Assembly (NCBI GenBank): GCA_902592345.1
Contig: CACJEE010000010.1
Coordinates: forward strand, 1-38,226
Origin: an uncultured Alphaproteobacteria bacterium
Lineage (GTDB): Bacteria > Pseudomonadota > Alphaproteobacteria > HIMB59 > GCA-002718135
DNA: 38,226 bases
Reading direction: 5' to 3'
The notes under the pieces are model-generated. The model did no database searches. It had not been told where the DNA came from and saw only the letters and a list, made by a program, of their open reading frames with translations. This document shows, in pieces, positions 1-38,226 of this stretch (within the stretch, counting starts at the first letter, position 1; each line of letters starts with the position of its first letter). The translations under genes were made by a program, and so were the position numbers.

Positions 1-130
1 TGTTTTTGATTTAACTCAAACTCAAGTTCTTAATGGTAGATTTTGTAGAGTTTTGTCCTGGTATGATAATGAATGGGGTTTCTCAAATCGAATGATTGAA
101 ACGATGCTTGATTTAAAAAAATTATTATAG
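1..130 (+). CDS. gap: Glyceraldehyde-3-phosphate dehydrogenase, C-terminal fragment
   Basis: This is the last 42 codons of a gene that enters from the left edge (frame starts at base 2, stop TAG at 128-130). The translation contains [10 protein letters not shown] at 56-85, the hallmark C-terminal motif of phosphorylating GAPDH, followed by a short helix ending DLKKLL. The family converts glyceraldehyde-3-phosphate to 1,3-bisphosphoglycerate with NAD(P) in the cytoplasm. The NAD-binding domain and the catalytic Cys lie outside the window, so cofactor preference cannot be read. The next gene starts directly at the base after the stop, which suggests one transcript. Confidence 0.95.
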
Positions 131-541
131 GTGAGTAAGAAATTAGTTGCTTTTACAATAAGTAAGCTTGATCAAGCTGAAGACATTATTTTAGAGTCTA
201 AAATCCATAAAATCAAACCCATACTTCATTTTAAATATTATATTCTTAGCGGCTTTGGTCCTGAATATGTTTTGATTGTTCAAAAAGTGCTAATTTCAAA
301 GTTTGGAAAATCAAGCTTTAAATTGTTCATTGATTGTGGTTTTGACAGTAGCCTAAGTATAAGAATGGCAATAAAAAAAATTGAATATATAAAACTTAGG
401 GGTAATTCAATTATTTTAAAAAAAATTAGAGATATAGCAGATAAAAATAGAGTTTTATTAAATCCTTCTTTTAATATAGTAGACTGCAGAAATATAAAAA
501 ATATTAATTTAAAAATTAAAAAAATATACTCTAGGAAATAA
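131..541 (+). CDS. Small protein of unknown function between gap and efp
   Basis: I do not recognise this 136-residue protein. It starts with GTG immediately after the gap stop codon and ends one base before the efp ATG, so it sits in a tight same-strand run. No good Shine-Dalgarno is visible before the GTG; the first in-frame ATG (about 365) would remove more than half the protein. It is lysine- and isoleucine-rich and has no signal peptide or clear membrane segment. The middle reads like an alpha/beta fold, with FIDCGFDSS around residues 66-74 and a basic helix after it. In many alphaproteobacteria the glycolytic genes and efp-suhB are separated by thiE or by short hypothetical genes; this could be a diverged one of those. 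The function is open. Confidence 0.6.
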   Translation: MSKKLVAFTISKLDQAEDIILESKIHKIKPILHFKYYILSGFGPEYVLIVQKVLISKFGKSSFKLFIDCGFDSSLSIRMAIKKIEYIKLRGNSIILKKIRDIADKNRVLLNPSFNIVDCRNIKNINLKIKKIYSRK

Positions 542-542
542 A

Positions 543-1112
543 ATGAAAATTGATGGTAATCAAATTAAGGTTGGAAACATTTTAGAAATTAATTCTAAAT
601 TGTGGCGAGTATTAAAAACTCAACACACACAACCAGGTAAGGGAGGTGCTTATTTACAGGTTGAGATGAAAGAAATTAGAGAAGGCACAAAAATGAATGA
701 AAGATTTAGATCCTCTGAAAGTGTAGAAAGGGCTATTTTGGATGAAAAAATTTGTCAATTTTTATACTCTGAAAATAATAAGTTTGTTTTCATGGATAAT
801 TCAACATACGAGCAAATTGAGATTGGTGATGATATAATAACAGAAAATCAATCTAAATTTTTAATTGAAAATGATAATATTAATCTTCAATTTTATGAAG
901 GGTCAGTTGTTGGTTTAGAGCTGCCTGATAATATAATTTTAAAAGTTGAAGAGACTGAAGCAGTAGTCAAAGGTCAAACTGCTGCGTCATCATATAAGCC
1001 TGCCATATTAACTAGAGGAATAAAAACTTCTGTGCCACCCTTTATATCGACTGAAGACTACATAGTAATAAGTACTGCAAATGCAAGCTATGTTGAAAAA
1101 GTAAAAAAATGA
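543..1112 (+). CDS. efp: Translation elongation factor P
   Basis: The protein has 189 residues, the usual EF-P length, with the KOW-like N-terminal domain and two OB domains. EF-P binds the ribosome between the P and E sites and rescues stalling at polyproline stretches. The loop QPGKGGAYLQVEMKE holds the conserved tip lysine (K33), the residue that is modified in many bacteria; neither epmA nor epmB is visible here. The segment FRSSESVERA is typical of the alphaproteobacterial type. Its 3' end overlaps the suhB start by 4 bp (ATGA), so the two are probably co-translated. The efp-suhB pairing is common in Alphaproteobacteria. Confidence 0.96.
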   Translation: MKIDGNQIKVGNILEINSKLWRVLKTQHTQPGKGGAYLQVEMKEIREGTKMNERFRSSESVERAILDEKICQFLYSENNKFVFMDNSTYEQIEIGDDIITENQSKFLIENDNINLQFYEGSVVGLELPDNIILKVEETEAVVKGQTAASSYKPAILTRGIKTSVPPFISTEDYIVISTANASYVEKVKK

Positions 1113-1888
1113 TGTTGCCATCGACAATCAATATTTTTGAAAAAGCAGCAAGAAAAGCTGGTAGAATACTAACACGTGATTTTGGTGAAATAGAAAATTT
1201 GCAAATACAGTCAAAAAATGTTGGTGACTTTGTTACTAGTGCTGATTTAAAAGTTGAGCAATCTTTATTAGAAACGTTAAGATATTATTATCCAAAAGTT
1301 AATTTTTTAACTGAAGAATCAGGTTATATTCAAGGTGAAGGAGAGATGATAGTTATTGATCCAATTGATGGAACAACAAACTTTATTCATGGAATTCCTC
1401 TTGTTGCGATCGTGATTGCAAAAATAGTAAACAATGAAATAACTGATGGTGTTGTTTATAATCCTATTTTAAATGAATTTTATTGGGCATCTTTAGGGCA
1501 AGGTTCTTGGTGCAACAATAAACGATTAAGAGTTTCAAAAAGACATGATTTAACAAATTGCTTGATAGGAACGGGGATTCCTTTTGGAAATAGGGTTTAT
1601 AAAAACTTTTATAAAGAACTAGATAATGTGTCTAAAAAATCTGCCGGAGTAAGAAGATTAGGCGCTGCTGCTTTAGATTTAGCATATGTTGCCTCTGGCA
1701 AAATTGATGGTTTCTGGGAAAGAGATCTAAATTTATGGGATATCTCTTCCGGTGTCTTACTTGTAAAAGAGGCTGGCGGTAAAATAACAGAGCCAGATGG
1801 AAAAAAATGGACAACAAATTCAAGAGATATAGCTGTTTCTAACTCTTTAATTCATAAGAAATTGACAGAAAATCTAACTTTACTTTAA
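1109..1888 (+). CDS. suhB: Inositol monophosphatase family protein (SuhB-like)
   Basis: This 259-residue protein belongs to the Mg2+-dependent, Li+-sensitive phosphatase superfamily. Visible metal-site motifs are TEESG (residues 68-72), DPIDGTTNF (84-92) and, near the C-terminus, LNLWDISSG with D211. These match inositol-1-monophosphatase/SuhB rather than CysQ or fructose-1,6-bisphosphatase. SuhB hydrolyses inositol-1-phosphate and, in enterobacteria, also acts in rRNA antitermination; whether it does so here is unknown. It overlaps efp by 4 bp. Two consecutive ATG codons open the gene, so the start is uncertain by one residue. Confidence 0.93.
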   Translation: MMLPSTINIFEKAARKAGRILTRDFGEIENLQIQSKNVGDFVTSADLKVEQSLLETLRYYYPKVNFLTEESGYIQGEGEMIVIDPIDGTTNFIHGIPLVAIVIAKIVNNEITDGVVYNPILNEFYWASLGQGSWCNNKRLRVSKRHDLTNCLIGTGIPFGNRVYKNFYKELDNVSKKSAGVRRLGAAALDLAYVASGKIDGFWERDLNLWDISSGVLLVKEAGGKITEPDGKKWTTNSRDIAVSNSLIHKKLTENLTLL

Positions 1889-1915
1889 AATATATTTGAC
1901 TATAAGACTTCACAA

Positions 1916-2143
1916 ATGAAAAAAAGTATACATCCAGATTACCATGAAATAAATGTTGTAATGACTGATGGATCAACATTTAAGACAAAATCTACATGGG
2001 GCAAAGAAAACGACACACTCAAGTTGGATATTGACCCAAAGTCTCATCCTGCTTGGACTGGTGGAAAGGCAAATTTAAACGAAGCTGAAGGACAGGTAGC
2101 AAGATTTCAGAAGCGTTTTAAAGGTGTAAAAATATCTAAATAA
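1916..2143 (+). CDS. rpmE: 50S ribosomal protein L31, cysteine-free form
   Basis: This 75-residue protein starts [20 protein letters not shown] and carries HPAWTGG near residue 45, both typical of bacterial L31 at the central protuberance of the large subunit. It has no cysteine, so it is the zinc-free (C-minus) form that alphaproteobacteria commonly carry. The gene follows suhB after 27 bp. Its stop codon directly abuts the stop codon of the convergent DUF1192 gene, leaving no room for a separate terminator. Confidence 0.95.
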
Positions 2144-2326
2144 TTATTTAAAATATTTTTTGGCTTCATTTATAGAGCTTTCTTTTAGACTAATTTCCTC
2201 TTTAACTCTTTTAATTTCTTCCTGAAGTTCAAAAATATATTGTTTTAAATGTTCTATACTCAAATCCTCTAAATTAAGGCTTTTTATAGTCTTTTCCTTT
2301 TCATTAATTTCTAAAAAATCTGTCAT
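2144..2326 (-). CDS. DUF1192-family small coiled-coil protein
   Basis: This is a 60-residue protein from the ATG at 2326 (MTDFLEINEK); a TTG two codons upstream is a less likely start. It contains LNLEDLSIEHLKQYIFELQ, followed by a heptad-rich acidic/basic helix with EEIKRVKEEI. That pattern, a short LEDLSIEEL-like opening then a single coiled coil, fits the alphaproteobacterial DUF1192 family, whose function is unknown. It is convergent with rpmE with zero bases between stop codons and divergent from trcR. Confidence is moderate because the protein is short, but composition and motif argue against a chance frame. Confidence 0.75.
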   Translation of the reverse strand: MTDFLEINEKEKTIKSLNLEDLSIEHLKQYIFELQEEIKRVKEEISLKESSINEAKKYFK

Positions 2327-2396
2327 AAGCAATTATTTTATATTAAATTGATAGGAATATATTTATAAGAGTTTTTTTTTTATAAAAGGATAAAAT

Positions 2397-2981
2397 ATGA
2401 AATTACCACTTATGCCAAAAGCAACAGCAATATGGCTGATAGACAATACCTCACTAAGTTTTGATCAAATATCTGAATTTTGTGGCCTTCATGAATTAGA
2501 AGTTCAAGGAATAGCAGATGGTGAGGTTGCAGTAGGTATGCGTGGTTATGATCCAATTGATAATAAACAACTAACAAAAGAAGAGATAGTAAGATGCGAA
2601 AGTGATCCTAAAGCTAGATTAAATTTAATTTCTTCAGAGGTAATTGACTCCCTTCCTCCAAGAAAAAAGGACTCTAAATATACCCCATTATCATTGAGGC
2701 AAGAAAAACCATATGCAGTATTTTGGCTAATTAAAAGATATCCTGATGAATTAAGTAGCTCACAAATTGCAAAGCTAACTGGATCTACTAAAAATACAGT
2801 TGAAGCAATTCGTAATGGAACTTTTAGAGAAGCAATACTTGAAGCAAAAAGCCCAATGGACACAGGACTTTGCACATTTCAAGATCTTGAAAAAGCCCTT
2901 AACCGTGCTAAAAATAAAAAAGATAGGCAAGAAGCTGCAGAGGCTAAAGCAAAATTATTAGCTGAAACTGAATCTAATTAA
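2397..2981 (+). CDS. trcR: DUF1013 cell-cycle transcriptional regulator TrcR
   Basis: This 194-residue cytoplasmic protein has two similar helix-turn-helix-like segments: residues about 12-43 (IWLIDNTSLSFDQISEFCGL) and about 109-141 (FWLIKRYPDELSSSQIAKLT). The linker carries YDPIDNKQLT, and the C-terminal tail is lysine- and alanine-rich. This architecture is the DUF1013 family, restricted to Alphaproteobacteria and annotated as a cell-cycle transcriptional regulator. A good ribosome-binding site (AAAAGGA, 2383-2389) precedes the ATG. The last 8 bp overlap tail-to-tail with the convergent DUF2878 gene. Confidence 0.88.
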   Translation: MKLPLMPKATAIWLIDNTSLSFDQISEFCGLHELEVQGIADGEVAVGMRGYDPIDNKQLTKEEIVRCESDPKARLNLISSEVIDSLPPRKKDSKYTPLSLRQEKPYAVFWLIKRYPDELSSSQIAKLTGSTKNTVEAIRNGTFREAILEAKSPMDTGLCTFQDLEKALNRAKNKKDRQEAAEAKAKLLAETESN

Positions 2982-3492
2982 ATTTTACTTTCAACAAATA
3001 ATTTAAATAAAAAAACATTAAAAATACCCAAAAAATCATCATTAAAATAAAAAAGAGCAATAAATTATTGATATCAATTAGGCCAAGTGGACTACCTGAA
3101 TAATAAGTTAATGGGCCTAAAATTGCACTAAGTAAAAGAGCTATTAATTTATATTTTGATAAAAAAACAAATACTTCATCAAATAAAGATGCAAAACTTG
3201 GCCATAGAACAACCATCCATATAGGCAACCATCCAAAATATAAAGATGACTCAAAATTATATATTTTAAAATATACTAAGATTGAGTCAAACAAATATCC
3301 AACCACTGAAATTGAAAATACTATAAAAGTAAATTTCCATTTTTTTTGTGAATTTATAAAAACTAAAAATAAAAAAACCAGACCACAAATTAAGCCTGGC
3401 AAAAAACTTTTAAACAAAATTTCACCAAAAACACACATAAGCCATGTTGATTGATAACCAGAGAGCATAAAAAAGATTTTTATTTTGCTCAT
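2974..3492 (-). CDS. DUF2878-family integral membrane protein
   Basis: The 172-residue protein is strongly hydrophobic with about five predicted transmembrane segments and the short motif GYQSTWLMCV near the N-terminus. It resembles DUF2878, a small membrane family often found beside cyclopropane-fatty-acid-synthase-like genes, DUF1365 and photolyase in proteobacteria. Here it is the last gene of that same run, overlapping the methyltransferase gene by 4 bp, so it is probably translated with it. Its biochemical role is unknown; membrane location and context suggest a part in lipid modification or stress response. The 3' end overlaps trcR by 8 bp. Confidence 0.75.
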   Translation of the reverse strand: MSKIKIFFMLSGYQSTWLMCVFGEILFKSFLPGLICGLVFLFLVFINSQKKWKFTFIVFSISVVGYLFDSILVYFKIYNFESSLYFGWLPIWMVVLWPSFASLFDEVFVFLSKYKLIALLLSAILGPLTYYSGSPLGLIDINNLLLFFILMMIFWVFLMFFYLNYLLKVKFN

Positions 3493-4679
3493 TTGGTAAT
3501 AAGAAAATGAGATACATCCGTTGACTGACTTATGAAGCCTGTTTCACAATAAGCTAAATAAAACTCCCACATTCTTTTAAACCTATCATTAAAGCCAAGC
3601 TTAACTAGATCGTTCCATGAACTTTGAAATTGTGTATTCCAAAGATTTAGCGTTTTAGCATATGATAATCCAAAACTTTTTATTTCTTTAAAATCCAGAC
3701 CTACTTTGTTATTTATTTCTAAAAGTTCTTTTTTAGTTGGAAGCATTCCACCGGGGAAAATATACTGTTGAATAAAATCTGGTCGATTTTGATAATTTAA
3801 AGATCTTTTTTCATCTATTGTAATAATTTGCAATGCTGCTTTGCCAGAATTTAATAAAGAGTTACTTACAATATCAAAATACTTTTCCCAATATTTCTTT
3901 CCTACAGCTTCAAACATTTCTATAGAAGCTATATTTGAGTATTGATTATCAATATCTCTATAATCCTTAAATTTAATTGATACTTTTTCTCCCAAACCCT
4001 CTTTTTGAATTTTATTTGAAGCATATTCATATTGCTCCTTAGATATAGTAATTGCATCAATTTTAGATTTAAAGTTTTTTGCAGCATATGAAGAAAATCC
4101 ACCCCAACCACAACCTATTTCAAGGACTTTAGAATTTTCATTTAAATTTAGTGTTTCTGCTATTTTATGATATTTGTTTAATTGAGCATCAAATAAGTTT
4201 TGATTTTCTTTTTCAAAATAAGCTGAAGAGTAAGTCATGCTTCTATCTAGCCACTTTGTATAAAAATTATTACCTAGATCATAATGATACTGAATATTTT
4301 TTTTACTTTGAGACTTTGTGTTTTCATTCAGAAAATGTTTAAATTTAGAATAAATATTAAAAAAAATATTTGATTTTAAATTTTCTAAGAAATGTTTTTC
4401 ATTTCTAAATGCCAGCAATAATAAATTTGTTAAATTAGATGAACTAAAGTCACCATCCATGTATGACTCTGCAAATCCAACTGATTTTCTTTTTAAAATT
4501 TTTGAAATAAATTTGTAATTATTTATAGTTAAATCTGCCTTATGTTCACCTTTAATACCTCTAAATAATTGCATAGAGCCAGAAGGGAAAGTTACAGATA
4601 ATTCTCCAAATTTAATTTTTGAAAGAAATTTTTGAGCAACAATGTCAAATGGTGGTTTAAATTTATTATTTAAATGCAT
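3489..4679 (-). CDS. Cyclopropane-fatty-acyl-phospholipid synthase family methyltransferase
   Basis: This 396-residue SAM-dependent enzyme acts on unsaturated acyl chains of membrane phospholipids. Family signatures are YHYDLGNNFY (131-140), the SAM-binding loop VLEIGCGWGG (185-194), SIEMFEAVG, and YIFPGGMLP. The position equal to Cys139 of E. coli Cfa is serine here (MTYSSAYF, S152), as in a subgroup of Cfa-like enzymes from photolyase-linked clusters. The product could therefore be a cyclopropane, a methyl branch, or a methylated intermediate on the way to furan fatty acids. Its ATG overlaps the DUF1365 stop by one base (TAATG), indicating translational coupling. Confidence 0.9.
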   Translation of the reverse strand: MHLNNKFKPPFDIVAQKFLSKIKFGELSVTFPSGSMQLFRGIKGEHKADLTINNYKFISKILKRKSVGFAESYMDGDFSSSNLTNLLLLAFRNEKHFLENLKSNIFFNIYSKFKHFLNENTKSQSKKNIQYHYDLGNNFYTKWLDRSMTYSSAYFEKENQNLFDAQLNKYHKIAETLNLNENSKVLEIGCGWGGFSSYAAKNFKSKIDAITISKEQYEYASNKIQKEGLGEKVSIKFKDYRDIDNQYSNIASIEMFEAVGKKYWEKYFDIVSNSLLNSGKAALQIITIDEKRSLNYQNRPDFIQQYIFPGGMLPTKKELLEINNKVGLDFKEIKSFGLSYAKTLNLWNTQFQSSWNDLVKLGFNDRFKRMWEFYLAYCETGFISQSTDVSHFLITK

Positions 4680-5452
4680 TAAAAACTTCCTTCAAATGAT
4701 ATTGTGTCCTTGGGTTTTTTCTTTCTAGCGTAATATTTTCCACCTTTAAAAAAAACTATCATAGCCTCAAATAAAATTGCAGACATAATTTTAAAACCAA
4801 ATAAAGGGTTTAAAAGATTATATTTTAATAGTTTAGATACTTTGAAATCTATTAATTTACCTGATTGTGAGGCCATAAGTAATTTTTTATTATTATTATC
4901 ATATAGGTCTATAATAATATTTATATAGTTATTGGTTAATTTATTTGTAAACAAATACCTACCTTTCATACCAATAAAAGGAGAAACATAAAAATTTTTT
5001 TGACACTCATGATGTAATGCTTTTAAATTTTTATTATTTCCTTTTGCAAATATATAAGTATGTTGCTCATTAGAGGTGTTTTTAACTTCATAAAATATTG
5101 AGATTAGTCTATCTTCATCATAACAATAGATTATTGATAGAGGGTTGAAAACGTATCCAAAAATTCTAGGAAAGCAAAGTATTTTAGTTTTTAAATTTTT
5201 ATAATTTACATCATATTTTTGTAACATTTCAATTATAAATTCTTTAATAGATCTTTCATCTCTATATCCATGATCTTTTTCATTAAAAGAAAATACATTG
5301 AATGAATTTATAGAAAAAATTTTTGATTTTAATTGTATAATTTCTAGTTCATCAAGATCTATAAATAAGCTTGGAACTTTATATTTAAAAAAATGCTCAA
5401 TTTTTCCATAACGTTTATGAACTATTGAAGAAACTATAATCTTTGTGTTCAT
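4679..5452 (-). CDS. DUF1365-family protein
   Basis: The 257-residue protein matches the DUF1365 pattern: an N-terminal VHKRYGKIEHFFKYKV stretch, the central CFPRIFGYVFNPLSIIYCY segment around residues 93-111, then HHECQKNFYVSPFIGMKGRY. No catalytic role is firmly established for the family. It almost always sits between an FAD-dependent amine-oxidase-like gene and a Cfa-like methyltransferase, and the same order holds here, with 5 bp upstream and a 1-bp overlap downstream. A lipid-related role is inferred from that context only. Confidence 0.88.
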   Translation of the reverse strand: MNTKIIVSSIVHKRYGKIEHFFKYKVPSLFIDLDELEIIQLKSKIFSINSFNVFSFNEKDHGYRDERSIKEFIIEMLQKYDVNYKNLKTKILCFPRIFGYVFNPLSIIYCYDEDRLISIFYEVKNTSNEQHTYIFAKGNNKNLKALHHECQKNFYVSPFIGMKGRYLFTNKLTNNYINIIIDLYDNNNKKLLMASQSGKLIDFKVSKLLKYNLLNPLFGFKIMSAILFEAMIVFFKGGKYYARKKKPKDTISFEGSF

Positions 5453-5457
5453 TTGAT

Positions 5458-6753
5458 TTAATACAGTAGTCTATTATAAAAGTTATTATCTCTTTTCCAA
5501 GGGATATTCACATTCAACATTTTTGCAATATAGACAGCTGATTGAATTCCATCTTCATGAAATCCATACCCATGATAGGCTCCACAAAAGAATGTATTAT
5601 TAACTCCTTGCAGATCTTTTAATTTATTTTGAGATATCGTCGTTTGCAAATTAAATTTTGGATGTGTAAAAGATGTCTCATTATGTATAGTTTTGGGAAT
5701 CTTTTCAGGATTAATTGTTACAAAATATTCTTTTTTAGTTTTTAATTTTTGTAGGTTATTCATCCAATAAGTTAATGTGAAATTTATATCTTCCTTTTTG
5801 CTTTTAATAAAATTCCAACTAGACCATGTTTTTTTATTTTTAGGCATCATTGATCTGTCTGAGTGAAGATATGCTCTATTTCTAGTGTATTCAAACTTTG
5901 ATAAGATTTTTTTTTCATCATCTGTAGGATTGTCAATTATTTTTAAAGCTTGATCTGCATGTGTAGCAATAACAAGATAATCGAATTTAATCTCCTCATC
6001 ATTTTGTATTATTTTTATATAATTATCAGATCTGACTATCTTATTTATTTTTGAATTAAGAGTATAATTAAATTTATTAAGATTTAAAATTTTTTTTATG
6101 TATGAATTACTACCGCCCTGAACATATTTCCATTGAGGCCTGTATTTGAAATTAAACAAGTCATGATTTTTAAAAAAGTTTAAAAACAACTTTAGGGGAA
6201 AATTTTTTACATCGTTTTGATTTGTTGACCAAATTGATGATATTAAAGGATAAACATGAAGTTTTTTTATATATGAAGAAAAGTTATTAATATCAAGAAA
6301 GTCTTCGATAGTAAAATGATTATTAATTTTATCTAATTTTAAATTTTTGCATAATTTATAGAAATAATAAATTTCATAAATCATTTTTAAAAAACTAATG
6401 TTAAAAATATTTTTATATTGTGCGAATAATGATTTGATATTTTTTCCACCATACTCAATATTATAATTTATATCTGAAACAGCGAATGACATATCTGAAT
6501 TCATTGTCTGAACACTTAAATGGTCAAAAAATTTTATTAAATCTGGATAATTTTTATCATTAAAAACAATAAAACCTGTATCTATAGAAATATTATTATC
6601 TGTTTTTATTTTTACAGTCCTAGTGTGACCACCTAAATAATTGTTTTTTTCAAACAAATGAACATCATATTTTGTTGAGAGAAAATAAGAAGCACTAATA
6701 CCAGCAATACCTGACCCGATTACGGCAATTTTTTTTTTAGAAACTTTATTCAC
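5458..6753 (-). CDS. FAD-dependent amine-oxidase-like oxidoreductase
   Basis: The 431-residue protein opens with a Rossmann FAD/NAD site, IAVIGSGIAGISASYFL (residues 9-25), and has GGHTRTVKI just after it, as in flavin amine oxidases and phytoene-desaturase-like proteins. The C-terminal part includes NTFFCGAYHGYGFHEDGIQSA, the second flavin-contact region of this subgroup. It is not a true monoamine oxidase; homologues pair with DUF1365 and Cfa-like methyltransferases and may oxidise or desaturate acyl chains. The start overlaps the photolyase stop by 8 bp, placing it inside one operon. Confidence 0.88.
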   Translation of the reverse strand: MNKVSKKKIAVIGSGIAGISASYFLSTKYDVHLFEKNNYLGGHTRTVKIKTDNNISIDTGFIVFNDKNYPDLIKFFDHLSVQTMNSDMSFAVSDINYNIEYGGKNIKSLFAQYKNIFNISFLKMIYEIYYFYKLCKNLKLDKINNHFTIEDFLDINNFSSYIKKLHVYPLISSIWSTNQNDVKNFPLKLFLNFFKNHDLFNFKYRPQWKYVQGGSNSYIKKILNLNKFNYTLNSKINKIVRSDNYIKIIQNDEEIKFDYLVIATHADQALKIIDNPTDDEKKILSKFEYTRNRAYLHSDRSMMPKNKKTWSSWNFIKSKKEDINFTLTYWMNNLQKLKTKKEYFVTINPEKIPKTIHNETSFTHPKFNLQTTISQNKLKDLQGVNNTFFCGAYHGYGFHEDGIQSAVYIAKMLNVNIPWKRDNNFYNRLLY

Positions 6754-8170
6754 TTATTTTTTTAAAAGCAACCAAAGCTCTTTTTCTCGTTTCACTTAAA
6801 TCAACGATTGGTTTTGGGTAATCTCGACCTAATATGAAATTATATTTTTCTTGTTCTTCAAATGTCATTTCCCATGGGGAATGAATAAATTTTTCAGGGA
6901 TTTTGTCTAACGAAGGTATAAATTTTTTTACATATTCACCTTTAGGATCAAATTTTTTACCCTGCAATATAGGATTAAAAATTCTAAAGTATGGGCTGGC
7001 ATCTGCCCCACTACCTGAAATCCATTGCCATCCTGCTGAATTGGATCCAATATCTGCATCAACTAAAGTATCAAAAAACCATCTTTCTCCTTCCTTCCAA
7101 TGAAGTAAAAGATTTTTTGTCAAAAAGGAGCCAACAATCATTCTTACTCTATTATGCATCCAACCCATTTCATATAGTTCTTTCATTCCTGCATCAACAA
7201 TTGGAATACCAGTTTTTCCTAATTTCCAAGTATTTAAATTTTTTTTATCTCTTAACCATTGAAATTTTTTAAATTTTGATTGGATCGGAAGCTCAGTCAT
7301 TTTTGGATAATTAAACAAAAGATTATATGAAAAATCTCTCCACCCTATTTCTGATAAATATTTCTTTTTATTTTTTTCATCGATATTGGATTTCATGACT
7401 TCATTAAAGATTCTTAATGGAGAAATTTCTCCAAAATGTAAATGGGGAGAAATTTTTGATGTAAAATCACTATCAGGTCTATCTCTACCAATATTATAAT
7501 TGTATAATTTGTTATTTATAAATCTTTTAAGCTTTAATCGAGCTGCATTCTCACCTATATCCCAAAATGAGAGTATTTTATTCATCCATTCTTTTTTAGG
7601 TATATTTAATTTTAATTCTTCTATTTTTAAAGCAGAGTTAATATTTTTTTTATAAAATTGATATTTACTTGATGAATTTAGAGATAATTTTTTATTTAAA
7701 AGTATCTCAAAGTTTGCTTTCCAAAAAGGTGTAAAAACTTTAAAAAAACTTGCAGATTTATTTTGCACTTCCCATGGTTCAGATAATAAATACCCATTAA
7801 AAGTATTACAAACAATAGATTTTTTATTCAAAGAAGATTTTATTTCTTTATCTCTTATAATTGAATTTTTGTCATATAGTCTATTCCAGCTGAAGTGTGA
7901 AATTTTTATATCTTCAATAATTCTATCTATGATTTTTTTTGAATTCCCTTTAAAAACATAAAGTTTAGTATCAAATTTAACTAGCTCGTTATCTAAGCAT
8001 TCTAATGATTTTTCTAACCAACATTTAGATGCTTGCCCTATTTCAATATTTTCTTCATAGATATAAATAGGTATAATTTTATCAACTTGCCTAGAGAGTT
8101 CATAAAGTGCAGGATTATCATTTAGTCGTAAATCTAATCTAAACCAGTGAATTCCTATTCTATACGTCAT
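6746..8170 (-). CDS. phr: Deoxyribodipyrimidine photolyase (cryptochrome/photolyase family)
   Basis: This 474-residue flavoprotein repairs UV-induced pyrimidine dimers using light. It has the N-terminal antenna domain (HWFRLDLRLNDNPAL from residue 8) and the C-terminal FAD domain with WRDF (277-280), TGIPIVDAGM (320-329), WMHNRVRM (337-344) and SAGWQW (378-383). Trp at 305, 358 and 381 have exactly the spacing of the E. coli electron-transfer triad W306/W359/W382, which supports a photoactive enzyme. CPD specificity (class I-like) is inferred. It is the first gene of the light/lipid run, 42 bp after rpmG. Confidence 0.94.
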   Translation of the reverse strand: MTYRIGIHWFRLDLRLNDNPALYELSRQVDKIIPIYIYEENIEIGQASKCWLEKSLECLDNELVKFDTKLYVFKGNSKKIIDRIIEDIKISHFSWNRLYDKNSIIRDKEIKSSLNKKSIVCNTFNGYLLSEPWEVQNKSASFFKVFTPFWKANFEILLNKKLSLNSSSKYQFYKKNINSALKIEELKLNIPKKEWMNKILSFWDIGENAARLKLKRFINNKLYNYNIGRDRPDSDFTSKISPHLHFGEISPLRIFNEVMKSNIDEKNKKKYLSEIGWRDFSYNLLFNYPKMTELPIQSKFKKFQWLRDKKNLNTWKLGKTGIPIVDAGMKELYEMGWMHNRVRMIVGSFLTKNLLLHWKEGERWFFDTLVDADIGSNSAGWQWISGSGADASPYFRIFNPILQGKKFDPKGEYVKKFIPSLDKIPEKFIHSPWEMTFEEQEKYNFILGRDYPKPIVDLSETRKRALVAFKKISE

Positions 8171-8212
8171 AGGTACAAAGGTAGGTTATAAAATTTATAA
8201 AAAAAGGTAATT

Positions 8213-8407
8213 TTACTTACTATGTGGAGGCATTTTTTTTTCAACAAACCATACATGCTTCTTAAGAACTGGGTCATATTTTTTCAATCTTAATTTATCT
8301 GCAACTTTCATACCTTTTGTTGGTTTTCTAACAATATATTTTGTTCCTGTTTTGGGGTTTTCTTCAGGTATTAGCTGCTTTAAAGCATATGATGTTTTTT
8401 TTGCCAT
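8213..8407 (-). CDS. rpmG: 50S ribosomal protein L33
   Basis: The 64-residue basic protein ends with KLRLKKYDPVLKKHVWFVEK, the conserved L33 core (KLxLKKYDPxxRKHVxF). The N-terminal half, MAKKTSYALKQLIPEE, is somewhat longer and more divergent than the 55-residue standard. It lacks the zinc-binding cysteine pairs. A good Shine-Dalgarno (AGGAGC on the minus strand, just upstream of 8407) supports the start. It lies between trhO and the photolyase gene on the same strand, an unusual partner for a ribosomal protein and perhaps only packing. Confidence 0.86.
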   Translation of the reverse strand: MAKKTSYALKQLIPEENPKTGTKYIVRKPTKGMKVADKLRLKKYDPVLKKHVWFVEKKMPPHSK

Positions 8408-8448
8408 GTCGCTCCTATATATTAAAAAATATCTAAATAAAGTATTTT

Positions 8449-9381
8449 TTAGAGATCGTTAACTGTTTGCTTAATATAAGGGCTGAACAAACCTTTTTTC
8501 TTTGCGATTGATATTTGCTTATTTCTATCAATTAAACTCTTTTTCTTAGACTCACTTATTTTACCATAGCAATTAGGACATGAAACACCCTTTATGAATT
8601 TTTTAGATTTAATTTGATCTTGAGATAAGGGATATCTACATGCATGACACAGTTCATATGTTCCATTTTTTAGTTCATTTTTTAAAGAAACTCTATTATC
8701 AAAAACAAAACATTCTCCATTCCATAATGAATTTTTCTTAGTTGTTTTTTCCAAATAACTCAAAATACCGCCATGAAGCTGATTAACATTTTTAAAGCCT
8801 TTTTTTATCATATAAGATGAAATTTTCTCACATCTGATTCCTCCAGTGCAAAACATTGCAATTTTTTTATTTTTAGATCGCTTTAAGTCATTTTTTAAAT
8901 AGTTTTTAAATTCTGTAAAACTTTTTGTATTTGGGTTAATTGAGTCTTTAAAAGTACCCATCTTAACCTCAAAGTCATTTCTCACATCAATTAAAATAGT
9001 TTCTTTATCTGAGATAAAATCATTCCATTCCTCTGGTCTGATTTTTTTTCCAGTAATATTTTCAGGATCAGCAATTTTAGTCCTCAAAGTAACTATTTCC
9101 TTTTTATATCTAACTTTGAGTCTAAAAAATGGCATAAATTTAGAATACGAATATTTTGGATTGTATTTATTAAATCCCATATTCAGAATGCAGGATTCAA
9201 ATTTACTAATATTATTAGATTTTCCAGCAATAGTTCCGTTAATTCCCTCATCTGCTAAAATTATTGTACCTTTTATTTTGTTAAATTTACAAAGATTAGA
9301 GAGTTCATTTTTAATTTGAATAATATCTTCTATTTTTTTAAATTGATAAAAAGTAACGATGGTAAATGTAGAATTTATCAT
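8449..9381 (-). CDS. trhO: tRNA uridine(34) hydroxylase TrhO (rhodanese-like)
   Basis: This 310-residue protein has an N-terminal ferredoxin-like domain (ILADEGINGTIAG, 41-53) and a rhodanese domain with ILIDVRNDFEVKMGTF (129-144) and the active loop CTGGIRCEK (178-186), the signature of the YceA/TrhO family. TrhO makes 5-hydroxyuridine at the tRNA wobble position in an O2-dependent reaction. Two CxxC pairs (C245/C248 and C268/C271) form a likely zinc knuckle near the C-terminus. It is divergent from the MetF-like gene across only 36 bp. A weak ribosome-binding site (AGGTGA) precedes the ATG. Confidence 0.93.
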   Translation of the reverse strand: MINSTFTIVTFYQFKKIEDIIQIKNELSNLCKFNKIKGTIILADEGINGTIAGKSNNISKFESCILNMGFNKYNPKYSYSKFMPFFRLKVRYKKEIVTLRTKIADPENITGKKIRPEEWNDFISDKETILIDVRNDFEVKMGTFKDSINPNTKSFTEFKNYLKNDLKRSKNKKIAMFCTGGIRCEKISSYMIKKGFKNVNQLHGGILSYLEKTTKKNSLWNGECFVFDNRVSLKNELKNGTYELCHACRYPLSQDQIKSKKFIKGVSCPNCYGKISESKKKSLIDRNKQISIAKKKGLFSPYIKQTVNDL

Positions 9382-9390
9382 TTATTCACC

Positions 9391-9400
9391 TATTATAATA
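9391..9400. promoter_or_regulatory. Palindromic -10-like box between divergent trhO and metF-like genes
   Basis: TATTATAATA is a perfect 10-bp palindrome in the 36-bp divergent gap. It contains TATAAT on each strand (9394-9399 on +, 9397-9392 on -), so one site could serve both directions. No good -35 hexamer is visible. On the minus strand it partly abuts the trhO ribosome-binding site, so it fits the + gene better (predicted start near 9406, ATG at 9418). Confidence 0.35.
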
Positions 9401-9417
9401 ACCTAATAATTATTTCT

Positions 9418-10302
9418 ATGATAAATAATAATATTAAGAATGTTCGTGATCTTTTATCTAATTGCTCCATTGAAACTACTCCTAATGTATATGCAAAATA
9501 TGGTAGTTTTGCTGATTTAGTTTCTATAAAAAACAATATTTACATCACTTATCTGCCTAATGAAGATATGAATAAGGTTATTGATACAGCTAGAAAACTT
9601 AAACTTGAAGGATACAGTGTGATCCCCCATCTACCTGCCAGAACAATTGCAAATCATGAAGAGTTAAAAAAATACATACAAGCTCTTGCAGAAGATTGTG
9701 GATGTTCAAAAATTTTAGTTATAGGTGGTGGAGGTAGTCAAAAAGGTAATATAATAAGTTCTATTGAAATTTTAGAAACAGATTTGTTATCAAAATATAA
9801 TTTTAAAGAAGTTGGTGTTGCTGGTCATCCTGAAGGAAACCCAGATGTCAAACAAAATGATTTAGATAATGCTATAATTCAAAAAAATCAGTTTTCAAAA
9901 AAAGCAGATTTTAAAATGTATTTAGCTACTCAGTTTTTTTTTGAAGCAAAATCTTTAAAAGAATGGGAACTACATCTTGATAAATTAAATAACAATCTTG
10001 ATATACATGCAGGTATACCTGGGCCCGCTACTTTAAAAACTTTGATTAGTTACGCTACATCGTGCGGTATTGGTAACTCTATTAGATTTTTATCAAAACA
10101 GGCATTAAATATTACTAAGTTGGCAACAACTAGAAGCCCTGATAAATTAATATATGACCTGGCTAGCTATCAAATAGAAAATCCAGACACAAAATTAAAA
10201 AAAATACATTTTTATGCATTTGGAGGAATTAAAAAAACTAGCGACTGGTTAAAAACACTAAATAAACCTGATTTGTCTTATAATGGTCTTACATTTGAAT
10301 AA
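9418..10302 (+). CDS. Methylenetetrahydrofolate reductase-like protein
   Basis: From the ATG at 9418 this is a 294-residue TIM-barrel protein of the MetF family, binding FAD and folate. The opening SIETTPNVYAK, the VAGHPEGNPDV segment, MYLATQFFFEA and HAGIPGPATLKTLI correspond to conserved MetF strands and folate/FAD contacts. Upstream in-frame codons (to 9316) lie inside divergent trhO and the promoter region, so they are rejected. Canonical MetF makes methyl-THF for methionine. Here fhs, sarcosine oxidase and a DmdA-like demethylase are nearby, so it may instead oxidise methyl-THF to methylene-THF during methyl catabolism. That direction is inference. Confidence 0.82.
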   Translation: MINNNIKNVRDLLSNCSIETTPNVYAKYGSFADLVSIKNNIYITYLPNEDMNKVIDTARKLKLEGYSVIPHLPARTIANHEELKKYIQALAEDCGCSKILVIGGGGSQKGNIISSIEILETDLLSKYNFKEVGVAGHPEGNPDVKQNDLDNAIIQKNQFSKKADFKMYLATQFFFEAKSLKEWELHLDKLNNNLDIHAGIPGPATLKTLISYATSCGIGNSIRFLSKQALNITKLATTRSPDKLIYDLASYQIENPDTKLKKIHFYAFGGIKKTSDWLKTLNKPDLSYNGLTFE

Positions 10303-10352
10303 TTAATAATAATATATATCAACAATTTTTATTTCGTAATTTGAAATAAGCA

Positions 10353-10399
10353 TTTAGATCCAAAAATACATCCTCTATAAAACCTAACAAATAAGAGGA
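10353..10399 (+). promoter_or_regulatory. Candidate fhs promoter and SD-pairing element
   Basis: TTTAGA (10353-10358), a 17-bp spacer and TATAAA (10376-10381) form a plausible sigma-70 promoter for fhs. Separately, TCCTCT at 10371-10376 is fully complementary to the Shine-Dalgarno AGAGGA at 10394-10399. If transcription starts upstream of 10371, this could hide the ribosome-binding site. The two readings compete, because this promoter would start after the pairing arm. Confidence 0.35.
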
Positions 10400-10404
10400 A
10401 TTGT

Positions 10405-12063
10405 ATGTCTGACATTGAGATAGCACGTAAAGCGAATAAGAAAAATATTTCAGAAATTGCATCAAAATTAAAATTAGATCAAAATGATTTACATCCCTTT
10501 GGTCACCATACTTCAAAAATTGATTTTAATAAAATTAAAGAAAAAAAAGAAAATTCAAAATTAATTCTAGTTACAGCTATTACTCCAACTCCTGCTGGAG
10601 AAGGGAAAACAACTACCTCTGTTGGTTTAAGTGATGGTCTATGCAAGATTGGTAAGCAAAGTATTGTTTGTCTTCGTGAACCTAGTCTTGGCCCAAGCTT
10701 TGGCATGAAAGGGGGAGCAGCTGGAGGTGGATACGCTCAAGTAGTTCCAATGGAAAATATTAATTTACACTTTACTGGGGATTTTCACGCAATCACTTCC
10801 GCAAATAATCTATTAGCTTCATTAATTGATAATCACATCTATTGGGGAAATAAACTGCAAATTGATACACGTCGTGTAAGTTGGAAAAGATGCGTTGATC
10901 TTAATGACAGAGCTTTAAGAGAGATAACTGCTAACCTTGGAGGTGTTGCTAATGGTTATCCAAGAACAGATGGATTTAATATTACAGTTGCATCAGAGGT
11001 AATGGCAATATTTTGCTTAGCTAATAATTTAGAAGATTTGGAAAGAAGGTTAGGAAATATAACAGTAGCATATACGAGAGAGAGAAAACCTATTTTTGCG
11101 AAAGATTTAAATGCTCATGGACCCATGACAGTGCTTCTCAAAGAAGCAATTATGCCAAACTTAGTACAGACATTAGAGAACAATCCTGCAATAATTCACG
11201 GAGGTCCTTTTGCTAATATAGCACACGGTTGCAATAGTATTATTGCAACTAAAACAAGTTTACAGCTTAGTGATTATGTTGTTACAGAAGCTGGTTTTGG
11301 TGCAGATTTAGGTGCTGAAAAATTTCTTAATATAAAATGCCGTAAAGGTGAATTAGTGCCAAGTGCTGTTGTGTTAGTTGCAACAATTCGTGCATTAAAA
11401 ATGCACGGTGGTGTAAATAAAAAAGATTTACAAGCAGAAAATGTAGACGCTGTTATTAAAGGTACTTCCAACTTAAAACGCCATATAGAAAATATACAAA
11501 AATTTGGACTACCTTTAGTTGTTGCAGTCAACCATTTTGTTGCGGATACAGATATGGAAATAGAAGCTCTAAAAAATGAATGTAAAAAACTTAATATAGA
11601 TGCAATAACTTGTGCTCACTGGGCTAAAGGAGGTGATGGAACTGTTGATTTAGCAAATAAAGTAGTTGAGTTAGCTGAACAAGATAGTAATTTTAAATAT
11701 ATATACGAAGAAGATATTCCTCTTATTGAGAAAGTTAGAAATATTGCAAAAGAAATTTATAGAGCAGATGATGTAATTGCTGATAAAAAAATTATGGATC
11801 AATTAACTCAGTTTGAAGAAGCAGGATATGGCAAATTCCCTATTTGTATTGCTAAAACACAATATAGTTTTTCAACTGATCCTAACAATAAAGGTGCTCC
11901 AACGAATCATACAATACCAATTAGAGAGGTTAGTTTATCAAGTGGGGCTGAATTTATTGTTGTTATTTGTGGTGAGATTATGACTATGCCTGGCTTACCA
12001 AGTGTTCCTGCGGCAGATTCGATCAGATTAAATTCGCAAGGAGAAATTGAAGGTCTCTTTTAA
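10405..12063 (+). CDS. fhs: Formate--tetrahydrofolate ligase
   Basis: This 552-residue enzyme joins formate and THF with ATP to give 10-formyl-THF, or runs in reverse to gain ATP. The nucleotide-binding loop [12 protein letters not shown] (60-71) is the family signature, followed by [20 protein letters not shown] and, later, [14 protein letters not shown]. Length matches the usual 555-560. The start has a strong AGAGGA ribosome-binding site 5 bp upstream. It lies 30 bp ahead of soxB on the same strand. In marine alphaproteobacteria fhs commonly accompanies sarcosine oxidase, where it handles the one-carbon units released by demethylation. Confidence 0.97.
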
Positions 12064-12093
12064 AACTGATAAGAAGTAAAATTCAAATTTAAT

Positions 12094-13356
12094 ATGATTA
12101 AAAGATCAAAAAAATATTCTGTATTTTCACTCGTGAAAAATGCGTTAAGTTACCATGAAAATTGGCAACCAGCATGGCGTAATCCTGAAATTAAAAAGGA
12201 ATATGATGCTATTATCGTAGGTGGTGGAGGACATGGATTAACAACAGCATATTATTTAGCAAAAAATCATGGAATCAAAAACATAGCTGTTGTTGAAAAA
12301 GGTTGGATAGGTGGTGGGAACACTGGAAGAAACACAACAATTATAAGATCAAATTATCTTTGGGATCAAAGCGCAGCTATATATGATCATGCTTTAAAGT
12401 TATGGGAGGGTATGTCTCAAGAACTTAATTATAATGTAATGTTTTCACAAAGAGGTGTAATGAATGTTGCTCACAACTTACATGATGTGAGAGAATTAAA
12501 AAGAAGATGGCATGCAAATCGCTTAAATGGAGTAGATTGTGAATGGTTAAATACACAAGAAGTTAAAAAATTCTGTCCTGTAATTAATACGTCACCCAAT
12601 ATTCGTTATCCAGTTTTGGGTGCTACTTTACAAAGACGTGCTGGAACTGCAAGACACGATGCTGTTGCATGGGGCTATGCAAGAGGAGCTGATGCTATGG
12701 GTGTTGATATAATTCAAAATTGTGAAGTTACGGGAATTAACATAAATAATGGAAATGTTATTGGAATTGAAACTACCAGAGGTACAATTAACTCCAAAAA
12801 AATTGGTGTTGTTTCCGCAGGCCATAGTAGTGTGATTGCAAAGATGGTAGGTATAAAACTACCACTTGAAAGCAGACCTCTTCAGGCACTTGTATCTGAA
12901 CCAGTAAAACCTGTCATTGATACTGTAGTAATGTCAAACACTATACATGCATATGTATCTCAATCAGATAAAGGTGAGCTAGTAATTGGAGCTGGAACAG
13001 ATGGTTATAATTCGTATTCTCAACGTGGTGGTTTTAATATTGTTGAAGATACAATAATGGCAATTGTGGAATTATTTCCTCTTTTTTCAAGAATGAAAAT
13101 GCTTCGTCACTGGGGGGGAATTGTTGATATATGCCCTGACGCAAGTCCAATCATCAGCAAAACACATATTAATGGTCTATACTTTAATTGTGGCTGGGGA
13201 ACTGGCGGGTTTAAGGCTACTCCTGGCTCAGGTTGGGTATTTGCACATACAATTGCAAATGATCAGCCGCATGCTCTTAATGCTCCATTCAGTATTAATA
13301 GGTTTTCAAGTGGTGAGTTAGTTGATGAACATGGCGCAGCTGCTGTAGCTCACTAA
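12094..13356 (+). CDS. soxB: Sarcosine oxidase, beta subunit (heterotetrameric)
   Basis: This 420-residue flavoprotein subunit carries the oxidase centre that demethylates sarcosine to glycine. The FAD Rossmann loop is [16 protein letters not shown] (41-56). H188 in [15 protein letters not shown] is the counterpart of the histidine (H173 in characterised enzymes) that holds FMN covalently. The C-terminal region [14 protein letters not shown] fits the second flavin contact. It is the first of four contiguous subunit genes in the standard order B-D-A-G and ends one base before soxD. Together they form a cytoplasmic alpha-beta-gamma-delta complex. Confidence 0.97.
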
Positions 13357-13357
13357 A

Positions 13358-13705
13358 ATGTTACTAATTAATTGTCCTTATTGTGGTGAGCGAGAACAAG
13401 AAGAATTTTCATGTGGTGGAGAAGCACATATTGAAAGACCTAAAAATCCACCTGATTTAAATGATGATCAATGGGCTGATTATTTGTTCCTTCGTCAAAA
13501 TATCAAAGGGTTGCAATATGAAAGGTGGAATCATGCTTTTGGTTGTAGACAGTGGTTTAACGTAGCAAGAAATACTGCAACTGATGAAATTCTTGCAGTA
13601 TACAAAATGGGTGAAAAACCACCAAAACTTGAATCTAACAATCCCATAACACCTTGTGGCGAACCTGCTATTGGTTCAGGGAATTTTTCTACATCAAAAA
13701 AATAA
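13358..13705 (+). CDS. soxD: Sarcosine oxidase, delta subunit
   Basis: This 115-residue subunit carries the family's zinc site. C6 and C9 (CPYCG) plus H59 and C63 (NHAFGCRQWF) lie at the canonical residue numbers. The conserved WADYLFLRQN segment is also present. The delta subunit is structural and coordinates Zn2+ in the complex. It starts one base after the soxB stop and ends 5 bp before the soxA ATG, so translation is probably coupled. The C-terminal tail after about residue 95 is variable in the family. Confidence 0.97.
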   Translation: MLLINCPYCGEREQEEFSCGGEAHIERPKNPPDLNDDQWADYLFLRQNIKGLQYERWNHAFGCRQWFNVARNTATDEILAVYKMGEKPPKLESNNPITPCGEPAIGSGNFSTSKK

Positions 13706-13710
13706 TAAAA

Positions 13711-16686
13711 ATGCGTTTACAAAATAATAAAAATCTTGGTCAAAATAAAAAAATAAGTTTTTTCTTTGATGGAAAAAAGTATTATGGCTATGAAGGTGAT
13801 ACACTAGCATCAGCCTTACTCTCTAATGGTGTTTATCTTGTTGGAAGAAGTTTTAAATATCATAGACCAAGAGGAATAATTTCAGCAGGTTGTGAAGAAC
13901 CCAATGGTATTGTCCAATTAGAGCTTAATGAATTTACTGAACCTAATAGAAGGGCAACAGAAGTTATTTTATATGATGGATTAATAGCTAAATCTCAAAA
14001 TAGATGGCCAAGTGTGAAATATGACATTGGAGCAATTAATGACTTGCTTGCACCATTTTTTCCAGCTGGCTTTTATTATAAAACATTTATGTGGCCACCT
14101 AAATTTTGGAAAACTTATGAGCACTTTATTCGTCATGCTGCTGGATTAGGCTATTCTCCAACAAAAGAAGATCCACATAAATATGAACATTATCATTTTC
14201 ATTGTGACACATTGATTGTTGGTAGTGGTGTTAGTGGTTTGTATGCTGCGCAGATAGCGGCAGCAAAAAATCTAAAAGTTTTATTAGTAGAGCAAGAGAG
14301 TCAAACTGGTGGATCAATTTTATCGTCCAATAATTATGACAACAAAATTAATGGTAAAAGTCAAACTGAATGGAAGAATAAAATTTTAGATGAATTAAAT
14401 AAATTAAATAATGTAAGAATTATAACAGACACCACGCTTTTTGCTTATATGCACTATAATTACTTACTAGCAATTCAAGATCTTCAACCAAGAAAGGGTA
14501 TAGATAAAGCAAATTCAATAAGACAAGTTGTGTGGAAAATAAGAGCAAAAAAAGTAATTTTAGCAACTGGTGCAATAGAGCGACCACTTACCTTTAATAA
14601 CAATGACAGACCAGGTATCATGCTTGCTAAAAGTGTAAGTAAATATTTAAATGGTTATGGTATTAATTTAGGAAAGCAAATTGTTATCTTTACAAATAAT
14701 GATAGTGCCTATCAAACAGCAATAGATTGTCATTATCAGAATGTTAATGTCGTTGCAGTAATTGATGTAAGAAATAATCTAGAAGGTGAACTTCCTTTAA
14801 AAGTTAAGCAATTGGGTATTAAAATATATACTGGCTCAATAATTTCAAACACTTCAGGTAGAAAAAAATTAAAAACTGTTCATATAAAAAAAATAAATCA
14901 AAAAAATATTGAAATTTTAAACTGTGATCTTTTATGTATATCAGGAGGATGGTCTCCCACTGTACATTTATTTACTCAATCCAGAGGAAAATTAAAGTTT
15001 AGAGACGAAGATTCTTGTTTTATACCTCATCAATCTCATCAAAAAACACTTTCAATTGGTTCCTGCAATGGAGTTTTTGATTTAAAAAATATTCTCAATG
15101 AAACATATAATTCAGTTAATAATTTTCTAAATACGAATGATAAAGATAGTTTAGATGGAAAGATATATGATGCTGAATTAAATAAAACTGGCAAGCAGGA
15201 AAATGCTTGGTTAATGGATAAAGAAAATATTAGCAAATCTAAAATGTTTGTTGATTTTCAAAATGATGTAACAGCAAAAGATATCAAAATAGCCTTATCA
15301 GAAGGTTTCCAATCAATAGAGCATGTCAAAAGATACACAACTAACGGAATGGCCACTGATCAAGGTAAAACGAGCAATGTTAATGCGCTTGGAATAATCA
15401 GTGAACTTTCTGGACAGGATATTTCCAATCTAGGTACTACAACTTTTAGACTACCCTATACACCTGTTACATTTGGAGCAATGGCAGGTAGATTTGTAAA
15501 AGAATTTTTTGACATTGAGAGAACAACACCTATTCATTCATGGCATACAAATAATAACGCATTATTTGAAGATGTTGGGCAATGGAAAAGACCTTGGTAT
15601 TATCCAAAAAATAATGAAACAATGGATGAAGCTGTTAATAGAGAAGTCAAAGCAACAAGGGATAGTCTTGGAATTTTAGATGCGTCAACATTGGGAAAGA
15701 TTGATTTAAAAGGTCGAGACGTAAGTGAATTTTTAAATCGTGTTTATACAAATGCATGGTCTAAGTTAGCTATCGGCAAATGTCGTTACGGTGTAATGCT
15801 TGGTGATGATGGTATGGTTATTGACGATGGGGTGACAACCCGCTTGGGAGAGCATCATTATGTGATGACTACAACAACTGGTAATGCAGCCAGTGTAATG
15901 GGTAAACTTGAGGACTGGTTGCAAACAGAATGGCCTGAACTAGAAGTTTATCTTACATCTGTAACTGAACAATTTGGAACGATCAGTTTAAATGGTCCAA
16001 ATAGTAGAAAAATAGTAGAGTCACTTTTTCCTAATCAAAATTTTTCTAGTGCAAGCTTTCCTCATATGAGTTTTAAAGAACTAAAAATAGATGGAGTATC
16101 ATGTAGAGTTATGAGAATTAGTTTTACTGGTGAAATTTGTTATGAAATTAACATTCCCTCAAGTTATGCTCTTAGTTTATGGAATAAATGTATAAGCCTA
16201 GGAGAAAACTATAACATTACTCCATATGGAACAGAGGCAATGCATGTTCTAAGAGCAGAAAAAGGTTATATTATTGTTGGACAAGAGACTGATGGTTCAG
16301 TGACTCCAATTGACCTAGATATGAATTGGATAGTCAGTAAAAAGAAATACGATTTTATAGGTAAAAGAGCGCTTAATCGAAGTGATACAGTGAAAGAAAA
16401 TAGAAAACAACTAGTAGGTATACTAACTATTGACCCATCAATAGTATTAGAGGAAGGGTCTCAATTAGTTGAGGTTGAAACTTCTTTACCAATGCCTATG
16501 GTTGGTCACATTACATCAAGTTACTACTCACCAAATTTAGGTCGTTCAATAGCTCTTGGTTTAGTTCAAAGTGGGACTAAGAAAAAAGGAACAAAGCTTA
16601 TTGTTCCTACAGACAATAAAAGTATTGAAGTTGAAATTACAAGTCCTGTTTTTATAGACCCTGAAAATGAAAGATTATTTGCATGA
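13711..16686 (+). CDS. soxA: Sarcosine oxidase, alpha subunit
   Basis: From ATG 13711 this is a 991-residue multidomain subunit; an upstream in-frame ATG (13654) lies inside soxD and is rejected. The N-terminal ferredoxin-like domain (about 15-75) is followed by a dinucleotide-binding domain with LIVGSGVSGLYAAQIAAA (168-185) and a GcvT-type folate-binding C-terminal half (about 600-990). The alpha subunit binds NAD and THF; the methyl group leaves as 5,10-methylene-THF when THF is present. Length and domain order are normal, with no frameshift. Its stop overlaps the soxG ATG by 4 bp. Confidence 0.96.
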   Translation: MRLQNNKNLGQNKKISFFFDGKKYYGYEGDTLASALLSNGVYLVGRSFKYHRPRGIISAGCEEPNGIVQLELNEFTEPNRRATEVILYDGLIAKSQNRWPSVKYDIGAINDLLAPFFPAGFYYKTFMWPPKFWKTYEHFIRHAAGLGYSPTKEDPHKYEHYHFHCDTLIVGSGVSGLYAAQIAAAKNLKVLLVEQESQTGGSILSSNNYDNKINGKSQTEWKNKILDELNKLNNVRIITDTTLFAYMHYNYLLAIQDLQPRKGIDKANSIRQVVWKIRAKKVILATGAIERPLTFNNNDRPGIMLAKSVSKYLNGYGINLGKQIVIFTNNDSAYQTAIDCHYQNVNVVAVIDVRNNLEGELPLKVKQLGIKIYTGSIISNTSGRKKLKTVHIKKINQKNIEILNCDLLCISGGWSPTVHLFTQSRGKLKFRDEDSCFIPHQSHQKTLSIGSCNGVFDLKNILNETYNSVNNFLNTNDKDSLDGKIYDAELNKTGKQENAWLMDKENISKSKMFVDFQNDVTAKDIKIALSEGFQSIEHVKRYTTNGMATDQGKTSNVNALGIISELSGQDISNLGTTTFRLPYTPVTFGAMAGRFVKEFFDIERTTPIHSWHTNNNALFEDVGQWKRPWYYPKNNETMDEAVNREVKATRDSLGILDASTLGKIDLKGRDVSEFLNRVYTNAWSKLAIGKCRYGVMLGDDGMVIDDGVTTRLGEHHYVMTTTTGNAASVMGKLEDWLQTEWPELEVYLTSVTEQFGTISLNGPNSRKIVESLFPNQNFSSASFPHMSFKELKIDGVSCRVMRISFTGEICYEINIPSSYALSLWNKCISLGENYNITPYGTEAMHVLRAEKGYIIVGQETDGSVTPIDLDMNWIVSKKKYDFIGKRALNRSDTVKENRKQLVGILTIDPSIVLEEGSQLVEVETSLPMPMVGHITSSYYSPNLGRSIALGLVQSGTKKKGTKLIVPTDNKSIEVEITSPVFIDPENERLFA

Positions 16687-17261
16687 CTTTAAAAAGAAAC
16701 ACAGTATTTGAAGATGTCAAAATAGAAAAAAATGGCATATCTATTCAAGAGTTACCCTTTGTTGAAAAGATTAATCTTCGTGGTGATACAACAGATAGGG
16801 ATTTTATGAGTAATGCTGGAGCAGTTCTTGACATTTTAATTCCAACAGAACCTAATACAAAAATACAAAATAAAGATTTACAAGTAATTTGGCTTAGTCC
16901 TAATGAGTGGCTTCTTAGTTTTTTTAATGAAAGTCATTTTTTTAGAATACTTGAAGAATTAAATAATAAATTAAATCCTGAAAAAACAAGTATTACAGAT
17001 ATCTCAGAAAATAAAACTGTTATAAGGATTGAGGGCAATCATACTACAGAGTTGCTTAGAAAATTCATAGTCCTAGACATTGATAATGCTCTCAATAGCA
17101 ATTTAAGAGTTGCTCAAACAATTTTTATAAAAATACCTGTACTAATAATTCGCAACCATAATGATCAAGAAAAACAAAGCTTTGATATTCATATAAACAG
17201 ATCGCACTCTAAGTATTTAAGGGATTTGTTATTAGATGGTTGTAATCAGTTTATAAACTAA
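16683..17261 (+). CDS. soxG: Sarcosine oxidase, gamma subunit
   Basis: The 192-residue subunit is a GcvT-fold protein that packs against the folate domain of the alpha subunit. Visible features are INLRGD near residue 30, VIWLSPNEWLLSF around residues 69-81, and the C-terminal IHINRSHSKYLRDLLLDG, all characteristic of SoxG. It overlaps soxA by 4 bp and is the last gene of the operon. Only 2 bp separate its stop from that of the convergent coiled-coil gene, and no hairpin terminator is visible at the junction. Confidence 0.94.
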   Translation: MTLKRNTVFEDVKIEKNGISIQELPFVEKINLRGDTTDRDFMSNAGAVLDILIPTEPNTKIQNKDLQVIWLSPNEWLLSFFNESHFFRILEELNNKLNPEKTSITDISENKTVIRIEGNHTTELLRKFIVLDIDNALNSNLRVAQTIFIKIPVLIIRNHNDQEKQSFDIHINRSHSKYLRDLLLDGCNQFIN

Positions 17262-17263
17262 GT

Positions 17264-17962
17264 CTAACCACCGTGATGTGACCTATCTTTTAGTTTTTTT
17301 ATTTCCTCTAAATAAGAGTCTATCTCAATCTGTTGTTCAATTATTTTTTGCTTAAGTTCAGCAATACTATTATCTAGTTTAATATTTTGAGAAAACAAAC
17401 TTTTATTATTAATTTTTAGTTTTTGATTTTCATTTATTATATCTTCTTTTTTATTATCACCTGACTTAAGATTAGTGTTTAGCTTATTAATCTGCTTATT
17501 AAGGCTTTTAATCTTGGAAATATTTTTATCATTTTCAACTTTCAATTTATTAAATTCATCTTGCAAGAATTTAAATTTATCAGATGTAACAAGAAGATTT
17601 TCATTATTTGATGATAATAAATTTAAATCATCATTAACTTGGCTAAGTTCACGGATTGCAGATTCATATTGTGATTTTGTTTCTTTTAATTCAATTTCAA
17701 GTTTTTTAATTTGACCATCTCTAAATTTTATTTGTTGATCTTTTTGAAATATGTTTAATTCAAGCTCTTCAATATTACTTGCAAGGCTTGTCAGCTCTTT
17801 ATTTGGATCTGGCACAATATTTTCATTTGGAATGAGATTATCATCAATTGTTTGAATTTTTGGATAAATATAATAAAAAATTCCTATAAGAATTATCACG
17901 CATAGAAACATAAAAATATTTCTTCGCTTTCTTCTTGCACGTGATCCTACAAATCCAGACAT
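17264..17962 (-). CDS. Single-pass membrane coiled-coil protein of unknown function
   Basis: I do not recognise this 232-residue protein. It has a short Arg/Lys-rich N-terminus (residues 7-14, positive-inside), one transmembrane helix (about 16-33, FMFLCVIILIGIFYYIYP) and then almost continuous coiled coil from about 55 to 225, ending in KDRSHHGG. The long heptad-repeat region should project into the periplasm. Such a layout suits a tether, spacer or division/envelope scaffold, but nothing shows which. It is convergent with soxG (2 bp) and 42 bp downstream of the acyltransferase gene on the same strand. Confidence 0.75.
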   Translation of the reverse strand: MSGFVGSRARRKRRNIFMFLCVIILIGIFYYIYPKIQTIDDNLIPNENIVPDPNKELTSLASNIEELELNIFQKDQQIKFRDGQIKKLEIELKETKSQYESAIRELSQVNDDLNLLSSNNENLLVTSDKFKFLQDEFNKLKVENDKNISKIKSLNKQINKLNTNLKSGDNKKEDIINENQKLKINNKSLFSQNIKLDNSIAELKQKIIEQQIEIDSYLEEIKKLKDRSHHGG

Positions 17963-18004
17963 GAGGTATAATTTATTTACTTATTTAAACATGTCAAAGA
18001 TTTA

Positions 18005-18850
18005 TTAATTATTATATGAAGAATAAGGGTCTAAAGAATAAGTTTTATTTCTTATAAATTTAGTAATTTCTATCAAATTACCTATTTCTTCAAACTCATA
18101 ATAAGGGATGATTTTTCCAAAATGCAAATTAATTGTATCGCCAATTTTTCTTGTTAATTCATGCATCAACAGTGAATATCTGAATGTTTGACCCATCTTA
18201 TTAGCAATGTGATATAGCTGACTATTTTGGCCCTCGAAATATGATGGCAAAACTGGACTTTTAGTTTTAATAATTAATTTTGATACAAATTGCTTCCAAT
18301 CACCGTCATTTGCTTTTGTGTTTAGTTTTAGATCTTCTTTAGTTGCTATTTGTCCTGAGGGGAAAATTACTATTACTCCATCATTTTGTAGTACTTTTTC
18401 TGCCTCTTTTCTTGCATCAATATTTGCTAGAATAGCTGATCTATTTGAAGAAAAATCAATCGGAATAATATTTTCTTTTACTGCATCTGCTTGTCTTAAA
18501 ACTTTATGTGTTATCATTTTATAATCCTGTCTGATACTTGAAACAACTGAACATAAAGAGACTCCATCAGCTACTCCAAATGCATGATTAGCTACAATAA
18601 TTAATCGACCACTCTTTGGGATAAAACTACCTTCTTGATAAAAAGTTTGTAAATTAAATTTTAATTTCTTAACTGCATCATGCCAAAAGTTTTCTGGTGG
18701 ATTATTTTCTAATAAATACTGGTCATACAAATTTTTTAATTTCATTTTACCAGTCAATAGTTCAATTATTTTTATGAATTGTTGACTTAAAAAATTTACC
18801 TCTGATGAGGCAAAAGTAAAGGCAATTTTACTATGGGATTTTATTGGCAT
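18005..18850 (-). CDS. PlsC-type 1-acyl-glycerol-phosphate acyltransferase family protein
   Basis: The 281-residue protein contains the acyltransferase block NHAFGVADG (88-96). Here His and Asp are separated by five residues, as in the hemolysin/ornithine-lipid branch, rather than the four of canonical PlsC. A second block is VIVIFPSGQIAT (about 156-167), followed by PSYFEGQNSQLYHIANKMGQ. It probably transfers an acyl chain to a lysolipid at the inner membrane; glycerophosphate, lyso-ornithine lipid or another acceptor are all possible. There is no membrane anchor of note. It is transcribed from the long AT-rich gap to its right. Confidence 0.82.
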   Translation of the reverse strand: MPIKSHSKIAFTFASSEVNFLSQQFIKIIELLTGKMKLKNLYDQYLLENNPPENFWHDAVKKLKFNLQTFYQEGSFIPKSGRLIIVANHAFGVADGVSLCSVVSSIRQDYKMITHKVLRQADAVKENIIPIDFSSNRSAILANIDARKEAEKVLQNDGVIVIFPSGQIATKEDLKLNTKANDGDWKQFVSKLIIKTKSPVLPSYFEGQNSQLYHIANKMGQTFRYSLLMHELTRKIGDTINLHFGKIIPYYEFEEIGNLIEITKFIRNKTYSLDPYSSYNN

Positions 18851-19059
18851 TATATTAAGGACTGATATTTATTTTTACTATTTAATTATTGTTAAAATTG
18901 AAATTAATACAGTATTTTTTATATATGCAATATTTGCATATTAAATATATTTTTAATATACTGGAATTGCATAAAAAAAATAGTATATTAATATTTGATT
19001 TAATATTTTTCCTCCCAATTAGTATTTAAATCTTTAAGGAGCCTTAGGGCTCCTTTTTT
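18851..19059. other. 209-bp AT-rich intergenic region
   Basis: This is the longest stretch without a protein gene. It must hold the minus-strand promoter of the acyltransferase gene. It also contains a perfect inverted repeat (18923-18941), a second imperfect one (TATTAAA/TTTAATA, about 18938-18957), a CCTCCC segment at 19010-19015, and a + oriented terminator at its right edge. No open frame of use is present. A short transcript on the + strand is the simplest reading of the terminator. Confidence 0.6.
18923..18941. repeat. Perfect inverted repeat upstream of the acyltransferase gene
   Basis: ATATGCAA-TAT-TTGCATAT is an 8-bp perfect dyad with a 3-bp centre. It lies 73 bp upstream of the acyltransferase ATG (18850). 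It could be an operator for a dimeric regulator or part of the candidate small RNA. Chance is possible in such AT-rich DNA. Confidence 0.45.
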
Positions 19060-19061
19060 TT
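19036..19061 (+). terminator. Rho-independent terminator, + orientation
   Basis: AAGGAGCC (19036-19043), loop TTAG and GGCTCCTT (19048-19055) form a perfect 8-bp GC-rich stem followed by a T run to 19061. The T run is only on the + strand, while both flanking genes are on the minus strand. On the minus strand the stem is followed by AAAGATTT, a poor termination signal for the ETF-QO transcript. The T run overlaps the ETF-QO stop codon. Confidence 0.8.
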
Positions 19062-20688
19062 ACATATTTGCATAATTTGGCCCACCCGCTCCTTCAGGTG
19101 TAACCCATGTTATGTTTTGAGAAGGCTCTTTAATATCACATGTCTTACAATGTATACAATTTTGAGCATTGATTACAAACTTAGGATCATTTTGTATGGT
19201 TCTATCAACTTCATACACCCCTGCTGGACAATATCTTTGAGATGGTTCATCAAATTCATTTAAAGTATAATTGATTGGTAAATCAGGATCTTTTAATTTT
19301 AAATGTACAGGTTGATCAGCTTCATGATTTGTGCCAGTTAAATAAACTGAACTAGTTTTATCAAAGGTAAGTTTTCCATCATATTTAGGGTAATCAATTT
19401 TTTTAGCTTTATGTGCTGGAATTAAAGTTTCATGATCAGCATGAGAATGTTTTAGGGTGAAAGGTAGATATCCTCTAAAGATAATTTGGTCTATACCAGT
19501 GAATATTATTGCTGGTATCAAGCTCCATTGAAAACTAGGTTTAACATTACGCGCAGTATATAGTTCTTTGTAAACCCATGATTTTTGAAATTTATTTTCA
19601 TATTCTGAAAGAGGTTTATTTGCAGTTATATGTTCATTAATAGTCTCAGCAGCAATCATTCCACTTTTCATAGCAGTATGAGAGCCTTTAATTTTAGGCA
19701 TATTCAGTGTTCCAGCATCACAACCAACAATTAAAGCGCCGGGCATATGCATAGTTGGTAAACTCTGAAAACCTCCTTCAATTAATGCTCTTGCTCCATA
19801 AGAAATTCTTTTTCCACCTTTTAGTATTTTAGCAATTACAGGATGTGTTTTAAAACGCTGAAACTCATCATAAGGTGATAAGAATGGGTTTTGATAATCT
19901 AGTCCAATTACATAGCCAATAAAAACTTGATTTTTTTCGGCATGATAACAAAAACTTCCACCATACGTGGAATTATCTAAAGGCCATCCTGTAGTATGCA
20001 TAACCATACCCTCATCATGCTCCTTTTCTGAAATTTCCCAAATTTCTTTAAAACCTATACCGTATTGTTGTGGTGATTTTTCAGCATCAAGGTTATATTT
20101 TTTAATAACCTCTTTTCCAAGATGTCCTCTACAGCCTTCTGAAAAAACAGTAACTTTTGCTAAAATATTTAACCCTGGCTCAAAACTATCCTTTGAATTT
20201 TCATCCTTATCAATTCCCATATCTCCTGTTTGAACACCTATAACATTATTGTTATCATCATAAATTATTTTAGAAGCTGCAAATCCCGGAAAAATTTCAA
20301 CACCTAAATCCTCTGCTTGAGTAGCTAACCATCTACATAGATTAGCTAAACTAATAATATAATTATTATGATTTTTTTGAACGCTAGGGAGCAACCATGT
20401 TGGCCAACTTAAAGAGCTTTTTTTTCCTAAAAACAAAAATTTTTCTTTTTTAACCTTTGTTTTTATTGGAGCTTTTTTTTCTTTCCAGTCAGGAATTAAT
20501 TCATCTAATGCTCTTGTTTCAAAAACGTTACCACTTAAAATATGAGCCCCTACTTCTGATCCTTTTTCTAAAATACATACATTTAAATCTGGGTTAATTT
20601 GTTTTAATTTTATAGACGTAGCTAAACCTGCTGGACCAGCGCCAACTATAACAACATCATATTCCATTGACTCTCTTTGAATTTCCAT
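19060..20688 (-). CDS. Electron transfer flavoprotein-ubiquinone oxidoreductase
   Basis: This 542-residue membrane-associated flavoprotein passes electrons from ETF to ubiquinone. It has the FAD loop VVIVGAGPAGLAT near the N-terminus and a C-terminal 4Fe-4S site formed by C487 (RYCPAG) and C511/C514/C517 (NCIHCKTC). Length and order match mitochondrial and alphaproteobacterial ETF-QO. An internal start at 20667 (MEYDVV) has the better ribosome-binding site (AGAGAG) and may be the true start. It is the last gene of the dehydrogenase-etfBA-ETF-QO run, 40 bp after etfA. Confidence 0.96.
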   Translation of the reverse strand: MEIQRESMEYDVVIVGAGPAGLATSIKLKQINPDLNVCILEKGSEVGAHILSGNVFETRALDELIPDWKEKKAPIKTKVKKEKFLFLGKKSSLSWPTWLLPSVQKNHNNYIISLANLCRWLATQAEDLGVEIFPGFAASKIIYDDNNNVIGVQTGDMGIDKDENSKDSFEPGLNILAKVTVFSEGCRGHLGKEVIKKYNLDAEKSPQQYGIGFKEIWEISEKEHDEGMVMHTTGWPLDNSTYGGSFCYHAEKNQVFIGYVIGLDYQNPFLSPYDEFQRFKTHPVIAKILKGGKRISYGARALIEGGFQSLPTMHMPGALIVGCDAGTLNMPKIKGSHTAMKSGMIAAETINEHITANKPLSEYENKFQKSWVYKELYTARNVKPSFQWSLIPAIIFTGIDQIIFRGYLPFTLKHSHADHETLIPAHKAKKIDYPKYDGKLTFDKTSSVYLTGTNHEADQPVHLKLKDPDLPINYTLNEFDEPSQRYCPAGVYEVDRTIQNDPKFVINAQNCIHCKTCDIKEPSQNITWVTPEGAGGPNYANM

Positions 20689-20728
20689 AAGCTACAATAA
20701 AGCTTTTTTATTTATTTAAAAATAATAA

Positions 20729-21682
20729 TTATTTTTCTATAGAATTTAATTTGTCTAATTCTGAAGAAAGTTGAGGTAATGCTTCAAATAAATCAGCACT
20801 CAACCCATAATCAGCAACATTAAAGATAGGTGCCTCTTCATCTTTATTTATAGCAACGATAATTTTACTTTCTTTCATACCAGCAAGATGTTGAATGGCT
20901 CCAGATATGCCGACCGCTATATATAGGTCGGGAACTACTACTTTGCCAGTTTGACCTACCTGATAATCATTACTTACATATCCTGCATCAACTGCAGCTC
21001 TAGATGCACCTATAGCTGCATTTAATTTATCTGCAATATCACTTATTAATTTGAAATTATCGGCACTTTGCAATCCTCTTCCTCCTGATATAACAATTCT
21101 TGCTGTACTTAGTTCAGGTCTATCTGATTTTGACTCTTCACGATCAACAAATTCTGTGTGATTTTCAGATGAATCAAAATTTATTGCTTCAACAATTCCT
21201 GAACCACCTTCTTTTGCAATAACATCAAATGAGGTTGGACGAATTGTAATAACTTTCTTGGAGTCATTTGACTTAACAGTAGCAAGTGCATTGCCAGCAT
21301 AGATTGGTCTTACAAAAGTATCTTCACTCTCAATATTGATGACGTCACTTATTTGGGCAACATCTAATTTAACTGCAACTCTTGGCATAACATTTTTTCC
21401 AAATGTTGTTGCAGGTGCAAAAATATGAGAATAGTTCTCAGCAATAGAAAAAATAACAGGGTCTATTTTTTCAGCTATAGCATGTTCATAATTTTGATCA
21501 TCTAATGACAGTACTTTTGTCACATATTGATAATTTGCAATTTCTTTTGAAATATTCTCAATATTATTACCTATTACCAAAACTTCAATTGCATTACCTA
21601 ATTTTGAAGCTGCACTTATTGTATTTAATGTAGATGATTTTACTTCCTCATTATTATGTTCTGCTAAAATTAAGATGCTCAT
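20729..21682 (-). CDS. etfA: Electron transfer flavoprotein, alpha subunit
   Basis: The 317-residue alpha subunit carries the FAD of ETF. The FAD domain shows [12 protein letters not shown] (199-210), [16 protein letters not shown] (243-258) and [12 protein letters not shown] (258-269), the classical ETF-alpha signature. It accepts electrons from acyl-CoA and from dimethylglycine/sarcosine dehydrogenases. Its ATG overlaps the etfB stop by 4 bp. Its position just after a dimethylglycine-type dehydrogenase marks that enzyme as a likely main donor. Confidence 0.97.
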
Positions 21683-22428
21683 ATAACTTTTGCCTCATAT
21701 TTTAATTTTTGAACTAATTCAGCAACATCAGCAACCATCACTCCTTTTTGTCTAGTTGGTGGTTCAGATATTTTTATATTCTCAATTCTAGGTTTAATAT
21801 CAATACCCAGCTCTTCAGCCGACTTAATATCAATTGGTTTTTTCTTTGCTTTCATAATATTTGGTAAAGAAGCGTATCTTGGCTCATTTAATCTTAAATC
21901 GCATGATGCTACAAAAGGCATCTTCACTTTTATTCTCTCGAGACCCTCATCTATTTCTCTAGTGACAATTGCAGTATTTTCTTCTATTTCAATTTTTGAA
22001 GCAAATGTTGCCTGTGGCCAATTAAGCAGAGCGCTAGTCATTTGAGCGGTTTGGTTTGAATCATCATCAATTGCCTGTTTACCCATCAATAATAAACCTG
22101 GTTGTTCAATTTCTACAATTTTAGCAACTATCTTTGATACTGATAACGGCTCAATATCATCATTAGCTTTAATAATTATTCCTCTATCAGCTCCCATAGC
22201 AAGTGCAGTACGAATAGTTTCCTGACATTTTTCTGCTCCAACTGATAAAATTATTATTTCATCAGCTTTTCCAGCTTCTTTTATTCTTAGCGCTTCCTCT
22301 ACTGCATTTTCATCAGGAGGATTCATTGACATTTTTACATTTTCTTTTTCTACACCAGAATTATCTGCTTTAACCCTAACTTGAACATTATAATCAATAA
22401 CTCTTTTTACAGTAACTAAGATTTTCAT
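21679..22428 (-). CDS. etfB: Electron transfer flavoprotein, beta subunit
   Basis: The 249-residue beta subunit forms the ETF heterodimer and binds AMP. Conserved segments are [14 protein letters not shown] (7-20), [16 protein letters not shown] (36-51), and [15 protein letters not shown] (116-130), the last including the AMP-contact loop. The C-terminal arm [20 protein letters not shown] is the recognition-loop region that contacts dehydrogenase partners. It begins 3 bp after the dehydrogenase stop codon and overlaps etfA by 4 bp. Confidence 0.97.
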
Positions 22429-22431
22429 TTA

Positions 22432-24867
22432 CTAAGCTCTAATTTTTTCATTCATTGGATCATATGGACTATCCTCTATAACTACAACTTTATGTTTTTT
22501 ATCTAAAATATCCATTTCTAGTTCTGTTCCAATTTTACTAAATTTAGGTTTGACCATAGCAATTGCAAGTGATTTTTTCACCCTAAATCCATAGTTACCT
22601 CCTGTCGCACGTCCAACAACTTTTCCATTACTATAAATAGCATTATTACCTAATGCATCAGCATCATTTATATCAAAAACTTCTAAAGTAACCATTGTAT
22701 TATCAAACCCATCTTGTTGCCATTTAACCAGAGCATCTCTTCCAATAAAATTACCTTTATTTAAATGCACAAATCTATCAAGTCCAGATTCAAAAGCAGC
22801 ATACTCAATTGACATTTCAGTGCCTACAAGCTTGTATGTCTTTTCAAGTCTAAGGCTATCCATTGCTCTTATTCCAAAAGGCTTAACTCCAAATTCTTTA
22901 CCAGCTTCTATTAATTTATCAAATATATGATTTTGATATTCAATTGGATGATGAAGTTCCCATCCTAATTCACCGACAAAGTTCATTCTCATTGCAATTG
23001 AAGGAGCTAATCCAACATCTATTTTTTGTGCAGATAACCATGGAAATGCCTGATTAGAAAAATCAGCATTAGATATTTTGGTAAGTAAATCTCTTGATCT
23101 CGGTCCAGCCACAACTAGAACACCAATACTATTTGTTAGATTTTCAAAGGTTACTGATCTATCATTTGGCATCCATTTTTTTATCCAATCGTGATCAAGT
23201 CTTTGGAAAGCTCCTGCTGAAACTAAATAAAAAGAATCATTGGATTCTTTTGCTATTGTAAATTCAGAGTGCACTCCTCCTTTTGTATTTAAGGCATGAC
23301 ATAAATTAACTCTTCCATTTTTTTGAGGCAATTTATTTGAAACCAAATTATCAAGAAAATCATTTGCTCCTGGCCCAGAGATTCTACATTTTGCAAATGC
23401 AGTCATATCAAGTATACCAACATTGTTTTGCACATTTAAACATTCATTGCCAACATGAGTAAACCAATTTGATCTCCTAAAAGACCAATTATCTACTTGT
23501 TCAATATCTTTTGGGGCAAACCAATTTGCTCTCTCCCAACCAAATTTCTGACCAAATACTGCTCCTAATTTTTTTAAACGATCATAACAAGGGGCCTGTC
23601 TTAGAGGTCTGCCAGCTTCTCTTTCTTCATCTGGGTAGTGGACTGTGAAAACATTTGCATAAGCTTCTTCATTTTTTTCAATTAGAAAAGATTTTGTGGC
23701 ATAATCTCCAAAACGCCTTGGATCAACTCCCAGCATATCAATGGTAGGCTCTCCATCAACTATCCATTCACCTAGTTGCCAACCTGCGCCTCCTGCTGCT
23801 GTTATTCCAAAACTATGACCTTCATTTATCCAAAAATTTTTTAAACCCCAAGCAGGGCCAACAATAGGACTTCCATCTGGTGTATAGCAGATAGCACCAT
23901 TGTAAACTTTTTTAACACCAACTTCTCCAAATACTGGAACTCTATGAATTGCAGATTCTATGTGTGGTTCAATTCTTTCAATATCTTCTTGAAATAATTC
24001 AAACTCAGAATTTTGACTTGGACCATCTACATAACAAGCAGGGGCTCCTTTTTCATAAGGTCCAAGAATTAATCCTCCTCTTTCCTCTCGCATATACCAA
24101 GAACTATCAGAATCTCGCAACACACCCATCTCAGGTAAACCTTGTTCTTTTCTTTTTTGTATTTCAGGATGAGGTTCAGTTACAATGTATTGATGTTCAA
24201 CAGGTATTACAGGAATATCTAAACCAACCATCATTCCGGTTTGTCTTGCAAAATTTCCAGTGCAAGAGACTACATGCTCACACTCTATATTTCCCTTATC
24301 AGTTTCAACAGACCACATTTCATTTTCTAACTGTTTGATACCAGTTACATTTGTGTTTCTGTAAATTTCAGCCCCCTTATCTCTAGCGCCTTTTGCTAAA
24401 GCTTGTGTTAAATCTGCTGGTTGTATGTATCCATCTTCAGGATGTTGAATAGCTCCAATTAAACCTTCTGTGTTACAAAGTGGCCAAATCTTTTTAACTT
24501 CTTCAGGAGTTAAAAAATTTACTTTAACTCCGATAGTTTTAGCTACTGCTGCATATTGATGATATTCATCCATGCGATCTTGAGTTGTTGCCAAACGAAT
24601 ATTACTTACAACACTAAAACCTACATTTTGTCCTGTTTCTTCTTCTAGAGTTTTGTAAAAATCAACTGCATATTTATGAAGTTGACCAACTGAATAACTC
24701 ATATTAAATAAAGGAAGGAGGCCTGCTGCATGCCAGGTTGATCCTGAGGTGAGCTCTTTTCTTTCTACTAAAACAACATCGTCCCAACCTTTTTTAGCGA
24801 GATGGTAAAGAACACTCACTCCAACAACACCGCCGCCTACTACAACTACTTTAGTTTTTGTCTTCAT
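22432..24867 (-). CDS. Dimethylglycine/sarcosine dehydrogenase family flavoprotein
   Basis: The 811-residue two-domain protein has an N-terminal FAD oxidase-like domain (VVVVGGGVVGVSVLYHLA, 7-24) and a C-terminal GcvT-type folate domain (about 430-811). H46 in SGSTWHAAGLL is the counterpart of the histidine that covalently binds FAD in mammalian dimethylglycine dehydrogenase. The enzyme should oxidise an N-methyl group and hand the carbon to THF as methylene-THF, with electrons going to ETF, whose genes follow 3 bp later. Dimethylglycine and sarcosine cannot be told apart from sequence alone. It is divergent from the dsbA-like gene across 58 bp. Confidence 0.92.
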   Translation of the reverse strand: MKTKTKVVVVGGGVVGVSVLYHLAKKGWDDVVLVERKELTSGSTWHAAGLLPLFNMSYSVGQLHKYAVDFYKTLEEETGQNVGFSVVSNIRLATTQDRMDEYHQYAAVAKTIGVKVNFLTPEEVKKIWPLCNTEGLIGAIQHPEDGYIQPADLTQALAKGARDKGAEIYRNTNVTGIKQLENEMWSVETDKGNIECEHVVSCTGNFARQTGMMVGLDIPVIPVEHQYIVTEPHPEIQKRKEQGLPEMGVLRDSDSSWYMREERGGLILGPYEKGAPACYVDGPSQNSEFELFQEDIERIEPHIESAIHRVPVFGEVGVKKVYNGAICYTPDGSPIVGPAWGLKNFWINEGHSFGITAAGGAGWQLGEWIVDGEPTIDMLGVDPRRFGDYATKSFLIEKNEEAYANVFTVHYPDEEREAGRPLRQAPCYDRLKKLGAVFGQKFGWERANWFAPKDIEQVDNWSFRRSNWFTHVGNECLNVQNNVGILDMTAFAKCRISGPGANDFLDNLVSNKLPQKNGRVNLCHALNTKGGVHSEFTIAKESNDSFYLVSAGAFQRLDHDWIKKWMPNDRSVTFENLTNSIGVLVVAGPRSRDLLTKISNADFSNQAFPWLSAQKIDVGLAPSIAMRMNFVGELGWELHHPIEYQNHIFDKLIEAGKEFGVKPFGIRAMDSLRLEKTYKLVGTEMSIEYAAFESGLDRFVHLNKGNFIGRDALVKWQQDGFDNTMVTLEVFDINDADALGNNAIYSNGKVVGRATGGNYGFRVKKSLAIAMVKPKFSKIGTELEMDILDKKHKVVVIEDSPYDPMNEKIRA

Positions 24868-24925
24868 AAATATCTCAAAAATAATTCTGTACTTTCTTAA
24901 TCATATTAAATACATTGGGTCAATC

Positions 24926-25546
24926 ATGCGTTATTATCTTAGAAATTTTTCTGTGTTTATTTTTATATTCGTTTGTACTAATGTTTTTAGTAAAGATATG
25001 ACACTTAATGAGTTTTTTTTCGATGACTCTGAACCATATCATCTTAAAATTTTAGAAGCTCTCCCAAAACATGCAATTGTGCAAATTGGCCCTGACGATG
25101 CTGAAAATACTGTAATTGAATTTATGGACTATTTTTGTGGATATTGTAAAAAAATCCATCCTGAATTAATAGATCTTGCGCAAAGGAGGAATGATACACG
25201 TGTAGTTTTTTTACAGCATCCAATACTTAGTGAAAGTTCAAGGGTAATCGCTGAAATGGTTGTTGCAGCCAATTATCAAAATAAAGGTACTGAATTACAT
25301 AATGGATTATTTTCAATGTCAGGAAGTATAACGCAAGAAAAACTTGATCAATTAATTAAAGATTTAGATATTAATATAACAAAACTTAGAATTGATATGG
25401 GTAAAGATGAAATTAAAAATATAGTAAAATTATCTTCATTCATTGCCATGGGATCTGGCTCTAGAGGAACTCCTGCCTTGTTTTTTAATGAAGAATTCTT
25501 AGGAGGGTATGTTCCTGTAAATCAACTTGAGAGATTTCTAAAATAA
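24926..25546 (+). CDS. Periplasmic DsbA-like thiol:disulfide protein
   Basis: The 206-residue protein has an N-terminal signal peptide (hydrophobic core about 8-20, likely cleavage near VFS-KD). Its thioredoxin fold carries the active motif C71-G-Y-C74 in FMDYFCGYCKKIHP and the cis-proline loop RGTPALFF (P183). This is the DsbA/ScsC/BdbD-like group that forms or shuffles disulfides in exported proteins. GYC rather than the PHC of E. coli DsbA leaves oxidase versus isomerase activity unclear. It ends in a strong terminator and is divergent from the dehydrogenase gene. Confidence 0.9.
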   Translation: MRYYLRNFSVFIFIFVCTNVFSKDMTLNEFFFDDSEPYHLKILEALPKHAIVQIGPDDAENTVIEFMDYFCGYCKKIHPELIDLAQRRNDTRVVFLQHPILSESSRVIAEMVVAANYQNKGTELHNGLFSMSGSITQEKLDQLIKDLDINITKLRIDMGKDEIKNIVKLSSFIAMGSGSRGTPALFFNEEFLGGYVPVNQLERFLK

Positions 25547-25571
25547 AGCGCTTCATTTAAGAAGCGCTTTT
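25545..25571. terminator. Bidirectional rho-independent terminator
   Basis: AAAGCGCTTC (25545-25554), loop ATTTAA and GAAGCGCTTT (25561-25570) form a perfect 10-bp stem. A-rich and T-rich flanks lie on both sides, so it can end the dsbA-like transcript (+) and the convergent DmdA-like transcript (-). It overlaps the dsbA-like stop codon. Confidence 0.88.
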
Positions 25572-25589
25572 AAAATTCAGCTATTAATC

Positions 25590-26945
25590 TTATGCTTTTG
25601 AAACTTCTCTAGTGTTCGCGTTGTAAGATTCTGTAAATGGTATAGAAACAACTTCAGCATCTACAGGAACACCTGGTGAATCAGCATATTCATCTGGAAG
25701 ATGAACTTTGAATTTTTGGCCAACTTTTCCAATTGGGAAACCATTATTGCTAAGAGTTCCATCAAAGGGAACATAACCCATAGCAATATTTCTTTTTTGT
25801 TCTGGATGGTACCATGGTGAAGTAATATAGCCACAAGGATCCCCTCCTTCAGCAGGAGAAACTAACCAAAAATCAGGAGCATATTCCTCAATTGGTTTTC
25901 CTCCTAATACCATTCCTACTAACTGAAGTTTGTAAGGTTTATTTCCTGAAGTAATTTCTTTTTTCATTTTCTCCAGAGCCTCTTTTCCAATATAGTCACT
26001 AGATTTATTCCATTCTCCTACACCAGAAAGAGATACCTGATATCCTAAATTACATTGAAAAGGATTATGCTGGTTATCCATATCCTGACCCCAAGACAAA
26101 ATTCCAGCTTGAATTCTTCTATGGTGAGCTGGGGCTATTACCATTAAATTATGCTTTTTTCCTGCATCCAATACAGCATTCCACATATCATCTGCATATA
26201 GAGTAGCGTCATAAAGGTAAATTTCAAAACCTGCTGCTCCAGAAAAACCTGTTTGAGAAATTACACATTTTCTTCCGCCAACTTTTGCTTCAGCCAAACC
26301 ATAAAAAGGCATACCGTCTATGTCTACTTGATCGCCTATTAAGTCTTTCATTAATGCATGAGCTTTTGGACCTTGAATTTGCACTGGACAAACATCAATT
26401 TCATCAATTTCAACATCAAATTTTTTGTCGTGATTGACTCCTTGTAAATATAATCCAATATCAGAATCGGATAATGAGAACCAGAATTCATCTTTTGCAA
26501 CTCTTAAAAGAATTGGATCATTTAAAACCCCACCCATATGATTACAAAGAATAACGTATCTAGCCGCTCTAACAGATCCGTCTGCTTTCATGACTGGTAT
26601 TCTTGTTGCGTCACGAGTAATAACGTAATCTGTAAATGCTTCAGCATCTGGGCCTTTTACTTGAATTTGTCTCTCAACTGCAACGTTCCACATTGTAACG
26701 TGATTCTTTATTGCTTCATATTCTACCATTGCTCCACCATCTTCAGGTTTTACATAACCCCTTGGATGATAGACACGATTGTAGACAGTAGCTCTCCAAC
26801 ATCCAGCTTCCATAGAAAGATGCCAATATGGAGATTTTCTAACACGTGTTGAAATTAACATTTTAACAGGTGTTGAACCACTCTGCCTTAGATTATATGG
26901 GACCTTTCTATCTGATTGATCCACTGATGTAACATGTTTAATCAT
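25590..26945 (-). CDS. DmdA-like GcvT-family THF methyltransferase/demethylase
   Basis: This 451-residue aminomethyltransferase-family protein resembles the DMSP demethylase DmdA more than glycine cleavage T protein. Shared patterns are STRVRKSPY (32-40), ERQIQVKGPDA (91-101), GGVLNDPI (138-145), VQIQGPKA (188-195), GFSGAAGFEIY (233-243) and ILSWGQDMD (282-290). DmdA moves a methyl group from dimethylsulfoniopropionate to THF. This protein is roughly 80 residues longer than characterised DmdA, and its neighbours are N-methyl catabolism genes. The substrate could therefore be DMSP, a betaine or another methylated osmolyte. A strong AAGGAG site precedes the ATG. Confidence 0.78.
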   Translation of the reverse strand: MIKHVTSVDQSDRKVPYNLRQSGSTPVKMLISTRVRKSPYWHLSMEAGCWRATVYNRVYHPRGYVKPEDGGAMVEYEAIKNHVTMWNVAVERQIQVKGPDAEAFTDYVITRDATRIPVMKADGSVRAARYVILCNHMGGVLNDPILLRVAKDEFWFSLSDSDIGLYLQGVNHDKKFDVEIDEIDVCPVQIQGPKAHALMKDLIGDQVDIDGMPFYGLAEAKVGGRKCVISQTGFSGAAGFEIYLYDATLYADDMWNAVLDAGKKHNLMVIAPAHHRRIQAGILSWGQDMDNQHNPFQCNLGYQVSLSGVGEWNKSSDYIGKEALEKMKKEITSGNKPYKLQLVGMVLGGKPIEEYAPDFWLVSPAEGGDPCGYITSPWYHPEQKRNIAMGYVPFDGTLSNNGFPIGKVGQKFKVHLPDEYADSPGVPVDAEVVSIPFTESYNANTREVSKA

Positions 26946-26974
26946 GCTTAACTCCTTAAATAAATAATAATTCC

Positions 26975-27007
26975 ATTGCGGTATCTAAACTTCTTTTCCT
27001 ACGCAAT
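26975..27007. promoter_or_regulatory. Inverted repeat in the DmdA-like upstream region
   Basis: ATTGCG (26975-26980) and CGCAAT (27002-27007) form a perfect 6-bp dyad with a 21-bp spacer. It lies 30-62 bp upstream of the DmdA-like ATG, within the 161-bp divergent gap. It could be an operator or an RNA stem in the 5' leader. The arms are the most GC-containing part of an AT-rich gap. Confidence 0.35.
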
Positions 27008-27106
27008 CATAAAATCATCATAAATAAAAAAAACTGGGGAGCTTGATCTTAAAATGAACTAAATTTAGCCTATCTTTTGCCATTTTGGATAAATAAAGAG
27101 ATCCTT

Positions 27107-28000
27107 ATGAAATTATCTAAACTGTTTTTAATATTCACTATGCTTTTTCTTATGGCTTGTTCTGCTGCTTATGAACAAGTGAAAGAAATTGATATCAAGA
27201 ATCCTAAAACTTTTCAACAACACCTTTTGTATAATTATAAAGAGAATGCATCTTTTGAAGCTGAAAAAATGCATGACTGGAATTCTGCAAAACTCTATTC
27301 AGAAAAAGCACTAAGGGCTCTTGATGGTGAAAAAATATATCCAGAAAAAATCAATTATTGGAAGCTGTCTTCTGAAAAGGCTCAGGATATGAAATCAGCT
27401 TATAATAATTTATTATCAATTTATGATGAAGCTTTTATCAAAGATCCGAAAAATCTTGCCAAAGCTATAAGTTCCCTAGATTGCTGGGCAGAACAAGAGG
27501 AAGAGAAATGGCAAACATGGGATATTGAAAAATGCAAAAATGACTTTCACACTTCAATGCATGATATTTACAAATTTTTGACTGATTTAAATAAAAAAGC
27601 AGAAATAAAAGAAAATAATACAGAAGAGAGCATACCTCAAGTTGCAGTTGTTACAGAAAATGAAAAAAAAGAAGTAATGCAAATTATTTATTTTGACTTT
27701 GATAATTCCAAACTTAGTCAAATTAGCAAAAATAAATTAATTAACTTCATTAATAAAAATAAAAGAGAATTGAATAGATACATTATTTTTGGTCATACAG
27801 ATACTAAAGGTACTATCAAATATAATATGAGTCTTTCTATTAAACGTGCAGAGGCAGTAAAAGAGATTTTATTAAGTCTAGGAATCACTGCAAAAAATGT
27901 CTCAGTATTGGGCAAAGGCGAGAATCAGTTAGCAGTTGATACTCCCGATAATACAAAGCACCCAGCAAATAGAAGGGCTGAAATTAAAATACTAAATTAA
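27107..28000 (+). CDS. OmpA-family outer-membrane lipoprotein
   Basis: From ATG 27107 (ribosome-binding site AAAGAGA) this is a 297-residue precursor; a TTG ten codons upstream is unlikely. The signal peptide ends in a lipobox FLMAC with C18 as the lipidated residue. An alpha-helical domain (about 20-180) precedes a C-terminal OmpA domain with IIYFDFDNSKLS, FGHTDTKG and NRRAEIKIL, which binds peptidoglycan non-covalently. It is like Pal in layout but has a much longer N-terminal domain and no tol genes nearby. The helical part has no recognised function. Confidence 0.86.
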   Translation: MKLSKLFLIFTMLFLMACSAAYEQVKEIDIKNPKTFQQHLLYNYKENASFEAEKMHDWNSAKLYSEKALRALDGEKIYPEKINYWKLSSEKAQDMKSAYNNLLSIYDEAFIKDPKNLAKAISSLDCWAEQEEEKWQTWDIEKCKNDFHTSMHDIYKFLTDLNKKAEIKENNTEESIPQVAVVTENEKKEVMQIIYFDFDNSKLSQISKNKLINFINKNKRELNRYIIFGHTDTKGTIKYNMSLSIKRAEAVKEILLSLGITAKNVSVLGKGENQLAVDTPDNTKHPANRRAEIKILN

Positions 28001-28018
28001 CTTGGATTTGATTTATTT

Positions 28019-28027
28019 TGGTATAAT
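28019..28027 (+). promoter_or_regulatory. Extended -10 promoter for apaG-trkH
   Basis: TGGTATAAT (28019-28027) is a perfect extended -10 element (TGnTATAAT) in the 51-bp gap before apaG. The predicted start is near 28034, giving a leader of about 18 nt. No good -35 is visible, which is usual for extended -10 promoters. Confidence 0.6.
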
Positions 28028-28051
28028 GGGAAGACATAAATTAGAAAATTT

Positions 28052-28444
28052 ATGTATTCTAAAAAAACAAAGATGATTAATATAACTGTAAACCCATATT
28101 TTTTGGATGATCAGTCAGAGCCTGACGATCAACATTTTGTTTGGGCTTATCAAGTTACTATAGATAATCAAAGTAGTGAAAAAGTTCAGCTTAAAAATAG
28201 ATATTGGAAAATTATTGACTCTAATGGATCTGAGCAAGAAGTAAAAGGAGAGGGTGTAGTAGGAGAACAACCAATTCTAAATCCTGGTGAAAAGTTTGAA
28301 TATACAAGTGGGACTCCATTATCAACACCATCCGGTTTTATGGGAGGGCATTATGAAATGGAAACAAATGAAGGTAAAAAATTTGATGCAATTATACCTC
28401 AATTTTCTCTTGATAGTCCTTTTATTAAAAATAATTTAAATTAG
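28052..28444 (+). CDS. apaG: ApaG domain protein
   Basis: This 130-residue single-domain protein has the ApaG beta-sandwich. Conserved patterns include FVWAYQVTIDNQSSEKVQL, RYWKIIDSNG, VKGEGVVGEQPILNPGE and the end of the fold GFMGGHYEM. ApaG is linked to Co2+/Mg2+ homeostasis by genetics in enterobacteria, but its biochemical action is not settled. It has its own extended -10 promoter and lies 14 bp before trkH, so they may share a transcript. In many alphaproteobacteria apaG is close to the argD-argF region, as it is here. Confidence 0.95.
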   Translation: MYSKKTKMINITVNPYFLDDQSEPDDQHFVWAYQVTIDNQSSEKVQLKNRYWKIIDSNGSEQEVKGEGVVGEQPILNPGEKFEYTSGTPLSTPSGFMGGHYEMETNEGKKFDAIIPQFSLDSPFIKNNLN

Positions 28445-28458
28445 CATATTATTCATAA

Positions 28459-29907
28459 ATGCGAGATTTTCGCCCTATACTTAATATACTAGGATTGCTT
28501 TTATGCATTGAATCTGTAGCTTTATTAATTCCAATGTTTTTTGACTTGATAAATAACAATCAGGATTGGAAACAATTTTTTTTTATTAGTAGTCTTACAT
28601 TTTTAATTGGCTTCGTTCTTTATGTTGGTTTTAAAAAAGAAAAAATCAAGATTGATCTTCGCCAAGCTTTTTTATTAACAATTTTATCTTGGTTGCTAAT
28701 AGCTTTTTTTGGTTCATTACCTTTTGTATATTCAAGCTCATCCTTAAACTTTACAGATGCTTTTTTTGAATCAGTTAGTGGAATCACAACTACTGGATCA
28801 ACTGTTATATCTGAATTAGATTATTTATCAGAAGGCATTCTTATTTGGAGATCATTATTACAGTGGTTTGGAGGAATTGGAATAATTGTACTAGCAATTG
28901 CAATACTCCCAACCCTGCAGATTGGAGGAATGCAATTATTACACATGGAACATGATGATCCTTATGAAAAAACTCTTCCTAAAATTAATAAGTTTATTTA
29001 TGAAATTGCAATTCTTTACATAAGCCTGACAGTCTTTTGTTTTTTCTCGTATTATTTTTTTGGAATGAACGCATTTGATTCACTAATTCATTGCATGACA
29101 ACTATTTCTACTGGAGGGTTTTCAAATAAAAGTTTATCTTTTGGATATTTTGATTCTTATTCTTTAGAAAATATCTCTACTTTATTTATGATTTTAGGAA
29201 GTTTACCATTTGTAATATTTATTAAATTTATTCACGGTCAAAGAAAGTCTATTTTCAAAGATGACCAAGTCAAACTTTTTATTTTTTTGTTAATTTCAAT
29301 AATCTTTATTACATCGATATGGTTAAAAAACTATTTAAATATTGATTTAATTCAAGCAGTAAGATTAGCATCATTTAACATTACATCAATTTTAACAGGC
29401 ACTGGCTATACTTCTACAAATTATAACAATTGGGGAGGCTTTGGGTTGATTATTATTCTAATGATTATGTTTATAGGTGGTTGTGCAGGATCAACCACAG
29501 GAGGTATAAAAGTTTTTAGATTTCAAATTTTATTTAGAGGTTTTAGATTACAAATTAAAAAGTTAACACAGCCTCATGCTGTTTTCTTAATGAAATTTAA
29601 TAAAAAAACAGTTACAGAAAATACATATACTTCTATCATTAGTTTCTTCTTTATTTATGTTTTGTTATTTATATTATCTGCTGTTATATTAAGCTTTCTA
29701 GAAATTGACTTTTTAACTGCTTTGTCTGCCTCAGCTTCTGCAATTTCTAATGTAGGACCCGGAATTGGAGATATAATAGGTCCTAATGGTAACTATTCTG
29801 GAATACATAATATTGCAAAATGGGTTCTAGCGATTACTATGTTAGCAGGTAGATTAGAAATTTTTACCATTCTAGTATTATTTTCTAAAAACTTCTGGAG
29901 AAAATAA
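28459..29907 (+). CDS. trkH: TrkH-family potassium uptake protein
   Basis: This 482-residue membrane protein has four repeated pore modules. The selectivity-loop motifs are visible in order: SGITTTGST (about 107-115), TTISTGGFSN (about 215-224), LTGTGYTST (about 311-319) and ISNVGPGIGD (about 431-440). The short loop after each pore helix gives the single conserved glycine of the TrkH/KtrB filter. TrkH imports K+ and normally needs TrkA, which is not in the window. Its stop codon directly abuts that of the convergent lipoprotein gene. Confidence 0.94.
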   Translation: MRDFRPILNILGLLLCIESVALLIPMFFDLINNNQDWKQFFFISSLTFLIGFVLYVGFKKEKIKIDLRQAFLLTILSWLLIAFFGSLPFVYSSSSLNFTDAFFESVSGITTTGSTVISELDYLSEGILIWRSLLQWFGGIGIIVLAIAILPTLQIGGMQLLHMEHDDPYEKTLPKINKFIYEIAILYISLTVFCFFSYYFFGMNAFDSLIHCMTTISTGGFSNKSLSFGYFDSYSLENISTLFMILGSLPFVIFIKFIHGQRKSIFKDDQVKLFIFLLISIIFITSIWLKNYLNIDLIQAVRLASFNITSILTGTGYTSTNYNNWGGFGLIIILMIMFIGGCAGSTTGGIKVFRFQILFRGFRLQIKKLTQPHAVFLMKFNKKTVTENTYTSIISFFFIYVLLFILSAVILSFLEIDFLTALSASASAISNVGPGIGDIIGPNGNYSGIHNIAKWVLAITMLAGRLEIFTILVLFSKNFWRK

Positions 29908-30474
29908 TTATAAAATAAAATCACCCATATATTTTATGAGAAGCAACTTTGATTCATTAGATATATCATTTAAGCCCTGATAAACTAAATCATCTATAAT
30001 TTTTTCTCTCTCCTGAATTGATATGAATAATCCTGACGTAGTAGATCTTGAATTTTCTACTAATGTAGATGCAACTAAATTTCTGGAATCATCATATAAA
30101 TTAAATTCAATTAAATAAAATAATTCATATTTATAATTAGTTTTCTCATCAAAATTTTTTGCTTCAATATTTTCTATCTCATTTTGAGTTAATGAAGCAT
30201 CTAATATAGTAACGGTAAATATATTTTCATTGCCTATTGCTTTAAAATTATCGTTTACCCAATTAATAATTCTTTGGGAGGGATCAACTTCCAAAGTATG
30301 CCCTATATATGGATTAGATATTTTTTTTTCAAAAATTTCAGTAATTTCAATTGAATTAGAGAGTATATCAAATTTAGAAAACTGATTATTGTCAAATACT
30401 ATTCTTTCGATCTTTTCAATTGGTTGACATGAGAAAATGCAAAAAGAAACAAATAAAATAATTAATTTTTTCAT
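29908..30474 (-). CDS. Putative lipoprotein of unknown function
   Basis: This 188-residue precursor has a short signal peptide with lipobox IFSC (C16), then a soluble domain with no motif I know. Its secondary structure looks alpha/beta, with a conserved-looking NWVNDNFKAIGNE helix and a final QGLNDISNESKLLLIKYMGDFIL helix. The gene overlaps argF by 4 bp and must be co-transcribed with argD-argF. In many alphaproteobacteria the gene after argF is hslO (Hsp33); here this lipoprotein takes that place. No function is assigned. Confidence 0.7.
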   Translation of the reverse strand: MKKLIILFVSFCIFSCQPIEKIERIVFDNNQFSKFDILSNSIEITEIFEKKISNPYIGHTLEVDPSQRIINWVNDNFKAIGNENIFTVTILDASLTQNEIENIEAKNFDEKTNYKYELFYLIEFNLYDDSRNLVASTLVENSRSTTSGLFISIQEREKIIDDLVYQGLNDISNESKLLLIKYMGDFIL

Positions 30475-31355
30475 AATAAATTTAAAATAATAGCTTGTTG
30501 CACAAACATTCTATTAATAGCTTGTTCCCATACCACTGATTTATTACTATCAAGTAATTCTGAAGAAACTTCTTCATCTCGATGCGCAGGAAGACAATGC
30601 ATAAATATTGCCTCTTTACTTGCACTTTTCATTATATCACTATTTACTTGATAATTTTTAAAGTATTTTTTTTTAATTGATTTTTCACCCATTGAAACCC
30701 AAGCATCAGTCATTACACAATTCGCATTTTTAATTCCTTCATTAATAGAATTAGTAGCCATTAAATTTGTTTTATTTTTTTTTAATATTTTTGACTTATT
30801 TTTATTTAAAATTTCTTTTGGCAGCACTACATTTAGTTTAAATTTATATAAACTTTGTAATTCTATTAAAGATCTTAGGACATTATTGTAGTCTCCTATC
30901 CAACAAATACTTTGACTTTTAATGTTTCCTAACTTTTCATTAATTGTAAGAAAATCAGATAAAATTTGACAAGGGTGACTAAAGTCTGAAAGACCATTGA
31001 TTATTGGTAAAGCATTCAAGGAACTTAAATTTCTAATAATATTATGGTCATCGTTTCTAATCATAAGCATATCAATATATTGTGACAATGTTCTAACAAT
31101 ATCATGATAATTTTCTCTTTTTCCAAATCCAATTGATTCTGCATTAAGCTCAATAGAATGACCACCTAGTTTTTTAAATCCAACATTAAAACTTACTCTT
31201 GTTCTGGTTGACTCTTTTTGAAATATCATTCCAAGTGTTTTATCTTTGCATTTATTAGCAAATTTCTTTGGATTTTTTTTAATTTGTTTTGCAGTTTTAA
31301 TTATTAGATTTAGTTTTTTGGTATTAAAATCTGCTATATCTACAAAATGTTTCAT
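30471..31355 (-). CDS. argF: Ornithine carbamoyltransferase
   Basis: The 294-residue cytoplasmic enzyme makes citrulline from ornithine and carbamoyl phosphate in arginine synthesis. The carbamoyl-phosphate loop STRTRVSF (49-56), HPCQILSDF (127-135), and the ornithine-binding MHCLPAHRDEEV near the C-terminus are all present. It is slightly shorter than typical (about 305), with no motif lost. The ATG overlaps the argD stop by 4 bp, and its end overlaps the lipoprotein start by 4 bp. Confidence 0.97.
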   Translation of the reverse strand: MKHFVDIADFNTKKLNLIIKTAKQIKKNPKKFANKCKDKTLGMIFQKESTRTRVSFNVGFKKLGGHSIELNAESIGFGKRENYHDIVRTLSQYIDMLMIRNDDHNIIRNLSSLNALPIINGLSDFSHPCQILSDFLTINEKLGNIKSQSICWIGDYNNVLRSLIELQSLYKFKLNVVLPKEILNKNKSKILKKNKTNLMATNSINEGIKNANCVMTDAWVSMGEKSIKKKYFKNYQVNSDIMKSASKEAIFMHCLPAHRDEEVSSELLDSNKSVVWEQAINRMFVQQAIILNLL

Positions 31356-32527
31356 GATAAATTTTTTAAAGTTTCATCTATTATATTTATTGCTTCATCT
31401 ACATGCTTTTTATTAATTATTAATGGAGGAGCTAACCTAATTACGTTATCTCCAGCTGGCACACTTAATAATTTATTTTTTTTTAATCTATTGGATATCA
31501 TTATATTATTTTGTTTTGTTTTTATACCTAGTAACAGTCCTGCCCCTCTAACATCAACAATTTCATCATATTGACTTTCCAAATTTTTTAAGTTTTTCCA
31601 TAGATATCTAGATATTACATCTACTTTATTTAAAAATTTTTTATCAGAAACAATTTTTAAAACTTCTCTACCAACTGATACAGCTAGTGGATTTCCACCA
31701 TAAGTAGATCCATGCTTTCCTTTAACCATACCAATACTTGCTTTTGTTGTTGCTAAACAAGCACCTAAGGGAAAACCTGATCCTATTCCTTTTGCAGTTG
31801 CTAAAACATCTGGTTTAATTTTTGCCCATTCATGAGAATAAAGTTTTCCAGACCTTCCAAAACCACACTGAACTTCATCTAAAAAAAGAAGGATATCATT
31901 TTTTTTACAAACCTCCTTTATGAATTTTAAAAATTGAATTGATGCAGGTCTAATACCTCCTTCACCTTGAACAGGCTCTATTAAAATTGCTGCAGTTTCT
32001 TTATTTATATTTTTCGTTAAAGCTTTTTCATCATTGAAAGCTATATTTTTAAACCCACTTAATAAAGGTGTGAACCCTTCGGAATATATTTTGTTTTTTT
32101 GAGCAGATAGAGCTGCAAAGGTTCTTCCATGAAAAGCTCCTTTAAAGGTGATAATATTTTTTTTTTGTTTATTTTTTAAATTCCAATAACTTTTAACAAC
32201 TTTTAAACCACACTCTATTGCTTCAGCACCAGAGTTTGTAAAGAAAACCTTATCTGCAAATGTTTTTTTGCACAGTTCTTGAGCAAATAATTCTTGATTA
32301 TTATTTTTATACAAATTTGATGTATGCCAAAGTATTTCTGATTGTTTCTTTAAAATATTTACTAATTTAGGATGACAATGACCAAGTGAGTTTACTGCTA
32401 TACCTCCTGCAAAATCTAAATATTTTTTTCCTGAGTGAGTATATAAATAACAACCTTTGCCTTTTGCAAATATTAAATCTCTTTCACCATAAGTTGGCAT
32501 GATATAGCTTTTATTATTTATTTTCAT
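31352..32527 (-). CDS. argD: Acetylornithine aminotransferase
   Basis: This 391-residue class-III PLP aminotransferase converts acetylglutamate semialdehyde to acetylornithine. Motifs are NSGAEAIECGLK (98-109), LIEPVQGEGG (182-191), LFLDEVQCGFGRSG (214-227) and the PLP lysine K246 in ATAKGIGSGFPLGA. Family members may also act on succinyl-diaminopimelate or ornithine. It is followed by argF with a 4-bp overlap and preceded by an ABC-2 permease gene 9 bp away, so all lie in one run. Confidence 0.95.
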   Translation of the reverse strand: MKINNKSYIMPTYGERDLIFAKGKGCYLYTHSGKKYLDFAGGIAVNSLGHCHPKLVNILKKQSEILWHTSNLYKNNNQELFAQELCKKTFADKVFFTNSGAEAIECGLKVVKSYWNLKNKQKKNIITFKGAFHGRTFAALSAQKNKIYSEGFTPLLSGFKNIAFNDEKALTKNINKETAAILIEPVQGEGGIRPASIQFLKFIKEVCKKNDILLFLDEVQCGFGRSGKLYSHEWAKIKPDVLATAKGIGSGFPLGACLATTKASIGMVKGKHGSTYGGNPLAVSVGREVLKIVSDKKFLNKVDVISRYLWKNLKNLESQYDEIVDVRGAGLLLGIKTKQNNIMISNRLKKNKLLSVPAGDNVIRLAPPLIINKKHVDEAINIIDETLKNLS

Positions 32528-32536
32528 TTTAAAAAT

Positions 32537-33307
32537 TTAAGATTTTAATTTGTAACCCTTTTTAAACATTAAATAGCATAAAAAAAATAAACAAATATTT
32601 AAAAGCATAAGAATTAATGCGCCATATAATAAATGAGTATCAGACTTACCTATAAAAGAATATCGCAAACCATCTATATTATAAAAAAAAGGATTTATTA
32701 AAGCAAAGTTTTGCCAAAATTCTGGCAGTCTAGAGATTGAATAGAATGTTCCTGATAAAAATGTTAGAGGCAAAACAATAAAATTAGTAATTCCTTGCTG
32801 TTGATCCCATTTATCAGCCCATATACCAACCATAACGCCCATACTTCCCATCATAAAACAGCCCATTAGAGTGTAAAAAAATAATGCAGAATAAGAATAT
32901 ATACTGAGTGGAACAAAAAATAAAATTGCAAAAAATGTTACTAAACCACAAATTACACCTCTAGCAATAGATCCAAATATATATCCTATCGCAAGTTCAA
33001 AGTCAGATAATGGGGCCATTAGAACATCAACTATGTTTCCTTGAAATTTAGATTGACCTATACTAGAAGCTCCATTAGCAAATGAATTTTGTAGCATTGT
33101 CATCATTATCAGACCTGGTGCAATAAATTCTGCCAAATTAACATTATTAATTTGATTCACTGACCTACCCAATGCTAATGAAAAAACAGCTAAAAATAAA
33201 AGTGAGCTAATTGCTGGGCCCACAACAGTTTGAATGCCAACCTTGAGGAATCTAAATACTTCTTTTTTAAACAAAGTAAAAATACACAAATAATTATAGC
33301 TGAACAT
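32537..33307 (-). CDS. ABC-2 type transporter permease
   Basis: This 256-residue protein has about six transmembrane segments and the ABC-2 pattern of NodJ/YadH-like exporters: GPAISSLLFLAVFSLALG, FIAPGLIMMTMLQNSFANGA, SKFQGNIVDVLMAPLS and LSGTFYSISRLPEFWQ. Such permeases pair with a separate ATPase to export lipids, polysaccharides or drugs. No ATPase gene is next to it; the partner must be elsewhere. It lies 9 bp upstream of argD on the same strand, with no evident functional link to arginine synthesis. Confidence 0.9.
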   Translation of the reverse strand: MFSYNYLCIFTLFKKEVFRFLKVGIQTVVGPAISSLLFLAVFSLALGRSVNQINNVNLAEFIAPGLIMMTMLQNSFANGASSIGQSKFQGNIVDVLMAPLSDFELAIGYIFGSIARGVICGLVTFFAILFFVPLSIYSYSALFFYTLMGCFMMGSMGVMVGIWADKWDQQQGITNFIVLPLTFLSGTFYSISRLPEFWQNFALINPFFYNIDGLRYSFIGKSDTHLLYGALILMLLNICLFFLCYLMFKKGYKLKS

Positions 33308-33340
33308 GTTTTAATATATATTTAAAATTACAGTTTAAGA

Positions 33341-33350
33341 TATAATTATA
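33341..33350. promoter_or_regulatory. Palindromic -10-like box between recX and the permease gene
   Basis: TATAATTATA is a perfect 10-bp palindrome in the 47-bp divergent gap, giving TATAAT on both strands. For recX the predicted start would be about 2 nt before the ATG (33355), and no Shine-Dalgarno is visible there, so recX may be leaderless. For the permease the leader would be about 30 nt. Confidence 0.35.
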
Positions 33351-33354
33351 AATA

Positions 33355-33828
33355 ATGGATAATAAAGAAAAATTATTAAAATATGCAATTTATTATTTAA
33401 GTAAATATTCTTCCAGCAAAAAAAATCTAGAATATATTCTGAAAAAAAAAATTAGACGAATAAGTGATGAAAAAAAAATAAGATTTCAACTATATAAAGA
33501 AATAAAAATCATTATTAATAAATTAGAGCAACTCAAACTTATAAATGATACAATTTATGCTGAATCAAAAATACACGCACTATTAAATCAAGTAAAATCG
33601 AAAAATTATATAAAGCAATATCTTATTCGTAAAGGTGTTAGAAGCGAAGTAGCAGATGAACAGATCTCTTTATTTTATGAAAAAAATCAAAATTTAGAAA
33701 AAGAAAATGCTTTAAAGTTTGCAAAGAAAAGAAATTTAATCAATGATAAAAAAGATTATGAAAAAAAACTTGCTAAGATGGCAAGAGCTGGTTTTAGTTA
33801 TGAAATATCCAAAGAGATCTTAAAATAA
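33355..33828 (+). CDS. recX: RecX-family recombination regulator
   Basis: The 157-residue basic helical protein matches RecX. It opens AIYYLSKYSSSKKNLEYILK, the first three-helix repeat, and the repeat pattern recurs to the end (residues about 80-157, with YLIRKGVRSEVADEQI and KMARAGFSYEIS). RecX binds RecA filaments and modulates recombination and the SOS response. The gene is very lysine-rich, as expected in this genome. recA is not in the window. No ribosome-binding site is seen before the ATG. It converges with the AI-2E gene with one base between stops. Confidence 0.85.
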   Translation: MDNKEKLLKYAIYYLSKYSSSKKNLEYILKKKIRRISDEKKIRFQLYKEIKIIINKLEQLKLINDTIYAESKIHALLNQVKSKNYIKQYLIRKGVRSEVADEQISLFYEKNQNLEKENALKFAKKRNLINDKKDYEKKLAKMARAGFSYEISKEILK

Positions 33829-33829
33829 G

Positions 33830-34840
33830 TTATGTTTTGAGATGAATTTTTCCTTCCAATAATCTTGCTATCTGCTTTGTCGACTCAAATCTCTCAAAAG
33901 TAACTCTGATAATTGCAGTAAGAGGTGCTGCTAAAAGAACACCTATAATCCCCCATATCATTCCCCAAAATATAAGAGATAGGATTATAGTAATTGGGTG
34001 TAGCCCAAAAGCATCTCCAAATATTTTTGGCTCTATTACATTGCCAATAATCTGATGGATAATTGCGGGTAAAAAAATTATTAAAAGGACTGAAGATACA
34101 TCATTATATTGTAAAATAGCAATAGGGATGGGAAGTAAAACAGCAATAATTGATCCGACTACTGGAATAAAGTTAAGTATAAAAGTCAATGATCCAAAAA
34201 TAAATGCTAGTTCCAAACCCATAAACCAATATATTAATCCAGCTACTACACCTGTTATGGAAGAAGTAATAAATTTAGTAAAAATATATTTTTTTACATG
34301 ACCAATAATATCATTCCATTCAGGAGATGTATTGATAGACTTTTTTCCTAATAATAAAAAAAGTGTCATAATTATTACTAAAACTAACTTTGAAATAAAA
34401 TTGGCACTATTACTTAAAATTGTTGATGCCCAATCAAGTAAAGGAAGTGTATTAAGGGAGTTTCTTATTGTTTCTCTATCTATTTCTATATTAAATCTTT
34501 TCAATTCAGAAATAGCAATATCAATTAATATTAATACTTTATTATTATAATCATCAGCTGATTGTAAAAAAGTGATAACTGAAGAGCCAATAAAAGGGAC
34601 AATTATTATAAATAAAAAAACTATAAGACAAAGACTCACAAAAACTGCAACTATTCTGTGAACATGTAAATAATCAATTTGATAATCAATAATTGGATCA
34701 ATTAAAATTCGAATTAATAAAGCTATTACCAGAGGAACTAAGAAAGGTGATGCAAAATTCAAAATAAAGGCAACAGCAATACTTGCTATTATAAAAAGAG
34801 ACCCTGTAACAATTCTATTTGTTTCTAAAACTTGTTTCAT
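33830..34840 (-). CDS. AI-2E family (PerM-like) membrane transporter
   Basis: This 336-residue protein has about seven or eight transmembrane segments. The central ITGVVAGLIYWFMGLELAFIFG and IPVVGSIIAVLLPIPIAILQ and the late VIEPKIFGDAFGLHPITIIL are the recurring family motifs. The family includes TqsA (AI-2 export) and Na+/H+ antiporters, so the cargo cannot be given. The start overlaps the mscS-like stop by 4 bp, so the two are co-translated. It is convergent with recX. Confidence 0.9.
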   Translation of the reverse strand: MKQVLETNRIVTGSLFIIASIAVAFILNFASPFLVPLVIALLIRILIDPIIDYQIDYLHVHRIVAVFVSLCLIVFLFIIIVPFIGSSVITFLQSADDYNNKVLILIDIAISELKRFNIEIDRETIRNSLNTLPLLDWASTILSNSANFISKLVLVIIMTLFLLLGKKSINTSPEWNDIIGHVKKYIFTKFITSSITGVVAGLIYWFMGLELAFIFGSLTFILNFIPVVGSIIAVLLPIPIAILQYNDVSSVLLIIFLPAIIHQIIGNVIEPKIFGDAFGLHPITIILSLIFWGMIWGIIGVLLAAPLTAIIRVTFERFESTKQIARLLEGKIHLKT

Positions 34841-35970
34841 TGTGAAGATTTTGGATTGAATATCTCAGGTTTTTCATTTGGGAAAGATTCAACATACAAC
34901 GATTGGCTAGGGAAGGCAAAGCCAGCTTTGTTTGATTCAACTATCTCTATAATAGAAACTGCTAACTCTTCCTTAATTCTTAAAAACTCTGACCAATCAT
35001 TTGTAACAGTGAATACCTGAACTAACATGTCTATAGAGCTATCAGAAAAACTATCTACTCGAACAAAAAAACCACTATTTTCATTCTTTGCAAAATCTTT
35101 ATTCTCTGTAATTAATTTAGTTATCTGATCCCTAATTTTTTTCAGTTGATCAATATTAGTTTTGTATTCAAGGCCTATAAGCCATCGAATTCGTCGATGA
35201 TGTCTTCTTGAGTAGTTAGTTACAGATTGTTCAGCAAATTTATAATTTGGTATCATTACTGGTGTTGAATCAAATCGTCTAACTAAAGTTGATCTAAAAC
35301 CTATTTGCTCGACTACACCTTCAACCTCATTAGAAACTAAAATTACATCACCTATAGTAAATCTTTTTTCCATTAAAATCATTATACCGCTAATTAGATT
35401 TTTAAATAAATCTTGCGCTCCCAATGCTACAGCAACGCCAAACAATCCTAATCCAGCTATTACAGGTCCAACTTTAATCCCCCACAGTTCTAAAACAGCA
35501 ACAATTCCAAGAACAATAATGATTATTTCTAATCCTTTTAAAGTCCAATTAACCAGTGGTTTAGATATTTTATCTTCAAAATTTTTAATAATGTAAGAAA
35601 ATGGAATAACTAGTTGGTGAAGTAGCCAAAAAATGAAAACTGTAATTAAAGTTCTATTTAGTAAATCTATAAAGTCTTGTACTTCTATCGATAGCTCAAT
35701 GTAAGAAGTTGCAATAAAAAATCCTAAAACAATAGGTAGGAATTTTAAAGGTCCCTCAATTACCTCTACAACAGTGTTATCAATTTTATTTGAAGTCCTG
35801 CTTACCAACTTATTTAATTTACTTATAATAAATCTCGCAAATAACCTTCGTAAAACATAGAATATTAAAAAAATAATAAAACCTATTATAATTTCAGAAG
35901 CATTTAGGCCAAAAATACCTTTATTCCATACTTCTAAAAAAAGTTCCTTAAAACTATTGATAGCTTCCAT
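34837..35970 (-). CDS. MscS-family mechanosensitive channel
   Basis: This 377-residue protein has four or five N-terminal transmembrane helices. They are followed by the pore helix region AGLGLFGVAVALGAQDLFKN, with the Gly/Ala-rich pattern of MscS TM3, then the cytoplasmic beta domain beginning RFTIGDVILVSNEVEGVVEQ. MscS channels release solutes when membrane tension rises. That fits an osmolyte-using cell but is not proof of a link. It overlaps the AI-2E gene by 4 bp and is divergent from the gpx-like gene across 20 bp. Confidence 0.93.
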   Translation of the reverse strand: MEAINSFKELFLEVWNKGIFGLNASEIIIGFIIFLIFYVLRRLFARFIISKLNKLVSRTSNKIDNTVVEVIEGPLKFLPIVLGFFIATSYIELSIEVQDFIDLLNRTLITVFIFWLLHQLVIPFSYIIKNFEDKISKPLVNWTLKGLEIIIIVLGIVAVLELWGIKVGPVIAGLGLFGVAVALGAQDLFKNLISGIMILMEKRFTIGDVILVSNEVEGVVEQIGFRSTLVRRFDSTPVMIPNYKFAEQSVTNYSRRHHRRIRWLIGLEYKTNIDQLKKIRDQITKLITENKDFAKNENSGFFVRVDSFSDSSIDMLVQVFTVTNDWSEFLRIKEELAVSIIEIVESNKAGFAFPSQSLYVESFPNEKPEIFNPKSSQ

Positions 35971-35990
35971 TTTCTATTTATTTATAAGTT

Positions 35991-36539
35991 ATGACTATTA
36001 ATACCATGAAATCCATTAGATTAATTACTTTTTTATTAATGTTTTTTCATTGGAACACAGGATATACAAAAAATATGACAATTTATGATTTTTCTTTTGA
36101 AGATATTGATGGAAACTCTGTTTATTTAAATAAATTCGAAGGTAAGCCAATATTTATGGTCAACACAGCATCAAGATGTGGTTTTACTCCTCAATATGAA
36201 AACCTTCAAAATCTTTTTATGCATTACAGAAATACAGACTTAACGATATTGGCAATAACAAGTAACTCATTCAATCAAGAATATTCCTCTAATGAAGATA
36301 TTAAGAAAATATGTTTAGTAAATTATGATATTGGATTTATTACTTCTTCTCCATTAAGTGTAAAAGGCGATGATGCACATCAAATATTTAGTTGGCTAAG
36401 TAATGAATATGGGAAAAGTCCTAAATGGAACTTCTATAAATATCTTTTTGACCGAAATGGCAAACTTCATTCTTCATGGTCCTCTATGACTAAACCTGAT
36501 AATGCTAAAATATTGAGTAAAATAAATAATTTATTATAA
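35991..36539 (+). CDS. Exported glutathione/thioredoxin peroxidase-like protein
   Basis: This 182-residue protein has an N-terminal signal-like segment (about 10-25) before a GPx fold; a second ATG at 36006 is an equally likely start. Catalytic Cys63 is in NTASRCGFTPQYE and W146-N147 in PKWNFYKYLF. The usual glutamine loop (NQFGxQE) is altered and one residue shorter here (SNSFNQE, Q96). C108 is placed like the resolving Cys of thioredoxin-dependent members. It should reduce peroxides, probably in the periplasm. It ends just before a shared terminator with groEL. Confidence 0.85.
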   Translation: MTINTMKSIRLITFLLMFFHWNTGYTKNMTIYDFSFEDIDGNSVYLNKFEGKPIFMVNTASRCGFTPQYENLQNLFMHYRNTDLTILAITSNSFNQEYSSNEDIKKICLVNYDIGFITSSPLSVKGDDAHQIFSWLSNEYGKSPKWNFYKYLFDRNGKLHSSWSSMTKPDNAKILSKINNLL

Positions 36540-36542
36540 AAA

Positions 36543-36563
36543 AAGCCCCCTTAAAGGGGGCTT
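36543..36563. terminator. Terminator between gpx-like gene and groEL
   Basis: AAGCCCCC (36543-36550), loop TTAAA and GGGGGCTT (36556-36563) form a perfect 8-bp stem. On the minus strand it is followed by a run of T, so it is a strong groEL terminator. On the + strand the following sequence is only AT-rich, so it is weaker for the gpx-like gene. Confidence 0.9.
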
Positions 36564-36585
36564 ATAAAATTAAATCTTTAAGTGA

Positions 36586-38226
<1,641 letters not shown>

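Follow-up and report, generated by a model that had tools for sequence, protein, structure and literature searches.

Glycine betaine is among the most abundant marine osmolytes. In SAR11, the first betaine demethylation was credited to BHMT alone in a 2025 study (PMC12478193), and the BHMT of P. ubique is under SAM riboswitches (PMC5069961). Because one methionine is formed per betaine and because of the SAM riboswitch control, BHMT fits methionine supply better than bulk oxidation. In haloarchaea, Anderson et al. described DMGO genes near BCCT genes and raised the use of betaine, with the first enzyme left unnamed (PMC3102087). A gene of SAR11 strain HTCC1062, SAR11_1265, was listed as an aminomethyltransferase gene beside metF (SAR11_1264), related to DmdA and with an unknown substrate as of 2011, and MMPA, which carries the second methyl of DMSP, was guessed to be this substrate (Sun et al. 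2011, PMC3160333). In stationary phase, the transcripts of SAR11_1264 and SAR11_1265 decrease in parallel, by a factor of about 5 to 10 (PMC5069961). A PeerJ study from 2020 lists the HIMB59 protein AFS48830.1, with an F at position 171, in a “non-DmdA” clade, which was called DmgdH-like by threading; in the parts of that paper considered here, neither a substrate nor a gene context was proposed for it (PMC7487153). According to a 2026 review (PMC13001107), an MTHFR subfamily exemplified by that of SYK-6 catalyses the oxidation of methyl-THF and has co-evolved with a demethylase of the LigM type.

The window, which is the whole stretch of 38,226 nucleotides analysed here, originates from an uncultured alphaproteobacterium of the AEGEAN-169/HIMB59 type (GTDB lineage HIMB59) and contains the gene under study, with three regions inside it:

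25590 to 26945, minus strand: Q-family gene under study, ATG start, for a 451-aa DmdA-like protein, a putative THF-dependent methyltransferase
26856 to 26945, minus strand: N-terminal extension, residues 1 to 30, signature VDQSDRxVPxNLRQSG, of low confidence or flexible in the AlphaFold2 (AF2) model
26565 to 26585, minus strand: 7-residue insert at about residues 121 to 127, confined to near relatives of the window species
26217 to 26246, minus strand: F234, E241, and Y243, corresponding to W197, E204, and Y206 of DmdA in the alignment to 3tfh

“Q family” denotes the family of this open reading frame (ORF) and “Q” any of its members. The ORF is a genuine 451-aa gene, with a Shine-Dalgarno sequence (AAGGAG, 26952 to 26957) 6 nt 5' of the ATG and protein identities of 86 to 100% within the genus and 73 to 75% to the sister family. 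A promoter and terminator scan gave signals not above those in shuffled sequence, and an Rfam scan of the window gave no match.

A preliminary description of this gene had noticed a resemblance to DmdA together with a surplus of about 80 residues, and both are real. The best NCBIfam model for the 451-aa protein was that of DmdA, PRK12486 (228.5 bits, E 1.2e-67, curated cut-off 410 bits); the Q members of 20 genomes scored 228 to 275 bits with this model and an outlying copy in G076 337 bits. The best PDB sequence match was the 369-aa P. ubique DmdA, 3tfh, which is 82 residues shorter. The Pfam domain GCV_T (PF01571) was present with 124.5 bits (cut-off 25.6), and the scores stayed below the cut-offs of the models for the glycine cleavage T-protein (PRK00389, 138 versus 300 bits; TIGR00528, 118 versus 236 bits) and for LigM/DesA (NF047885, 38.8 versus 580 bits; NF047633, 35.9 versus 800 bits). 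Structure prediction yielded a DmdA-like fold: the closest solved fold to the AF2 model (pLDDT 85.8, pTM 0.86, residues 1 to 29 poorly predicted) was 3tfh (Z 44.5, rmsd 1.9 over 363 residues), in agreement with Foldseek, followed by GcvT (Z 42.4), and the value for LigM was Z 25.5.

Judged by sequence comparison, the 451-aa protein is not a DmdA and belongs to a separate family, as had been suspected. Among 233 pooled homologous ORFs, scores against the query were at least 425 bits for the Q members and at most 236 bits for the paralogs ranking next. A maximum likelihood tree of 62 proteins (LG+C20+F+G4, PMSF) placed Q in a clade with 100/100 support, outside the DmdA clade, which was itself supported by 100/100 and contained the P. 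inhibens DmdA, the SAR11 DmdAs (82 to 86% identical to 3tfh), and the DmdA of the window genome. The latter is a true DmdA, encoded on contig 23 and 80% identical to 3tfh. Q, the M group described below, and DmdA formed one clade apart from GcvT, DMGDH, and SoxA (99/94) and have the NDP and WxVAxER motifs in common. The tree tool flagged long branches among the GcvT/DMGDH outgroups, which leaves the deeper order unsure and the Q and DmdA clades unaffected.

The folate residues E204 and Y206 (3tfh numbering) were kept in 26 of 26 Q members each, and W197 was a Phe in 25 of these 26. The residue roles, folate for E178 and Y180 and DMSP for W171, were taken from PMC7487153; because E178 and Y180 correspond to E204 and Y206, whose numbers are higher by 26, W171 should be the W197 of 3tfh. 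W197 was dropped as a stand-alone diagnostic of DmdA because P. inhibens and other DmdAs, 5 of 12 bona fide DmdAs altogether, have a Tyr at this position. At more than 60 positions, a residue absent from DmdA is fixed in at least 95% of the Q family; these include W50, H60, Q231, F234, H274, R276, W285, Q287, and W378. Of these, W50, F234, H274, and W285 are candidates for a pocket that would bind the cation of betaine. Extra sequence had been claimed at three sites. The N-terminal extension and the C-terminal tail were indeed present across the whole Q family, but the supposed insert at residues 115 to 128 comprised just 7 residues in 14 of 168 Q-family ORF copies, all from near kin of the window species, and was dropped as a subfamily hallmark.

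Besides DmdA and Q, a third group of DmdA-like proteins (M) was observed in HIMB59, SAR11, and roseobacters, with these members:

L168:14660-15826, minus strand: M-group member
L169:8649-9812, minus strand: M-group member
L151:7971-9113, plus strand: M-group member

On plasmid pP88_b of Phaeobacter inhibens, an M gene is followed by genes for OsmC, enoyl-CoA hydratase, and acyl-CoA synthetase, a cluster that looks like a DMSP-type catabolic module. The Pelagibacteraceae MAG FRAM18_bin075 (L116:4288-6831, plus strand) contains a Q ortholog directly followed by a long-branch DmdA-like gene of 381 aa. In L230 and in G220:C4:69686-76254, from an AEGEAN-169 relative, a PF02574 homocysteine methyltransferase gene precedes a GcvT-like gene, with DmdA within 6 kb; the G220 genome has two DmdA copies, on C4 and C5.

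The Q family was present in 29 of 36 congeners sampled, mostly incomplete genomes, in 24 of 24 sister-family genomes sampled, in 209 of 298 Pelagibacteraceae genomes (at least 80% complete), in 19 of 385 alphaproteobacterial genomes sampled across the class (E <1e-120), and in four other genomes of the phylum. Homologs with 50 to 57% identity were located on haloarchaeal plasmids; the one of Haloarcula hispanica is HAH_RS18290 on pHH400. The Q clade spans AEGEAN-169, HIMB59, most Pelagibacteraceae, other Proteobacteria, and haloarchaea. The Q genes of the Pelagibacteraceae (81 to 83% identical) directly adjoin the single MetF gene, with the gene for DMGDH on the same side about nine genes on, which matches the spacing of SAR11_1253. 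They occupy the same place as SAR11_1265, beside the sole MetF, and by this synteny rather than by sequence, SAR11_1265 is very probably the SAR11 ortholog of the 451-aa protein. AFS48830.1 is probably the HIMB59 ortholog, and the “non-DmdA” clade, with its F for W171 and, judged from the accessions, its HIMB59 and haloarchaeal members, is probably the same as Q (PMC7487153).

The surroundings of the gene had been described as N-methyl catabolism genes, and the genes of the window bear this out:

9316 to 10302, plus strand: divergent MetF (MTHFR), with no other MetF found in this genome; PF02219; PDB 7xg9, 137 bits
10405 to 12063, plus strand: formate--tetrahydrofolate ligase (FHS); PRK13505, 905 bits versus cut-off 652
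12094 to 13356, plus strand: SoxB, sarcosine oxidase beta; TIGR01373, 718 bits versus cut-off 529
13358 to 13705, plus strand: SoxD, sarcosine oxidase delta, assigned from its position and similarity; the sox operons of L154 and L165 contain homologs
13654 to 16686, plus strand: SoxA, sarcosine oxidase alpha; TIGR01372, 1346 bits versus cut-off 1164; true start probably downstream of the listed TTG
16683 to 17261, plus strand: SoxG, sarcosine oxidase gamma; PF04268, 28.5 bits
19060 to 20688, minus strand: ETF-ubiquinone oxidoreductase (ETF-QO); Fer4_ETF_QO, ETFQO_UQ-bd
20729 to 21682, minus strand: electron transfer flavoprotein (ETF) alpha; NCBIfam and Pfam profile matches
21679 to 22428, minus strand: ETF beta; NCBIfam and Pfam profile matches
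22432 to 24867, minus strand: dimethylglycine dehydrogenase (DMGDH), mitochondrial type, 811 aa; Pfam DAO, FAO_M, GCV_T

No DMSP lyase or dmdBCD gene was among the window genes examined. The gene for DMGDH is the next one on the strand of Q, followed by those for ETF beta, ETF alpha, and ETF-QO, the electron chain serving DMGDH in mitochondria. Its product had the human DMGDH 5l46 as best PDB match, full-length with 632 bits over positions 2 to 799; since SARDH was absent among the PDB matches, the decision between DMGDH and SARDH leans also on the synteny with SAR11_1253.

DMGDH or DMGO genes were located 0 to 6 kb from Q in seven family-level lineages (about 5e-5 with a rough null), which are the window, the HIMB59 family, SAR11, G317, G421/G134/G344, G306, and G499/G592/G559. 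In HIMB59-family genomes, a single array contains the genes for SoxBDAG, a relative of dimethylglycine oxidase (1pj5, 717 bits), MetF, and Q. On haloarchaeal plasmids, Q is surrounded by varying subsets of genes for MetF, two DMGO/DMGDH-type oxidoreductases, GlyA, IlvA, FolD, FHS, formate dehydrogenase, and dihydrofolate reductase or other folate synthesis, and by a BCCT transporter gene in two records. Taken as a pathway, these genes would lead from betaine to pyruvate plus CO2, with just the first demethylase unassigned, which makes Q a candidate for this step. The haloarchaeal megaplasmids L207, L208, L209, L148, and L210 have folP, pabA/B, or dihydrofolate reductase genes near the Q homolog, and some of them add FolD, FHS, or formate dehydrogenase genes, suggesting that a self-contained folate C1 module is carried by these replicons. 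DMGDH, sarcosine oxidase, MetF, and the haloarchaeal clusters strongly suggest another methylated osmolyte as substrate of Q.

No GbcA-type Rieske protein, MtgB, or MetH was found in the AEGEAN/HIMB59-family genomes G220, G018, G028, G039, and G040, and no MtgB in the HIMB59 and SAR11 genomes tested. SAR11 Rieske oxygenase genes are located near the MetF-Q pair (L152:11332-12525, plus strand; L118:3155-4327, minus strand), with the glycine betaine monooxygenase GbcA as the nearest model, far under its cut-off. They were rejected as the general betaine demethylase because AEGEAN/HIMB59-family genomes keep Q without the Rieske gene. A DinB_2 plus FGE-sulfatase gene of the EgtB/ovothiol type (L118:5934-7148, minus strand) adjoins the MetF-Q pair in a Pelagibacteraceae genome. 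A literature search of incomplete coverage found no report of a betaine-THF methyltransferase.

A divergent MetF gene adjoins Q in the loci L154, L152, L118, L211, L213, and L214. The MetF-Q gap is 0 to 85 bp in SAR11, the HIMB59 family, G306, G786, G592, and G559, and MetF is nearby in haloarchaea; the window is an exception, with MetF 15 kb from Q and adjoining FHS. Of the 298 Pelagibacteraceae genomes, 207 had both genes, 2 had only Q, 1 had only MetF, and the rest had neither, a co-occurrence with a Fisher value of 2e-72 that is uncorrected for relatedness. A loss of the entire methylated-compound machinery may account for some of the joint absence. The Pelagibacteraceae genera g457, g99, g461, g459, and g460 are without Q and MetF and have few GcvT-family candidates at all; they may be freshwater or brackish lineages. 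The MetF proteins of the window, SAR11, and Haloarcula matched 7xg9, which we take to be the MetF of Sphingobium SYK-6, with 137, 111, and 128 bits, respectively, compared to at most 30 bits for canonical bacterial MetFs.

DMGDH, sarcosine oxidase, and glycine cleavage yield methylene-THF and do not require MetF. A DmdA-type enzyme yields 5-methyl-THF, which is oxidised by MetF or used by MetH. Because only a methyl-level product requires MetF, transfer at the methyl level is inferred for Q. In the HIMB59 and SAR11 genomes tested, no MetF other than the divergent type was found and MetH was absent, so that methyl-THF must be oxidised in these bacteria. Hence, Q is very likely a THF-dependent methyltransferase making methyl-THF.

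The proposal for the function of Q is based on the DmdA-like predicted fold, the kept folate residues, the position in a clade of its own, and the association with MetF, DMGDH, Sox, and FHS in the genomes. Q would bind THF in the GcvT fold and move an intact methyl group from a methylated osmolyte to N5, giving 5-methyl-THF. With betaine, the reaction would convert betaine plus THF into dimethylglycine plus 5-methyl-THF. Dimethylglycine would be handed to the adjacent DMGDH, with the electrons leaving via ETF and ETF-QO, and sarcosine would be used by SoxBDAG. Oxidation of 5-methyl-THF to methylene-THF would be the task of the divergent MetF, and FHS would complete the C1 oxidation with a gain of ATP. 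Glycine betaine as the donor is less certain than methyl-THF as the product. With the substrate read from the gene context, Q is more probably than not a cobalamin-free glycine betaine:THF methyltransferase of DmdA-type chemistry. Such a cobalamin-free and O2-independent enzyme may well be the catabolic entry enzyme for betaine in most SAR11, HIMB59/AEGEAN-169, and haloarchaea, either in place of BHMT or alongside it.

Several points speak against betaine. A quaternary ammonium is a worse methyl donor than a sulfonium, and we know of no THF enzyme that uses a quaternary ammonium donor without cobalamin or zinc. A PF02574 homocysteine methyltransferase-type gene, BHMT or MmuM, occurs in AEGEAN, HIMB59, and SAR11 genomes and could perform the same step; every score of these genes with the NCBIfam BHMT and MmuM models was far below the cut-off. 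Neither DMGDH nor MetF is present within about 10 kb of Q in G243, G088, G179, G423, and G359. The creatininase and aspartoacylase genes in haloarchaeal clusters are superfluous to a betaine pathway and may point to other N-methyl compounds. Growth of Haloquadratum walsbyi, which has a Q member as judged from accessions in PMC7487153, was not improved by betaine (PMC3102087).

The same chemistry may act on another betaine or onium donor, such as proline betaine, beta-alanine betaine, carnitine-derived betaine, trigonelline, dimethylsulfonioacetate, or choline. In this case, the link to MetF would stand, and dimethylglycine would not be the direct product. This agrees with a DMGDH link that is looser than the MetF link, with a 50%-identical haloarchaeal subgroup of Q that adjoins genes for an HTH regulator and an MFS transporter and has no DMGDH, and with the creatininase and aspartoacylase genes carried by several haloarchaeal clusters. 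Nevertheless, another donor is rather unlikely in view of DMGDH/DMGO, SoxBDAG, GlyA, and IlvA, which recur by Q in distant phyla and lead from dimethylglycine to pyruvate.

Glycine betaine, which is the preferred substrate, also has to be weighed against readings that tie Q to DMSP or to methylene-THF. A diverged DmdA acting as second DMSP demethylase would explain the similar fold and folate residues, and W197 is not strict in DmdAs either, but the 228 bits compared to a cut-off of 410, the position outside the DmdA clade, the true DmdA in the same genome, and the absence of dmdBCD nearby make this very improbable. Slightly less probable still is the demethylation of MMPA as speculated by Sun et al. 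for SAR11_1265, although Q is near DmdA, adjoins metF, and coexists with DmdA in SAR11 (PMC3160333). The neighbours of Q are N-methyl genes, and in G134, G306, G344, G421, and G423, no match to the DmdA model was better than Q itself; these five genomes therefore have Q and no DmdA as a source of MMPA, which indicates that Q is independent of DMSP demethylation. The lowest probability was assigned to Q as a stand-alone folate domain in an aminomethyltransferase role, trapping oxidase-released formaldehyde or iminium carbon as methylene-THF. Homologous folate domains do exist in DMGDH and SoxA, but these enzymes thus have their own already, Q is on the DmdA side of the tree and not on the GcvT side, and a methylene-level product leaves the tight pairing with MetF unexplained.

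If glycine betaine is the donor, a THF-linked betaine demethylase that is paired with a MetF working in the oxidising direction would account for the use of betaine methyl groups as an energy source in SAR11. It would assign a substrate to a gene of the SAR11 core that has been without one since 2011, supply the missing first enzyme of haloarchaeal betaine use, add a new reaction to the DmdA/GcvT superfamily, and correct databases that may class Q genes as DMSP demethylases.

In comparison to known systems, Q is closest to DmdA (P. ubique SAR11_0246, 3tfh; P. inhibens), with which it shares the GcvT fold, E204 and Y206, the NDP and WDVAxER motifs, and, presumably, the methyl transfer to THF. 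It differs from DmdA by an identity of 28 to 32%, the additional 82 residues, the Phe for W197, the separate clade, the signature residues W50, H60, H274, R276, W285, and W378 that are absent from DmdA, and MetF and DMGDH as neighbours instead of dmdBCD. The aryl O-demethylases LigM/DesA of Sphingobium SYK-6 are also THF-dependent and have a MetF partner thought to act in the oxidising direction (PMC13001107), but Q scored 39 bits with the LigM model (cut-off 580) and had a Z of 25.5 with LigM compared to 44.5 with DmdA. GbcAB, BHMT, and MtgBCD (PMC12478193) perform the step proposed for Q, betaine to dimethylglycine; they are unrelated to Q and use O2 and iron, homocysteine and zinc, and cobalamin, respectively, instead of a direct transfer to THF.
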